A stretch of DNA of 64,000 nt, taken from NCBI RefSeq assembly GCF_006517175.1, contig NZ_CP041186.1, forward strand, positions 7,529,074 through 7,593,073, in the 5' to 3' direction. Below are positions 1 through 64,000 of the stretch, in pieces. The notes beneath the pieces are model-generated. The model did no database searches and had not been told where the DNA came from. It was given only the letters and a program-made list of their open reading frames with translations. The position numbers and the translations under genes are program-made. This DNA is from Persicimonas caeni. Its GTDB lineage: Bacteria; Myxococcota_A; Bradymonadia; Bradymonadales; Bradymonadaceae. The stretch's first letter is position 1. Each line of letters opens with the position of its first letter.

Positions 1-388
1 ACTGGATCGCCTCGATGATCTGGTTGCCGATGGTGTAGACCGGGTTGAGGCTGGTCATCGGCTCCTGGAAGATCATCGAGATGTCGTTGCCGCGCACCTT
101 GCGAAGCTGCTTCTCGCTGTACTTCGTCAGGTCGTTGCCCTCGAAGAGGACTTCGCCGCCGACGATCTTGCCGGGAGGCTGCGGAATGAGCCCCAAGATG
201 CTCAGCGAGGTCACCGACTTACCCGAGCCCGACTCACCCACCAGACCGAGCGTCTTGCCGCGCTCGATGGTGAAGCTCACCCCGTCGACCGACGGAAGAA
301 CGCCGTCGTCGGTAAAAAAGTAGGTGCGCAGATCTTTGACCTGCAGGATCGGGTCGTCAGCGGCGGCTGCGATTTTATTATCTGCCAT
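1..388 (-). CDS. Peptide ABC transporter ATP-binding protein, OppD/DppD type (partial, N-terminal part)
   Basis: This is the ATPase subunit that would power the peptide importer encoded just upstream. About 129 N-terminal residues lie in the window and the rest runs off base 1. It opens with an ATG at 388, six bases after the stop of the permease gene, so it is the last visible gene of the operon. Walker A (GESGSGKS) is at residues 51-58 and the Q-loop with the Opp/Dpp-type continuation ([10 protein letters not shown]) is near residue 110. The signature motif, Walker B and the C-terminal oligopeptide-transporter domain are outside the window. Family assignment is firm; choosing Opp over Dpp or nickel transport is not possible from this fragment. 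Confidence 0.9.
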
Positions 389-394
389 AACAGC

Positions 395-1642
395 TTACTT
401 GCGGAGTTTCGGGTCGATGGCGTCGCGGACGCCTTCACCGACCAAGTTCAACAGACTGACGGTGACGAAAATTGCGAATCCGGGGGCCAAGATCAGCGCC
501 ATCTGGCCGGTCTCGCGACCGGTGGTCAGAATCTGTCCCCAACTGGGCGCCGTGGGGGGGCCGAGACCCAAGAAGCTGAGCGAGGCCTCGATGAGAATCG
601 CGCCGGCCACGCCGAACGTCGCGGCCACGAGCACAGGGCCGAGCGAGTTTGGCAGGATATGCCGGAAAATGATGCGTCCCTGCTTGAGACCCATGGCCTT
701 GGCAGCCTGGACGAATTCTTGGTTCTTGAGGCGCAGGAACTCGCCGCGCACCAGTCGAGCCACCTTGGTCCAGCCAGTCAGGCCGATGATGACCATGATG
801 TGGAAGATGGACGGGTCGTCGATGAAGCCGCGAATCGTCAGAATCAAAAAGAAGGTCGGGAAGCAGAGCATCACCTCGATCATGCGCAGGATGACCGAGT
901 CGATCTTACCGCCGAAGTAGCCGGCCAAGCTGCCCAGAATGGCGCCGATGGTCACGTAGATGCCCACGGCGACCACACCGATGGTCAGCGAGATACGCGT
1001 GCCGTACAACAAGCGGGTGAAGACGTCGCGTCCCTTACGGTCGGTGCCCAGCCAGTGCGTCCAGCTCGGATCTTGTTGGACCGCTTGGAGGTCGATGTCG
1101 CGATACGAATACTCGACCGGCGGGAAAATCGCGCTGACGCCGTCCATCTCGCTCAGACCCACATAGTCGACGTAGGGCAGGCTGAACCCGCTCATGAAGA
1201 CGACGATACAGACCACCAGCAGGACGAGCGCGGCGATCATGCCGTAATTCCGCCGCTGGCGTCGGTAGACCTTCTTGTCGGTGGTATCGGCTGCGAACTT
1301 CTTGAACAAAAACCACCCACCGAAGGCGAGCGGCAGCCCGAAGACGAGCACGTTAAAGAAGATGTCGACGCCGCTCTCGTAGAAGTTGGCGTCGAACAGC
1401 GCGGCGAACCAGGGAAAATGCACGCCCTGGGCGGTCGCCGGCCCGACGCCTTCAGGCACCGAGATATAAAACGGCACGTTGGCCGCGAAGACGGGCGCAT
1501 AGGTGGCAACCAGGAACAAAATCCCGATGCCGTACAGGCTCACCAGACTGGTCGGGTACTTTTGAAACTGTCCCCAGACGATCTCACCGTACGACTTGTA
1601 CTGCGGACGCGGTGGCTTGTTGTTGGCTGTTTCTTGGGACAT
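395..1642 (-). CDS. Peptide ABC transporter permease, OppC/DppC type, with extended N-terminus
   Basis: Inner-membrane permease subunit for peptide uptake, 415 residues. The C-terminal 215 residues are a normal OppC core: the entry motif WLGTDRKGRDVF at about 197-208, membrane helices from about 217 on, and the EAA coupling loop around 310-326 (QAAKAMGLKQGRIIFRH) that docks on the ATPase. The family is usually near 300 residues. The extra length is N-terminal, with hydrophobic segments at about 31-53, 94-113 and 134-153, i.e. two more than the usual single N-terminal helix. It follows the OppB-type gene by 76 bp and precedes the ATPase gene by 6 bp. Family is certain; substrate is not. Confidence 0.92.
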   Translation of the reverse strand: MSQETANNKPPRPQYKSYGEIVWGQFQKYPTSLVSLYGIGILFLVATYAPVFAANVPFYISVPEGVGPATAQGVHFPWFAALFDANFYESGVDIFFNVLVFGLPLAFGGWFLFKKFAADTTDKKVYRRQRRNYGMIAALVLLVVCIVVFMSGFSLPYVDYVGLSEMDGVSAIFPPVEYSYRDIDLQAVQQDPSWTHWLGTDRKGRDVFTRLLYGTRISLTIGVVAVGIYVTIGAILGSLAGYFGGKIDSVILRMIEVMLCFPTFFLILTIRGFIDDPSIFHIMVIIGLTGWTKVARLVRGEFLRLKNQEFVQAAKAMGLKQGRIIFRHILPNSLGPVLVAATFGVAGAILIEASLSFLGLGPPTAPSWGQILTTGRETGQMALILAPGFAIFVTVSLLNLVGEGVRDAIDPKLRK

Positions 1643-1718
1643 CTCGTTTTAACACAATCGGGTTGTGAATAGGACGTCGGCGTCGGCCGCCTGTTGGCCA
1701 GGCGGCCGTACGTCGCGC

Positions 1719-3218
1719 TCAGTCGAAGCTGATGCGCGGGTCGACCACGGCGTAGCTGATATCCGACAGAAGGATGCCAATCAGGGTCAGCACCGCCGAG
1801 AAGAGGGTCAACGCCATGATGGCGTTGTAGTCCTTCAGGAAGATGCTGTTGAGCATATACAGGCCCATGCCGGGGATATTGAAGACGAACTCGAGGACAA
1901 CCGAGCCGCCGATCAGTGCCGGGAGCAGGGTGCCCAGGAGCGTCAGAATCGGGATCATGCCGTTACGCACCGCGTGCTTGATGATGACCATCGGCTCGGA
2001 CAGTCCCTTGGCGCGGGCGGTGCGGATATAGTCGGCGCGGATGACGTCGAGCAGGCCGCTCCTTGCGTAGCGGCTCAAGCTGGCGAGCGCGCCGTAGGTC
2101 AGGCAGAAGACCGGCAAGACCATATGGTAAGCCACGCTCGTGACGTGCTCCCAGGTGGTCATCGAGTCGACGTTATTGCCCTCGAAACCGCCGGTGGGGA
2201 ACCACTCGAAGGGGTTGCCAGTAGTGAACCACTGCAGCAAGAGCACCGCCGTGAAGAAGCTGGGCAGGCTGTAGAGCATGAACAGGACGACCGTGACCAC
2301 TTGGTCGGCGGTAGTGTGTTGCTTGTAGGCGCTCCACACGCCAAGGGGCACACTGATGAGGTAGGCAAAGAAGATCGAGAAGAAGCCCAGCACGATGGAG
2401 ACCTTCATCTTCTCGATCACCTTCGGCAAGATGGGCTGCTTGTCGACATGGCTGATGCCGAAGTCAAAGTTGAGCAGGTTACCCCAGTACTTGGCAAAGC
2501 GCGTGTCGCTGACCGTGATCCAGAACTTCTCACCGAGATCGTAGTCAAACCGCTCGGCGTGCTCCTCGAGCCACGGCCCCCACTTCTCGTCGAGCAACTC
2601 GTTGACTTGAGTCGCGGAGACGTCGGCAGGGAGAGTCCAGCCCTGAATCTTCTGGTTTTCGGCATAAGCCTTTTTGTTGAACGCGCGGTCCTCGTCCGAC
2701 TGCTTGTCACTGAACTCGTTCTTGAGGTCGAGCTGGGCGTTGATGGCCAATTGGTCGATCGCCAGCAGGCGCACGTCGAGACGGTCGGACTTCTGTGCGA
2801 TCGCGTAGAGATGAGGCACGATATACTCGCCCCAATCCTCGATGGTGTCCCGCGCGTCGATGACCTTGCCCGACTCGGGCTTCTCGGAGGCCGAAATGCA
2901 GTTCTCCGGCTTGGCACCTTCGTCCGGGCACACCGGCAGCTGTTGGTCGGCCAAAATCTCCAGGCGCTGCTTCACCTCGTCGGTATCGATATTGTACCGG
3001 AAGTTGAAGAAGACGGGCTTGTCGAAGTTGAACTGCTCTTTGAAGATTCGATAGCTCTCTCGAGCCTCGGCACCCTGAGCCGATTCGGCTCCGGTCGAGC
3101 CCGCTTGACCCTGGCTGGGTTTGCCGGGAGCAAGCTGGAGAACCCCGAACACCACCAATACGATGATGAAGAGGGTAGGAATCATCAGCAGGATGCGCTT
3201 GACGATATACGTCGTCAT
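1719..3218 (-). CDS. Peptide ABC transporter permease, OppB/DppB type, with large N-terminal insertion
   Basis: Inner-membrane permease partner of the OppC-type protein, 499 residues against 300-340 for the family. The first helix (about 5-28) is typical. It is followed by about 200 hydrophilic residues (35-235) that replace the short loop normally present, and then the ordinary OppB core resumes with the element containing NFDFGISHV. The EAA loop (RTARAKGLSEPMVIIKHA) lies near residue 405. By topology the insertion should face the periplasm, where it could contact the tethered binding protein; that is inference. The gene sits 130 bp downstream of the binding-protein gene and 76 bp upstream of the OppC-type gene. 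Confidence 0.92.
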   Translation of the reverse strand: MTTYIVKRILLMIPTLFIIVLVVFGVLQLAPGKPSQGQAGSTGAESAQGAEARESYRIFKEQFNFDKPVFFNFRYNIDTDEVKQRLEILADQQLPVCPDEGAKPENCISASEKPESGKVIDARDTIEDWGEYIVPHLYAIAQKSDRLDVRLLAIDQLAINAQLDLKNEFSDKQSDEDRAFNKKAYAENQKIQGWTLPADVSATQVNELLDEKWGPWLEEHAERFDYDLGEKFWITVSDTRFAKYWGNLLNFDFGISHVDKQPILPKVIEKMKVSIVLGFFSIFFAYLISVPLGVWSAYKQHTTADQVVTVVLFMLYSLPSFFTAVLLLQWFTTGNPFEWFPTGGFEGNNVDSMTTWEHVTSVAYHMVLPVFCLTYGALASLSRYARSGLLDVIRADYIRTARAKGLSEPMVIIKHAVRNGMIPILTLLGTLLPALIGGSVVLEFVFNIPGMGLYMLNSIFLKDYNAIMALTLFSAVLTLIGILLSDISYAVVDPRISFD

Positions 3219-3348
3219 GGCCTGTGTCGTCTTTCTTGGGTGAAGTCAGTCGGCGCGGGCTCATCCCAAAGAGGCGAGCCCGCGCCGACGCTGTGTCCGA
3301 GCGCGGCTTGTCTCCAAAGAAGGACGAGACCGCGCACCGTCCGTTACA

Positions 3349-5286
3349 TCAATCGTTCGAGTCTTGCGCGCTCTCTTCGATCCACCAGGGGATGGAGAGG
3401 TCCTGGGGACGAAGCTTCTGGAAGTACACGTTCTCGAGGCGCGGGTTCCAAGCGTAGGCGGTGCGCAGCTGGAAGAAGAACGTGTAGGGCTGCTCTTCGT
3501 GCAAGATCATGTGGAACTCGCGAAGCAGCTCGAGGCGCTTGTCCTCGTCGAAGGTGGTACGCAGCGTCTCGATGATTTCGTCGGCGCGGTCGTTGCGGAA
3601 GCCCACACGGTTCGAGCCCTTCGGCACGTCCGCCTGGCTCGAGTGCCAGATCTGGTAGGGGTCCATCGACCAGCTCAGGCCCCAACCGCCGGTGAAGGCG
3701 TCGAACTTGCGCTCGTCCATCTTCTTCTGCATCAGCGACCAGTCGACCGGCTGGGGCGTCATGATCACGCCAATCTTACGCAGGTCTTCCTGGAACACCG
3801 ACAGATAGCTACGGGTGCTCGGCTTGTTGTAGGCAAGGATCGTGAAGCGGAAGTCCTTCTTCTTGCCATCGATCATCTTGTCGCGCACGCCGTCGCCATC
3901 AGTGTCCTTCCAGCCGGCTTCTTCGAGTAGCTTGCGCGCCTTGTCGAGGTCGTAGTCGTACATCTCGACCTTGGGGTTGTTCGCCGGGTGTCCCGGCAGG
4001 AAAGAGCCGGTAAGAGGCTTTCCGAGGCCGCTGAGCACGTTCTTGATGATGCCCGGGCGGTTGAGGGCGTGGGTCATCGCGCGGCGGACGCGCTTGTCGG
4101 AGAAGAGCGGTTTATCGGCGTTCCAACCGAAGTAGTAGTAGACGGGACGGTCGACGACTTTGTGCTCGAGCTTGCCGTCATTGAACGGGCTATCGGGCCC
4201 GCCGTTGAGGACCTCTTGACGATAGACGGGCGGGGGAAGCTCGGTCAGGTCGAGCTCGCCGCCTTTGGTGCGCAGGTACGCGGTGTTCGGGTCCTTGATA
4301 ATCTGGTACTCGATCTCTTCGATGGGCGGCTTGGTGTCCCAATAATTCTCGTTACGCTCCAGCAAGATTCGCTTATCCTGCTCGATCGCCTTGAGGGCAT
4401 AGGGGCCGGTGCCGATGGGGTACCGCGATGCCCAATGGTTGTTGAAGCGCGTGCCCAACGACTCCTTGGGGATGTCCTCGCCGGTCTCGGTCTTCGTATA
4501 GATCCACTTGGGCAGCGGGGTGCCAACGATGGTGAATTCTTTGGACTGGTGAGTCTTCTTCTTCCAATAGACCTTCAAGGTGTAGTCATCGACGACTTCG
4601 ACCCGGTCGAGATCTTGGAAGTAGCTCTTGATAGCGCCCGCCTGGACCTGCGGGTTCTTGATCATCTCGAAGTAGAACGCCGCGTCTTCGGCGGTGAACT
4701 TACGCGGCTCTTTGAGCCAAGCGTACTTCTCTTGGGAAAAGTCGACGTTGGGCACATGCCAGTAGACGTCGTCACGGAAGTGAAGGGTGTACTCGGTGAA
4801 GTCGTCGTTGACTTCGATCTTGTAGGCGAGCTCCGGAACGAACTTATCCGGGTTCTCCTTATCGCGTGACACGAAGGTGTTGTGCGCGTAGGTCGCGATC
4901 TCCTGGACGTCGGCGCCGTTCTCCGTCAGCCAGTTGAAACCCTTGGGCGTGCTGCTCATATAACGACGCAGAGTGCCGCCGGATTTGGCATCGGCGGGCA
5001 CCAGTGGCTTGGTCGGTGCCTCCAAGATATTGTCGGGATCGTTCAGCGCCGCGGCATACTTGCCGTTGGCTTGGCCCGCGCCGCTGGCTTGGCCGCTGAC
5101 GGTCACGCCGCGCTCGAGCTGCTTGAGGATCTTACTGTTGGTCTCGGACATCGCGTCGAGCTTCTGGCTCAATTTGACGATGTCCTCCTCGGCGCTATTG
5201 GTCTGCACGACGTTGAAGATCGTCAGCAATGCCAAAACGACGAGAGTTACGATCAGTGCAATGGTTGCTTTGAACGTTCTCGGCAT
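3349..5286 (-). CDS. Peptide-binding protein (SBP_bac_5 family), membrane-anchored
   Basis: Extracytoplasmic solute-binding protein that would deliver peptides to the two permeases; first gene of the operon, 645 residues. The N-terminus has a hydrophobic helix at 7-27 with no lipobox cysteine or obvious signal-peptidase site. It is followed by a polar, probably coiled stretch (30-60) and a linker, so the protein looks tethered by an uncleaved anchor rather than a lipid. The SBP_bac_5 fold covers about residues 100-620, with typical segments such as FRDDVYWH and RRAMTHALNR. A calcium-loop-like acidic run (DTDGDGVRD) lies near residue 460. A TTGACA promoter lies upstream. The ligand is unknown. 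Confidence 0.93.
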   Translation of the reverse strand: MPRTFKATIALIVTLVVLALLTIFNVVQTNSAEEDIVKLSQKLDAMSETNSKILKQLERGVTVSGQASGAGQANGKYAAALNDPDNILEAPTKPLVPADAKSGGTLRRYMSSTPKGFNWLTENGADVQEIATYAHNTFVSRDKENPDKFVPELAYKIEVNDDFTEYTLHFRDDVYWHVPNVDFSQEKYAWLKEPRKFTAEDAAFYFEMIKNPQVQAGAIKSYFQDLDRVEVVDDYTLKVYWKKKTHQSKEFTIVGTPLPKWIYTKTETGEDIPKESLGTRFNNHWASRYPIGTGPYALKAIEQDKRILLERNENYWDTKPPIEEIEYQIIKDPNTAYLRTKGGELDLTELPPPVYRQEVLNGGPDSPFNDGKLEHKVVDRPVYYYFGWNADKPLFSDKRVRRAMTHALNRPGIIKNVLSGLGKPLTGSFLPGHPANNPKVEMYDYDLDKARKLLEEAGWKDTDGDGVRDKMIDGKKKDFRFTILAYNKPSTRSYLSVFQEDLRKIGVIMTPQPVDWSLMQKKMDERKFDAFTGGWGLSWSMDPYQIWHSSQADVPKGSNRVGFRNDRADEIIETLRTTFDEDKRLELLREFHMILHEEQPYTFFFQLRTAYAWNPRLENVYFQKLRPQDLSIPWWIEESAQDSND

Positions 5287-5402
5287 GGAACTCGGGCTCG
5301 TCTACGGATTATGGGGGAAACTCGCGAGGGTCGTCGGCTAAATCTGGAGGTCTGTCACGACGACGTCGCGGCGTCTTCACTCAGCGTTTCCAAAGTCGCC
5401 GT

Positions 5403-5432
5403 ACACTACAAAGGCGCGACCGATAGTGTCAA
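5403..5432 (-). promoter_or_regulatory. Candidate sigma-70 promoter of the peptide transporter operon
   Basis: On the minus strand a perfect -35 box TTGACA (5432-5427) is followed after 18 bases by TAGTGT (5408-5403), a 3/6 match to the -10 consensus. Transcription would start about 110 bases before the binding-protein ATG. The assignment rests on these two boxes alone. Confidence 0.45.
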
Positions 5433-5442
5433 TAAGGCTGGC

Positions 5443-5465
5443 GACCCCAACTGCAACTGGGGGTC
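5443..5465 (-). terminator. Hairpin downstream of the glp genes
   Basis: GACCCC and GGGGTC arms flank a short loop in the gap between the glpC-like stop and the transporter promoter. There is no T-run, so termination is possible but not shown. Confidence 0.35.
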
Positions 5466-5514
5466 GAGGACGTAAATTCCCTTCAGATACAAGGGGTTGG
5501 GTGCGCTTTCGGGG

Positions 5515-5952
5515 CTATTTTCGCGCCGATCGGGTCTCATTTCCCAGTCGATGCAGGAATTCAGCGAGGTCGCAAAGGGGAATATCGACCGGACAAATCT
5601 CTTCGAGTTCGTCACAACCGCACGCTTCGATCGCTTCAGCCGAAGGGATCGCGAGTTCGGCCTGGGAGAGATCGCGCATGGAGCTTTCGGCCAATAGCTG
5701 CGGCCCAACGTGGCGGTTCTCCGGGATCACCGACAACTCGGCGCACGCCGCTTCGCACAACCCGCAGCCGATGCACGACTGCCATTTGGCGATCATCTCT
5801 CGCTCTCGCGCGCTCAGCGGGGTGAGGCCTTCGGTCTCGAAGTTGTCTTTGACGCGATCGATCCCACCGGGGCGGTACAAGAAGAGAAACTTCTTGGTCA
5901 GGTGCAACAAAAGGTGCCAGGCGAGCAGGATATAGGCGTGGAGTTTTCTCAC
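5515..5952 (-). CDS. Short iron-sulfur protein, GlpC-like electron-transfer subunit
   Basis: Probable electron-transfer partner of the adjacent dehydrogenase subunits, 145 residues. A hydrophobic N-terminal stretch (7-26) could anchor it to the membrane. A 4Fe-4S motif is present at C60, C63, C66 and C70 (CIGCGLCEAAC). The second cluster is odd: C111, C113 and C120 followed by proline, plus C127. E. coli GlpC is near 396 residues and carries two further cysteine-rich CCG domains that bind the quinone-side cofactor; those are absent here. The GTG start overlaps the glpB stop as GTGA, so translation is probably coupled. The GlpC role comes from context; the protein itself only shows a small ferredoxin-type domain. 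Confidence 0.75.
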   Translation of the reverse strand: MRKLHAYILLAWHLLLHLTKKFLFLYRPGGIDRVKDNFETEGLTPLSAREREMIAKWQSCIGCGLCEAACAELSVIPENRHVGPQLLAESSMRDLSQAELAIPSAEAIEACGCDELEEICPVDIPLCDLAEFLHRLGNETRSARK

Positions 5953-7310
5953 GATGTCATCTCCTCGCGTGAAGCGGCGATCCCCAAATACTCGAGCGCG
6001 AAGAGCGCGGCCAAGCGTCCGCTGATCAAATCGACGCCCATGGTGGTGCCATCCCAGATGGGGTTGAACCCGGCGAGCAGACGTCCCGCGGCGAACACAT
6101 TGTCGACCGCGGGGGCGCCGTTCAAGTCGAGTGGTCGCAGGGTCTCGTCGGTGGCGACTCCAGCGCGAAAGAGGGGGTGATCACCCCAAGGAAGCTCCTC
6201 GAGGAGCCGTGGGGGCCATGCTTCCTCGGGATTGCGGATGGGACCGCCGTCGAGCCACAGGTCGACGCCGAAAATCGGTTCGCGAAGCGGAGCCGAGCCG
6301 GGCAGACCTCGGCCGATCCAGCGTCCAGTGGCCAGGATGACGGCGTCGGCCGACACGGTGTCAGACACCGTGTTGACGGCGCGCGCACTGCGATTCTCCA
6401 CGGCCGCCGATACAGCGCGCGCCGAGACAACCTCGAGTGCATTGCGCGAGCGCAAATAGCGATCGAGGCGCCAGCCATGGATCGAGTTGCGGGCGGCAGC
6501 CGATTCGGCGACGCGGCAAGAGAGCACGTCTTCGAGGGCACCGAAGATCTCGACGTGCTCGGTCCAGGATCGCCCGAGACAAGGCGGCAAAGTCAGCAGA
6601 TCGATGCCATGGGCGTCGACACTCTGCTCGAGCGCAGCGGCAAATGTGCCGGGGGCGTCTTCGAGCGCCGCCGCCAGTTGCGTGGCGACCTTGACCGAGT
6701 GCGAGGAGGCACCCGGTAGACTAGACAGGGGTGCGGCCTCGACCACTACGGCCGTGTCGGGCCGCGTCGAGTTCAACGCATCGACGAGCCGAGCGGCGCT
6801 CCAATCAGCAAGCGCCGGGCAGGCCACCACACCGACGCGCTCACCGGCGGTGATCGCCGACTGGCGCGTGGAGGTCGCGACGATGTCGGCAGAGTAGGGC
6901 GCGGCGTAAGCTGTCGGGAAGACCACCTCTTCGTCGACGCGCTCGATGCCCGCGTAGTCCAAGGACCGCAGGGCGCTCTTCAAATGCGCGCCGACCTCAG
7001 CACGAGAGAGCCCCCAGCGTGCGTATGGGTGGAACGGACGGCGACGTGACAGCGCCGCGAAGCGCTCGTCGCGGTCGGTCGTCAGTGTTTGCACGACGCG
7101 CTCGGCGGCTTCGACGGAGCCTGCCGACTGCGGCAGCAGACTGCCGGCGGGGCCGAAAGCTTGGCCGAGACCGCTCCAGAGGGCGGTCGCGCCGGGGCTT
7201 TGAGGGTGAATCATCAGCGCGTCGGCGCCGCTTCGGCGAATCGTTTCGGCCGCGGTGAACGCGGCCAGGCCCCCACCGATGATGGCGACTTGGGTACTGC
7301 GGGTGCTCAC
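5949..7310 (-). CDS. glpB: Anaerobic glycerol-3-phosphate dehydrogenase subunit B
   Basis: Flavoprotein subunit of the GlpABC-type complex that oxidises glycerol 3-phosphate and passes electrons to the quinone pool. I place the start at a GTG at 7310: it overlaps the glpA stop as GTGA and comes just before the dinucleotide-binding motif (VAIIGGGLAAFTA). The open frame extends upstream, but that part is an arginine-rich shadow of glpA. The protein has about 453 residues, close to E. coli GlpB (419). A second conserved region near the C-terminus (VDNVFAAGRLLAGFNP) is typical of FAD-binding GlpB proteins. It overlaps the iron-sulfur gene downstream by four bases. Confidence 0.88.
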   Translation of the reverse strand: MSTRSTQVAIIGGGLAAFTAAETIRRSGADALMIHPQSPGATALWSGLGQAFGPAGSLLPQSAGSVEAAERVVQTLTTDRDERFAALSRRRPFHPYARWGLSRAEVGAHLKSALRSLDYAGIERVDEEVVFPTAYAAPYSADIVATSTRQSAITAGERVGVVACPALADWSAARLVDALNSTRPDTAVVVEAAPLSSLPGASSHSVKVATQLAAALEDAPGTFAAALEQSVDAHGIDLLTLPPCLGRSWTEHVEIFGALEDVLSCRVAESAAARNSIHGWRLDRYLRSRNALEVVSARAVSAAVENRSARAVNTVSDTVSADAVILATGRWIGRGLPGSAPLREPIFGVDLWLDGGPIRNPEEAWPPRLLEELPWGDHPLFRAGVATDETLRPLDLNGAPAVDNVFAAGRLLAGFNPIWDGTTMGVDLISGRLAALFALEYLGIAASREEMTS

Positions 7311-9064
7311 GCCGACTCCCTGGAACTGGCTTTCTCGACCTGTGTGGCGACCGCGCTCGTTTGTGCGGCCGGCTCGTTGAACAGGGCGGTTGCATCGGCG
7401 CCCAGCGCGCCACCGGCTTCGAAGAACCACGTTTGGCCGACCATTTCGGCGGCGAGTTGCTCGTCGCGCTCGATGCCCTCGCGGTCTTTCCAACGCGCTC
7501 GCTGGAAGGAGAGGGCGACGTCGAAGCGGTCACGCTGGGAGAGGCCTTTCTCGTCACAAAAGATCTCGGCGGCGTGCAGCGTGGCGCTCCATCCACCGTC
7601 GAGGCCTTGGCCCAAGCGGCTTCGGCGCTTGCAGTCGTCGAGCGTGGCGACCATCTCGTCGCGCATGACGTAGCGAAGCTCCGCCTCGGTGACCGGCTCG
7701 GAGGGGTCGACGATGGTGGTCCACTCCGGGTTCTTGCGCATCATCGCCAAGATCTGGTCGGAGCGTGAGCCATGGCGGTACAGAATGCGCCCTGCAGCAT
7801 ATTTGCCCAGGCCAACCTCTTCGAAGGCGTCGGTCGTCAGGTCGTGCGCCTCGCCGCCCGGAAGCGCCTCCAGGTGGGTGCGGCACTCGGCCTCGATGCC
7901 GAGCTTCTGGCAGATCTCGTCGACGGCATGCTCGCTCATCAATCGGTAGGCGGCGAGCTTGCCGCCGGCGATCGACATGAAATTCGGGACGCCTTCGACT
8001 TCGTGGTCATACACTGCGTGGTCGCGCGACAGTTGGCTCTCGTACTTGTTGTCGTCGTACAGCGTCGGCCGGCAGCCCACCGTGGTGTCGATGATGCGGT
8101 ACTTGTCGACGCTCGGAAAGACAGGTCGGATGCCGTCGAGCAGGTATTTGACCTCGTCCTCGAGGACCGGGATGTCGTCGAGGTCGCCCCAGTAATCGTC
8201 GTCGGTGGTGCCGATGTAGGTGACGTTCTGGTGCGGGGCGATGAAGATCTGGCGGCCGTCGATGGCGTCGGCGATGATGGCGTAATTCGTCACGCGGCCG
8301 GCCAAGAGCAGGTGGATGCCCTTGCCTGGGCGCACGCGGCACATCTCGGCGCCGACCTTGTTGGCCGTCTTCTCGGCCCAGGCGCCGGTGGCGTTGAAAG
8401 TGATTCGTCCATACACCTCGCGCTCACCGCCATTGACCCGGTCGCGTACCCGCACGCCGCGCACGGCGCCGCGTTTGTCGGAGCTGCCGTCATCACGCAA
8501 AAAGCCGACCACCTCGTGGTAGTTGTGCACGTCGGCGCCACGCTCTTTGGCGTCTTGGACGTTGATGAAGGTGAGTCGAGGCGAATCGATCCCCCATTCG
8601 TCGGTGGTCACCGCGCCGATGATGTGCTCGGGGAGGCCGGGCTCGACGGCCAAGGCCTCTTGCTTGGTCAACCGGCTGTGGGGCGCGCCGCCCTTGAGGG
8701 GCGCGTAGCGGTCGTAGGTGTCAAAATACACCTCCGCTAGCTCGAGCATGACGCGGTTGCTGAAGTTGTTGGGCCCCACAGGGAACAAAAAGGGCACCCG
8801 AAACAGCAGATGCGGCGCGATCTTTTGGATAAGCCCCGAGTCGTAGCACGACTTCTTGGTGACGGTCGGGTCTTGCTCGAGATAGCGCACGCCCCCGTGG
8901 ATCATGCCGCTCGACGCCCAGGTGGCGCCGGTCGAGAAGTCGTTTTTCTCGAAGAGCGCGACCGACAGGCCGCGCATGACGGCGTCGCGGGCGATGCCCG
9001 CGCCATTGATACCGCCGCCGATGATGACGAGGTCGTAGGGGTTTTGGGGAGTTCCGAGAGCCAT
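7307..9064 (-). CDS. glpA: FAD-dependent glycerol-3-phosphate dehydrogenase, GlpA type
   Basis: Catalytic subunit converting glycerol 3-phosphate to dihydroxyacetone phosphate. I use the ATG at 9064 (585 residues), preceded by AAGG; a TTG at 9085 would add seven residues without a better ribosome site. The Rossmann FAD motif (IGGGINGAGIARDA) is at about 15-28, followed by GATWASSGMIHGGVRYL, a GlpA/GlpD hallmark. The C-terminal DAO_C-like domain covers about 390-530. Unlike E. coli GlpA it has no clear BFD-type [2Fe-2S] domain at the C-terminus, so it could also work alone like GlpD. The adjacent glpB and iron-sulfur genes favour the anaerobic-type complex. Confidence 0.9.
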   Translation of the reverse strand: MALGTPQNPYDLVIIGGGINGAGIARDAVMRGLSVALFEKNDFSTGATWASSGMIHGGVRYLEQDPTVTKKSCYDSGLIQKIAPHLLFRVPFLFPVGPNNFSNRVMLELAEVYFDTYDRYAPLKGGAPHSRLTKQEALAVEPGLPEHIIGAVTTDEWGIDSPRLTFINVQDAKERGADVHNYHEVVGFLRDDGSSDKRGAVRGVRVRDRVNGGEREVYGRITFNATGAWAEKTANKVGAEMCRVRPGKGIHLLLAGRVTNYAIIADAIDGRQIFIAPHQNVTYIGTTDDDYWGDLDDIPVLEDEVKYLLDGIRPVFPSVDKYRIIDTTVGCRPTLYDDNKYESQLSRDHAVYDHEVEGVPNFMSIAGGKLAAYRLMSEHAVDEICQKLGIEAECRTHLEALPGGEAHDLTTDAFEEVGLGKYAAGRILYRHGSRSDQILAMMRKNPEWTTIVDPSEPVTEAELRYVMRDEMVATLDDCKRRSRLGQGLDGGWSATLHAAEIFCDEKGLSQRDRFDVALSFQRARWKDREGIERDEQLAAEMVGQTWFFEAGGALGADATALFNEPAAQTSAVATQVEKASSRESA

Positions 9065-9089
9065 GTCTGCCTTGCGCACATGCAAAGTC

Positions 9090-9298
9090 TCCTCCCCGCC
9101 CGCAGGGCAGGGGAGGACTAAGGAGGGGCGTCCTCTTCCACGTAGCGCAAGCGAAGTGGAGGAGGATTCAGGAGGAGGAAATCAAAGCCGGCATGGAGTC
9201 CTCTCCCTCGGTCCCTCTCCACTCCGCTTTGCTTCGTGGAAAGGGAGGCCTCACCTTGGTCATCTGCCTCCCTGCGCTTCGCTTCGGGTGGAGAGGAA
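9090..9298. repeat. Spacer filled with GC-rich inverted repeats between aspS and glpA
   Basis: This gap holds several hairpins in a row. The first pairs TCCTCCCC (9090-9097) with GGGGAGGA (9110-9117). The next three are related to one another: each has a CCAC...GTGG arm pair around a core rich in CTTCGC or TTGCTTCG (about 9140-9172, 9218-9250 and 9268-9298). No open frame or promoter boxes are visible. It could end aspS transcription or be an intergenic repeat cluster. Confidence 0.5.
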
Positions 9299-9306
9299 AA
9301 GGTTGC

Positions 9307-11100
<1,794 letters not shown>

Positions 11101-11163
11101 TGTCTTCCTCCGAATCGTGTTCTAATTAGTCATTGACGCCGCGCGTCATGCGGCGGATTGGCG

Positions 11164-11192
11164 AATAAATCACGCGTGCCGGTGCATGTCAA
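11164..11192 (-). promoter_or_regulatory. Sigma-70-type promoter of aspS
   Basis: On the minus strand TTGACA (11192-11187) is separated by exactly 17 bases from TTTATT (11169-11164), a 6/6 and a 4/6 match. The transcript would have a leader of about 57 bases before the GTG start. Confidence 0.6.
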
Positions 11193-11302
11193 CGAGTCGC
11201 TCCAGTCTGGCTCTCGATCTTTGTCTCGGCAGCTGCCGTACCTAGGTTCGAGCCCAGTTACCCACAGTTTAAGCACCCCGATTCAAACGACGGAGGCGCC
11301 CC

Positions 11303-12847
11303 ATGGCGAAAGCCACAGCGAAGACGCGCCAGACCGATGTGGTCATTGTCGGCGGCGGCCTGGCCGGGCTGACCGCAGGCATCGGTCTGCAGCGCGAAGG
11401 CCTCGATGTGGTGGTACTCGAAAAAGACAAGCGCTTGGGCGGACGCGCTCAAAGCTGGACCGATGAGACCACCGGCGACCCGGTGCATATCGGCCCGCAT
11501 ATCTTCCTGACCGAGTACCCCAACATGTTCAAGCTGTTGGACCTGTTGGGGACGCGCGGCGACATCGTCTGGGAGGACGAGCACTTCATCGTGCTCGCCG
11601 ATGGGTCCGAGCGACTGGTTCAGGAGCAATACCCGCTGCCTGCGCCGTTTCACTTCGCCCCGACGATGATGGCCGACCCGCGGGCGCGGACCCGCGACAA
11701 GTTGTCGAATCTGGCCGTCACCCTGTACGCCATGCAGATGGACGAGCGCGACGTGATGCGCCTCGACGGCATGAACGCCTACGCCTTTTTGCGGCGCATG
11801 GGGGTGACCAAGGCGTATATCGACCAGTTCTGGTCGTTTGCGTGCATGGCGATCATGAACGTGCCCATCGAGGTCTGCTCGGCGGGTGCTCTGATGCGCT
11901 TTTTCCAGAAGTTCATCGGCTATGACACATTCTCCTTCGGGTTTCCCGATGGTGGCCTGGGCGACTTGTTTGCGCCGGCGGCCAAGCAAGAGATCGAGCG
12001 CGCCGGTGGAGAGGTGAGGCTTCGCACCGAGGTGTCGCGACTGCGCGTGGAAGGCGAACGTGTGGTCGGCGTCGAGCTCGCCGACGGCACGACCATCGAG
12101 GCGAAGCACACCGTGGCGGCCGTCCCACCGCAAGTGTTGCGGAATCTAGGCCCGAGACAGTGGATGGGCGAGTACGAATGGTACCGCGAACTGGTCCACT
12201 TCCATCCGTGCCCGTACGTGAGCGTCTTTTTGTGGTTCGACGAAAAGATCACCGACCTGCGCATGTGGGCGCGCACACACTCCCCGGACGACCTCAACTG
12301 CGACTTCTACGACCTCTCCAATATCCACACCGGCTGGAGAGAACGTCCGTCGGTAATCTGCAGCAACATCATTTATTGTCACCGCACTGACGGGATGACT
12401 GACGAAGAGATCGTGCGCCACACGGTCGCCGAGATCGCCGAGACCCATCCGGCCGCGTCGATGGACCACCTCGAGCACTACGTCGTCAATCGAATCCCGA
12501 TGGCGATTCATTGCCCCTATCCGGGCACCGAGAAGCGGCGGCCCGTGACCGATCCGGGGGTCGAGGGGCTGGTGCTGGCGGGCGACTTCGTGCGCACCGA
12601 ACTCCCCTCGTCGATGGAGAGCGCGGTGTGCTCGGGGTGGATGGCCGCCGAAAAGATCCTCGAGCAGCGCGGCCACAAAAAGCAACTCCACGTCGAACAC
12701 CGAGACCTCGACGGGCTGACCGGCCTCATCAGCCGCACGGCCAAGCTCTTTCCGACCAAAGGCGCACAACGCATCATCCACGGGATGCGCCGAACGCTCG
12801 ACGAGACGCCCCTTCTAACGCGGCCGGCTGACCCAGTTAACAAGTGA
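11303..12847 (+). CDS. FAD-dependent phytoene desaturase/HpnE-like amine-oxidase-family oxidoreductase
   Basis: Flavoprotein of 514 residues in the family of zeta-carotene/phytoene desaturases and the squalene-associated enzyme HpnE. The N-terminal motif VVIVGGGLAGLTAGIGL (13-29) followed by VVLEKDKRLGGRAQSW binds FAD. The C-terminal motif (GVEGLVLAGDFVRT) completes the flavin site. It starts at an ATG after GGAGG-type sequence (ACGGAGGCGCC). The next gene is a methyltransferase-like protein, so a small tailoring pair for an isoprenoid is possible. No phytoene/squalene synthase or other carotenoid gene lies nearby, so the substrate stays open. Confidence 0.78.
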   Translation: MAKATAKTRQTDVVIVGGGLAGLTAGIGLQREGLDVVVLEKDKRLGGRAQSWTDETTGDPVHIGPHIFLTEYPNMFKLLDLLGTRGDIVWEDEHFIVLADGSERLVQEQYPLPAPFHFAPTMMADPRARTRDKLSNLAVTLYAMQMDERDVMRLDGMNAYAFLRRMGVTKAYIDQFWSFACMAIMNVPIEVCSAGALMRFFQKFIGYDTFSFGFPDGGLGDLFAPAAKQEIERAGGEVRLRTEVSRLRVEGERVVGVELADGTTIEAKHTVAAVPPQVLRNLGPRQWMGEYEWYRELVHFHPCPYVSVFLWFDEKITDLRMWARTHSPDDLNCDFYDLSNIHTGWRERPSVICSNIIYCHRTDGMTDEEIVRHTVAEIAETHPAASMDHLEHYVVNRIPMAIHCPYPGTEKRRPVTDPGVEGLVLAGDFVRTELPSSMESAVCSGWMAAEKILEQRGHKKQLHVEHRDLDGLTGLISRTAKLFPTKGAQRIIHGMRRTLDETPLLTRPADPVNK

Positions 12848-12900
12848 ACGAGTAAAGAAGTGAATGAGTAAAAAGTGAATGAGTAAAAAGTGAATGAGTG
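12842..12900 (+). repeat. Four tandem 15-bp units (AAAAGTGAATGAGTA type)
   Basis: A purine-rich array begins inside the last codons of the oxidoreductase gene and ends just before the GTG of the next gene. The last three units are nearly identical and the first has one substitution and a length change. It is A-rich in a GC-rich setting and contains several GTGA words. Confidence 0.85.
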
Positions 12901-12913
12901 AACACAAAGCTCG

Positions 12914-14047
12914 GTGAATCGAATGCTCGCTGAATTGACGCGCCGCGTAACCCAACCAATTCGCAGGCCCATCGAAGGCTTGAAGAGCCTGTTGGTGGGC
13001 CTGCCGATCGCCGAGTTGCGCGAGCTCGCCGCATCGCCCGGCGAGTTGAAGAACTTGGCTCACTTGCAGTGGTCGTTCTTCAACTTTCGTTATCTTCTGC
13101 CCGTTTTGTTTGCGCGCCACTTGCGCCTATTCGACGCGCTCGACGACACGCCGCTCCGCGTCGACCAGCTCGCCGAACGCTGCGCAATGCATCCCGAAGC
13201 GGCCAAGACTTTGGTGCGCGTGCTCGAGGCGCAAGGGATTTTGACCGTTGACGACGAGCAGGTGGCTTTGTCTGCCTACGCCGGCCAGTTTCTCGCTCCC
13301 TCGGCATCGGCAAGCCTGTTGCCGGTGGTCGACCTCTTGCTCACCTACACCCTTAGCTTCTCCGAAATCGCCAACAGCCTGCGAACGGGGCAGACGCCCG
13401 ACGCGCTCGACGTGCGCGGCGACGACGAGACGACCGACTCCATCTTGCAGGCCGTCAACTCCCACATGGCTCAAGCCGCCGGCGAGTTGTTCGCCCGGGC
13501 AAATCTGCCACAGATTGAGTCGCTAATTGTCGGTTCGATGGGGGTGAGCTTTAGCGCCGAGTTGATGCGCCGTCACAAAGAGGCGCGCGTAACCTACGGC
13601 TGCTTGGAGCACCTCGTGCGGCGCATCCCCGAACTTCGGCGTCAGTACGATGTCGACCCGACGCGCGTCGACGGTATGCACTCGCACACCGGCGAACCCG
13701 GTGATGATAGGTGGGGGAATGAAGCCTACGATCTCGTCTTTTTGACCCGAAAGATGATCCTCGACCCGCAGGCCCACGTGGGGGAGAAGTTCGCGCGCAA
13801 AGCGCTCGACGTTCTAAACCCCGGAGGAGTCGCTGTCTTCTGGGAGGCAGTTCATCCAGACCGCGGACCCAGTCCACTCCCGCTCGCCCTCGAGACGGTC
13901 TTCGATCTTGGGATGAGCCCGTCCGCGCCGCTCAAGACACGGTCGAGCTTCTCGCAAACCCTGCGCGAGATTGGCTTCGATGAAATCAACTTCGTCGCCT
14001 GCCTCGGGGGCACGACCACCTTCGCTATCGCGCGCAAGCCCAATTAG
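12914..14047 (+). CDS. Class I SAM methyltransferase-like protein, O-methyltransferase family, degenerate SAM motif
   Basis: A protein of 377 residues with the layout of small-molecule O-methyltransferases: an N-terminal winged-helix dimerisation domain (about 70-130, recognisable in VDQLAERCAMHPEAAKTLVRVLE) and a C-terminal Rossmann region. Where the SAM-binding glycine motif should be, near residue 200, the sequence reads LIVGSMGVSF rather than the usual VDVGGGxG. The acidic residue ending strand 2 is also unclear. It may be a divergent methyltransferase or a non-catalytic relative. The start is a GTG at 12914 or the ATG at 12923. It directly follows the FAD oxidoreductase and the short repeat array. 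Confidence 0.7.
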   Translation: MNRMLAELTRRVTQPIRRPIEGLKSLLVGLPIAELRELAASPGELKNLAHLQWSFFNFRYLLPVLFARHLRLFDALDDTPLRVDQLAERCAMHPEAAKTLVRVLEAQGILTVDDEQVALSAYAGQFLAPSASASLLPVVDLLLTYTLSFSEIANSLRTGQTPDALDVRGDDETTDSILQAVNSHMAQAAGELFARANLPQIESLIVGSMGVSFSAELMRRHKEARVTYGCLEHLVRRIPELRRQYDVDPTRVDGMHSHTGEPGDDRWGNEAYDLVFLTRKMILDPQAHVGEKFARKALDVLNPGGVAVFWEAVHPDRGPSPLPLALETVFDLGMSPSAPLKTRSSFSQTLREIGFDEINFVACLGGTTTFAIARKPN

Positions 14048-14392
14048 CTAGAACGCGCTCTGCATCCTGTGGCGGCGCAGTAGAGCGAACAATGAGAGTC
14101 CGGCCACCACGGCGCCGACTACCAGGTGATTCCACATCGACCACTGGGACTGCCAGACGCCAAGCACGAACGGGGCCACGAATATCCAGAGGCCGAACAG
14201 CAGGTTGACCCACTCCTCCCAAAGCCGCGGGCGCGACAGTGCAATCAGGGAGACGAGCATCAAACCGGCGCCGCACACGTAGTGATTGGTCGACGCAGCC
14301 ACCGGCATTCCCTCCCAGATCATTGGAATGCTGAAGAACCACGCTCCCGCTATCAGGTTGAGCCCGTCGGCCCATTTGGTATCGCCTTGCAT
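14048..14392 (-). CDS. SPW-repeat small membrane protein
   Basis: Small integral membrane protein of 114 residues with four hydrophobic segments. It matches the pattern of SPW-repeat proteins: two similar halves, each with a W-rich helix pair (NLIAGAWFFSIPMIW near 12-26 and NLLFGLWIFVAPFVLGVW near 64-81). The function of this family is not established. The ATG at 14392 is chosen because GAGGAGG stands six bases upstream; a GTG 18 bases earlier lacks such a site. It ends immediately against the convergent methyltransferase-like gene, with no spacer. Confidence 0.75.
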   Translation of the reverse strand: MQGDTKWADGLNLIAGAWFFSIPMIWEGMPVAASTNHYVCGAGLMLVSLIALSRPRLWEEWVNLLFGLWIFVAPFVLGVWQSQWSMWNHLVVGAVVAGLSLFALLRRHRMQSAF

Positions 14393-14573
14393 CGTCGACC
14401 TCCTCGGCACAACTCCTCACACGTAACTGAAACCTAAGATCGGGTGGTCGACCAACAATGTTGGCGCACCTTCTTGACTTGGAAGTCGTGCGGGTGATGT
14501 TCTCAGCCTCGACCCGAGGGGGAATGTGGTTAATCGTGGGCTCCATGTGTTTAGGAAGCGACCCAGGAATGTG

Positions 14574-15122
14574 ATGATGAGAGTATTTTCGAGCGCGTTG
14601 GCGCCGAGTTGTTTGATACTTCTGCTGGCTGGCTGTGCCAGCTCTCCGTACCAGTTACCGGCACCGCCACCGCAAGACGAGCAGCGCGATGTCGCCGCCG
14701 ATCCGGCGGCGCAGGCCGAACTGGAGCGCAAGAATTACCTGCAGGCCCGCGCCTCTCTGCTCGACCTGTATAAGCTGCTCTCCGACGGGAGCTTCGACGA
14801 GGCCGAAGCGTTGTTGAGTCAGCAAACCCGCGACTTTTTGGCCTACGGCAACCAAAACGCCGACGCGGCGGGGGCGCTGGCCTCCGGCACGCTCGCACTT
14901 CCCGACGGGCGCACCGTCGAGTTCGAGCCGGTCGAGTTTCTGCTCGGCGGCGAGGTCCGCCAGATCGAGGACACGGTCGAGGGAGCCGACGAGCACGAGA
15001 CCCCGCGTCGGCGAGAGCTTTTCGTGGTCGACGCCAACGGCGAGCCCCAGAAGGTGGTCATGATCTTGGAAGGCGGCCAGTGGGTGCTACATCGCACCGC
15101 CATCAATGCGGGCGAGGAGTAA
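14574..15122 (+). CDS. Putative lipoprotein of unknown function
   Basis: Predicted lipoprotein of 182 residues. The signal peptide ends in LLLAGC with C21 as the lipidation site. I prefer the ATG at 14574; an in-frame GTG at 14526 would add 16 residues before the signal. The mature part is acidic, with a helical segment (about 55-85, ARASLLDLYKLLSDGSFDEAE) followed by a beta-rich half. The stop (TAA) is immediately followed by the ATG of the next gene, so the two are co-transcribed. I do not recognise a family. Confidence 0.75.
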   Translation: MMRVFSSALAPSCLILLLAGCASSPYQLPAPPPQDEQRDVAADPAAQAELERKNYLQARASLLDLYKLLSDGSFDEAEALLSQQTRDFLAYGNQNADAAGALASGTLALPDGRTVEFEPVEFLLGGEVRQIEDTVEGADEHETPRRRELFVVDANGEPQKVVMILEGGQWVLHRTAINAGEE

Positions 15123-15788
15123 ATGACTATGAATGCACCTCCTCGAGAAAATACGTCTCTGGAGAGCACCGAAAGCTCGCCCAAAGTCGCCTCTGACAAA
15201 CTGGTACAGACTCGTCCCGAGAAGAAAGGGGGCGGGCTGGTCTACAACCCACTTATTCGCCCCAGCGGCCAGGCACGCTACGAGATCCGCGGCCAACTTG
15301 AAGACAAGAGCTTGATCGCCTGGGGGTTCTGGGGTGGATTGCTCGTCTTTGTCGTGACTGTATTGCTCATTTTGAGTGCCCAGTCGGTCTACAATGTCTG
15401 GGATATTCTGTGGGCCCTCGTCGCGCTCTCCTTCGGTGTCTTTCTGTATCGCTACGGCCGCAAGTCCTCGCTTCGCGAAGAGGTGCTGTGTGAGGTCGAC
15501 ATCGAGCGCCAGCAGTTGGCTTGGCCGACGGCCCCAGGCGCAGGCGAACTGGCGTTACCGTTCGAAGAGATCACCGAGGTCGTCTTCGGGATGACTGATT
15601 ACCCTCTCTCCGAGAGTCGCAGCGACGTGCACGTCCATGCGTTCACGTTGCTGGTGCGCGACGCCGACGACCGGTTGATCCCGATCGTCGAGGCGACACC
15701 GAACAAAGAAGAGGCGCATACGATCGCTAAGATTTTGGGCAACGAGCTGCAGATGCACATCTCGTATGTGGGCAAGGGGATTCAGTAG
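15123..15788 (+). CDS. Membrane protein of unknown function with two central helices
   Basis: Protein of 221 residues. A polar N-terminus (1-60) is followed by two membrane segments (about 65-85 and 92-110) and a cytoplasmic-looking C-terminal domain of about 105 residues, which could be a small beta-rich domain resembling a PH fold. It starts directly at the stop of the lipoprotein gene, suggesting translational coupling and a shared envelope role. No family recognised; function unknown. Confidence 0.7.
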   Translation: MTMNAPPRENTSLESTESSPKVASDKLVQTRPEKKGGGLVYNPLIRPSGQARYEIRGQLEDKSLIAWGFWGGLLVFVVTVLLILSAQSVYNVWDILWALVALSFGVFLYRYGRKSSLREEVLCEVDIERQQLAWPTAPGAGELALPFEEITEVVFGMTDYPLSESRSDVHVHAFTLLVRDADDRLIPIVEATPNKEEAHTIAKILGNELQMHISYVGKGIQ

Positions 15789-15792
15789 GGAA

Positions 15793-15888
15793 GCAAAGGA
15801 GCAAAGGAGCAAAGGAGCAAAGGAGCAAAGGAGCAAAGGAGCAAAGAAGCAAAGAAGCAAAGAAGCAAAGAAGCAAAGGAGCAAAGGA
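15793..15888 (+). repeat. Twelve tandem 8-bp units (GCAAAGGA / GCAAAGAA)
   Basis: A perfect octamer array: six GCAAAGGA, four GCAAAGAA, then two GCAAAGGA. It starts five bases after the stop of the membrane-protein gene. The minus strand reads as a leucine/phenylalanine-rich frame, which I consider meaningless. Confidence 0.95.
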
Positions 15889-16018
15889 GCCACCGCCTGG
15901 AAACAGAGAAATCGTGGCTAGGCGGCTATAGGGCCGGGGGTTACGCAACAAAATCGGACTTTTGCCGATAACCGTAATAGAGGGGGGTTACGGGACAGAT
16001 TCCAGGCAAGGTCATACG

Positions 16019-16405
16019 ATGCGTTACAAGCGAAAATACACACGCCCCCATGAGAACTGGGTGATTTGGAAGTTGGCAATGACGCTGTGTGGCCTCACGT
16101 ACAGGATCACCAAACAGATCCCGCGTGATGAAATGTGGGGACTTCAATCACAGATGCGGCGTGCAGCGGTTTCGATTCCTTCATATATTGCCGAAGGCGC
16201 GGCCAAGGGCACTTCGAGGCAGTTGCGTAAGTTCCTCTACGACTCACGCGCCTCGCTTTCTGAGCTCGAAACGCAATTGAAAATTTGCGACGACATAGGC
16301 TTCATTCATGCCAAAGATATCGATAGCGCATATCGCGTAATCGACAACCTTTCGCCGGCATTGCAGGCATTCATCACTAGCGTGGAGGGGCAAATCAAGA
16401 CATGA
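16019..16405 (+). CDS. Four-helix-bundle protein (S23/23S rRNA intervening-sequence family)
   Basis: Small helical protein of 128 residues belonging to the family found inside 23S rRNA intervening sequences and also as free-standing genes. Typical segments are visible: an N-terminal VWKLAMTL-like helix, QMRRAAVSIPSYIAEGAAKG in the middle (about 45-64), and LSELETQLKICDDIG near 80-94. The ATG at 16019 is preferred over an upstream ATG at 15962. There is no rRNA around it. The molecular role of the family is not established. It lies alone between two simple-repeat regions. Confidence 0.85.
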   Translation: MRYKRKYTRPHENWVIWKLAMTLCGLTYRITKQIPRDEMWGLQSQMRRAAVSIPSYIAEGAAKGTSRQLRKFLYDSRASLSELETQLKICDDIGFIHAKDIDSAYRVIDNLSPALQAFITSVEGQIKT

Positions 16406-16456
16406 CAGTTTTCCCTGCGCGATTCTAATCGCACACCTGCTGCTTTTCGGCCTTCA

Positions 16457-16525
16457 CCTCTTTAGCTTTTCACTCTTTAGCTTTTCGAACTCCACTCTTT
16501 CACTTTTTCGCTCTTTTACTTTTTG
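16457..16525 (+). repeat. Pyrimidine-rich repeated-word region upstream of sucC
   Basis: The words CTCTTTAGCTTTTCA, CTCTTTCACTTTTTCG and CTCTTTTACTTTTTGG repeat with period about 15-20. This is unusually AT-rich for this genome and lies just before the sucC promoter boxes. Confidence 0.6.
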
Positions 16526-16541
16526 GCTGCGCGGCTGTTCC

Positions 16542-16571
16542 TTGACGCCTGCCAGCAGGCGTAGGTATAGA
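16542..16571 (+). promoter_or_regulatory. Candidate promoter of sucCD
   Basis: TTGACG (16542-16547), an 18-base spacer, then TATAGA (16566-16571): 5/6 and 4/6 matches. The spacer contains the palindrome CCTGCCAGCAGG. The start codon of sucC is about 47 bases downstream. Confidence 0.5.
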
Positions 16572-16618
16572 CGTCCCGACAGCTAGACCAAAACCCAAGA
16601 AACAAAGGGTAGGTTCGC

Positions 16619-17779
<1,161 letters not shown>

Positions 17780-17842
17780 CGGGAAGGGACTAGGAGAGGC
17801 TTACGCTTCACACAAAGCAAACTACTGCTCGAAGGATAGAAA

Positions 17843-18715
<873 letters not shown>

Positions 18716-18764
18716 AGCGCCCCGCACGGAGCAGAAGACGCTCCGCGCGGAGCAAAAAGCAAGA

Positions 18765-18799
18765 GAGCAAAAGAGTGTAATCTGCTTTTTTGCTCTTTT
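18765..18799 (+). terminator. Rho-independent terminator after sucD
   Basis: Stem GAGCAAAAGAG (18765-18775) pairs with CTTTTTTGCTC (18785-18795) across a nine-base loop, followed by a TTTT tail. The arms reuse the AGCAAAAG word seen in nearby simple repeats. Confidence 0.65.
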
Positions 18800-18840
18800 C
18801 CTTTTCACTTTATAACTTCACGTTTTCCGGAGGAAAACCA

Positions 18841-19266
18841 ATGGCTGTTGAAACCACGCTGAGCATCCTGAAGCCCGACGCCCTCGAGAAGAACAAGATC
18901 GGCGACATCATCAATCGCTTCGAAGAAGCTGGCCTGACCCCGGTCGGCCTGCGCATGGTCCACCTGTCGCAGAACGAAGCCGAGCAGTTCTACGCGGTGC
19001 ACAAAGAGCGTCCGTTCTTCGGCGAGCTCACCGAGTTCATGACCCGCGGCCCGGTCGTCGTCATGGCTCTTCGCGGCGAGAACGCCATCGAGCGCAACCG
19101 CGAGATCATGGGTGCTACCAACCCCGACGAAGCCGACGAAGGCACCATCCGCGCCGACCTGGCCACCAGCATCGGTGAAAACACCGTCCACGGTTCGGAC
19201 TCGCCCGAGAACGCCGAGATCGAAGTGAACTTCTTCTTCAGCGGCACGCAGCTGTTCGACCGCTAA
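18841..19266 (+). CDS. ndk: Nucleoside diphosphate kinase
   Basis: Transfers the gamma phosphate between nucleoside triphosphates and diphosphates, 141 residues, the normal length. It starts [14 protein letters not shown]. The phospho-histidine is H117 in [13 protein letters not shown]. The ATG is preceded by CGGAGGAAAACC, a strong ribosome site, so longer frames upstream are ignored. Next to sucCD it can rebalance the nucleotide produced by succinyl-CoA synthetase; this neighbourhood is common in bacteria. Confidence 0.98.
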
Positions 19267-19269
19267 AGA

Positions 19270-19377
19270 GAAACTTAGGGTGACTAAGGGGGACTTAGGG
19301 AAACTAATTCACGAAACACGCACGTGGCTACTCTGAGTCGCTCTTAGTTACCCTTAGTCCCTCTTAGTTTCCCTTTG
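19270..19377. repeat. Inverted repeated-word element between ndk and rlmN
   Basis: The left arm repeats words like ACTTAGGG and ACTAAGGG (19270-19307). The right arm repeats the complement, CCCTTAGT and CTTAGTTTCCC (19340-19377). Together they can form a long imperfect hairpin around a loop containing CACGTG. It may terminate ndk transcription, but no clean T-run follows. Confidence 0.6.
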
Positions 19378-19439
19378 GAAGTTCATCGGATCGGTAAGCG
19401 TTCTGGGATCGTCAGTTTCCCAAAGGTCCCGAGAGCAAC

Positions 19440-20609
<1,170 letters not shown>

Positions 20610-20642
20610 TTTGCTCTACGCTGTACCCGCCGAGAGGCCCTC

Positions 20643-21560
20643 ATGAGTTTGCTGGTAGTAGGTTCGGTGGCTTTCGACACCGTCGAGACCCCGTTTGGAA
20701 AGGTTGAAGAGGCGCTGGGAGGATCTGCGCTCTATTTTTCGACCTCGGCGAGTTATTTTACCGACGTCAACCTGGTGGCGGTCGTCGGCGACGACTTTCC
20801 CGAGGACACCACCGACTTCCTCGCCTCGCGCGGGGTCAACCTCGACGGGTTGCAGCGCACCAGCGGGGAGACCTTCCGCTGGAAGGGCAAGTACGGCTAC
20901 GACCTGAACGAAGCGATTACCCTCGACACTCAGCTCAACGTCTTCGGTGATTTCCACCCGGAGTTGCCCGAGGACTATCGCAGCGCCAGTCACGTCTTCT
21001 TGGCCAATATCGACCCGGAGCTGCAGCTCGAAGTGCTCCAACAGGTCGAAGATCCCGAGTTCGTCGCGCTCGACACGATGAACTTCTGGATCGAGGGCAA
21101 AAAGGACGCGCTCCTCGAGACGCTGTCGCACGTCGACATGGTCGTCATCAACGAGACCGAAGCGCGCCAGTTGGCCGACGAGGCCAATATCGTCCAGGCC
21201 GCGCACTCGATCCTCGAGATGGGCCCCGATTTCATCGCCATCAAACGCGGTGAGTACGGCGCGCTGCTCTTCACCGAGCGGGACACCTTTTTCGCGCCGG
21301 CGTACCCGCTCGAAGCGGTATTCGACCCGACGGGCGCCGGGGACACCTTCGCCGGCGGACTGCTCGGATATATCAGCCAGAACGGCCACCTCAACCCGCA
21401 GCACCTTCGCCAGGCGATGGTCGTGGGCAGCTGCATGGCCAGCTTCTGCGTCGAAGAGTTCAGCCTCGACGGGCTGCGCGAGCTCGACTCGCAGTCCATC
21501 GCCTCGCGTTTTTCGAAGTTCGAGAAGCTCGTCAGCTTCGAGCCACTTGAGTCGCTGTAG
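20643..21560 (+). CDS. PfkB/ribokinase-family sugar kinase
   Basis: Carbohydrate or nucleoside kinase of the ribokinase fold, 305 residues. The first PfkB signature region reads ALGGSALYFS near 24-33. The second signature, DPTGAGDTFAGG, is at 228-239, with catalytic D234 in the GAGD anion hole. The start is an ATG shortly after rlmN. The sugar cannot be read from the sequence and there are no sugar-pathway neighbours. A clear terminator follows the gene. Confidence 0.88.
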   Translation: MSLLVVGSVAFDTVETPFGKVEEALGGSALYFSTSASYFTDVNLVAVVGDDFPEDTTDFLASRGVNLDGLQRTSGETFRWKGKYGYDLNEAITLDTQLNVFGDFHPELPEDYRSASHVFLANIDPELQLEVLQQVEDPEFVALDTMNFWIEGKKDALLETLSHVDMVVINETEARQLADEANIVQAAHSILEMGPDFIAIKRGEYGALLFTERDTFFAPAYPLEAVFDPTGAGDTFAGGLLGYISQNGHLNPQHLRQAMVVGSCMASFCVEEFSLDGLRELDSQSIASRFSKFEKLVSFEPLESL

Positions 21561-21576
21561 TAAAAAACACTAGAAT
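21547..21576 (+). promoter_or_regulatory. Promoter-like boxes upstream of a terminator
   Basis: TTGAGT (21547-21552), 18 bases, then TAGAAT (21571-21576), a 5/6 match to the -10 box. A transcript starting here would run straight into the terminator at 21600-21631 before reaching the lipoprotein gene. Confidence 0.35.
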
Positions 21577-21599
21577 AGCCGAGTAATCGGTCAATTACG

Positions 21600-21631
21600 G
21601 GCGCAGGGCCGACACGCTCTGCGCCTTTTTT
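21600..21631 (+). terminator. Rho-independent terminator after the PfkB-family gene
   Basis: Stem GGCGCAG/CTGCGCC, extended by an inner GC pair, is followed directly by six T residues. It lies between the kinase stop and the lipoprotein start. Confidence 0.85.
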
Positions 21632-21664
21632 GTGTCTGGGACACGCTTTTTAGGAGTATCGACG

Positions 21665-22522
21665 ATGATGAATAGCCGTATGCTCGTAGTGCTACTCGCC
21701 GGTTTGTTTTTGACCCTGGGAACAGCCTGCGGTGACGACAGCAACAGTGAGAGCAACAACGACACCAACAACACGGCCGCCGACGCCGGCAACAACGGCG
21801 CCGACGTCCAGCAAGCCCAGCTTCCTGACGACTGGGAGTACGAGTCGGACTACTACCTGCGGTTCACCTCGTTCCAGTTCAAGCAAAGCTCGCCGGGCTA
21901 CGGGCTGAACACGCTGCTTCGCATCAATATCGAGAAGCAGGAGAAGAAGTATCCCATCGTCGTCTTGGTGCACCTGAAGGACATCGACCCGGACGGCGGC
22001 ACCTTGGCCATCCGCGGAGGCGCGGGCCGCAAAGCCGACCTCATGTGCGATCCGGAGCTCGACGGCGACTGCGAGTACATGTGGGACGAGGACACGCCCG
22101 ACACCTACACCGAGGGCGTGGCGCTCGACACCGCCAGCGGCGACTTCTCCGCCGAGCTTCCGTCGCTCGACTTCATCGCCACCTTCGAGTCGCCCGACGG
22201 CGAAGAGACCGACACGGTCATTCCGATCACCGACCTGCGCCTCGATGCACGCTTCCCGCACGCGTATCTGGATGACAACGGTGAAGTGGTCGTCGAAGAG
22301 GCCATCTACGACGCCGACCTGCTCGGTTACCTGACCGAGGCCAACGCCGACGCTTCGGCCGTGCAGTTGAGCGACGGCCAGGAGCCGATCCCGCTGTCGG
22401 AGATTCTCGGCAAAGAGACCATGAACGCCGACCTCGACAGCGACGGCACCAACGATGCCTGGGAGCTGACGGGCACTTTCTCGGCCCAGCCGGCGACGGT
22501 CGCCACGGTCGCTGTTCAGTAA
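21665..22522 (+). CDS. Putative lipoprotein of unknown function, acidic
   Basis: Predicted lipoprotein of 285 residues. The ATG at 21665 has an AGGAG site nine bases upstream. The signal peptide ends in LGTAC with C22 lipidated. A low-complexity Ser/Asn/Asp linker follows (24-45), a common feature of surface lipoproteins in this group. The rest is beta-rich and acidic, with no recognised domain. It is flanked by terminators on both sides, so it is probably a single-gene transcript. Confidence 0.8.
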   Translation: MMNSRMLVVLLAGLFLTLGTACGDDSNSESNNDTNNTAADAGNNGADVQQAQLPDDWEYESDYYLRFTSFQFKQSSPGYGLNTLLRINIEKQEKKYPIVVLVHLKDIDPDGGTLAIRGGAGRKADLMCDPELDGDCEYMWDEDTPDTYTEGVALDTASGDFSAELPSLDFIATFESPDGEETDTVIPITDLRLDARFPHAYLDDNGEVVVEEAIYDADLLGYLTEANADASAVQLSDGQEPIPLSEILGKETMNADLDSDGTNDAWELTGTFSAQPATVATVAVQ

Positions 22523-22590
22523 GCGCGATTTGATAAGCACAATTCGGTGAGCGCGGGTCGTTGACGTCATTCGACCGCGCAAGACGCAGA

Positions 22591-22628
22591 AGGCGCAAAG
22601 GCTAGGAGTCTAGCTTTTGCGCCTTTTT
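22591..22628 (+). terminator. Rho-independent terminator after the lipoprotein gene
   Basis: Stem GGCGCAAAGGCTAG pairs with CTAGCTTTTGCGCC around a GAGT loop, followed by TTTTT. It separates this gene from the convergent TSP3 gene. Confidence 0.85.
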
Positions 22629-22654
22629 GCATGCGGCTGGACGTTTGTCGCCTG

Positions 22655-24784
22655 TCAGGTCTCCGGACAAGCACGCCCGAAATAGCTGAAGAAGGCGGGG
22701 CAGGGGTCGAGTCCGTCGGGCAGGGTGTCGTTGTCGGTATCGGTCCAGCAGGCGTCCCCGATGCCGTCACCATTCGAGTCGAGTTGGTCGGCATTCGGCA
22801 ACAACGGGCAGTTGTCCCAGGTGTCGGGCATCCCGTCACCGTCGGTATCGGCGTCGCAGGCGTCGCCCACGCCGTCGAGGTCACTGTCGAGTTGAGCTGG
22901 GTTGGGGGCTTGAGGGCAGTTGTCACTCGCGTCGCCTACGCCGTCGCCGTCGAAGTCCGCGGCGCAGGCGGAGCCGGGCACGTCACTCGACGCGTCGGCC
23001 ACGAGCACACAGACATCGCAGAGGTCCCCCAGTCCGTCCCCGTCGAGGTCGGTCTGGAAGGGGTTGGAGCGATGGGGGCAGTTGTCAGCCGAGTCGGGTA
23101 TCTGATCGCCGTCACGGTCGGACTCGCACGCGTCTCCCAGCCCGTCGCCATCGAGGTCGCGGTTCCACGGGTCGCCGACGCCCGGGCACAAGTCACACGC
23201 GTCTCCGAGACCGTCCCCGTCGCTGTCAGCCTGGTCGGGATTCGCCTCGCGCGGGCAGTTGTCGTGCAGGTCGTCGACGCCGTCGCCGTCGTGGTCTATC
23301 TCGCACTCCGACGCGGTCTCGCTCAGGGGCCACTCTGGGCAACCGTCGACTCGATCGGCGATGCCGTCACCGTCGCGATCGCTGCCGTCGGGTGTCTGGC
23401 ACGCATCTCCAAGCCCATCCGCGTTGTGGTCACGCTGCTCCGGGTTGTTGACGTAAGGGCAATTATCGCTCGGCGCCGGCACGCCGTCGCCGTCGAAGTC
23501 GTTCACACAGGCGAGCCCGAGCGAGGAATCCTCGGCGAGGGCCTGGTCCGGGTTAGCTACGAGGGGGCAGTTGTCGCACGCATCTCCGACGCCATCGCCG
23601 TCGGAGTCTGTCTGCGAGCGGTTTTGGCGCCACGGGCAGTTGTCGTTCGTGTTTACAAGCCCATCCCGATCGCGATCAGTCTCCTGCTCATCGCTGCAGG
23701 CATTGCCCACGCCGTCGTCATCGTCGTCGAGTTGAGCGGTGTTCGGCTCCAGCGGGCAGTTGTCCGACAAGTCGGGGATGGTGTCTCCATCGGTGTCGCG
23801 ACGCCAGAAGTGGTCCTGGCACGCATCGCCGATCCCATCAGCGTTTAGGTCGAGCTGCAGCGGGTTGGGCACGGTGGGACAGTTGTCTCGCGCCGCGTCG
23901 ACACCGTCGTTGTCGATGTCTTCGGCCGCGCCACACTCCTCTGGCGTGCGCGATGCCCGCGCCGGACAGGGATCGCACGCGTTGCCAATGCCGTCGCCGT
24001 CGGCATCGAGCAAGCCACCTTGCGGGATGGTGGGGCACGGGTCGATATAGTTGGACCACCCGTCGCCGTCGGAGTCGACGGTGCCGCCGCGCTCGCACGC
24101 GTCCCCTTTGCCGTTGGCGTTTCGGTCGTGTTGGTCGGCGTTCGCCTCCAACGGGCAGTTGTCACACAGGTCGCCGAAGCCGTCGCCGTCGCGGTCGACC
24201 TGCAGCGTGTCGGCCAGCATCGGGCAGACATCGCGCAAATCGGGGATCCCGTCTCCGTCGGCATCGGATGTCTCCGTGCAAGCGACGGGCGCTCCCGACG
24301 CGCTGACGCGCTGGTCGGGGTTGGCAACTCGCCGGCAAATGTCACACACGTCACCGACCCCGTCGCCGTCGACGTCGGGCTGAAAGGCGTTGGCGACCAG
24401 CGGGCAGTTGTCACATGCGTCTCCCAGGCCGTCGCGGTCGGTGTCTTTTTGGTCGGGGTTGGGCGCCGTGGGGCAGTTGTCGCCGATATTGGGCACCCCG
24501 TCATTGTCTTGGTCCGGGGCCGTGACGACGTCGGCGTCACCCGAGGTGTCGACCACGTCTCCGGCGTCACCTACCGAGATATCCGGCGCGTCGGATATCT
24601 CGGCGTCCTGACCGCCGCCTCCTGCGATGAGCAAGCAACGGCTGGCCACACAACGCTCTTGGTCTGGGCAGTCGAGGTCGGTTTCGCACGCAGGGCCGCC
24701 TTCACCGCCGTCAGGCGGCGGGCTGCACGCGCTCGCCAGGGCAAAGGCGAGGGCGGCCAACAGATAAATAAAGCGCTGCGTCAT
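22655..24784 (-). CDS. Secreted lipoprotein made of thrombospondin type 3 repeats
   Basis: Surface or periplasmic lipoprotein of 709 residues. The signal peptide ends in ASAC, with C20 the lipidation site. After a linker (25-90) almost the whole chain is calcium-binding thrombospondin type 3 repeats: about two dozen units of the kind [13 protein letters not shown] followed by NPDQ. Each has aspartates spaced for calcium and paired cysteines, so the mature protein is probably rigid, Ca-dependent and disulfide-bonded. No catalytic or C-terminal sorting domain is visible. The repeats make the opposite strand look open in long frames, which are not genes. It converges with the preceding lipoprotein and is divergent from the kinase gene. 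A role in adhesion or as a spacer is inference. Confidence 0.9.
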
Positions 24785-24894
24785 GAACCTACTGCGTTGC
24801 TGGGAAAACCACCTCCGCTCCCGATTCTAGTGGATGATTTCTCAAATATCGAACCGCTTTGTGCAGGGCGCTCCTCGGCCGTTTTTCAAACCGG

Positions 24895-24923
24895 TTGTGA
24901 CTTGAGGGCTGGTACACTAGAAT
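24895..24923 (+). promoter_or_regulatory. Promoter of the Ser/Thr kinase gene
   Basis: TTGTGA (24895-24900), a 17-base spacer, and TAGAAT (24918-24923) match 4/6 and 5/6. The leader to the ATG at 24968 would be about 38 bases. Confidence 0.5.
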
Positions 24924-24967
24924 GGCCGCCAACTTTGGATTTTTCCCGGATTGGCGGGCTTCCTCGA

Positions 24968-26323
24968 ATGTTCATCAATCGACAGCTAGGCGAGTATATT
25001 CTGCTGCGCCGGCTGGCCGTCGGCGGTCAGTCTGAGGTCTTTCTTGCGATGAAAGAGGGCCCGGATCACTTCTCGCGTCCGCTCGTCATCAAGGCGCTGC
25101 CGACGAAGTACCGCCACGACCCCGTCTTCGTCGAGCTCTTCTACCGCGAGGCGTTCCTGTCGGCGCGCTTTTCGCACCCCAACGTGATCACGGTCCACGA
25201 CGCGCGCATTCTGCGCGGCGAGCACTGCATGATCATGGACTTCATCGCCGGTCAGACCGTCGCCGACATCGCCCAGCGAGGCTACAAAAACGGCAGCCCC
25301 CCGACGATCAAGCAGACCGTACAAATCGTCGCCGACGCGTGTGACGGCCTGCACTACACCCACGAGTTTCGCGACCTCGACGAGACTCGCTATTCGGTCG
25401 TCCACCGCGACGTCAGCCCTCAAAACCTGATGGTGACCTATCAAGGCGTCACCAAGGTCTTCGACTTTGGCATCGCCAAGGTCCAAGAGAAGGGCGAGCA
25501 GCACGACACGCTCGCCGGGGGCAAATATGCCTACATGAGCCCCGAGCAGTGCCTCGATCAGCCGGTCGACGCGCGCTCGGACGTCTTCAGCCTGGGCATC
25601 ATCCTGTACGAATTGGCCGCCGGCCGCCGCCTGTTCCGGCGCGGCTCCAAAGCCGACGTCATCGCCGCGGTCACAGAAGAGCCGATCACGCCGCCGAGTC
25701 AGTTCGACCCGTCGTTCCCCGAAGAGCTCGAAGCCATCGTCATGCGCTCGCTGGCGCGTGACCCCGAAGCGCGCTACCAGACCGCCGCGCAGATGCGCGA
25801 CGACCTCTTGCAATTCCTGTCGTCGCGCTCCAACGGTCGAGCACGCCACGAACTCGGGGATTACGTCGCCGAGCTCTTCGCCGCCGAACGCGCCGACATC
25901 GCCCAGACGGTGCGTCGCGCCTCGCAGGGCGAGCTCCAGCCGAAGCCGCTGGGCAATCTGCCCCTCGAGAAGCTCGGCCGCGCCGACGTCGAGTTCACCG
26001 CCGAGGAGCTCGAGGTACCGATGCCCGAGCCCGAAGAGGACAGCGCGCTCGCCGCGCAACTCTCCTCGGAGAGCGACGACCAACTGGCGGCCGACGGCGG
26101 CCAGCGCACGGTCACCGAGACCGCCGAGGTCGACCGCTCGCTTCTCCAAGACGCCCACAAAAAGAACCGTCGCCTCGTCGACGAAGTCACCCGACTGCAG
26201 CGCCGCCAAAACCTCCTCATCGCGCTCATCTGCGCGCTGGCGCTCGCCGCCGCCGGTCTGACCTACTACACCCAAGTTCAAGCCAACAAAAAAAGCGAGC
26301 CGATCGAAATCGGCTCGCAATAG
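24968..26323 (+). CDS. Membrane-anchored serine/threonine protein kinase
   Basis: Hanks-type kinase of 451 residues. The ATG at 24968 begins right before the kinase domain; the long open frame upstream is antisense to the TSP3 gene. Kinase features: a nucleotide loop with AVGGQSEVFLAMK (17-29), catalytic lysine K42 in VIKAL, the catalytic loop HRDVSPQN with D148, DFG at 166-168 and the APE-equivalent SPEQ near 191-194. The kinase domain ends near 285. An acidic linker leads to one membrane helix at about 416-434 and a short tail, so the kinase faces the cytoplasm and is held at the membrane from its C-terminal end. The HRDVSPQN form is typical of myxobacterial kinases. The substrate is unknown. 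Confidence 0.92.
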   Translation: MFINRQLGEYILLRRLAVGGQSEVFLAMKEGPDHFSRPLVIKALPTKYRHDPVFVELFYREAFLSARFSHPNVITVHDARILRGEHCMIMDFIAGQTVADIAQRGYKNGSPPTIKQTVQIVADACDGLHYTHEFRDLDETRYSVVHRDVSPQNLMVTYQGVTKVFDFGIAKVQEKGEQHDTLAGGKYAYMSPEQCLDQPVDARSDVFSLGIILYELAAGRRLFRRGSKADVIAAVTEEPITPPSQFDPSFPEELEAIVMRSLARDPEARYQTAAQMRDDLLQFLSSRSNGRARHELGDYVAELFAAERADIAQTVRRASQGELQPKPLGNLPLEKLGRADVEFTAEELEVPMPEPEEDSALAAQLSSESDDQLAADGGQRTVTETAEVDRSLLQDAHKKNRRLVDEVTRLQRRQNLLIALICALALAAAGLTYYTQVQANKKSEPIEIGSQ

Positions 26324-26341
26324 AACTGCTTCCAAAATTCA

Positions 26342-26459
26342 CGCCTCGGTTCCTGAAGGCCCCGCAAATCGCAACCCCTATGTCCTTCGATGCCCATGTA
26401 GAGGGCGCCTCGATTTCTGAAGGCCTTCTACATAAGCAATTAAAGACATAGGGGCTGCG
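26342..26459. repeat. Structured element between convergent kinase and alaS genes
   Basis: Two overlapping patterns are present. A 20-bp direct repeat (CGCCTCGGTTCCTGAAGGCC and a close variant) occurs at 26342-26361 and 26406-26425. A long inverted repeat pairs 26370-26387 (CCCCTATGTC core) with 26443-26459 (GACATAGGGG core), with an inner stem ATGTAGA/TCTACAT. It could be a bidirectional terminator or a MITE-like insertion. Confidence 0.7.
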
Positions 26460-26470
26460 TATCGCTACGC

Positions 26471-29149
26471 CTAGCCAAGAGCGTTGCGCACGGCTTCTTC
26501 GAAGCTGTCGACCGCGGCCTGCAGCCCGCCGACGTTCGTACCGCCGGCCTGGGCCAGGGTGGGGCGCCCGCCGCCGCGTCCGTCGACGTGCTTAGCGGCT
26601 TCGTTGATGAGCGGGCCGGCCTTGAGGCCGCGCTCTTTGAACGCCGAATCGGTCACCACGCACAATAGCGCAGCCTTGCCGTCGATCTCGCTGGCGAGCA
26701 GCACGACGCCCTGGTCGAGTTGCTGGCGCAGCTTGTCGGCGTAGGCGAGCATCTGGTCGCGGGTGTCCGCGCCGATGGTGCTGGCGATGACCTTGACGCC
26801 GTCGATGTCGGCGGCGTCGGAGACCAGGTCGCTCGACTCGGTCTGGGCGAGCTTTTGCGACAGGCGGTCGACCTGCTTTTCGAGCTCGGCGCGCTCCTCC
26901 AAGAGCGCTTTGGCGCGCTTGATGATGTCGTGCGCGTCGGTCTTGAGCGTCTTAGCGACCTCGTCGAGGGTGTCGGCGTCCTTGCGGAAGCTCTCGTACG
27001 CTCCCTGCTCGGTGACCGCCTCGATGCGGCGGATGCCGGCGGCGACGCCCGACTCGCCCGTGATGCGGAACAGGTTGATGTCGCTGGTGTTCTCGACGTG
27101 CGTGCCGCCGCAAAGCTCGACGGACTCGCCCGGGATTTCGATGACGCGCACCTTGTCGCCGTACTTCTCGCCGAAGATGGCCATCGCGCCCATCTGGTCG
27201 ACGGCGCGCTCACGCGAGATGTCGACGTGCGGGGTGACGTCGTGGCCCTCGCGAATCAGGCGGTTGACGCGGTCCTCGATGGAGCGAAGCTGCTCGTCGG
27301 TGAGCGGCTCGCCGTGGCTGAAGTCGAAGCGCAGACGATCCGGCGCGACGAGCGAGCCCGACTGGAAGATCGAGTCGGAGACGATGTCGCGAAGCGCGGC
27401 GTGCAGAAGGTGCGTGGCGGTGTGGTTCGCCATCGTCTGGCGACGAAGCGTCTCGTCGACGGTCGCCACGAACTCGCCTTTGAGGGTGTCGTCGCGGTCG
27501 ACGGTGCCTTTTTCGCGCTCGACGGTGTGCACGATGCCAATCGGGGCCTTCTGCGTGTCGACGACGCGGAACACGACGCTGTCGTCGGTCGCCTTGATGA
27601 CGCCGCGGTCGCCAATCTGGCCGCCGGACTCGGCGTAGAAGGGCGTCTTCGTCAGCAGAATCTGGTAGCGGTCGTCCTCGAGCGGGCGGAAGCGCGTGAT
27701 CGAGGTGGTCACCTCGGTGTTGTCGTAGCCGACAAACTCGCTGTCCTGCTCGTCGTAGATGGTCACCCAGTCGCCCACACCGGCGGCGTCGGCGTGGACG
27801 TCCTTGCCGCGCGAGGTCTCCTGGTGCTGCGACCACAGCTTCTCGTAGCCCTGCCAGTCGATCGACAGGCCTTTCTCCTCAGCCATGATCTCGGTCAAGT
27901 CGGGCGGGAAGCCGTAGGTGGCGTGCAGTTGGAAGACCTCTTCGCCGGTCAGCTCGTCGCGGTCGGCCTGCTGGGCCTTCTCGGCGGCCTGCTCGAACAG
28001 CTCGATGCCGCGGTCGATGTTGCGGAAGAAGCGCTCCTCTTCGAGGCGCATCAGCTCGCCGGCCTCGTTGCCCATCGCCTCGAGCTCCGGATAGATATCC
28101 GAGTAGTGCTCGACGACGGCCTTGGAGACTTCGTGCAGGAAGGGCTCGGTGAAGCCAATCTCGCGGCCGTAACGCACCGCGCGACGCAGGATGCGCCGAA
28201 GCACGTAGCCGCGCCCCTCGTTGGAGAACTTGGCGCCGTCACACACCGCAAAGAGCACGGTGCGCACGTGGTCGGCGATGACCGCGAAGTTCGTGAAGTC
28301 CTCGCGCGCATAGAAGGTGTCCCAGTCGTCGACCTCTTGCCCAGGAACCTCTTGGCCGAGCAGGGCGAGCGTCTTCTCGAAGATGGGGGTGAACAGCTCG
28401 GTCTGGAAGACGTTGTCGCGCCCGGCCTTGATCATGGCCACGCGGTCGAGCCCCATGCCCGTGTCGACGCTCTTCATCGGCAGCGGGTTGAGCTCGCCCG
28501 TCTCGTCGCGGTTGAACTCCATGAAGACCAGGTTCCAGATCTCGACGATGCGGTCTTCGTCGTAGCCCACGTCGAAGACGAGCTCGCCGGCTTCCGGGTG
28601 GTGGTCGTAGTGAATCTCGGTACACGGACCACACGGGCCGGTCGGACCCATCGACCAGAAGTTCTCCTCGTTGCCTTCCTCGATGTCGCCCAGGCGCAGC
28701 ACGCGCTCTTCGGGCACGCCCATTTCGTCGACCCAGATATCGTACGACTCGTCGTCGTCCTTGTAGGTCGTCACGTACAGCCGGTCCTCTTCGAGCTCGA
28801 GCACGTTGAGCACGTAGTCCCACGCCCACTCGATGGCTTCCTTCTTGTAATAGTCGCCGAACGACCAGTTGCCGAGCATCTCGAAAAACGTCAGGTGACG
28901 TCCGTCTTTGCCGACCTCGTCCAAGTCGTTGTGCTTACCACCGGCGCGAATGCACTTCTGCACGCTCGACGCGCGGGTGTAGTCGCGCGTCTCGTTGCCG
29001 AGGAGCACGTCTTTGAACTGGTTCATGCCCGCGTTGGTGAACAACAGCGTCGGGTCACCTTGGGGTACGACGGGGGAGCTTTCGACCACGCGGTGGTCTT
29101 GGCCCTCGAAGTACTCGAGATAGCTCTTACGAATATCGGATGGCTTCAT
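26471..29149 (-). CDS. alaS: Alanyl-tRNA synthetase
   Basis: Class II synthetase that charges tRNA-Ala, 892 residues (E. coli 876). The catalytic domain begins at MKPSDIRKSYLEYFE. The editing domain carries the zinc motif HTATHLLH near residue 575 and CGGTH near 680. The C-terminal C-Ala region with a glycine-rich stretch (GRGGGRPTLAQAGG) is near 855-868. All expected domains are present. It converges with the kinase gene and is followed by the structured element. Upstream is a 400-bp gap that probably holds its promoter. Confidence 0.98.
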   Translation of the reverse strand: MKPSDIRKSYLEYFEGQDHRVVESSPVVPQGDPTLLFTNAGMNQFKDVLLGNETRDYTRASSVQKCIRAGGKHNDLDEVGKDGRHLTFFEMLGNWSFGDYYKKEAIEWAWDYVLNVLELEEDRLYVTTYKDDDESYDIWVDEMGVPEERVLRLGDIEEGNEENFWSMGPTGPCGPCTEIHYDHHPEAGELVFDVGYDEDRIVEIWNLVFMEFNRDETGELNPLPMKSVDTGMGLDRVAMIKAGRDNVFQTELFTPIFEKTLALLGQEVPGQEVDDWDTFYAREDFTNFAVIADHVRTVLFAVCDGAKFSNEGRGYVLRRILRRAVRYGREIGFTEPFLHEVSKAVVEHYSDIYPELEAMGNEAGELMRLEEERFFRNIDRGIELFEQAAEKAQQADRDELTGEEVFQLHATYGFPPDLTEIMAEEKGLSIDWQGYEKLWSQHQETSRGKDVHADAAGVGDWVTIYDEQDSEFVGYDNTEVTTSITRFRPLEDDRYQILLTKTPFYAESGGQIGDRGVIKATDDSVVFRVVDTQKAPIGIVHTVEREKGTVDRDDTLKGEFVATVDETLRRQTMANHTATHLLHAALRDIVSDSIFQSGSLVAPDRLRFDFSHGEPLTDEQLRSIEDRVNRLIREGHDVTPHVDISRERAVDQMGAMAIFGEKYGDKVRVIEIPGESVELCGGTHVENTSDINLFRITGESGVAAGIRRIEAVTEQGAYESFRKDADTLDEVAKTLKTDAHDIIKRAKALLEERAELEKQVDRLSQKLAQTESSDLVSDAADIDGVKVIASTIGADTRDQMLAYADKLRQQLDQGVVLLASEIDGKAALLCVVTDSAFKERGLKAGPLINEAAKHVDGRGGGRPTLAQAGGTNVGGLQAAVDSFEEAVRNALG

Positions 29150-29551
29150 GGTCTTCGGGTTGGAATTCTGGAGTTATGAGTCACAGGCAAATGCTATTAG
29201 CAACTGTGTAATGGCTGCGCAACTGGAGTCCCTTGCTTTTCGCAGGGGCCCCACCGGTCTCGCGGACAGCGCTCGACCACCTCCCCACGGCCTGAACAAC
29301 GTCCTGGGGAGGGGGATTGCCTCTCTGCAAAGAGCACCTTACCTGCAATCCCCCTCCCCAGCGCGTCGTCCAGCGCTTGGGGAGGTGCCGAGTGAAGCGA
29401 GGCGGAGGGGCCGCCCCAACAAGCAACCACTGGCCGAACGGAACAATTTCTTAAAGCAGCACTCGAACAAACTATCACGAAAAAGTTGAAGTAATTTCTT
29501 GACCCGTGCGCCGATCCCCGTCAATCTAGGTGCCCGAATGGAGTTGAGTGT
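29150..29551. other. Intergenic region with GC-rich hairpins, between alaS and the TPR gene
   Basis: There is no gene here. Two GC-rich hairpins are visible: CCTCCCC...GGGGAGG arms at about 29280-29313, and CCCCTCCCC...GGGGAGG at about 29350-29386, with identical 5-7 bp cores. Next to them AAGCGAGGCGGAGGGG repeats part of the theme. Near 29500 there is a TTGACC followed by weak -10-like sequence before the TPR gene. The region is similar in style to the aspS-glpA spacer. Confidence 0.5.
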
Positions 29552-30655
29552 GTGCCTATAATTTTCGCTGAGTTTGGCGCGATGAAAGTTTTGCTCGAGA
29601 TCCTCGATGACGCTTCTCAATTGCTCGCCGCCCTCGATCGCATCGACGATCTGCGGCCTGAGACCCACCAGAAGCTTAAAGTGCTTCTCGAAGGATTGTG
29701 TGAGGAGTCGACTCGCCTGCTCCGAGACGAGCAGGCCGAGGGCGCCGAAGCGCCCGTGAGTGGAGAACGCTTCGAGCGGCGGTGCAGGGAGTGGCTCCTG
29801 CAGCGGTCGCTCGAAGCGCTCGCCGCCCAAAACTACGACCGCGCGCTCGAGTATCTCGAGCAGGGCGTCGAGACCTTCCCCGAAGATCCCGAGTTCTCGA
29901 ATCACCTGGGTTTGGTGCACTGGGAGATGGGCGACTACGCCAAAGCCTCGCAATGCTACGCCCAGGCGATGGCCGCCGCGTTTCCGGTGGCCGCCGACGG
30001 CGAAGTCGACTGGCGCGCCCCTGAAAACCACGACTACCTCCGCGCGATGGAGGGCAGGGCGCTGACGCTGTGCCGCCTCAATCGCCACGAAGAAGCGCTC
30101 CCCTTATTCGACGCGCTCGCCAACATGAACGTGGTCGACTACGACGGGTGCCGCTACATGGCCGGCGAAATCCGGCACATGACCGGCGATATCAAAGGCG
30201 CCATCGAAGACTACCGGCTCGGCCCCGTCGAGCCCGCCTCCCTCTACAACCTCGCGCTCGCCCAATTCACCGACGGGCAGACCGAGGCGTCCGCAGGCAC
30301 TTTCATCCGTGCCTTCGTCTCCAATATCCACGTCTTTCATCTCTTGAGCGGCCGCCAGGTCGACGCCGAGAGCTGCGTGCCCGGCTATCTGGGCAGCCGC
30401 GACTACGCCGGCGACTTCGTCCATGCCTGCGCCGACCTGTGGGAAGGCTGCGACGAGGCGGTTTCGTTCATGGAGACCTGCTTCGACCACCCGCTCGTCG
30501 AAGCCTACCTCGCCCAATGCCAAGAAGACGGCGGCGACGCCATGCTCGAGCACGAGCCCGCCGCCCAGGGCCAGGCCAGCTGGCTCGACGCCCTGATGGA
30601 CCAACGCAGCGTCGCCGGCCTCGCCGAAAGCGTGGTCAAACGGTTCAATTCGTAA
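29552..30655 (+). CDS. Tetratricopeptide-repeat protein of unknown function
   Basis: Cytoplasmic protein of 367 residues; no signal peptide. The GTG at 29552 has GGAG eight bases upstream; an in-frame ATG at 29582 would drop ten residues. The N-terminal part is helical. TPR units are visible around 90-135 (EALAAQNYDRALEYLEQGV and LGLVHWEMGDYAKASQCYAQ) and again near 165-230. The C-terminal third is acidic and not recognised. TPRs imply a scaffold role, with the partner unknown. The next feature is a REP-like repeat pair. Confidence 0.75.
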   Translation: MPIIFAEFGAMKVLLEILDDASQLLAALDRIDDLRPETHQKLKVLLEGLCEESTRLLRDEQAEGAEAPVSGERFERRCREWLLQRSLEALAAQNYDRALEYLEQGVETFPEDPEFSNHLGLVHWEMGDYAKASQCYAQAMAAAFPVAADGEVDWRAPENHDYLRAMEGRALTLCRLNRHEEALPLFDALANMNVVDYDGCRYMAGEIRHMTGDIKGAIEDYRLGPVEPASLYNLALAQFTDGQTEASAGTFIRAFVSNIHVFHLLSGRQVDAESCVPGYLGSRDYAGDFVHACADLWEGCDEAVSFMETCFDHPLVEAYLAQCQEDGGDAMLEHEPAAQGQASWLDALMDQRSVAGLAESVVKRFNS

Positions 30656-30670
30656 CTGCGACTCATCGAC

Positions 30671-30859
30671 CACATGTGATTGTCGGCGTCCAACCCCCGC
30701 GACAAGCCGCAGGGCTGCACGGGCGCCCCAAACAACGGGGCGAGCTCCGCGGGCAGCAAGCAGCCGCTCCGCTTGCAGGATCGCGGACGCGGAGCGGGGG
30801 CTTGCCCCCAGCGGAGCCAGCGCCCGTGCAGCCCCAGGGCTCGCCCTGGGGTAAACCAC
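30671..30859. repeat. Inverted pair of composite REP-like elements (copy 1)
   Basis: A forward copy (about 30671-30772) and a reverse copy (about 30790-30859) of the same roughly 75-100 bp element. Each has a first hairpin ending in GGGCTGCAC, a GGGCG spacer with GCTCCGC, and in the reverse copy a second perfect hairpin GGGGGCTTGCCCCC. The reverse copy also has CCCCAGGGC/GCCCTGGGG followed by TAAACC. The same element occurs near 45.4-45.7 kb. Confidence 0.75.
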
Positions 30860-30865
30860 GTCCCC

Positions 30866-31495
30866 CTACCAACTCTCTATCTGATCGGCGCAGGCAATCA
30901 GCGCATCGAAGAGTCGTTCGACCTCGGCGGCGTCTTTGCAGAATTGCGGCAAGACGACGTCGACCTTGTCGTCGTCGGTGCGCACCTCCACCGAATAATC
31001 TCGTACTCTCCAAGCCTCGCGAATCAGGGTGAGCAGCGGCTCGCGAGTATTCTCGTCTTGCAGCGCTTCGCGGACCTCATCGGGCGGAGTGCCGATGAAC
31101 GCGAACTCGTCGTCGACCTCGGCGAGGCCCGAGGTGACCTTTTGGAGGCGCGCGGTGAACCCCAAATCGGCTTCTGGGAGATGCGTGCGGTAGAGCACCC
31201 TCAACTTCGGCAATGAGTCGCCACGCACGGTGGTCCGCAGGATGGTGAACGATTTTCGCTCGAGCCCGTTCGAGGTGCGCACCCACGAAAACTCGACCGG
31301 GCGCCCGCGCCAGTCGCCGCTCATGCGAGCCGCAACGTCTTCAGTGGGGTCTTCGGTCGCATAGGCGAGTTGCAGCCCGTGTACTTCGCTGAAGTCGCGA
31401 AGGAAGCTGCGCTCGAGGCGTCGGTCGATAAGCGCCCAAACGAAGACGGCGCCGAATAAGAGCAGCGTGCACGCGATGGAGCAGATAAATTCCAC
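30866..31495 (-). CDS. Small membrane-anchored protein of unknown function
   Basis: Protein of 209 residues. It starts at a GTG with AGGGGA eight bases upstream. A single N-terminal hydrophobic segment (3-22) would anchor it, followed by about 185 polar residues with several beta-like stretches. No family is recognised. It is convergent with the TPR gene, with the REP-like pair between them, and is preceded by the bPH2 gene on the same strand (63 bp apart), so it may be the second gene of that transcript. Confidence 0.65.
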   Translation of the reverse strand: MEFICSIACTLLLFGAVFVWALIDRRLERSFLRDFSEVHGLQLAYATEDPTEDVAARMSGDWRGRPVEFSWVRTSNGLERKSFTILRTTVRGDSLPKLRVLYRTHLPEADLGFTARLQKVTSGLAEVDDEFAFIGTPPDEVREALQDENTREPLLTLIREAWRVRDYSVEVRTDDDKVDVVLPQFCKDAAEVERLFDALIACADQIESW

Positions 31496-31558
31496 GAGGT
31501 TTCCCCTGAAATAAAGGCAGTCGCGGGGATTGTCGCAGATTTTAGGCGATTCCGCGAC

Positions 31559-34057
31559 TCACCGCGTCTCGGTGCGCCGCCGAATATGCTCCATGGCCAC
31601 GTCGTGCTGGGCGATGGCGCGCAGCGTCAGGTCGCACGCCATGCTGCCCACCGTATAGACCTCGACGTCGGCCGTGCCGAACGGGCCGTGGGCGAAGTTG
31701 CGGCCGGTCTCGAGGTGGTCGATGCGGTCGAAGCGCACCGAGGAGCGTCGGCGGTACACGATGCCCGTGGCCGTCGAGATGCGGTCGCCTTCGATGAGGT
31801 AGTCGGTGCGGGTACTCACGAGCCACACCCAGGAGCCGGAGACGGGCAGGGTAAAGAGCGTGAAGACGAATCGCAGGTGACGGAGCAACTCGGTGCCCAC
31901 GTGCGGCGCGTAGCCGACTGGTTGGCGCGGGCGCTCGTCGGGGGTCGGCGCCGCAGCTCCGCCGCGCGGCGGGTGCTCGCCCAAGCGCGCGTCGATCTGG
32001 CGGTGACGAGCGGCGAGCTCGGGCAGGTGAGCGACGCCAATCGAGAAGCCGCCGCCGGTGGCCAGATACAGGTCTCCGTGATTCGACAACGGATACTCGA
32101 CGCTGTGCACGGCTTTGACGTGGCGCAACGCAGACAGGTGCTGGAACCGAAAGAAGACCCCGCCGGTCACGTCGACGTAGCCGTCGTGTAGGCTCCCGTG
32201 GAATCGCCGGTAGTAGACGCCTCGCCACAGCAGATACGGCGCGATGAGCGCCAACGGGACTCCGAGGCTCAGCCCGGCGACCCACGGGGATATCTGGACG
32301 GCGGTCGGCGCATCGACCAGCGCCAAGACCAGCGCGGCTACGCCCCACAGCGCGGGGACGAGCGCGAAGACGCCGATATGCCGCTTGAGCTCGCCGAGCA
32401 TCGTGTAGTCGGGTTGCAGGCTCGCCGTCGCGGCGCGCGCATCTTTGCCGACTTGCAGCCCCAGCGCCTTTCGAAGCTCGCTCAGCAACTCTAAATCGTG
32501 GTCGATATGCTGCAGGTCGATCGTCTCGGCGGTGCCGATGGAGCGCAGCCGCACCGTCATCGTGTCCATGACGCGGTCGATGGGGTTTCGCAGCACCGAG
32601 ATGGACGTGATCTTGTCGACGCTGAACTTGGTCTGCCGGCTCGACAAGAAGTCGAACGTCTCGCTCACGCGCCGCTCGTCGAAGCTGTAGTCGGTCGCCA
32701 TCGTCTTAATGAGCGCTGAGGCCACGCCGAACACGCCGAAGCCGCCGATGAAGACCAGCGCGGCGAGCGCGAGCGCGCCGAAGCTCGCGATGGCGAAGGG
32801 ACCCAATTCGATGGTGTCGCCGGCCATCACCGCGATGAACGGGCCGACCAGCACGAAGAAGGTCAGCGGCGCCAGGCCGAGCAGGGATTTCGCCACGGCG
32901 CGCATCGCCTTCGGCTTGAAGGTGCGCGCAGGCAGGCTCGACTCGCTCGGCGCCGAGTCGTGCTCCACCACATATTCGAGCGAGCCGACATCGGAGCCCG
33001 CAGCGGGCCTCTCCGTCTTCTCCAACAGCCCCTCGAGCGCGGCGGCGAAGTCTTTGCCGCGCGGCAGGCTCTCGAACACAATCTCGCTGCCGGCGCCGCG
33101 CGAGCTCACCTTCAGGTCGCCGAAGCCGAACAGGCGCTTGTGAATCGGGCGCGACAGCTTCGTGTCGGCGAGGTTCTCCAGCGGGATAAAGCGCAGCGTC
33201 TTGGTCAAAAAGCCGTCTTCGTAGTCGATGACGTCGTCGTGCAGCGTGTATTTGCGGCGCAAAAGGTCGATGTAGGTGAGCGTCAGGTACAGCCCCGAGC
33301 CCAACAAACCGAGCCCGCCGAGCACGAAGACGCCCACGCGCATCCGGGCGAGCATCTCGACGGCGAAGGCGGTGTCCGAGAAGACCTCGTAATTCCCTTC
33401 GAGCAGTTGCAGCAGGCTGGGGCCGGTGTCGTCGGCGAAGAGAGTCCACAGGTCGGCGCCTTCGGTCGCCCCGAAGATGCCCACGGCGTAGATGAACGCC
33501 GCGATGCGGCCCAGGAGGTCGAGCAGCGCGCCCATCGGGCCGGGGCGCTCCTGGCGCACCGTCTCGGCGCGTTGCATCGAGAAGCCGCGCTCGCGCATAT
33601 ACTCGGCGATACGCCGGTAGAGCGCTTCGGGCTCCTCGACGTAGGCGAGCTTGGCGTTTTGGGTGGCGCTGCCCGCTTCCTGGGCGGTGACGTGGCCGAT
33701 TCCGTAGAACAGGCGCAGCAAGTACGGGCTATGCCACTCGACGAGCGTCACGTTCTCGAGGTCGAGCTCGATGGCGCGCTTCGTAAAAATGCTGCCCGTG
33801 CGCACCACCAGCCGGTCGGGCCGGACGACGTACTCGGTTTTGCGGTAGCGGGCGATGCGCTCGACGAGCACGAGCAGGGGGATCAGCGCGCAGACGGCCG
33901 GGACCAAAAATGCCCACTCGCCCAGCGCCATCGACAGCGGCGCCCAGAAAAAGAAGCTCGCCGCGGCCACGAACGCCGCGGGCAGCGCGGCCCAGCCGGT
34001 CGGTCGCAGCACGAAGGGCCGCATCATCGGGCGAATCGTTGTGGCCGACTTACTCAC
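31559..34057 (-). CDS. Membrane protein with multiple bPH2 (DUF304) domains, YdbT-like
   Basis: Large membrane protein of about 832 residues. The GTG at 34057 (start VSKSATTIRP) has GAGG six bases upstream; the longer open frame runs into the tandem hairpin array and is rejected. It alternates hydrophobic helix pairs with three bacterial PH-like domains. Each PH copy has the family pattern of a tryptophan or arginine near a turn, e.g. RPDRLVVRTGSIFTKR, DDVIDYEDGFLTKTLRFI and DGYVDVTGGVFFRFQ. The layout matches YdbT-like proteins of Gram-positive bacteria but is larger. Function unknown. Upstream lies the MscS gene across the repeat array. Confidence 0.85.
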   Translation of the reverse strand: MSKSATTIRPMMRPFVLRPTGWAALPAAFVAAASFFFWAPLSMALGEWAFLVPAVCALIPLLVLVERIARYRKTEYVVRPDRLVVRTGSIFTKRAIELDLENVTLVEWHSPYLLRLFYGIGHVTAQEAGSATQNAKLAYVEEPEALYRRIAEYMRERGFSMQRAETVRQERPGPMGALLDLLGRIAAFIYAVGIFGATEGADLWTLFADDTGPSLLQLLEGNYEVFSDTAFAVEMLARMRVGVFVLGGLGLLGSGLYLTLTYIDLLRRKYTLHDDVIDYEDGFLTKTLRFIPLENLADTKLSRPIHKRLFGFGDLKVSSRGAGSEIVFESLPRGKDFAAALEGLLEKTERPAAGSDVGSLEYVVEHDSAPSESSLPARTFKPKAMRAVAKSLLGLAPLTFFVLVGPFIAVMAGDTIELGPFAIASFGALALAALVFIGGFGVFGVASALIKTMATDYSFDERRVSETFDFLSSRQTKFSVDKITSISVLRNPIDRVMDTMTVRLRSIGTAETIDLQHIDHDLELLSELRKALGLQVGKDARAATASLQPDYTMLGELKRHIGVFALVPALWGVAALVLALVDAPTAVQISPWVAGLSLGVPLALIAPYLLWRGVYYRRFHGSLHDGYVDVTGGVFFRFQHLSALRHVKAVHSVEYPLSNHGDLYLATGGGFSIGVAHLPELAARHRQIDARLGEHPPRGGAAAPTPDERPRQPVGYAPHVGTELLRHLRFVFTLFTLPVSGSWVWLVSTRTDYLIEGDRISTATGIVYRRRSSVRFDRIDHLETGRNFAHGPFGTADVEVYTVGSMACDLTLRAIAQHDVAMEHIRRRTETR

Positions 34058-34100
34058 ACTAACCTCGAGTTTCGCAGCGATTGCATTCTCGTTCTCGCCT

Positions 34101-34355
34101 ACGAGGGCAAGATGCCCCCGCACCGATTACGAGGGCAAGATGCCCCCGCACCGATTACGAGGGCAAGATGCCCCCCGCACCGATGACGAGGGCAAGATGC
34201 CCCCCGCACCGATGACGAGGGCAAGATGCCCCCCGCACCGATGACGAGGGCAAGATGCCCCCGCACCGATGACGAGGGCAAGATGCCCCCGCACCGATGA
34301 CGAGGGCAAGATGCCCCCGCACCGATGACGAGGGCAAGATGCCCCCGCACCGATT
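34101..34355. repeat. Nine-copy tandem array of 28-29 bp hairpin units
   Basis: Each unit contains GAGGGCAAGATGCCC and a CGCACCGAT spacer. The first of nine copies begins at 34103, spaced 28, 28, 29, 29, 29, 28, 28 and 28 bases. The length change comes from an extra C in some units. Each unit is itself a short hairpin (GGGCA, AGA loop, TGCCC). It fills the gap between mscS-family and bPH2 genes on the minus strand. Confidence 0.95.
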
Positions 34356-35241
34356 ACGTCTCAATAACTGGTTGCGCCTTCTCGACGTGCTTCGACGGGC
34401 TCTCGGGCGCCGCAGGCGCGCTCGGCTCGCCGTAGACGTGGTGGACGACGCGTTGCGGGAACGGAATCTCGATCTTCGCCGCCTCGAGCGCCTCTTTGAT
34501 GGCCTGCGTAAGCTCACTCTTGGCGGTGATGAAGTCCTGGCGCACCACCCAGGCGCGCACCACCAGCGTGATACCGCTGTCGGCGAGCAACTCGACGAGC
34601 ACCGCCGGCTCCGGCTCGTCGAGCACGGCTTTGTGGTCGCGCATCACCTCTTTGAGCACGCGTTGAGCCTCGCCGAGATCGGTCGAGTACGCAACCGACA
34701 CGGGGATATCGATGCGGCGCACCTCGAAGAGCGTGTAGTTCGTGATCGTGCTCTTGAGCAGCGCCTCGTTGGGGATGCGCACCACCAGGTTGTCGAACGT
34801 GCGCACCTTCGTGCTCAGCAGGTCGACGTTGACAACCGTGCCGATGGTCTGGTCGATCTTGACGGTGTCGTTGATCGAAAAAGGCCGGTCGACGAGCAAG
34901 AATAGGCCCGAGATGACGTTCGAGACGCTCGTCTGCGCGGCGAAGCCGATGGCCACCGTAAAGATGCCCGCGGCGGTGAGCAGGCCGGTCAGCTTGACGC
35001 CCAGTTGGGTGAGCGCACCGAACGTGGCGAGCAGCAGGACCACGTAGAAGACGACCTTCTTGCCCACCGCGGCGCCGTGCTCGGAGCCCTGCTGGCGCAT
35101 GAAGCGCTCGACGCCCTTGGCCAGGCTGCGCGCGAGCACCCAGCCGACCACGAAGATGAGCAGCGCGACGACGTACGTCTCGATGCTCTGGGGGCTGAAA
35201 ATCTCGCCGATTTTCGTCGTGATATCGCTCAGTACTTTCAT
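34354..35241 (-). CDS. Small-conductance mechanosensitive ion channel (MscS family)
   Basis: Tension-gated channel that protects against hypo-osmotic shock, 295 residues (E. coli MscS 286). Three N-terminal helices: about 20-40, 62-82 and 90-110, the last ending in a glycine/alanine-rich pore segment (LTAAGIFTVAIGFAAQ). The beta domain has RPFSINDTVKIDQTIGTV and the RIPNEALL element. The start is an ATG three bases after the stop of the DUF432 gene, so the two are coupled. The stop falls at the edge of the hairpin array. Confidence 0.94.
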   Translation of the reverse strand: MKVLSDITTKIGEIFSPQSIETYVVALLIFVVGWVLARSLAKGVERFMRQQGSEHGAAVGKKVVFYVVLLLATFGALTQLGVKLTGLLTAAGIFTVAIGFAAQTSVSNVISGLFLLVDRPFSINDTVKIDQTIGTVVNVDLLSTKVRTFDNLVVRIPNEALLKSTITNYTLFEVRRIDIPVSVAYSTDLGEAQRVLKEVMRDHKAVLDEPEPAVLVELLADSGITLVVRAWVVRQDFITAKSELTQAIKEALEAAKIEIPFPQRVVHHVYGEPSAPAAPESPSKHVEKAQPVIET

Positions 35242-35244
35242 CGA

Positions 35245-36060
35245 TTAAAACCCGAACTCCAGGCCCGTCTTGCTGCGATAGTCGTGCGAGAAGAAGTGGC
35301 GCTTCTTGGGCGCGATGTCTGTGCGCGCGCCGCCCAAATCGGCCAGCGGCACGGTGTTGGGCACCGGGCACTTCAGGAAGTCGAGCTCGGCTTCCTGCGC
35401 GCTCATCAAGCGCATGCTCACCTCGTTGGTGTGCACGTAGCGCCCCGAGCCGTACAGCGAGATGCCGCCGGCGGGGACCATAACCTTGGTGACCTGCAGC
35501 GGCTCCTCGGTCTTGTTGCGCACCCGCAAATAGGTGTAGGCGACGAGCTCCCGGGTATCTTCGGGCGATACTTCAGCTTCGTCGGCGTGCGGCCGCGCCT
35601 GGTGTTGCTCGATGGGCGCGGTGCGGTTGATTTCCTCGATGGAGCTGGCGTTGGGCGCGTGAATCGAGGTGCATAGCATGCCCGAATCGACCGGCCCGTA
35701 CAGCGCGCGCGACAGCGAGGGCGGGGCGAGCTCGTCGAGCTTCTTGAAGCCCGCCTTGTCGCCCACGCCGACCTGCAGGTGCAGCGGAAGCCGGAGCACG
35801 CAGCGCACCGACGACGCCGACGGGCACAGAAGCTGGGTCTGCGGGAAGATGAGCAGCGGCAAGGGGCCGAAGGTCGGAACAAAGCGCAGCTTGTGCGCCG
35901 TTTCCGAAACGCCCACGAGCTTCGCCCCTTGCGGGTCGTCGCCGAACCCGTAGCGCAACGTCGTCGGGTTGATGCGCTCGACGCGCAGCGGCTTGCCGAA
36001 CACGTCGAGCGTCACCGAGGTGTCGCGCTCGAGTTCGATGTCCCAGGGCCATAATTCCAT
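35245..36060 (-). CDS. DUF432 domain protein next to MscS
   Basis: Protein of 271 residues without a signal peptide or membrane segment. It matches my recall of DUF432 proteins, which often sit beside mscS-family genes; the match is from memory of the family. Features include LTLxxFGKPLRVERINP-type N-terminal strands, a conserved PSLSRALYGPVDSGMLC (about 112-128) and LYGSGRYVHTNEVSM near 203-217. The gene starts with ATG and AGAGGA nine bases upstream, and the downstream channel gene follows after three bases. Its role, perhaps in channel control, is unproven. Confidence 0.7.
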   Translation of the reverse strand: MELWPWDIELERDTSVTLDVFGKPLRVERINPTTLRYGFGDDPQGAKLVGVSETAHKLRFVPTFGPLPLLIFPQTQLLCPSASSVRCVLRLPLHLQVGVGDKAGFKKLDELAPPSLSRALYGPVDSGMLCTSIHAPNASSIEEINRTAPIEQHQARPHADEAEVSPEDTRELVAYTYLRVRNKTEEPLQVTKVMVPAGGISLYGSGRYVHTNEVSMRLMSAQEAELDFLKCPVPNTVPLADLGGARTDIAPKKRHFFSHDYRSKTGLEFGF

Positions 36061-36379
36061 GGTAGTTGGTCCTCTAGACTACGTGAGGCCAGCAGGAGTG
36101 CTGCCTGCAGGTTGTTTAGTTCAGCGCCGGGTTTTCTTCAACTGCTCGAATGCGTTATTGAGTACAAGTGCATGTGTTCTATGACTTTCGAAAAGCGCCT
36201 GACATGATGAACCTTCAGGACAGTTGCAGCTGTTCTTGGTCCTTGGTTCTTGGTAACGGCGTCGAAACATCGACCAAGAACCAAGAACCAACCACCAAGA
36301 ACGGGTGCATGCGTGCTGGGCGACTCAATGGCCGAAGTGCGACTATCAAAGCTCAAAAGTTCCGTGTAATTACTCAACG
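36061..36379. other. Intergenic region with an inverted word repeat
   Basis: This gap separates the divergent DUF432 and anchored-protein genes. The only structure is an inverted repeat: left arm 36232-36254 repeats TTCTTGGT and right arm 36273-36302 repeats ACCAAGAA. Arms of this type are able to form a stable hairpin. No clear promoter boxes, and no convincing gene. Confidence 0.6.
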
Positions 36380-37759
36380 ATGGCTATGAATCGTCGATCC
36401 CTCATCATCGCGCTCGTTCTCATCGCCTTGGGCGGCGGTGTGGCCGCGGTGTTGTGGTCGACGAGCGAGGACGCGCGTCCCGAGGACGACCAGCCGGCGC
36501 GCACTCAACAACCGGCGAGCGCCCCTAAAGTGTTCCGGGCGCACGCGCCAAAAATTGATCAAAAACCGCGCATCATCGTCTCGCCCTCCGGCTTCGCGGT
36601 GCGCTTCTCGCCCGGCGGCGAGGCGCCCTCCGAGGCCGTCGAGGCGACGGTGGGCATGGCGGGCATCTATCCGCCGCCCACGATGCAGGCCCCCGAGGGC
36701 GGCACGATTGCGCTGCCCGCGCCCCAGGCCTCGACGCTGTGGGGCGACGAGATGCACACCTACGAGATCTTCGCGCGCACCGCCGACGGAAGCCACGCCT
36801 TCTGGAGCGAGCTGTCGACCGAAGGCCGCGCCGAGGGAGACGTCCTCGACGCCAAGCTTCTGGACGCCTCGCCGCTCACCGTCGAGGTCCGCGACGACAA
36901 AGGCGAGCCGGTCGCCGGGGCCGAGGTGCGCGTGTCGCGCGGGTTTGTGGGGCTCGTCCACCTGACCAAAGAGACCGCAGAAGACGGCACGGCCACCTTC
37001 GAGGCGCTGCCGCCCGGAAACCTTCATGTGACACTTAAGAAAAGCGGGTTCGCCCGCCTCATGCGCCGTCTGAGCCACGGCGAGGGCCAGGAGACCGTCT
37101 CGGTCGACCTCGAGCGCGGGCCCACCCGCATCGGAAACGGAGAACTCGAGCGACTCGCCGCGCAGGTGGTCGTGGAGGGGAACCGCACGGTCGTCGAGAC
37201 CAACGAGCCGGGCGAAAACGCCGAAAGCGAAAGTGATACTTTAACCGAAGAGCCCGTCCAGAGCGCCGTGGACCTGTATGTGGTCGACTCGACCGGCTCG
37301 GCGGTCTCGGGGGCGTTGCTGCAGCTTTGGAAGGGCGATCGAAAGCTCTTCGAGGGCACAAGTCGAGGCACCAGGCCGGTGCCGGTCGAGCTCGAGGCGC
37401 CGTTCGAGGGGACGCTCGTCGCCTTCGACGGCCGCCGCGGCGAGGGCCGGGCGCGCCTGTCGCTGACGCGGGTCGACACGACCAAAGAGGCGATCGTCTC
37501 GCTCGACCGCCCGCTGTTGAGCCTCGACGTCCCGCCCGGGCGCATCAACTCCCGCGCCCGAATCGAGCAGATCCTGGGCGCGGAGCTCGTCCCTGACGGG
37601 GATGCGTGGCTCGCCGACGTACTCTCGCCGACCTGCGCGGCCGCCGAGGCCGGCATCGAGCGTGGCGATCGAATTGTGTGGGTGAGGAGCGTCGGCGGGG
37701 GCTATTCGGCGCTCGTCGAGCGGGGGCAGGAGCGCATGCAGGTGCTTGTTGGCCAATAA
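36380..37759 (+). CDS. Membrane-anchored protein with a CarboxypepD_reg-like and a PDZ-like domain
   Basis: Protein of 459 residues from the ATG at 36380 (a second ATG at 36386 is possible). One N-terminal membrane helix (8-25) is followed by a Pro/Ala-rich linker. The middle holds a beta-sandwich with the pattern of carboxypeptidase-regulatory-like domains (KGEPVAGAEVRV near 178-189 and again GSAVSGALLQLW near 307-318). The C-terminal region (about 390-459) resembles a PDZ domain: CAAAEAGIERGDRIVWVRSVGGG. It is probably exported and tethered. Function unknown. The gene converges with the ABC ATPase gene 21 bp away. Confidence 0.65.
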   Translation: MAMNRRSLIIALVLIALGGGVAAVLWSTSEDARPEDDQPARTQQPASAPKVFRAHAPKIDQKPRIIVSPSGFAVRFSPGGEAPSEAVEATVGMAGIYPPPTMQAPEGGTIALPAPQASTLWGDEMHTYEIFARTADGSHAFWSELSTEGRAEGDVLDAKLLDASPLTVEVRDDKGEPVAGAEVRVSRGFVGLVHLTKETAEDGTATFEALPPGNLHVTLKKSGFARLMRRLSHGEGQETVSVDLERGPTRIGNGELERLAAQVVVEGNRTVVETNEPGENAESESDTLTEEPVQSAVDLYVVDSTGSAVSGALLQLWKGDRKLFEGTSRGTRPVPVELEAPFEGTLVAFDGRRGEGRARLSLTRVDTTKEAIVSLDRPLLSLDVPPGRINSRARIEQILGAELVPDGDAWLADVLSPTCAAAEAGIERGDRIVWVRSVGGGYSALVERGQERMQVLVGQ

Positions 37760-37780
37760 ACAGGTTGGCCAATAAGCCGG

Positions 37781-38536
37781 TCAGTCGATGACCTTGCCGG
37801 TCGCTTCAAGGTAAATCGCGTTCAAATCACGATACTCGCCGCCGGCGAGCATGTCTTCGAGCTCGTCGCGGCTCAGGTCGCGCTCGAGCTTGCCGTCGAC
37901 CATGATGACCACCCGCGAGCAGATGCGCTCGAGCATGTCGAGGATATGGCTCGACAGCAGAATCGCGCCGCCTTCGTCGCAGTAGCGCTGCAGGCGCCGA
38001 CGGATGCGAAGCGTCGACTCCGGGTCGAGGCCGACGAACGACTCGTCGAGCAGCAAGAGCTCCGGCGGGCCGATAAGCGCCGCGCAGATGGCGATCTTGC
38101 GGGCCATGCCGCCCGAATACTCCTTCACAACCCGGTCGCGGGCGTCGGTCAGCTCGGTAAGTTCGAGTAGTTCTTCAACTTGTCGGTCCTGCTCGGCGCC
38201 CTCGACGCCGCGAATCTGGGCGACAAAGCGCAAGAACTCGTCGCCGGTCAGGTAGTCGTACAGGTCGAGGTCCTGGGGCACGAACCCGATATGGCGGCGC
38301 GCCTCGACGGGATTCTCGACCACGTCGACCCCGGCGACCTCCACCGAGCCGCCGTCCGGCGCCAGGATGCCCGCCACGCAGCCCATGGTGGTCGATTTGC
38401 CCGCGCCGTTCGGCCCGATAAACCCGACAAACTCCCCGGCGGCCACGTCGAGCGAGAACCCGTCGACGGCGGTCAGGCGCCGGTAGCGCTTGACGAGGTT
38501 GCTGATATGAAGGCGTGTTTTGTTCGTGTCGTTCAT
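37781..38536 (-). CDS. ABC transporter ATP-binding protein (ABC-2 exporter type)
   Basis: Cytoplasmic ATPase of 251 residues. Walker A (GPNGAGKS) is at 41-48, the Q-loop near 90, the signature YSGGMARKI near 142, and Walker B LLLLDES near 163 followed by the D-loop and a conserved H-loop histidine (LLSSHILDML). The sequence type is that of multidrug/NatA-like exporters. The cognate permease is most likely the 510-residue membrane protein at 41001-42533 on the same strand, separated by the 611-residue protein. Substrate unknown. Confidence 0.93.
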   Translation of the reverse strand: MNDTNKTRLHISNLVKRYRRLTAVDGFSLDVAAGEFVGFIGPNGAGKSTTMGCVAGILAPDGGSVEVAGVDVVENPVEARRHIGFVPQDLDLYDYLTGDEFLRFVAQIRGVEGAEQDRQVEELLELTELTDARDRVVKEYSGGMARKIAICAALIGPPELLLLDESFVGLDPESTLRIRRRLQRYCDEGGAILLSSHILDMLERICSRVVIMVDGKLERDLSRDELEDMLAGGEYRDLNAIYLEATGKVID

Positions 38537-38602
38537 GGTGGCGACGTTCTAATACGTCGCGGCGTGTAGTTCAATTCTCCTGTCCATGCTCGTCAGGAGA
38601 GC

Positions 38603-40438
38603 TCAGATGACCTCCACGTCGTCGGCGTCGAGCCAGTGGGTCTCCCCATCGTCGCCTTTGATGCCCACGCGCTTGCCCGGCCCGAATTTGCTGTCGCCGA
38701 ACCAGAACACACGCCCCTCGACGCCCTCGTTTTTTCCGCTGGTGACGCGCACACGCGATCCTTTCCCAAGGGCGTCGCTTTCGGTGGACTCGTCGGCGCC
38801 GGAGGGCTCTTGCGGCGGCCCCATCTGCTCGGGGACGTCGGGAAGGGGGGCTTCGCCCAGTATCTGACGCATCAGCAGGATCGCCTCCGAGCGGAGGTCG
38901 GCCGGGAGTTGGTCCCACCCGGATGTCTTCTCCGCTGCGTGCACCGGCCCGTCGTGTTCGGTACGTCCGAGCCGAAACTCTTCGATTTGGACCGGGCGGC
39001 TCGGCCCGCCGTAGCCGTCACCGTAGCCGTTGTGCTTGATGTAGAGCTGGCGGTCACCCATGGCCAGGTAGGCGTGGGTGGTGTTGGCGCTGCGGCGGTT
39101 GCGCCCGCTTCCGTAGTCTTCTGCGAGCAACCCGTACAGGGCGAGCTGTCGGGCGCGTTCTCGCCACAGGTCGTGCGCGAGTGGCTCGACGGGCAGCTCG
39201 GGCAGGTCGTCGCTGTCGAGGACCGAGCGTGTGCGCTGTGAGAACTGGTCTTCAAGGGGCACATCGGGCCAGTCTTCGAGATCGGTGGCCGGATGTGCCA
39301 ACACGAGCGTGTCGTCGGGGCCGAGGCGCACGGTGCCGTCTGCGTCGACGAGCTTGCCATCCTGGACCCAAACCAGCCGCCCCTCGTCGGTGCGAAAGAC
39401 CGCGCCCTCGACGGCGTCGCGAGCCACAGGATGCCACAGGTAGTTATTGCGCAGGTGGTAGTACCCAAAGGTGCGCCGCTGCGCGAGTGCTCGCTCGAGG
39501 GTGTGGACGGCCATCGCCTTCCAGAAGTCCAGCGTGCCGCTGGGCTCGTCCTCGCGCGGCCAGTGCCGCTCGAGCATGTCAGGCGGGTGCGGCAGGCCCC
39601 AACGCGCCCGCCACAGCACGTAGCTCTCGGTGCGGTCGACGCCGCGTACGCTTTCGAGCGGTCGGCGCAGCCCACCGTCCATCTTGAGGGCGCCCAACGC
39701 GTCGACGGCGACCTTGCTCCCCTCGGGGATACTCGCCTGCAAGGCATCGGGAAGACGCTGGCGGACCACCCAGCGCACGAAGGCGGCGAGGCTCTCGTCG
39801 GAGAGCCCCGGCGTGACCAGCTCGGCAGCGCCGCGCACCGGCTTGTGGCGCGCCTCGTCGGGCGCCAAGCCGCGCTGGAAATAGTGCGTCTCGGAGAGCA
39901 GATGGGTGGTGTACCAGCGGACCGCCGCCTCGCTCAGGGCCTCGCCGTTGCGCCACGCGAGCTGCGGCGCGCCGTCGGGCAGGCCGGGGCTCGGCATGTC
40001 GATCTCGGCGAGCAGGGCGTCGAGGCGCACGTAGTCTTCGTCGACGACGAGCTCCTCGACGACATAGGGGCTCGGATAGACGAGGGAGTTGAAGACGTCG
40101 TTGTAGAAATCGAGGCGGGCGCCGTGGACCTGCAAATAAGGCCGAAGGGCGCCGTGGTTCAACGGCGGGTGGCGGTCACCGTCGCTCCAGGCCACCGCCA
40201 TCGCGGCGACCTCCTCGCGAACCTCCGAGACGCTCAGCTCGCAAGCCTGGGCGAGCTCGGCGAACGGAACGACGCGGCCCTGGTCGTCTTCGAGCACCTC
40301 GCGGATACGCGCCCACACCTGGCGGTCACTCGTGGCCCGCGCGGCGAGTTCTCGTTCGGCGCGGCGCGGCTCGGGCGCCCAGGTGCGCGCATCGTTGCGC
40401 CCGTCTTGGCGAGGGGGATCGAGGGTCTTCTCTGGCAT
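38603..40438 (-). CDS. Large protein of unknown function with a C-terminal KOW/SH3-like segment
   Basis: Soluble protein of 611 residues from the ATG at 40438 (an upstream extension is arginine-rich and not convincing). The N-terminal 100 residues are helical and contain a winged-helix-like segment (VVPFAELAQACELSVSEVREEVAAM). The long central part has many Trp and Tyr residues and no membrane helix. After an acidic linker the last 55 residues read GKGSRVRVTSGKNEGVEGRV, a KOW-like or SH3-like barrel. I do not recognise the family. It lies between the ATPase and permease genes of an exporter, 66 bp from the ATPase, so a role in that system is inferred. Confidence 0.7.
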   Translation of the reverse strand: MPEKTLDPPRQDGRNDARTWAPEPRRAERELAARATSDRQVWARIREVLEDDQGRVVPFAELAQACELSVSEVREEVAAMAVAWSDGDRHPPLNHGALRPYLQVHGARLDFYNDVFNSLVYPSPYVVEELVVDEDYVRLDALLAEIDMPSPGLPDGAPQLAWRNGEALSEAAVRWYTTHLLSETHYFQRGLAPDEARHKPVRGAAELVTPGLSDESLAAFVRWVVRQRLPDALQASIPEGSKVAVDALGALKMDGGLRRPLESVRGVDRTESYVLWRARWGLPHPPDMLERHWPREDEPSGTLDFWKAMAVHTLERALAQRRTFGYYHLRNNYLWHPVARDAVEGAVFRTDEGRLVWVQDGKLVDADGTVRLGPDDTLVLAHPATDLEDWPDVPLEDQFSQRTRSVLDSDDLPELPVEPLAHDLWRERARQLALYGLLAEDYGSGRNRRSANTTHAYLAMGDRQLYIKHNGYGDGYGGPSRPVQIEEFRLGRTEHDGPVHAAEKTSGWDQLPADLRSEAILLMRQILGEAPLPDVPEQMGPPQEPSGADESTESDALGKGSRVRVTSGKNEGVEGRVFWFGDSKFGPGKRVGIKGDDGETHWLDADDVEVI

Positions 40439-41000
40439 GGTCGCGTCCCGTGCAAAGGTGATGTTGTGTGGGCCGCTTTTGTAACTGATAGGCGACTCTG
40501 TCGACAAGGGAGGGCTCAACTCCCCGGACTCCCTTCGCTTCGCTGCGGTCGCCCGGGGCTACCGAGGCCTTCGTTTCGCTGCGCTTCACTCCGGCGCGGC
40601 GCAAACTACGCGCCTTGGCGGCCCAATTGTCCTCCATCGTCAACTCGGCCACCAAGGCGCCGTCGTCCGGCGCCGCGCCGAGCGCTGTCCGCGAGGCCTC
40701 GGTAGCCCGGGGCGACCGTAGGGAGTCCCGGGTCGACATTTGCAGGGGCGCCCGAGGTTTTGCGAGGAGGTTTCAGAGGGTCCCGAAGACGTTTCGAGAC
40801 GTCGCAAAGTCCCCCGGAGATTTGGAAGGGGCTCCCGGAGATCTTACAGGGACGTGCGGAGAGCTTGCAGCAAGGCCCGCGGGCGTTGCAGGGGCGCCCG
40901 GTGACTTACGAGCCGGCCCGGAGCGTTTCGAAGACGATTCGAGTCGTCGCGAACCAGCCCGGAGCGCTTCGAGGGCGTTTCGAGTCGTCGCGAGGACGAT
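40439..41000. other. 562-bp gap with a long inverted repeat and a 21-bp-period array
   Basis: No minus-strand gene is credible here, although the neighbours on both sides are on the minus strand. The first part holds a long-range inverted repeat (40523-40732) and the second part a degenerate 21-bp repeat array. Plus-strand open frames cover both but lack support: the array phase slips break any fixed heptad frame. Confidence 0.75.
40523..40732. repeat. Long-range inverted repeat
   Basis: The left arm (about 40523-40570, with GGTCGCCCGGGGCTACCGAG) pairs with the right arm (40694-40732, with CTCGGTAGCCCGGGGCGACC). The arms match along about 35 bases with small gaps and flank about 120 bases. 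Confidence 0.7.
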
Positions 41001-41042
41001 TCAGGAAGTCGCAAGCTCGCGACGCTCGATTACAGCGACGTG
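40751..41042. repeat. Degenerate array of about 13 units with 20-21 bp period
   Basis: Recurrent starts CCGGAG, GCGGAG or TCGAG come every 21 bases, with two 20-base steps. Clear copies start at 40814, 40835, 40856, 40877, 40898, 40918, 40959 and 40980 (examples: CCGGAGATTTGG, CCGGAGATCTTAC, CCGGAGCGTTTCG). The array runs into the last codons of the permease gene. It is strand-asymmetric and not a CRISPR: there are no unique spacers. Confidence 0.75.
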
Positions 41043-42533
41043 TCCCAGCAGCAACACCACCTCGGCGACGGCCATCGCCCACAGCGAGACGTTCGCCAGG
41101 GCGACCAGCCCGATGGCGGCGACGAGGGGCACGAAGAGCTCGGCGACGCGGGAGCGGCCGGCGAGGCGCCAGGCGAGGGCCATGGCGCCGTTGAGGGCGA
41201 GGCAGGCGCCCGCGGCGAGCGCGGCGTAGGCGAGGCCTGTGAGCCAGTCGCCGTAGCGTACGCCCTGGGCGAGGAGGACGAGCAGGGCGTAGGGGGCGGT
41301 CACCAGCAGGCATTCGCGTACGGCGAAGACGACCGCGGCGGCCAGGTCGGCGTTTTGGGGCAGGGCGAGCAGGTTTTGGTAGGTCGGGCGGATGCGCGGG
41401 GCGGAGAGGCGCACCCACGGGTTGACCAGGGTGGCCGCGGCGATGGCCGGCAGCGTGACGACGAGCCAGCCGGGCAGGGCGGCTTCGCTCAGGCGGAAGA
41501 CGGCGATGCCGGCGGCGAGCCAGCCGAGCCCGTAGGTCCAGCGGGCGAGCATGTAGCGGCGGCCAAATTGGAGCGCGTAGGCGCGAAAGACGACCCGGGC
41601 GGCCTGCGGGAGCAGGGTTTCGCCGAGGCGTTTTTTGCCGAACTCGCTCTTTTGGTGCTGCGCGGAGACCTCGTAGCCGACGAAATCGGCCTCGTGGAAG
41701 CGCGCGGCCATGCGGGGGAAGCCGGCGACGAATTGGCGGTACGAGACGACGATCGCGACGGCGAAGGACGCGCCCAAGATACCCAGGCCCACACTAAAAG
41801 CACGAGTGGGCTCGCCGGCCTTGATGACCTCGCCGAGCACGAGCTTGGCGAGGAGGATGACGATGACCGAGACGGCCAGGGCGACGCCCGGGGAGTACAA
41901 AAAGACCTGGCCTGCGCCGCCGTAGATGTCGCGCGTCTCGCCCTTGCGCTTGTCATCTTTGGTGCGCGAGGGCTTGCCGGTCATCGTCGAGCCGGCGCTC
42001 AGTTGCACCGCGAAGCCGATGGCCGAGCTGGTGAGCAGCCCCAGCGCCATGAGCGCCACGCAGGTGGCCGCGGCCAGCCCGCCGCCGTGCCACCACAGCG
42101 GGATGAAGAAGGGGGCGAGCAGCAGGGCGGCGCCCAGCGCCTCGCCGAGGGCGGCGAGGAGGCGGTCGACGTACAGGGCGTACAGTTTTAGCGGGTAGGG
42201 CTCGACGGCGCGGATGTCCTTTCGGCGAAAGAGGAGCTCCATGACCCGGAAGTTGAGCACCGAGGAGGCCAGGGCAGCCAGCCAGAAGGCGGCCTCGAGC
42301 GCGGCGGCGCCGGCGGGCAAGCTCTCGTCCTCGCCGGCCACGCCCATGGCGGTGACCACGTCGGCGGGCGGCTCGAGCAGGCCGGGGGCGGCCGCGTGGC
42401 CCAGCGCGCCGAGGCCGCCGACGAGCACGACGATGGCACCTACGAGCGCCGCCCACCAGCGCGCAGAGCGCCCCGAAGCGCGGTTTCGCAGCCCGGCGAG
42501 TCGCGCTCTCATCAAGATGCCCAGGTGAGTCAT
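41001..42533 (-). CDS. Polytopic membrane protein, probable ABC-2 exporter permease
   Basis: Integral membrane protein of 510 residues with about 12 hydrophobic segments in two halves, split by a cytoplasmic loop near 195-215 (TMTGKPSRTKDDKRKGE). The N-terminal motif LGILMRARLAGLRNRASG and the NFRVMELLFRRKDI segment (93-106) are typical of large exporter permeases. It is the natural partner of the ATPase at 37781-38536. Its ATG shares bases with the stop of the TPR lipoprotein gene (TGATG). The 3' end overlaps the start of the 21-bp array. Confidence 0.8.
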   Translation of the reverse strand: MTHLGILMRARLAGLRNRASGRSARWWAALVGAIVVLVGGLGALGHAAAPGLLEPPADVVTAMGVAGEDESLPAGAAALEAAFWLAALASSVLNFRVMELLFRRKDIRAVEPYPLKLYALYVDRLLAALGEALGAALLLAPFFIPLWWHGGGLAAATCVALMALGLLTSSAIGFAVQLSAGSTMTGKPSRTKDDKRKGETRDIYGGAGQVFLYSPGVALAVSVIVILLAKLVLGEVIKAGEPTRAFSVGLGILGASFAVAIVVSYRQFVAGFPRMAARFHEADFVGYEVSAQHQKSEFGKKRLGETLLPQAARVVFRAYALQFGRRYMLARWTYGLGWLAAGIAVFRLSEAALPGWLVVTLPAIAAATLVNPWVRLSAPRIRPTYQNLLALPQNADLAAAVVFAVRECLLVTAPYALLVLLAQGVRYGDWLTGLAYAALAAGACLALNGAMALAWRLAGRSRVAELFVPLVAAIGLVALANVSLWAMAVAEVVLLLGHVAVIERRELATS

Positions 42534-42955
42534 CAGTCCGTATCCTGCTTGTTTTCGTTATTGTTCAGCCGATTATTTGGCTGGGGGGTTCGATTCGTGC
42601 TGGACTTTTGGGCCCCGTTCGATGCTTGTTTCTGATTGGCGGCGCCGACGTAGCGCGGCCGGGGCATATCTTTGCGCATGAGCACCGAGCGCACTTCGCG
42701 ATGAATACAGCGAATGCGAAGTTCGGCAGTTTCTGCTAGAGGACTCTGTGGATATGCCTCGAGAAACGCTTGATATCCATCCAGCGCGGCGTCATAGTCG
42801 CCGGCGCGATAATGGGCTTCGGCGTACTCGAACGCTTGCGTTTGAGTTTGCTGCGGGTCTTCGCATGCGACGACGCCCCCCAGCATCCAAGCGCACAACA
42901 CAAGGATCACAAGGGCCCGAATGGAACGGGTTGGTCGAGATATGGGAAACGACAT
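42533..42955 (-). CDS. Small TPR-type lipoprotein
   Basis: Predicted lipoprotein of 140 residues. The signal peptide ends in GVVAC with C31 as lipidation site. Residues 40-85 form about one and a half TPR units (EAHYRAGDYDAALDGYQAFLEAYP), and the tail is Asn/Gln-rich. It is coupled to the permease gene by a TGATG overlap. Its start lies within the era reading frame on the other strand, a divergent overlap of 14-35 bp depending on the era start. A later GTG at 42910 would remove the overlap but shorten the signal peptide. Confidence 0.7.
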   Translation of the reverse strand: MSFPISRPTRSIRALVILVLCAWMLGGVVACEDPQQTQTQAFEYAEAHYRAGDYDAALDGYQAFLEAYPQSPLAETAELRIRCIHREVRSVLMRKDMPRPRYVGAANQKQASNGAQKSSTNRTPQPNNRLNNNENKQDTD

Positions 42956-43907
42956 CGAAGAGCCGTTGAAGAACGAAGAAGAGTTTGCTGACTTTCACGC
43001 CGGTTTCGTGGCGCTCATTGGTCAGCCGAACGTCGGTAAGTCCACCCTGATGAACAGGATTCTGGGCGTCGACCTGGCGATTACGACTGCGAAACCGCAG
43101 ACGACGCGCAACCGGATTCTAGGGGTGCGGACGTTCCCTGAAAAGGGACAGATTTGTTTCGTCGACACGCCGGGCATCCACAAGGCCAAAAAGCGGCTCA
43201 ACCGGGCGATGGTCTCCACGGCGCTCGACGCCATGGACGAGGTCGACCTGATCTGCCATGTGATCGACGCCGCCGAGTACGTCGACAACTTCGACCGCTA
43301 CGACGAGGTGCCCTCGACCGAGGCGTTCATCCTCGACAAGCTCTCGGAGGTCAACCAGCCGGTCTTCTTGTTGTTGAACAAGGTCGACCTGGTCAAAAAG
43401 AAAGACCTGCTCTTGCCGGTCATCGCCGACTTGAGCGAGCGCTACGAGTTCGCCGAGGTCGTGCCCGTGAGCGCGGCCAAGGGCGACAATATCCGCCGGC
43501 TGGTCGAGGTGCTCATCGAGCATCTGCCCGAGGGCCCGCCGATCTTCCCCGAGGATATGCTCACCGACCAGGCCGAGCGGTTCATCGCCGCGGAGTTCAT
43601 CCGCGAGCAGATCCTCGAGCAGACCCACGAAGAGGTGCCCTACAGCGTGGCCGTCGAGATCGAGCGCTTCGTGGAGAACGCCGAGAAGAATATGCTCGAG
43701 ATCTCGGCCATCATTCACGTCGAGCGCGACAGCCAGAAGGGCATCGTCATCGGCAAGGGCGGAAGCCGGCTGAAGTCCATCGGGCGCGAGTCGCGCGCGC
43801 GGATGCAGTCGTTTTTCCACCGAAAGGTTTTCCTAGAGACATTTGTTCGTGTCGAGTCGGAGTGGAGCGAGGACCCCAACGCGCTGCAGCGATTCGGCTA
43901 CGAATAA
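42921..43907 (+). CDS. era: GTPase Era
   Basis: Ribosome-assembly GTPase that binds 16S rRNA, 328 residues from the ATG at 42921 (AAGGG five bases upstream), or 321 from the ATG at 42942. E. coli Era has 301, and the extra residues are N-terminal and acidic. The G1 motif is GQPNVGKST, G3 is DTPGIHKA and G4 is NKVD. The C-terminal KH domain has GIVIGKGGSRLKSIG, which binds the 3' end of 16S rRNA. A second GTPase, Der, follows after a 128-bp gap. Confidence 0.97.
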   Translation: MERVGRDMGNDIEEPLKNEEEFADFHAGFVALIGQPNVGKSTLMNRILGVDLAITTAKPQTTRNRILGVRTFPEKGQICFVDTPGIHKAKKRLNRAMVSTALDAMDEVDLICHVIDAAEYVDNFDRYDEVPSTEAFILDKLSEVNQPVFLLLNKVDLVKKKDLLLPVIADLSERYEFAEVVPVSAAKGDNIRRLVEVLIEHLPEGPPIFPEDMLTDQAERFIAAEFIREQILEQTHEEVPYSVAVEIERFVENAEKNMLEISAIIHVERDSQKGIVIGKGGSRLKSIGRESRARMQSFFHRKVFLETFVRVESEWSEDPNALQRFGYE

Positions 43908-43916
43908 TCCCGAGAA

Positions 43917-43993
43917 TCACCACAGGGAGCACGGAGTCCACGGGGAAAGGCCAACAGAGTAGTTCTCCGTGCCCCCTGCGCTCCCCGTGGTGA
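43917..43993. repeat. Hairpin between era and der
   Basis: TCACCACAGGGAGCACGGAG (43917-43936) pairs with CTCCGTG and CTCCCCGTGGTGA (43965-43993), an imperfect stem. It could be a terminator for era, but no T-run follows. Confidence 0.6.
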
Positions 43994-44035
43994 CCCCGAG
44001 CCCCCGAATCTTCCGAAATCCCGAGACCCCGCAAC

Positions 44036-45352
44036 ATGAGCTTCTTGATCGCCATTGTAGGCCGACCCAACGTCGGCAAAAGTCGCCTGTTCAACCGCCT
44101 GTCGCAGACCGGTGATGCCATCGTGCACGACTTCGAGGGGGTGACGCGCGACCGGCAGTACGCCGACGGCAAGTGGTACGACAACCGCTACACGGTCATC
44201 GACACCGGCGGGTTCGTGCCCGAGGCCGAGGAGCCGATGCTGCGCCAGATGCGCAATCAGGCGCAGCTGGCGATGGACGAGGCCGACCTGATCGTCTTCT
44301 TGCTCGACGGGCGCGACGGCATCTTGCCGGCCGACCGCGAGATCGCCCAGATGCTGCGCCAGGCGACCAAGCCGGTGCTCTTCGCGGTCAACAAGATCGA
44401 CTCGCCGGTCAACCCCGAGCGCCATATCGGCGAATTCTACGAGCTGGGCACCGAGCTGTACCCGATCAGCGCCGAGCACGGCCACGGCGTCGCCCAGTTG
44501 ATGGACGAGGTGTGCTCGCATATCCCCGAGGATCAGGAAGAAGAAGCCCACGAGATGCACGCGCGCATCGCCGTGGTCGGCAAGCCCAACGCGGGCAAGT
44601 CGAGCACGATCAACGCGCTTTTGGGCGAAGACCGGCTGCTCACCAGCGAGGTCGCCGGCACCACCCGCGACGCCATCGACACGCGGATTGCGCGCGGCGA
44701 CCAGGAGTACCTGCTCATCGACACGGCGGGGCTTCGGCGCAAAAAGAAGATCTCGCACCAGCTCGAGGAGTACGCGGTCGTCCAAGCGATTCGCAGCATC
44801 GACCGCGCCGACGTCGTCCTGTTCGTCATCGACGCCACCGAGGGCATCACCTGGCAGGACAAAAAGATCGCCGACGTGGTCAAAAACCGCGGCAAGGCGT
44901 GCGTCATTATCGTCAACAAGTGGGATTTGGTCGCCAAGGAGACCGCCACGGCCGGCGAGTACGTCCACGCCATCCACCGCGAGATGCCGTTCATGGCCTT
45001 CGCGCCGATCATGTTCGTCAGCGCGCTGACCGGCCAGCGAGTCCACAAGATCCTCGACCGCGTCGACGAGGTCTTCGAGCAGTACACCAGCCGCATCTCC
45101 ACCTCGGAGGCCAACCGCTTCCTCGAGCAGGCGCTGGGCCAGCACAACCCGCCGATGCACAAGGGCCGCCCGGTCAAGTTCTACTACGCCTCGCAGGTCG
45201 CCACGCGCCCGCCGACGTTTTTGTTCTCGGTCAACCGCCCGCAGGGCGTCAAACCGAGCTATCGGCGGTACTTGGTGAACAAATTGCGTGAGGTGTACGG
45301 GTTCGAGGGGACGCCGATCAAGACGGTGTTGCGGGGGCGTGGCGAGGAGTGA
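44036..45352 (+). CDS. der: GTPase Der (EngA)
   Basis: Tandem-G-domain GTPase needed for 50S subunit assembly, 438 residues. First domain: G1 GRPNVGKS, G3 DTGG, G4 NKID. Second domain: G1 GKPNAGKSS near 181-189, G3 DTAG, G4 NKWD near 300. The C-terminal KH-like domain ends near 430. In E. coli der stands next to bamB and yfgM; here those genes are 3.4 kb downstream, separated by a symporter and an outer-membrane protein. Confidence 0.97.
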   Translation: MSFLIAIVGRPNVGKSRLFNRLSQTGDAIVHDFEGVTRDRQYADGKWYDNRYTVIDTGGFVPEAEEPMLRQMRNQAQLAMDEADLIVFLLDGRDGILPADREIAQMLRQATKPVLFAVNKIDSPVNPERHIGEFYELGTELYPISAEHGHGVAQLMDEVCSHIPEDQEEEAHEMHARIAVVGKPNAGKSSTINALLGEDRLLTSEVAGTTRDAIDTRIARGDQEYLLIDTAGLRRKKKISHQLEEYAVVQAIRSIDRADVVLFVIDATEGITWQDKKIADVVKNRGKACVIIVNKWDLVAKETATAGEYVHAIHREMPFMAFAPIMFVSALTGQRVHKILDRVDEVFEQYTSRISTSEANRFLEQALGQHNPPMHKGRPVKFYYASQVATRPPTFLFSVNRPQGVKPSYRRYLVNKLREVYGFEGTPIKTVLRGRGEE

Positions 45353-45360
45353 TGCTTTAG

Positions 45361-45705
45361 CGGAGCGGGGGCTTGCCCCCAGCGTAGCCAACGCCCGTGC
45401 AGCCCCAAGGCTTGCCTTGGGGTAAACCGTGCCATTCCTGAACACGGGTCCATGTCGATCGCCGCAACTCCTGAACGCGGCCCCCACTCGATGGCCCCAA
45501 TCATCACAATTCATCGCACCAATGGGCGACGTGTACGATTGCGTTGTTGAACCCATGTGGTCGTTGACGTCAAAACCCCGCGGCAAGCCGCGGGGCTGCA
45601 CATTGGGATGGAGAACCCATGTGGTTGTTGACGTCAAAACCCCGCGGCAAGCCGCGGGGCTGCACCGGCGAGAGCTACGCTCGGGGCAAGCCCCGGCTCC
45701 GCAGG
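45361..45705. repeat. Composite REP-like elements (copy 2), inverted pair with a tandem duplication
   Basis: A reverse copy lies at about 45361-45428 (CCCCAAGGC/GCCTTGGGG followed by TAAACC). Two forward copies of the first half (45551-45601 and 45615-45665, period 64) each have a perfect 9-bp stem, CCCCGCGGC...GCCGCGGGG, with an AA loop. The second forward copy continues into GCTACGCTCGGGGCAAGCCCCGG. The plan is the same as at 30.7-30.9 kb. The gap holds no gene. Confidence 0.8.
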
Positions 45706-45709
45706 GGGA

Positions 45710-47596
45710 CTATTTGTACGTCTCGAACTCCCCTTTCTTGTAGCTCGCCCAATACTTCTCGAGGCGATCGCCCACCTTACCGCTCAGGATGACCGCGCCC
45801 AGGATGTTCGGGAAGGCCATCGACAGGAGCATCAGGTCCGAGAAGTCGAGCACGTTGCCCAGGCTCGAGATGGAGCCGAGGACGATGAAGAGCAGGAAGA
45901 TGATGCGGTAGGGCATCGACTGGCTGGCGCCGAAGAGCGTCGTCCAGCAGCGCTCGCCGTAGTAGCTCCACGAGATCATCGTGCTGAAGGCGAAGAGCAC
46001 GACCGCACCCGACAAGACGTAGGGGAAGAAGCCGATTTCGGAGCCGAAGGCTTTGCTCGTCAGCGAGATGCCGGCCAGGCCGATGGTGTCTTGCTGGGCG
46101 TACACGCCGGTGATGACGATGACGATGCCGGTCATGAAGCAGACGATGATGGTGTCGATGAACGGCTCGAGCAGGCCGACGACGCCCTCGCGGATGGGCT
46201 CGTTGGTCTTGGCCGCCGAGTGGGCGATGGCCGCCGAACCGATACCTGCCTCACTCGAGAAGGCGGCGCGCCGCACGCCCTGGACGAAGACGCCGACCAG
46301 CCCGCCGGCCCACATCGAGTCGGTGTTGAACGCCTCGCTCAAGATGATGCCGACCGCTTCGGGGACCTGCTCGATGTTCATGAAGACGACGGCGAGCGCG
46401 GCCAACACGTAGATACCGCACATGGTGGGCACGATCTTCTCGGCGACTTTGGCGATGCTCTTGATGCCGCCGATGATGACCAGGCCGACCAGCACGGCCA
46501 AGATGAGGCCGTAGACGAGTCCGCGTTCGTTCTCGCCGCCCCCGATCGGCTCGGGGTTGACCACCGCGACGCCCTCGGGCTGGGCCCAATCTTTGATCTC
46601 GCGGCCCTCGATGACGCCGATTTGCATCTGGGCGACGGAGTTCGCGCGCACGTTGTAGCGAGTATGGGCTCGCTCGGCGACGATGGGCACGCGGGCCACA
46701 AAGGCGCCGTCTTCGCGCTTCCAGTCGTCCATGGTCACCGTGAAGCGGGCTCCGGCGGGGCCGTAGTGGCGCTCGGTGGCGTCTTCGGACTCGCTCGCGG
46801 AGGGCACGTTGAAGCGGACGACCTGCGGGGGCAGGTCCCACTCGCGCGGTTGGTCTGCGCGAAGCACGACCTCGCCCTGGGCCTTGGCGCCGCCGAGCCA
46901 GGGCACGATTTCGGTCATCGCCTGGAAGCTCTGGTTGGCCTGGAACATGTTGCCGCCGCCAAACGAGGCGCCGATGCACAAGATGGCGAAGATCAGCGAC
47001 AGCGCGACGCCCAGGGGCTTGAAGAAGCCGCCCATTTCGGCCAGGCCCTCGCGCAGGTAGACCATGGGGCCGCCGCGCACGTCGCCCTTCTTGTCGATGC
47101 GACGGTACATCTGGCCGAGGCTGACCTCGGTGAATTTGCTGGTCATGCCGAACAGGGCGACGACCATCATCCAGAAGACCGCGCCCGGGCCGCCCATGCT
47201 CACCGCGATGGCCACGCCGGCGATATTACCCAGGCCGACGGTGGCCGAGAGCGCGGAGCTTAGCGCCTGGAAGTGAGAGACCTCGCCGGGGTCATCGGGG
47301 TTGTCGTATTTGCCGCGGGTGACGTCGATGGCGTGCTTGAACGCACGCAGGTTGATGAACTTGAAGCGTAGCGTGAAGAAGAGCGCGCCGCCGAAGAGCA
47401 CCATGACGATGAGCGGCATCTCCTCGAGCACCGGCAGCGGGGGGCTCCAGAAGAGCACCGCCCCCATCGGCTCGACGACTGCGCCGAACCATTTGTTGAT
47501 GGTTTGTTCGCCGGCCAATCCCGCCAAGACGGCGATGACGATGACGATGATCACCGGGATGGCGTACTTCTGAGTGTCTTTGAGCTTGTCTTTCAT
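45710..47596 (-). CDS. Sodium:alanine symporter (AGCS family) with a large periplasmic-type insertion
   Basis: Inner-membrane Na+/alanine or glycine symporter, 628 residues against about 450-540 for the family. The N-terminal signature GNIAGVAIAVSMGGPGAVFWM is at about 123-143. Helices follow in the usual pattern, and FGGGNMFQANQ lies near 212-222. Between about 238 and 355 there are about 118 hydrophilic residues (with GPAGARFTVTMDDWKRE) absent from the standard fold. They lie between membrane helices, so they probably form an external or periplasmic domain. The conserved region resumes at GLVYGLILA. The gene has no transporter neighbours. Confidence 0.9.
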   Translation of the reverse strand: MKDKLKDTQKYAIPVIIVIVIAVLAGLAGEQTINKWFGAVVEPMGAVLFWSPPLPVLEEMPLIVMVLFGGALFFTLRFKFINLRAFKHAIDVTRGKYDNPDDPGEVSHFQALSSALSATVGLGNIAGVAIAVSMGGPGAVFWMMVVALFGMTSKFTEVSLGQMYRRIDKKGDVRGGPMVYLREGLAEMGGFFKPLGVALSLIFAILCIGASFGGGNMFQANQSFQAMTEIVPWLGGAKAQGEVVLRADQPREWDLPPQVVRFNVPSASESEDATERHYGPAGARFTVTMDDWKREDGAFVARVPIVAERAHTRYNVRANSVAQMQIGVIEGREIKDWAQPEGVAVVNPEPIGGGENERGLVYGLILAVLVGLVIIGGIKSIAKVAEKIVPTMCGIYVLAALAVVFMNIEQVPEAVGIILSEAFNTDSMWAGGLVGVFVQGVRRAAFSSEAGIGSAAIAHSAAKTNEPIREGVVGLLEPFIDTIIVCFMTGIVIVITGVYAQQDTIGLAGISLTSKAFGSEIGFFPYVLSGAVVLFAFSTMISWSYYGERCWTTLFGASQSMPYRIIFLLFIVLGSISSLGNVLDFSDLMLLSMAFPNILGAVILSGKVGDRLEKYWASYKKGEFETYK

Positions 47597-47947
47597 GTCG
47601 GCGGCTACAGGGGGGCAACGGATCGGGTGATGCCGCCGGCAAAAAGTTGCGCAACATCACCCAAACAGCACGAAATAATTTAGAACTCGCAATGTGATAG
47701 CACTGCGGAGGGTGTCGCCGCAAGATCGTGCTATTTTTGCAGACAAACTACAATTTGGGGGTCGAGAATCGGAAGTGGTCCAAAAACGCGCGCTATTTTT
47801 GCAGACAAACTACAATTTGGGGGTCGAGAATCGGAAGTGGTCCAAAAATGCGCGCCATTTTTGCAGACAAACTACAATTTGGGGGTCGAGAATCGGAAGT
47901 GGTCCAAAAACGCGACCCTCAAGATGTAGTTTGTCCGCCCAAATAGA
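47597..47947. other. Intergenic region carrying the 62-bp tandem repeat
   Basis: The gap separates the symporter start from the end of the outer-membrane protein gene, both on the minus strand. Most of it is the triplicated 62-bp unit. I found no gene in the rest and no convincing promoter for the symporter. Confidence 0.7.
47730..47915. repeat. Three tandem copies of a 62-bp unit
   Basis: Copies start at 47730, 47792 and 47854 and are almost identical. Each contains TTTTTGCAGACAAACTACA and GGGGGTCGAGAATCGG. At 47925-47938 the sequence TGTAGTTTGTCCGC is the inverted counterpart of GCAGACAAACTACA from the units, with one mismatch, closing the array. Confidence 0.95.
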
Positions 47948-48520
47948 CTACAACCTGAAGTGATACGCCAAGTTCGCGCCAATCGTCGAATAGATAGGAA
48001 AGTCGCCGGGGTCGGTCAGCGGGGCGTGCAGCTCGATCATGCCGCCGAGGGACCAGTTGCGGCTGTAGCGCCAGTCGAGGCCGAGGCTGAACTTGCCGCC
48101 GACCGCCGCGCGGTTGACGCCGGGGGCGTCGGGCGGGGCGATGACGAAGTTTTCGATGGCCAGGCCCACGTAGGGGACGTACTGGAAGACGTCGAGGTTG
48201 TAGCGAAACCCGCCGAAGAGGCCCAGCACCTGGCTGGAGGGGATATCGTCCTCGGTCTCGGCAAAGTGGTAGCTGCCCTCGACGCCGCCGACGATGCTCC
48301 AAAAGTCGGTGATGCCCACCCGCGCGCCGATCTGGGCGCCGGGCCCCCATTGGCCGTTGTCGCTCACGGCGTTGGCGTTGGCCAGGTTGAGCGCGCCCCA
48401 TAACTGGGCGTAGCCGTCGCTGGCGCTGGCCTGGGCGGGCAGCACGGCCAACAGACAGAAGAGAAAAAAGGCCGGCGTGAACGAGCGGAGGCGGCGGTCG
48501 AGGCGGGCTGGAATGGTCAT
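47948..48520 (-). CDS. Small outer-membrane beta-barrel protein
   Basis: Protein of 190 residues from the ATG at 48520. It has a signal peptide (about 1-32) ending in AQASAS. The mature chain alternates short polar and hydrophobic strands with Gly and aromatic residues and ends NLAYHFRL, a pattern of small outer-membrane barrels with eight or so strands. No specific family is recognised. It ends just before the 62-bp repeat. Confidence 0.65.
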   Translation of the reverse strand: MTIPARLDRRLRSFTPAFFLFCLLAVLPAQASASDGYAQLWGALNLANANAVSDNGQWGPGAQIGARVGITDFWSIVGGVEGSYHFAETEDDIPSSQVLGLFGGFRYNLDVFQYVPYVGLAIENFVIAPPDAPGVNRAAVGGKFSLGLDWRYSRNWSLGGMIELHAPLTDPGDFPIYSTIGANLAYHFRL

Positions 48521-48777
48521 GGCACTGATTGAGTTAAAGTTTTTGGAAAATCGAGCGCACCTAGTTACGTGGTATCGGCGTTGGTTGACACTCACAAGTG
48601 GCAACAATATAGTCCGCGACTCGCTGGCCCGGCCGATTTTCGGGGATGCTCGACGCGTCCTACAGAGCTCGTGTCGACCGCTGACTTCAAAATAAGCTTT
48701 TAGCCCCTGTCTGGAACTGTCCGCCCGACTTGATGACTAAAGAGGCGCTGCGGACCCGCAGGTTACGGAGAACATAT

Positions 48778-49563
48778 ATGGCAATCAAGATTCGCAAGCG
48801 CACCGACGGCGAGGAGCCCGAAGCAGAAGCTCCCGAGGGACAGGCCGGCGCACCTGCTGCGTCCGACCCGGTTCTCGAGGCGACGATGCGTGGTGCCTCG
48901 TGGGTAGAGCAAAATCGCAACCTCGTCATCGGCGGGGTTATCGCGGCGGTGGTCGCGATCATCGGCGTCTGGGTGGGCACGGCCTATATCGAAGGCCAAG
49001 AGGTCAAAGCCTCCTCGACGTTGAGCCCGGCGCTGTGGGATTACGCGGCTCCGGTCGAAGGCTCCGAAGAGCTCGACCTGATCAAGCAGGCCGAAGAGGT
49101 CGATCCTCCCGCGGAGGTCTTCGCCTCGGAGACGGAGCGTTGGCAGGCCATCTACGACAAAGCCGACAAATCGCTGTCGGCCAAGGGCTCGGGCGCGCTG
49201 GCGCAGACCGCGCGACTGACCAAGGCCGCCGCGGCCAACCGACTCGGCAAGCCCGACGAGGCCGTCGAGCTCTACAAGGCCTACCTCGGCGGTGAGACCG
49301 ACGAAGCGATGCTTCCGGTGGTCTACCTCGGACTGGCGACGGCGCACAGCGCCAAAGGTAATGTCGACGAAGCGGCCGCCAACTTCGACAAGCTCGTCGA
49401 AGTCGACGCCAGCTACGAGGGCCTGGCCATGTATCAGAAGGCTCAGGTGCTCGAGGCCGCCGGCAAGACCGACAAGGCTAAAGAGCTGTACCACGAGATC
49501 CTCGAGTCGGACCCCGAGACGCCGTACCGCGACGAAATCGAACGACGATTGGCACTTCTTTGA
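48778..49563 (+). CDS. YfgM-like membrane-anchored TPR protein
   Basis: Inner-membrane protein with a periplasmic TPR domain, 261 residues. The ATG at 48778 has a GGAG site (ACGGAGAACATAT) upstream. The N-terminal part is cytoplasmic and acidic, a helix lies at 49-70, and TPR-like helices fill the rest (AAANRLGKPDEAVELYKAYL near 161-180). The order YfgM-like then BamB-like is the same as in E. coli, where YfgM is linked to periplasmic protein folding. The match is by layout; the sequence is divergent. Confidence 0.75.
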   Translation: MAIKIRKRTDGEEPEAEAPEGQAGAPAASDPVLEATMRGASWVEQNRNLVIGGVIAAVVAIIGVWVGTAYIEGQEVKASSTLSPALWDYAAPVEGSEELDLIKQAEEVDPPAEVFASETERWQAIYDKADKSLSAKGSGALAQTARLTKAAAANRLGKPDEAVELYKAYLGGETDEAMLPVVYLGLATAHSAKGNVDEAAANFDKLVEVDASYEGLAMYQKAQVLEAAGKTDKAKELYHEILESDPETPYRDEIERRLALL

Positions 49564-49578
49564 TTGTTTGGCTCTGCA

Positions 49579-50754
49579 ATGACAGACCACTTTCGCTCTC
49601 GTGTGCGCACGGCTCTCTTGATCGGCCTGGGCGCCGTACTCTCTGCCGGCACTCTGGCCGGCTGTGCGGCGTCTCAGGATATCGAAAAGGAGGCGCCGTA
49701 CGACCGCGAGCCATTCGCCACGCGCCCGCACCTCAAGATTAGCTGGCGACAGCTGGTCAACCCTCCCGGCGCCTGGGAGTACCGCCCGCGCGAGTATTCC
49801 ACGCCTCATTACCGCAAGAGCACCGACGAAATCTTCGTGGGGACCGACGACGGCATGCTGTTGAAGGTTCGCGGCGGCGACGGTGAGATTTTGTGGAGTG
49901 TGAAGCTCGACGGCCCCATCCACGCCGAACCCTCCTTTGGAGACGGTCGCGTGTACGTAGGGACGCTCACCGGCGGCTTTTACGCGGTCGACGAAGCGAC
50001 GGGCGAAACCCTGTGGTCGACGGAGATCGACGGCTCCATCGAGTCGCGCGCCTCCTACGCGCAGGGTCGAGTCTTCTATACCACCAGCAATGACGACCTG
50101 ATCGCGGCCGACGCCGCCACCGGAAAGCGCCTGTGGAGTTATCGGCGCCCGGCGCCCGAGTACTTCACCATCAAAGAGACGGCCAAGCCGGTCGTCGAAG
50201 AGGGGAGCGTCTTTTGCGGCTTCGCCGACGGGGTGATGGTCTCCCTGCAGATCGACACCGGCGAGGTGCTCTGGCAGAGCGATTTGAGTGGGGGCAAAAC
50301 CGAGTTCATCGACGCCGACGAAGACCCCGTGGTCGCCGGGTCGCGGCTCTTCGCCGCCTCCTACGACGGCGGGCTGTACGCGCTCGACAAGACCAGCGGC
50401 GAGCAGATCTGGCAGGTGCCCCTGTCTGGCATTGCCGACTTCATTTACGGCGAAGACACGCTGTACGCGGCCACCGCCAACGGGCGTCTGGTCGCCGTGG
50501 GCGCCGAGGACGGCACGACCCGCTGGGCGTTCCGCTTCACGGACAACTCACCGGTGGCGCTGACCGCCACCGAACTCTATCTCTTCGTCTCCACGGCCAG
50601 CGGGCCGATGTACGTCCTCGATCGTGCGACGGGTTACCCGCTGATGAAGTGGGACCCCTCCACCGGCTTCAACACCCGCGTCGTGTTCGGCTCGACTGCA
50701 GGCTTCGCCTTCTCGAATCGGGGCTACCTGTACGGCTTCGACGTCGCGTACTGA
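49579..50754 (+). CDS. Outer-membrane assembly lipoprotein BamB-like beta-propeller
   Basis: Predicted lipoprotein of 391 residues (E. coli BamB 392). The signal peptide ends in LAGC with C29. The mature protein is a WD/PQQ-type beta-propeller with repeats such as GTDDGMLLKVRGGDGEILW, VGTLTGGFYAVDEATGETLW and FAASYDGGLYALDKTSGEQIW. It would sit on the periplasmic side of the BAM complex. It follows the YfgM-like gene at 15 bp. I call it BamB-like because PQQ-propeller families overlap in sequence, but position and length fit BamB. Confidence 0.85.
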   Translation: MTDHFRSRVRTALLIGLGAVLSAGTLAGCAASQDIEKEAPYDREPFATRPHLKISWRQLVNPPGAWEYRPREYSTPHYRKSTDEIFVGTDDGMLLKVRGGDGEILWSVKLDGPIHAEPSFGDGRVYVGTLTGGFYAVDEATGETLWSTEIDGSIESRASYAQGRVFYTTSNDDLIAADAATGKRLWSYRRPAPEYFTIKETAKPVVEEGSVFCGFADGVMVSLQIDTGEVLWQSDLSGGKTEFIDADEDPVVAGSRLFAASYDGGLYALDKTSGEQIWQVPLSGIADFIYGEDTLYAATANGRLVAVGAEDGTTRWAFRFTDNSPVALTATELYLFVSTASGPMYVLDRATGYPLMKWDPSTGFNTRVVFGSTAGFAFSNRGYLYGFDVAY

Positions 50755-50762
50755 TTCAAACA

Positions 50763-50789
50763 CTTGGCGCCCCGTTCGAGGGCGCCAAG
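50763..50789. terminator. Bidirectional hairpin between bamB-like and trmB genes
   Basis: A perfect 10-bp stem CTTGGCGCCC/GGGCGCCAAG with a seven-base loop lies between convergent genes. The TTC-rich tail has no long T-run. Confidence 0.6.
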
Positions 50790-50797
50790 CCCGTCTG

Positions 50798-51415
50798 TCA
50801 GATTCTTTCGTAATACAACGTGTGGATGGGGATGCCCGCCTGGATGACGTGGCGCTCGCGAGTGCTGCGAGGGAAGGGCTCGAGCGGGTAATCGAAGACG
50901 TCGACGGGGCGGAAAGCCTCGTGAGCGTCGAGCGTGTCGCGCATATCGTCGGCGAATGGGCCGACGTCGGTGCGAATCCACAGCTTGCCGCCTTCGATCA
51001 TCTTCGGGGCGAGCAAGTCGAGGAATTCGGGCTGGATCACGCGACGCTTGCGGTGGCGAGTCTTCCACCACGGGTCGGGAAAGAGCAGAAAGAGTTCGCG
51101 CACCTGGCCTTCGTCGATGACGATGGGCAAGACGTGGTTGGCGTCGGCCTGCATGACGCGCGCGTTTGCGATCTCGTTTCGCTCGAGCCGGCCTTTGGCG
51201 GCGTCGGCCAGGCTCTTGGTCCACTCGATGCCCAGAAAGAATCGATCCGGAAAGCGCTCGGCGAGCCCTTTGATGAAGCGGCCGCGGTTGCTGCCGATTT
51301 CAATGCTCACCTGGTCGGGGAGTTCGATGTCGCGGGCGAATTCACGCACGCGCTCGAGCTCGTCGGCCTGGTACTCCTCGGTATATTTGTCGAAACGGTA
51401 GTCGAGATTAGGCAC
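50798..51415 (-). CDS. trmB: tRNA (guanine-N7-)-methyltransferase
   Basis: SAM-dependent methyltransferase of the TrmB family that makes m7G46 in tRNA, 205 residues. SAM motif I is EIGSNRGRFIKGLA near 40-53. The family signature FPDPWWKTRHRKRRV is at about 111-125. The GTG start at 51415 follows no obvious strong site. It converges with the bamB-like gene and is preceded by an MBL hydrolase gene on the same strand, 62 bp away. Confidence 0.95.
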   Translation of the reverse strand: MPNLDYRFDKYTEEYQADELERVREFARDIELPDQVSIEIGSNRGRFIKGLAERFPDRFFLGIEWTKSLADAAKGRLERNEIANARVMQADANHVLPIVIDEGQVRELFLLFPDPWWKTRHRKRRVIQPEFLDLLAPKMIEGGKLWIRTDVGPFADDMRDTLDAHEAFRPVDVFDYPLEPFPRSTRERHVIQAGIPIHTLYYERI

Positions 51416-51477
51416 GGTATGTCGCGCTTGTATGAGGTGAAGTTGGGGGAGGGCGAAGCTCAGCTCGAGGGCGCCGC

Positions 51478-52434
51478 TCAGAGAGTGATTTCCATCTCGT
51501 CGCGAGCCACCAATGTGTTCTCGAACAAATCCTTGCCACGCGCTTCGAGTTCGTCGAGCGTGTTGTCGTTGTTGCCCGGGTCGTGGTGGAACAAGAAGAG
51601 CTGCCCCACGTCGGCCGCCTTGGCGAGGCTGGCGGCGATTTCGACGGTCGAGTGGCCGTAGCCCTGCGTGGGCACCGGCATCGAGACGTAGCGCTCCTCG
51701 GTGTACATCGCGTCGTGGATGAGCACGTCGGCGCCGCGGGCGAACTCGATGAGGCGGCGGTCGCCTTTGACGAAGCCCTCGGTGTCGGTGGCGTAGACCA
51801 GCGTCTTGTCGCCGGCGCTAATCTTGTAGATATTCACCCCGGACTTGGGGTGGTTGTAGCCGCGCATGCACTCGAGAGTCAGTTCGATCTGACTCGGATC
51901 GGGGGCCTGACCGGCCGTCCGCGGGTGTCGCGGCCGACACTGAATAGGCGCGTCTTGGCCTTCGACGAAATAGATGACGTCGGCCTCGCCGATGTCGGCG
52001 AAGCGAAAGTCGGCCTGCATCTCGTAGCGCGGCACCGGAAAGAACGGCGGCGACATGAACGCGTCGATGGTCTCTTCGAACGAATCGAAGCGCATGTTCT
52101 GCGGGCCCCAGATAGACACGCTCGCATCGGGCATATACATCGGTGCGAAGTAGGGCAGTCCGATGAGGTGATCGAGGTGCGCGTGCGTGATGAAGACATA
52201 GGTCTCCAACGGCTGCTGCGTCTCGATGTAGCGTTTGATCAGGTCGTTGCTGTGGCTGACCAGCCCGCTTCCGGCGTCGAGGATGATCTCGCGCGACCCG
52301 GCGCGAACCGTCAGACAGGAGGTTTGGCCGCCGTAGCGGACGTGATCGGTGCCTGAGACCGGAATGCTTCCGCGGCACCCGTAGAATTTAACAGAGAAAT
52401 CGGAAGGCATTTGACTTGGAACTGCAGCGGCCAT
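51478..52434 (-). CDS. Metallo-beta-lactamase-fold hydrolase
   Basis: Zinc or iron hydrolase of 318 residues (MBL fold). It opens with FYGCRGSIPVSG (17-28), a motif of MBL-fold proteins related to class III cyclic-nucleotide phosphodiesterases and similar enzymes. Metal ligands: H84, H86, D88 and H89 (THAHLDH) plus later histidines. The start may be the ATG at 52434 or that at 52410; neither has a good ribosome site. A TTGACG/TATATT promoter is upstream. The substrate is unknown. Confidence 0.85.
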   Translation of the reverse strand: MAAAVPSQMPSDFSVKFYGCRGSIPVSGTDHVRYGGQTSCLTVRAGSREIILDAGSGLVSHSNDLIKRYIETQQPLETYVFITHAHLDHLIGLPYFAPMYMPDASVSIWGPQNMRFDSFEETIDAFMSPPFFPVPRYEMQADFRFADIGEADVIYFVEGQDAPIQCRPRHPRTAGQAPDPSQIELTLECMRGYNHPKSGVNIYKISAGDKTLVYATDTEGFVKGDRRLIEFARGADVLIHDAMYTEERYVSMPVPTQGYGHSTVEIAASLAKAADVGQLFLFHHDPGNNDNTLDELEARGKDLFENTLVARDEMEITL

Positions 52435-52523
52435 TCAATGACAGATTCGACTCCGTGCGGTGTGGAGTCGTGCGGCGTCGGCCGCCAAGAGGACTCCCCG
52501 CAGGCAATCTGTATGTTCGGGGG

Positions 52524-52553
52524 AATATAGCAAGTCGAATTTTACATCGTCAA
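52524..52553 (-). promoter_or_regulatory. Promoter of the MBL hydrolase gene
   Basis: On the minus strand TTGACG (52553-52548) is separated by 18 bases from TATATT (52529-52524): 5/6 and 5/6 matches. The leader to the ATG at 52434 is about 83 bases. Confidence 0.55.
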
Positions 52554-52594
52554 GAAATGGTCTCGCTTTCTCCCCTCACAATTCGCACTTGTCG

Positions 52595-53431
52595 ATGAAT
52601 TGGCTCACCACACAACTTCCCGCCCAGAGCGTCTGGATGGGGGCGGGGCTTCTGGTCGCTGCCGCGATTGCCGTGGGGGCAGGGCGCATGCGGCGGGTTC
52701 CTGCCAGTGAGATCCTCGCGCTGTTCGGGCTGTGCGTGGTCGTAGGCGCGGCGTCGAGCCGAGTATTTTGGGTGCTCGCGGCACCGAGTGTCGACATCGG
52801 AGTCGCTGTCGCGCATCTAGGAGAGCTGCTGGACCCTCGAAATGGCGGGTACAGCTCGTTCGGGGCCTTCGGCGGTGCCGCGGCTGTGGTAGCCCTCTGG
52901 TGTTACCTGCAGCGCCACGAAGCATGGGCGTTGCGCGCGATCGACGCGCTGGTGCTCGGCGGGCTCAGCGGGCTCGCGCTCGCGAGGGTAGGCTGTTTGG
53001 CCAACGGCTGTGATTTTGGGCGCCCGGCTCAGCTTCCGTGGTCCATTCAATACCCCGCCGGCTCCGAAGCGTTCGCGCTGCACGTCGAGTCTGGACGGAT
53101 TTTGGCCGATGCGTCGTGGTCAGCCCCGGTTCACCCGTTCCCGCTGTATATGGCGGCGGGCACTCTGCTCATTGTGGCGATAGGGCTCGGCGTCTTGTCG
53201 CGCGGCCAGTCGTCGCCGGGGCGGGTGGCAGTGTTGGCCGCAGGCGCTTACCTTTTATGGCGATTCGCGATGGAGTGGACTCGGGCCCCGTCCACCGTGG
53301 CCAGTTGGGGGGCGGTGAATATCCACCACCTCCTGGCCGTCATCGGTCTTGGCGTGATATTCACAGTCGCCCGCAAGCTTGATGCTTGCAGGTCGACGTC
53401 TGCTGCGCCACAATCGGGGCGCGAAAAATAG
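52595..53431 (+). CDS. Prolipoprotein diacylglyceryl transferase (Lgt)-family membrane protein
   Basis: Integral membrane protein of 278 residues with about seven hydrophobic segments. It carries the Lgt-like element ARVGCLANGCDFGRPA (about 129-144) with the conserved arginine, and later PVHPFPLYM and RFAMEWTR near the C-terminus. The E. coli HGG motif is replaced by YSSFGAFGG. It could be a divergent Lgt or a related transferase; many genomes carry such a paralog. The ATG at 52595 begins just before the first helix. The next gene (histidine kinase) begins 25 bp later. Confidence 0.75.
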   Translation: MNWLTTQLPAQSVWMGAGLLVAAAIAVGAGRMRRVPASEILALFGLCVVVGAASSRVFWVLAAPSVDIGVAVAHLGELLDPRNGGYSSFGAFGGAAAVVALWCYLQRHEAWALRAIDALVLGGLSGLALARVGCLANGCDFGRPAQLPWSIQYPAGSEAFALHVESGRILADASWSAPVHPFPLYMAAGTLLIVAIGLGVLSRGQSSPGRVAVLAAGAYLLWRFAMEWTRAPSTVASWGAVNIHHLLAVIGLGVIFTVARKLDACRSTSAAPQSGREK

Positions 53432-53456
53432 GCGGATTCTTGGGCGGCAAAGGTAT

Positions 53457-55388
53457 ATGAGTCGGGTACTATTCATTCGAGACGGCGCGCTCGCCGACGA
53501 CCTGGAGCATCTCTGCGACCAGACAGGGAAGCTGCAGTTCGTCGGCGTCGACGATCTCGAGTCGGCCTGCTCGCAACTCGTCGCCTCGCGCTTCGACTCA
53601 CTGCTGATGCCCTACGGCGACCAAGTCGCGTGTGGACACCCCGAGCTGGAGCGTATCGTGGGCGACCACCCCGACGTCTCGGTCATCTGTGTGGTCTGCG
53701 ATGGCGACCATGGTGCCGCAGCACGGGTTGTGCAACATGCCTCGGCCGACGTTTTGCTCGAATCACAACTCGCGTCCGAGCACGGGGCCTCCATGCTGGA
53801 GGCGCTCGTGGAGCGTCTGGCCACGCAGTCACGCGAAGTAAGCCTGCAACACGAATTGGAGCGGCGAAACTCGGAGTTGCTCGGGCTCAACGCGCTCGCG
53901 AGTGCCGTGTCCAGTTCGCTGAGCCGCGATGTCATCGTGCGCCGTGCGTTGTGGGTCTTCGGCGGTTTGTGCCGAAAGGGCGCGGTCGCGCTGGTCCAAA
54001 TCGATCCTCCTCCGCCACTTGCAGAGCGCGTGGGCGAAGCGACCGAACGACTCCGGGACGAACCGACCGACATTTCCCTCAAATGCCTCAGCGAGTTTGC
54101 CGTCGACGGTGAGCCCGTGTGTGCGGCCTTCGAGCCACCGGAGCGTTGGCTCGAGATCATTCAGGACGACGCCATCGTCGTGTTCGACGATGGGCTCGAC
54201 CCCGGCAAGTTGCCGGGAATCGAGCCGTTGGTCGACCGATTGGGCGACGGCGTGCTCACCCTCGTTCCCATTTGGGGGCAGGGGCGTGCGCTGGGCATCC
54301 TGATCCTCGCCGATCTCGCCCCCGGCAGCCGCGTCCCCTTTACCCGCGAGGGGTTGCGCGCGATGGCCGCGCAGCTGGGCGGCGCGCTCGAAAACGCCCG
54401 CCTCTTCGAGGAGGTGACCAGCGCCTACCGTTCGCTCCAGAGCACTCAGGATCAGCTCGTCCACGCCGAGAAATTCGCCGCCATGGGCGTGCTCGCCGCC
54501 GAGATTGCCCACGAAATCAACAACCCGGCGAGCTTCGTCATCAGCAACTTGAGCGTGATGGACGATTACGTCGAGACGATCGGCGAGTTCCTCGAAGACT
54601 TCAGGGCCGTGCTCGAGCGCGAGGCGCCCGCGCTGGTCGACGCGTGGGAGGAGCTGGCCGAGCGTCACGAGATCGCCTTTTTGCGCGAGGACCTCGACAC
54701 GCTGTTGTCGCGCAGCCTGGGCGGCATGCAGCGCATTCATCAAATCGTCCAGGACCTGCGCTTCTTCTCTCACGATACTGCCAACGAGCCTGGCTGGATC
54801 GACATCGAGAGTCTGCTCGAGTCGACGATCAACTTGGTCAAGCACGAGGCGAAGTATCGAGCGCGAGTCGAACTCGACTTTTCGGGCGTGCCCCAGATTT
54901 TTTCGGACGCCAACCGATTGAGCCAGGTCTTTTTGAACCTGTTGGTCAACGCCGCCCACGCCATCCAAAGTGGCGCGCCCGACGAAAACGAGATTGTGGT
55001 CGAGACACAGCGCGACCACGACAGCGTGACGGTGACGGTGCACGACACCGGCGAGGGCATCCCCGAAGAGATTCTGCCGCATATCTTCGACCCCTTCTTC
55101 ACCACCAAGGAGCCGGGAGAGGGGACGGGGCTCGGCCTGTCGATTTCGCGCGACATCGTGCGCAGCTTGGGCGGTCAAATCTGGGTGACCAGCACGCTCG
55201 GCCAAGGGACCACCTTCAGGGTGACCTTGCCGATCCGGGCGCCGAAATTCGAAGAGGATGACGAGCTTCGCGACAGCGGAAGCTTTACTGTTCCGGTCAA
55301 CCCCAACGACACCGCCGAGTACGCTGCAGATGCCGACACGACCCTCGAAGCCGACACCGAAGGGGAGCAGATTGGCAAAGAGCGGTGA
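53457..55388 (+). CDS. Sensor histidine kinase with degenerate receiver and GAF domains
   Basis: Cytoplasmic histidine kinase of 643 residues. The ATG at 53457 is used because the upstream extension is arginine-rich and AAAGGTAT precedes the start. Domains in order: an N-terminal receiver-like domain (1-120) that seems to lack the usual acidic pocket, a short helix, a GAF-like domain (about 150-315), a coiled linker, and HisKA with phospho-acceptor H352 (AAEIAHEINNPASF). The HATPase_c domain has a G1 box DTGEGIPEE and G2 GEGTGLGLSI near 555-565. The acidic tail is long. No response regulator lies beside it, so its partner is elsewhere. Confidence 0.9.
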   Translation: MSRVLFIRDGALADDLEHLCDQTGKLQFVGVDDLESACSQLVASRFDSLLMPYGDQVACGHPELERIVGDHPDVSVICVVCDGDHGAAARVVQHASADVLLESQLASEHGASMLEALVERLATQSREVSLQHELERRNSELLGLNALASAVSSSLSRDVIVRRALWVFGGLCRKGAVALVQIDPPPPLAERVGEATERLRDEPTDISLKCLSEFAVDGEPVCAAFEPPERWLEIIQDDAIVVFDDGLDPGKLPGIEPLVDRLGDGVLTLVPIWGQGRALGILILADLAPGSRVPFTREGLRAMAAQLGGALENARLFEEVTSAYRSLQSTQDQLVHAEKFAAMGVLAAEIAHEINNPASFVISNLSVMDDYVETIGEFLEDFRAVLEREAPALVDAWEELAERHEIAFLREDLDTLLSRSLGGMQRIHQIVQDLRFFSHDTANEPGWIDIESLLESTINLVKHEAKYRARVELDFSGVPQIFSDANRLSQVFLNLLVNAAHAIQSGAPDENEIVVETQRDHDSVTVTVHDTGEGIPEEILPHIFDPFFTTKEPGEGTGLGLSISRDIVRSLGGQIWVTSTLGQGTTFRVTLPIRAPKFEEDDELRDSGSFTVPVNPNDTAEYAADADTTLEADTEGEQIGKER

Positions 55389-56181
55389 ACTCTTCGACGG
55401 GGTCAAGCCAGAGTGGGACTCGGCACACGACCAGTTCTATCTGGGAACGGCCGGCTGGTCCTACGATGATTGGGACGGCGTCTTCTATCCGGCGGGGACC
55501 TCCTCGAAGGGTCGTCTACCGTACTACGCCTCGCAGTTTCGCAGCGTCGAAATCGACTCGACGTTCTACGCCATCCCGAGCCGAACCACCGTGCAGTCGT
55601 GGCACCAACGCACACCGCCCGGGTTCGTCTTCGCCGCCAAATTCCCCCGCCAAATCACCCACGAGGCCCGATTGGTGGGCTGCGGGACCGAAGCGGCGAC
55701 CTATATCGAGGTGATGACCGAGCTTGGAGACCGGCTCGGCCCGCTTCTTATCCAGTTGCCGCCCAGCTTTACCGTCGACAACTTCGACGACTTGGCTAGG
55801 TTCCTGGAGGGGTTACCCGACGGGTTCATGTACGCCGTCGAGGTGCGTCACCCCTCCTGGCTCGTCGACGAGTACGCCGACCTACTGAAGCGTTGGCGGG
55901 TCGCCATGACGCTGACCTGTGGAGGCCACCTCGGTCGTTTTTGGCGCGTCACCTCCCGGATTGCCTACATGCGCTGGCTGGGGCCTCACGACCCGTTCGA
56001 GCGCTACGACAGGCTCCAAGAACCGCGGGACGAGGCGCTCGACTGGTGGGCGCCGCGCATGGCGCACTTCCTGGGCCGCGGCGGCACCCTTTTTGGCTAC
56101 GCCGCCAACGACTACGAAGGCTTTGCACCCCAGACGGCTCGTCGCGTCTCGCGCCGCGTGGCTGACTGCCTCACGAGTTGA
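55372..56181 (+). CDS. DUF72 family protein
   Basis: Protein of 269 residues in the DUF72 family (YecE-like), a TIM-barrel fold of unknown function. The start is chosen as a TTG at 55372: GGGGAG stands four bases upstream and the gene then overlaps the end of the kinase gene by 17 bp. The longer frame upstream is antisense-like and unnecessary. Characteristic elements are FYLGTAGWSYDDWDGVFYP (about 20-38), VEIDSTFYAIPS near 60-71 and VEVRHPSWL near 150-158. Translational coupling with the kinase is likely. Confidence 0.88.
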   Translation: MAKSGELFDGVKPEWDSAHDQFYLGTAGWSYDDWDGVFYPAGTSSKGRLPYYASQFRSVEIDSTFYAIPSRTTVQSWHQRTPPGFVFAAKFPRQITHEARLVGCGTEAATYIEVMTELGDRLGPLLIQLPPSFTVDNFDDLARFLEGLPDGFMYAVEVRHPSWLVDEYADLLKRWRVAMTLTCGGHLGRFWRVTSRIAYMRWLGPHDPFERYDRLQEPRDEALDWWAPRMAHFLGRGGTLFGYAANDYEGFAPQTARRVSRRVADCLTS

Positions 56182-56286
56182 CACACCACGCGGGTGTAAT
56201 GCATATACACCTGCGCGCCTCCCCCGGGACATGCATGAATGGGCCCCGGGATGACGAGGAGACTTCCATTTCAAGGGAACAAGTCC

Positions 56287-56901
56287 ATGCCGTACGCCAA
56301 TATTGCCGAAGTCAGCACCTGTCTGTCCGACTGCATCGACTATTGTCAGAAGCATCAGGACATCGACTACTGTGAACACCACTTGCCTCATATGCTCGAC
56401 GTCAAAAACGAGATGAAAGAGGCGTGGGCGACGACGGACAAGCATTTCGCGCGATGGAAGCGCGAGGCCGGCGAGGACAAGCTGAGCTGGAAGAACCTGG
56501 CCAAGCTCTTGCGCGAGGTTCAGCGCAAGCTCGAGCGCATCGACGCCATCGGCTATCCCGACCGCCGCGTGATGTATTGGGACGAGGCGATTTTGGAGAA
56601 CGCCGCGCGCGAGATGATGGACTATCTGGCCGAGCATACCGGCAATATCGACTTCGCCGAGGACTACCTGACGCGCATGGAGCAGCTCATCGACACCGCC
56701 CACGGTGAGCACGACCAGTCCGAGGACGCCCTCCGCTCGTATCGACGCTTCTTCCGCCAGCGTCGCGACGCTCTGTCGAACGCCTACCACGTCATCGGCG
56801 AATTCCGTGAGTCGATGCGCCGCAACCTCGGCAAAGACCACCCGGACTATCAATCCATTCGCTGGGCCTGGTCTGTTTCGCCCGACGAGACGGTACTCTA
56901 A
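56287..56901 (+). CDS. Helical protein of unknown function
   Basis: Soluble, mostly alpha-helical protein of 204 residues from the ATG at 56287, preceded by GGGAACAAGTCC. There is no signal peptide or membrane segment. It is rich in Glu, Asp, Arg and Tyr, with several cysteines and histidines in the first 40 residues (CLSDCIDYCQ, CEHHLPH), which could bind metal. No family recognised. The SDR gene follows after 12 bp, so they are probably one transcript. Confidence 0.65.
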   Translation: MPYANIAEVSTCLSDCIDYCQKHQDIDYCEHHLPHMLDVKNEMKEAWATTDKHFARWKREAGEDKLSWKNLAKLLREVQRKLERIDAIGYPDRRVMYWDEAILENAAREMMDYLAEHTGNIDFAEDYLTRMEQLIDTAHGEHDQSEDALRSYRRFFRQRRDALSNAYHVIGEFRESMRRNLGKDHPDYQSIRWAWSVSPDETVL

Positions 56902-56913
56902 CCCACAACCGCC

Positions 56914-57678
56914 ATGAACAACTTGAAAGGACGCGTTGCGTTGGTCACTGGAGGCAGCCGCGGCATCGGCCGTGCTCTCTGCCTCCAGCTCGCCGAGCGC
57001 GGGGTACACGTGTACACCTGCGGCCGCGACGAAGAAGCGCTCCGTGAAACCGAAGAGCAGGCCCCCGGGCCCGGGTCGGTCGTCGGCATGGTCGCCGATG
57101 TGACCGACCTCGAGTCGATGACCGAACTGTTCGCCAAGATCCGCGACGAGCGTGGCCACCTCGACATCCTGGTCAACAACGCCGGGGTTCTCGGGCCGCG
57201 CGCCCGCATCGAGAAGGTCAGCTTGCAGGAGTGGCGACACACGCTCACCGTCAACGCTGACGGTGTCTTCATCGCCTCGAAGCTCGCCATGGGACTGATG
57301 CGCAAGTCTGGCGGCATCATGCTCAACGTCTCGTCGAGCGTCGGCCGCAAAGGGCGGGGCGGTTGGGGGCCATACGCCGTCTCCAAGCACGCTTTGGAGG
57401 GACTGACCGGCACGCTCGCCGACGAACTCGAAGACGATGGCATCTGCGTCGTCTCGGTCAACCCCGGCGGCACGGCCACGCGTATGCGCAAGAAGGCTTA
57501 CCCGGACGAAGACCCCGCGACGCTTCCCACCGCCGACGAGGTCGCCGGAACGTTCATGACGCTCATCGAGCGTCTCGACGTCGCCCAGACGGGCCGCCAG
57601 TACAACTCGCGTGACCTGATGGAGTGTTTCGGAGAAGAGATGGAAGCAGAAGAGCTTCCGTACGTGGGGAAGGCGTAA
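56914..57678 (+). CDS. Short-chain dehydrogenase/reductase
   Basis: NAD(P)-dependent oxidoreductase, 254 residues. The cofactor motif is TGGSRGIGRAL (12-22), NNAG is near 88-91, and the catalytic pair is Y154 and K158 (YAVSK) with a serine near 140. The arginine pair around R38 hints at NADPH use. The substrate cannot be read from the sequence. It converges with the rhodanese-ThiF gene; a perfect 14-bp hairpin lies between them. Confidence 0.92.
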   Translation: MNNLKGRVALVTGGSRGIGRALCLQLAERGVHVYTCGRDEEALRETEEQAPGPGSVVGMVADVTDLESMTELFAKIRDERGHLDILVNNAGVLGPRARIEKVSLQEWRHTLTVNADGVFIASKLAMGLMRKSGGIMLNVSSSVGRKGRGGWGPYAVSKHALEGLTGTLADELEDDGICVVSVNPGGTATRMRKKAYPDEDPATLPTADEVAGTFMTLIERLDVAQTGRQYNSRDLMECFGEEMEAEELPYVGKA

Positions 57679-57680
57679 AG

Positions 57681-57713
57681 TTCGGAGCGAGGGCGTCTTG
57701 CCCTCGCTCCGAA
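57681..57713. terminator. Perfect bidirectional hairpin between SDR and rhodanese-ThiF genes
   Basis: TTCGGAGCGAGGGC pairs exactly with GCCCTCGCTCCGAA over a GTCTT loop, 14 bp. It starts three bases after the SDR stop. The core CGAGGGC/GCCCTCG resembles the unit of the 34.1-kb array. Confidence 0.8.
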
Positions 57714-57719
57714 TATCTC

Positions 57720-58892
57720 TCAGATACTCACCGCACAGAACTGCTCGTAGTCGATAAAGCCGGTAAACTCGGCGTCTTCACCACAAGCGGGGCACTTGGG
57801 GTCGCGGCGAAGCTTCATCTCGCGGAACTCGGTCTTGAGTCCGTCGAAGGCGAGCAGGCGGCCCGACAGCGGCTCACCGATACCCACCAGAAGCTTGACC
57901 GCCTCGATGGCCTGCAACAGACCGATGACGCCCGGGAGCACACCCAGCACGCCAGCTTCCTGGCAGCTCGGCGCGAATTCGGGGGGCGGCGGCTCCGGAT
58001 ACAGGCAACGGTAGCACGGCCCGTCATGGGGCACGAAGCTTGTGACCTGTCCCTCGAAGCGGAACACCGAGCCGTGCACGTTGGGGATCCCCAGGTGCAC
58101 GCAGGCGTCGTTGATGAGGTAGCGGGTCGGGAAGTTGTCGCCGCCGTCGATGACCAGGTCGTAGCCCTCGAAAATGGAGAGCACGTTGTCGCTCGTCAGG
58201 CGCGTGTTGAACATCTCGACTTCGACGTCGGGGTTGAGACCTTGAATGGTCTTCTTGGCCGACTCGACCTTCGGTTCGCCCACGCGGTCATCGGCGTGCA
58301 CGACCTGGCGCTGCAGGTTGGAGCGGTCGACGACGTCCGAGTCGATGATGCCGAGTTGGCCCACGCCGGCTGCTGCCAGGTAGAGCGCTGCAGGGCTTCC
58401 CAGTCCGCCGGCGCCGAGCATCAGCACCTTGGAGTCGAGAAGCTTCATCTGACCCTTCTCGCCAATCTCGGGGATGATCAGGTGCCGGCTGTAGCGCGAC
58501 ATCTGCTCCTGATTGAGCGTCTTGGCCACGTTGACCGGATACCCGGCCTGCTTCCAGGCGGTGAAGCCGCCGGCCATCGAGGCGACGTTGTTATAGCCCA
58601 GATCCTCGAGCGTCTTGGCGGCGAGCGCCGAGCGCGTGCCGCTTCCGCAGTACAAGATGATTTCCTTGTCGCGGTCAGGCACCAGGTTTTCGATTTTCAG
58701 ATCCAGTAGGCCACGGGGCACGAAGTCGGCGCCTTCGATGTGGCCGTCGACGAACTCGTCGCGCTCACGCACGTCGATGATCACGCGGTTGTCGCTCGTC
58801 TTCGACTGGCTCCACTGGTCGTGGACGCTGTCGACGTCGGTCTCGCGGATCTGTTCTTTGATTTTGCTGACGATATCGTTGATTCCAGCCAC
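57720..58892 (-). CDS. Rhodanese-ThiF/MoeB fusion protein
   Basis: Sulfur-carrier-activating enzyme of 390 residues with two domains. The GTG at 58892 has AGGAG seven bases upstream; the open frame extends further but without such a site. Residues 30-120 are a rhodanese domain with active-site loop CGSGTRS (C82). Residues about 130-375 form an E1-like domain: GAGGLGSPAAL (160-170), zinc cysteines C293, C296, C367 and C370, and the E1-type cysteine C310. Most fused proteins have rhodanese at the C-terminus, so here the order is reversed. No ThiS/MoaD-like carrier gene is near. It could act in thiamine, molybdopterin or tRNA thiolation. Confidence 0.9.
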   Translation of the reverse strand: MAGINDIVSKIKEQIRETDVDSVHDQWSQSKTSDNRVIIDVRERDEFVDGHIEGADFVPRGLLDLKIENLVPDRDKEIILYCGSGTRSALAAKTLEDLGYNNVASMAGGFTAWKQAGYPVNVAKTLNQEQMSRYSRHLIIPEIGEKGQMKLLDSKVLMLGAGGLGSPAALYLAAAGVGQLGIIDSDVVDRSNLQRQVVHADDRVGEPKVESAKKTIQGLNPDVEVEMFNTRLTSDNVLSIFEGYDLVIDGGDNFPTRYLINDACVHLGIPNVHGSVFRFEGQVTSFVPHDGPCYRCLYPEPPPPEFAPSCQEAGVLGVLPGVIGLLQAIEAVKLLVGIGEPLSGRLLAFDGLKTEFREMKLRRDPKCPACGEDAEFTGFIDYEQFCAVSI

Positions 58893-59030
58893 GAAGGTGC
58901 TCCTGTGTCTAGAGAATGGGGCCGGGGAATTCCCCAGCCTGTCGGTCCGCGCGAATAATCGATGAATTGATTTCAATGATTAGCCACGATAACGGCCAAT
59001 TCATATCAGGATGGTAGGGATTGTTCAACG

Positions 59031-61829
59031 CTACTCAGTGTCCGGCTGTTTGGATGCATTATCTGCGCTGTCGGATTCAGATTCTTCGTCGCCTTCGAGC
59101 ACATCGTCGATGTCTTGGCGCACGGAAGTGAGGGTGCGCCGACGCTCGATCATCGTGATGGTGTCCTCGATCAAGGTGCGCAGCTTGGGATCCGCGCTCT
59201 TCTTCCAGACCTTCAACGAAGTGAGCAAACCCTCATCCTGATAGAAGGCGAGGGCGCGCAGTGCGACCTGCTGGACATCGAGCGACGTGCTCGTCTGTGC
59301 GAGCTCGAGCAGCTTGGGCATGGCCGCTTCGCTGCGCCGTCGGCCCAGCGCCAGCAGGACGTGGTCGCGAAGCTTGTGCTTGGAGCGAGTTGGTTTGGCA
59401 AATTGCTCCCATTTTTGCTCGGTCAGCGTCGCCAACAAAAAGGTCTCACCAGTCTGACTCCTGTCGACGCCGAGAAGATCGAGCATTTCGAGGCGCAGAT
59501 CGAGATTGACCTCGGGGTTCTCGACAAGACGCTGAGCGACCTCGGCTTTGACGGGGCGCCCCGCGCGGTCGAGCGCCTGGGCGGCGAGCAGCGACGCTGT
59601 CGTATTGGGCTTGTCGAGAAAGAGCTTCTCGAAGGCGGCATCGGTTTCGTCGGTCTCGACTGCGGCGAGGACCCGAAATGCCTGCTGCAATCCTGCCTTC
59701 CAACTCTCCTCACGCGAGTATGCGAGCACCTCGGATACAACCTCAGAGGCGTCGTCGCGCTCGGCCAAAGCGCTTACGGCGGTGATACGCACGTCGGGAG
59801 AGCTATCGCTGAGCGCGTCGACGAGCAGGTTGCGCGCCTCGGCTGAGGGGTAGCGCTCGATAGCGGCGATAGCGGCGCGGCGCACCAGCGCGTCCTCGTG
59901 GTCGGCGAACTTGCGCTTCACGGTGTCGAGGAAGCCCTGTGCGCGGAAAAACTTCGCCACGCGAAGCGCCCGAAGCAGCGTTCGTCGGCTCTCGACCTTA
60001 TCGAGCATCGGCTCGAACAACTCGGGCCGCGGCAGCTCGCCCAGCCCGTTGAAGTGCAAGCGCTTGCCGAGCAAGTTGAGCGCTTTGAGCGCATCGTAGC
60101 CGCCCTCTGTATTGATGTTGGCGTGCGCGTAAACCAATAGCGGCTCGACCAGAGGCCTGCCGCCGGAGCCTATGGCTCGGATGCGCTCGTTACGCACGGA
60201 GCGACTGCCCTGGCCGAGGTGCTCGACGAGTTGATTCAGGTGCGCCGGCTGACCTACGCGACCCAGAAGACGCAGCACATCGGTGTGCTTGCGGTCCTTG
60301 TCGGGCGCATCTTCGCCCAAGAAAGCAATCAATCCCGGGGCTGCTTCGGCATAATGAGCCGCCAGGCTGCGCTTGACCGCGCGGTACTCCGCATCGGCCG
60401 GGTCGCTCTCGCGCAGAAACTTGATGAGCATCGGCACGGCCTCTTCGGCCGGGAGGCTGGCCATCAGCGGGATGATCCGACGTCTCTCTTCGGGCGTGCC
60501 TTCCGCGACAGCCTGGCGCACCACACTCACGAGCTCGTCCTCCAAGCTCAGCGCCAACTCCGAGATGCGCTGGCGCGCTCGCGCATTCTTCTCGGTGGAA
60601 ATTCGCTCGACGATGCGCCGCGCCGTGGCTTTCGCGTCTTTGGCATGCAGCTCCGAATAGGGCGTAATCTCGGCGATGATCGCGGTATCGCGCGTCCATG
60701 ACGGTTGACCGGAGACGCGCTTGCCGCGCGTGGAATCGAGCAGCATGACGCTCATACAGCGGCTCTCGATCGGCTTCGGAAGCTCGACGAGGACGCCTCG
60801 ACCGTTGTCAATCTGCTCGCGCGACACACGGCCCAGGTCGATGACGAAGCGCGAGCCGTCCGAAAGCCCCACCAAGACACGTGTCGGGCGGGCAAACGCC
60901 TCGAATAACGCTTTGCTGCCTCCGAGCCCGGGAAGGATCCGAATCGACTCGAGGGCGACGGCGTCATTGAGCTGCGCGCTGACGAATTCGCCGCGCCCCA
61001 ACCCGTCGACGCCCTCCATCCAAGCAGTGTTGACCTTATGGTCGCCGAGCTCGAGCGGACGAATCAGTGCGCCGCGTCGGTTCGGACTTCGTCGGTCGCT
61101 CGAAGCGGCGAACCACTGGTACCAGGCCTGAAGCGACGGCGGTTGGAACTCGGCATCGGGCTTCTTTGCATTCAGGGTCGGGGCGTCTTTCAGCAGGCGG
61201 TCGATATCCAGCTTTTGCGTGAAGGTGCCGGAATCGGGCTCATAAAGATCGAAGAGCACCGGTGCGTCGGTCGGACTTCCACAAAAGATGGAGTCGCTCC
61301 CCCGTCGGCGCCGCACGAGCTGACTCTTTCCCTTCTTCGTTCGAGCTTTCTCGAACGCCAGTCGTTGGCCTCCGTCGAGAGACGAGTACTGAGCAGTGTC
61401 GACGCGAGTCCATCGTAGCTTGTTGCGTTTTTCCTCGACCGCCCAGACCACCTGAAATTGAGTCGCCGACGGGGGACCGTCGCCGTTCACGCCGGGGAGC
61501 GCGGCGAACATCACCGCCGAGACACCGTCGTCGAGCTCTTCGGTGGCGACTTCGAAACCGTAATGGTCGGCAAAGATCCAACGCGGCAGCTTCTCGCGAA
61601 GCTGAGTTGCCCCCGATTCGCCCTCGCTGGCGATGTGAACCTCCCAGGTATCTTTGGCGACCGTCGGCTCGACTGTCAGCCGAACCTTCTCGCCGGCGCC
61701 TGCAGGCTCGAAGGTCTCCTGAAATCGGGGTTCGGGAGACTTTTCTTGGGCCGAGGCCGTCGTTGCGGTGGCCAAACTGAGGGCGGCGCAGCCGAGCAGC
61801 GTACAGAATCGGTGGCTCAAAACGTTCAT
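59031..61829 (-). CDS. Large secreted HEAT-repeat protein
   Basis: Protein of 932 residues with a cleavable signal peptide (1-28, ending ASAQ), so it is exported. The N-terminal half (30-390) is beta-rich and includes a discoidin-like segment (about 290-385). The C-terminal half (about 400-900) is built from HEAT/PBS-lyase-like helical repeats, e.g. EDALVRRAAIAAIERYPSAEARNLL and SPDVRITAVSALAERD. The last 30 residues are very acidic. No enzymatic motif is seen. It follows the NUDIX gene after 8 bp. Probably a periplasmic or outer-surface scaffold; the target is unknown. Confidence 0.75.
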   Translation of the reverse strand: MNVLSHRFCTLLGCAALSLATATTASAQEKSPEPRFQETFEPAGAGEKVRLTVEPTVAKDTWEVHIASEGESGATQLREKLPRWIFADHYGFEVATEELDDGVSAVMFAALPGVNGDGPPSATQFQVVWAVEEKRNKLRWTRVDTAQYSSLDGGQRLAFEKARTKKGKSQLVRRRRGSDSIFCGSPTDAPVLFDLYEPDSGTFTQKLDIDRLLKDAPTLNAKKPDAEFQPPSLQAWYQWFAASSDRRSPNRRGALIRPLELGDHKVNTAWMEGVDGLGRGEFVSAQLNDAVALESIRILPGLGGSKALFEAFARPTRVLVGLSDGSRFVIDLGRVSREQIDNGRGVLVELPKPIESRCMSVMLLDSTRGKRVSGQPSWTRDTAIIAEITPYSELHAKDAKATARRIVERISTEKNARARQRISELALSLEDELVSVVRQAVAEGTPEERRRIIPLMASLPAEEAVPMLIKFLRESDPADAEYRAVKRSLAAHYAEAAPGLIAFLGEDAPDKDRKHTDVLRLLGRVGQPAHLNQLVEHLGQGSRSVRNERIRAIGSGGRPLVEPLLVYAHANINTEGGYDALKALNLLGKRLHFNGLGELPRPELFEPMLDKVESRRTLLRALRVAKFFRAQGFLDTVKRKFADHEDALVRRAAIAAIERYPSAEARNLLVDALSDSSPDVRITAVSALAERDDASEVVSEVLAYSREESWKAGLQQAFRVLAAVETDETDAAFEKLFLDKPNTTASLLAAQALDRAGRPVKAEVAQRLVENPEVNLDLRLEMLDLLGVDRSQTGETFLLATLTEQKWEQFAKPTRSKHKLRDHVLLALGRRRSEAAMPKLLELAQTSTSLDVQQVALRALAFYQDEGLLTSLKVWKKSADPKLRTLIEDTITMIERRRTLTSVRQDIDDVLEGDEESESDSADNASKQPDTE

Positions 61830-61837
61830 CCAGTGTC

Positions 61838-62287
61838 TCAGCTGTTGCGAAATCGTTCGAGCTCCGCGCTCGGCGAGGGGCGCTCACCGGTGTCGCGGAA
61901 CCTGAAGTAGTGATTTAAGATGCGCTCGTGATCGAACACGATGTCCTCGGGGAGCTCGTCGCGGCCAAAGAGGCGTGCCTCCTGGGCGTCGTCTGCTCCG
62001 CGCGGCTCTCCTCGGGCGCTGGCGACGAAGGCCGTCGACATCGTGTGCTGGCGAGGGTCCCTCGCCGGATGGGAGTAGACGTACAGCAACTCCTCGAGTG
62101 TCACTTCAAGGTTCGTCTCTTCGTCGGCTTCACGCACGGCAGCGCTCTCGACGGTCTCCCCCTCGTCGACGAAGCCGCCGGGAAGGGCCCATCCGTGCGG
62201 CTCGTTCTTGCGGCGGATGAGCACGATGCGATCGTCGACCTCGATGATGATATCGACGGTGGGCGTCGGATTCTTGTAGTCAGCCAT
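61838..62287 (-). CDS. NUDIX hydrolase
   Basis: Nucleotide-derivative pyrophosphatase of 149 residues. The ATG at 62287 gives a normal single-domain length; the open frame continues about 1600 bases further upstream only as antisense to maf and yggS. The Nudix box reads G38-x5-E-x7-READEET, ending near residue 60. The substrate could be an ADP-ribose or nucleotide species. The secreted HEAT protein gene follows at 8 bp. It is divergent from maf. Confidence 0.9.
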
Positions 62288-62299
62288 TGAATCGAATTT

Positions 62300-62328
62300 T
62301 TGACAGTCTTGTGATCCAACCCTACGGT
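62300..62328 (+). promoter_or_regulatory. Candidate promoter of the maf-yggS-proC group
   Basis: TTGACA (62300-62305), a perfect -35 box, is followed after 17 bases by TACGGT (62323-62328), a weak -10 match (3/6). The leader to the maf ATG is about 40 bases. Confidence 0.4.
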
Positions 62329-62374
62329 CTTCTTCAACGTAACCGATTTGCGGAGCCAAACACTCCGAGCGACG

Positions 62375-63001
62375 ATGGCACAGATAAACGATACCAACCG
62401 AAGATTCATCCTCGCGAGCGGCTCGCCGCGGCGCCTGGAACTGATGAGCAACCTGGGCTTCGAGCCCGAGGTGCGCGTCAGCTCGATCCCCGAGCAACGT
62501 CAACCAGAAGAGTCCCCGACTGATTATACGCGTCGGCTCGCTCTTGCGAAGGCCGAAGACGTACGCGACAGCCTCGAAGACGAAGACGCGCTGCCCGACT
62601 GGATTTTGGCGGCGGACACGATCGTCATCTTCGACGGCGAGGTGCTCGAAAAGCCCGCCGACGCCGACGACGCCTTCCAGATGCTGCGAAACATGTCGGG
62701 CCGCGATCACGTGGTCGAGACGTCGTTTTGCTGGCTGCAGCGCTCCACGGGGCGCTCGTCTGTGTGCACGGTGCAGGCCGACGTCGAGTTTCGCGAGCTG
62801 ACCGACGAGATGATCCACCGCTACCTCGACTCGGGCGAGCCGTTCGACAAGGCCGGCTCGTATGGGATCCAGCTCTTGGGAAGCGCGTTCGTGCGCTCCG
62901 TCGACGGGTCGTATTTCGCGGTGGTCGGTCTGCCGGTATGCGAGGTTGTCGAGGAACTCCAGAAGCTGGGCGGCCTCGAGGGCTTTCCCTTTCGCACTTG
63001 A
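62375..63001 (+). CDS. Maf-family nucleotide pyrophosphatase
   Basis: House-cleaning hydrolase that splits non-canonical nucleoside triphosphates, 208 residues. The SPRR motif (S17-R20) and AADTIV (with D81) are diagnostic. The later [15 protein letters not shown] element binds the phosphates. The ATG at 62375 gives the usual length; a TTG 27 bases upstream is a less likely alternative. It leads a probable operon with the YggS and ProC genes. Confidence 0.93.
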
Positions 63002-63031
63002 AGTTGAAGCAAGCAGCAGTTGAAGCACGCT

Positions 63032-63763
63032 ATGGCTGACGAATCGACAACTCAGTACGACGCCCAAACGCTTTGCGACAACCTCGCGGCCGTCGAGCAA
63101 CGCATCGAGCAGGCCTGCGACAGAGCAGGGCGCTCGGCCGACGAGGTGACCCTGATCGCGGTGAGCAAGACGCACCCGGTCGAGGCCATCGAAGCGCTGT
63201 ACGAAGCAGGGCACCGCGACTTCGGCGAGTCGTACGTGCAGGAGTGGCAAGACAAGGCCGCCGCGCTGCCCAAAGACATCGTGTGGCACTTCATCGGCCA
63301 TCTGCAGTCGAATAAGGCGAAGTATATCGCCGACGAGGTCGCCATGGTGCACTCGGTCGACCGCAAGAGCGTCATGAAGCAGCTCAACCGACGCAGCGAC
63401 GAGCGGGTCGACGTGCTCTTGCAGGTCAATATCGCCGGCCAGGGCACCAAGAGCGGCGTAGCGCCCGACGGGCTGATTGGCCTGCTCGAGCTGACCCGCA
63501 ACTACCCGAGCATGCGTGTGCGTGGGCTGATGACGATTCCCCCCTACGTCGAGAACCCCGAGGAGAATCGCGGCCACTTCCAGAACATGCGCGAGCTCTT
63601 CGAGCGTGCGAAGGCGTGGCTCCATGAGAACGCCTCCGAGGACGCCGACGCCTTCGAGCACCTCTCGATGGGTATGACCGGCGACTTCGAGGTCGCCATC
63701 GAGGAGGGCGCCACCATCGTGCGCGTCGGAACAGGGATTTTTGGTCAGAGAGATTATAGCTGA
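63032..63763 (+). CDS. YggS/PROSC-family PLP-binding protein
   Basis: Pyridoxal-phosphate homeostasis protein, 243 residues. The PLP lysine is K46 in [13 protein letters not shown], and the region [13 protein letters not shown] (70-82) and the phosphate-binding end [22 protein letters not shown] are typical of the family. The ATG at 63032 fits better than the TTG at 63020. Its TGA overlaps the next gene's ATG as TGATG, so it is translationally coupled to proC, a common arrangement. Confidence 0.95.
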
Positions 63764-64000
63764 TGAGTGATGCGACACCGACAACGAGTTTGGACGAGAT
63801 GACCGTGGTGCTTGTCGGCTGCGGGCGCATGGGAAGTGCGCTGGCCGGCGGCATGGTCCGCTCGGGGCGCGTCGCCGGCGAACGGCTGGTGCTCCTCGAC
63901 GCCGACACACAGAAGGCCGAGGCGCTCGCCGACGAGTTGGGCGCGCTCACCGAGCTGTCGCAGGCCGCAGAGGGCCGCAAGTTGTGGCTCGTGGCGGTCA
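63763..64000 (+). CDS. proC: Pyrroline-5-carboxylate reductase (partial, N-terminal part)
   Basis: Proline-biosynthesis enzyme that reduces P5C to proline; about 79 residues are in the window and the rest lies beyond base 64000. After a short N-terminal extension the NAD(P) motif reads [17 protein letters not shown] (about 15-31), as in ProC. The gene overlaps the yggS stop (TGATG). The family call rests on this motif and on the yggS-proC pairing. Confidence 0.85.

Follow-up and report, generated by a model that had tools for sequence, protein, structure and literature searches.

In type II partition centromeres, parC is built of tandem repeats, each about one or two helical turns long, which the small adaptor protein ParR binds in side-by-side copies that form a superhelix. 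REP sequences and their RAYT transposases offer a second precedent, in which a protein gene stands beside repeats whose sequence differs between families. The class of arrays described here resembles ParR-parC in the length of its tandem repeats, but no ParM-like ATPase or ribbon-helix-helix protein was recognised with it, and its arrays are chromosomal, occur in several copies per genome and have unit sequences that are unrelated between loci. At the locus studied, no gene for a ParM-like actin ATPase or an adaptor was found among the neighbours in the window (the whole stretch of 64,000 nucleotides of Persicimonas caeni DNA that was analysed). Protein genes beside repeats that differ between families are shared with the RAYT/REP systems, whereas no Y1 transposase domain was found in X and Y, two protein families linked to our arrays, and the repeats are tandem and helix-phased; no Y1-type transposase lies by the window array, whose neighbours encode a DUF4132 protein and a permease. 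The PQLLE family (NCBIfam NF052641), for which no paper was found in the open-access literature, gave weak, sub-threshold matches to W (E=0.0011), V (0.06) and X (0.15), which are proteins that neighbour arrays; these scores are far under the family cutoff, and Y and Z gave no match. CRISPR arrays are likewise intergenic repeat arrays, but the units at this locus are contiguous at 20-21 bases with no spacers, in agreement with the initial annotation, which had set CRISPR aside.

A degenerate array phased to the DNA helix

The features around the array are as follows.

37781-38536, minus strand: ABC ATPase (Pfam ABC_tran; synteny), adjoining the permease in relatives and separated from it here by an insertion
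38603-40519, minus strand: lineage-specific gene with a weak DUF4132 domain (Pfam PF13569, E=3e-8) and a KOW-like tail
40510-40735, no strand: inverted-repeat element with 31-base arms, 90% complementary and 123 bases apart, and outer arms of 16 bases
40739-41015, plus strand: degenerate tandem array (cyclic profile score 99; lag-21 identity; unit steps)
40909-40993, plus strand: latest internal duplication in the array, 41 bases (20+21) x 2.1, 86% match (TRF)
41001-42533, minus strand: permease gene (ORF; homologues in 29 of 39 genomes, own included), its last 15 bases overlapping the array

The array is 277 bases of non-coding DNA made of 12-13 units with a weakly conserved consensus of about TTGCAGGGGCGCCCGGAGATC (21 bases, or two half-units of about 10.4). 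Its match fraction at lag 21 was 0.491, compared with 0.274 +/- 0.027 in 1000 dinucleotide shuffles, none of which came up to this level at lags of 5-70, and extra peaks at lags 10, 31, 41, 52 and 62 indicate the half-unit of about 10.4 bases. Under a cyclic 21-state model the array scored 99, while the best score elsewhere in the window was 12. The unit steps (eight of 21 bases and four of 20) average 20.67 bases, which is two helical turns, and AA/TT/TA/AT steps recur with a 10.4-base phase (R=0.44, n=37), so that the units lie along one face of the helix as had been supposed. We have high confidence that the array and its helical phasing are real. The initial annotation had thus recognised the period of about 21 bp, which it proposed to check against shuffled sequence, and the overlap with the end of the permease gene, where the array runs into the last 15 bases of the reading frame (stop codon at 41001); its borders (40751-41042) needed correction, as the array starts about 12 bases earlier and ends 27 sooner, and it had seen two 20-base steps where we counted four. 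Default TRF reports just the 41-base double unit at 40909-40993 (score 128) and misses the rest because the unit copies are too degenerate. An RNA element was also considered and ruled out, as Rfam gave no match above gathering score on the array (only sub-threshold eukaryotic microRNA matches) and the folding z-score was -1.7.

The neighbouring exporter, which the initial annotation had pointed out, is incidental, because relatives carry the permease-ATPase pair without an array. In three of them (G008, G006 and G003) the two genes are adjacent and follow era and a TPR gene, with a gap of 123 bases between permease and ATPase in G008, whereas in P. caeni the array, the inverted-repeat element and the DUF4132 gene are wedged between them. 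The permease had no Pfam match, and a scan of genome contigs with it as query gave none either. The DUF4132 gene has its 5' end toward the array and was absent from all four family genomes tested. The inverted-repeat element abuts the array; blastn against a 20% sample of the genome recovered the element itself as an inverted self-match, plus one short match elsewhere. Near the array, neither an X or Y gene nor a remnant of one was found, and tblastn with X, Y, Z and W detected no adjacent gene there.

Other tandem repeats occur in the window. At positions 34101-34358 a 28-base unit is repeated in tandem (9.1 copies, 98%), and the array has a GGGCAAGATGCCC hairpin; its family has 13 arrays in the 20% genome sample. 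Positions 47727-47914 hold three copies of a 62-base unit with ACAATTTGGGGGTCG and GACAAAC motifs, from a dispersed family with seven arrays in the sample. Purine-rich arrays, of kinds that recur in this genome, lie at 15792-15890 (8-base unit AGCAAAGG, 12 copies) and 12838-12899 (15-base unit TAAAAAGTGAATGAG). Arrays of 10 bases of the ACTTAGGGGG kind are found at 19273-19375, with a similar ACTAAGGGGG in L066 (667-733), and in genome G021 arrays of 10-11-base units (GTTGCAAGGGC / GTTGCGAGGC) lie within a dispersed repeat (L137 2465-2575; L148 2013-2111).

A sibling array and the protein families beside such arrays

A protein search of the own genome with the translated array hit a single further location, G000:7839157-7839402, which is interrupted by a stop and, when read as DNA with the cyclic profile, is a second array (L002:1561-1831). 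The two arrays align with 136 identities over 205 bases (66%), in the same unit order, with one whole-unit gap and with 20-base units common to both. The local alignment score was 53, compared with 31.7 +/- 6.0 when units were shuffled, the largest of 300 shuffles reaching 59; the 10.4-base phasing of the sibling array is weaker (R=0.33). The unit sequence of the window array was found at just these two places in the genome. The earlier expectation that many such arrays would stand near other genes holds for the array class and fails for this particular unit.

By the definition used for the class, a member is a tandem array in intergenic DNA whose period equals two or four helical turns, as is true of the window array, and which lies next to an X, Y or Z gene, as the sibling array does. 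The sibling lies directly 3' of an X gene (G000:C1:7838387-7839136) encoding a protein of 249 residues, which had no NCBIfam match and whose gene was absent from the 13 other family genomes searched. This gene has four paralogues in its own genome and three homologues elsewhere, two of them in G021 and the third in G024, with no further members in 282 genomes of the phylum, and no member of the family gave a significant match in Pfam, NCBIfam or PHROGs. An array of 20-21-base units lies directly 3' of six of the eight X genes: all but one of the five paralogues in P. caeni, the single G024 homologue and one of the G021 pair. The remaining paralogue and the second G021 homologue lack it. At four X genes in P. 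caeni an apparent terminator, read by eye, stands between gene and array. The units of these arrays are mutually unrelated (mean pairwise score 8.1, versus 8.0 when shuffled). With the seed locus left out, arrays were present at 5/7 X genes versus 8/582 reference genes (p=4.5e-8), a value that is approximate because the reference genes, like the Y loci, were read at the TRF threshold and the X arrays with a lower score floor.

Intergenic arrays in the 20% genome sample are concentrated at periods of 41-42 and 20-21 bases, and we do not claim a general quantisation of array periods at 10.4, since the best period in a Rayleigh test was not 10.4. The genes flanking four of the 41-base-array loci form one family, Y, all four members of which in the genome sample have a 41-base array upstream (one has an interrupted reading frame). 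Y is present in 40/377 genomes of the phylum, in 30 genera. In other genomes, an array of 40-43 or 81-86 bases was found within 1.5 kb of 19/29 Y loci versus 0/24 controls (p=1.7e-7), a count that may include some 81-86-base matches in coding sequence at distances above 1 kb, and within 300 bases of 11/29 versus 0/24 (p=4.5e-4). Among genes of similar length, 36/442 in the own genome and 5/116 in G008 had such an array within 1.5 kb. About one-third of Y loci showed no array at the threshold used, and arrays of 20-22 bases were in no excess (1/29). At orthologous Y loci of three sibling species, the upstream 41-42-base array was kept in all three. There is no common second gene at Y loci, and a scan of genome contigs with Y as query gave no match. 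Overall, the association of X and Y with arrays has good support.

Family Z has arrays of 42-43 bases on the 3' side at all three loci examined, one of them in another genus. X, Y, Z and W had no significant Pfam match, and no DNA-binding domain was recognised in the proteins neighbouring the arrays; a plasmid search returned no X or Y match and a phage search no Y match. Profile comparison gave no support to X, Y, Z and V as a single superfamily. A search with the unit model led to G032, a genome of another family, with eight loci of twin inverted 21-base arrays (about 190-350 bases each); the likeness of this unit to the window unit is not evidence of homology, as the search selected for it. 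Of these intergenic elements (L142, L170-L176), four have HNH/DUF222-like genes nearby and three a WYL-like regulator, which is followed by the further protein V, these gene identities being read from sequence and not by domain search. Neither palindromic units nor inverted twin arrays were retained as features of the class: the former held for the two Z units tested and for some few other units, with X arrays and most Y arrays lacking them, and the latter were seen at some loci of the own genome and at all eight in G032, with none at the window array.

Twin inverted arrays of 41-43 bases in P. caeni lie at L019 14975-15277, L227 3891-4178 and L217 6574-7099. In G008, L047 (14657-14861) and L046 (9742-9864) are related 41-42-base arrays with a GTTCTAGAAC palindrome.

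Candidate explanations for the window array

The reading that we favour, and to which we would give about even credence, is that the window array is a non-coding, helix-phased member of a class of chromosomal arrays that stand beside genes for unannotated partner proteins and are coated by them. In this class the array stands beside a gene whose product, unannotated and about 250 residues long, is probably mostly helical, and such arrays occur in the organism's taxonomic class and in other lineages of its phylum. The period is characteristic of the protein family, at 20-21 bases (two turns) for X and at 40-43 or 81-86 bases (four turns) for Y and Z, while the unit sequence varies from locus to locus, so that the spacing is kept and the letters are not. 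The cognate protein may coat its own array cooperatively on one face of the DNA and build a nucleoprotein body, much like ParR on parC. It would make contact every two or four turns, each protein reading its own unit; spacing would then be under selection, and the recognised letters would drift along with the protein. We have moderate confidence in this binding mechanism. A protein-binding array was among the options of the initial annotation and is the best-fitting one, with X and Y as candidate protein families. The window array itself is probably a solo copy that is related to the array 270 kb away at the X gene and came in together with the insertion into the exporter operon or at its edge, and it may be a distant site for that X protein or a relic; our confidence in a present function of this copy is low.

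Its degeneracy and its want of a partner gene would also suit a functionless satellite born by slippage, in which the helical repeat sets the length of duplications and the product is tolerated and decays in intergenic DNA, and tandem arrays, varied in kind and period, are indeed abundant in the intergenic DNA of this genome. Such an origin leaves unexplained why four-turn arrays track Y across genera, why two-turn arrays track X and how three species come to retain an array at an orthologous locus, and we regard it as unlikely, though far from negligible. The position of the window array at the border of an insertion points in another direction, namely that it is the edge or relic of a mobile element that brought the DUF4132 gene (or, at other loci, an X gene) into conserved operons, and that it once served transposition or recombination. 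The gene by the sibling array is also lineage-specific, and the twin inverted 21-base arrays of G032 lie near HNH-like and WYL-like genes; however, no transposase or recombinase was recognised in X or Y, the Y loci lack a common second gene, and the plasmid (X, Y) and phage (Y) searches were empty, which makes this origin improbable. The DUF4132 gene starts about 300 bases away with its 5' end toward the array, and Y arrays are often upstream of their gene; still, it is quite improbable that the array is an upstream control region of the DUF4132 gene, since the sibling array follows its X gene on the 3' side, the DUF4132 protein shows no relation in family or length, and no sigma-70-like site was found in the region. 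Finally, a decayed coding (heptapeptide) repeat, the other option that had been raised, is almost certainly wrong even though two forward frames are open through the array in the ORF listing, because mismatches between window and sibling arrays are even across codon positions (25/69, 23/68 and 21/68), the 20-base steps break a heptapeptide frame and preserve helical phase (as the initial annotation had argued against a plain coding repeat), the sibling copy contains a stop codon, no conserved protein in relatives covers the array, and its translation had no Pfam match and, among 57 genomes (own included), no match outside its own genome save a spurious antisense match to dnaJ in one.

With the protein-coated array class as the preferred reading, conserved spacing together with changing sequence points to an undescribed protein-DNA system. 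The proteins and arrays match no described system in the libraries and open-access papers searched, and the newness is claimed for the array class, the window copy alone being one degenerate array. A wider reading is possible, although we lean slightly against it: the phylum would hold a family of orthogonal pairs, in which orphan helical proteins each read a helix-phased chromosomal array of their own, with the spacing of two or four turns fixed by the protein family and the sequence specificity renewed at each duplication; one of these pairs would have the window array as a remote site. If the proposed class is real, "hypothetical proteins" across the phylum would gain a testable function, with the DNA target beside their own gene, and the arrays would be a rare case of selection on the spacing of a DNA element and not on its letters. 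They would then help in studies of changes in protein-DNA specificity and of the organisation of bacterial chromosomes.
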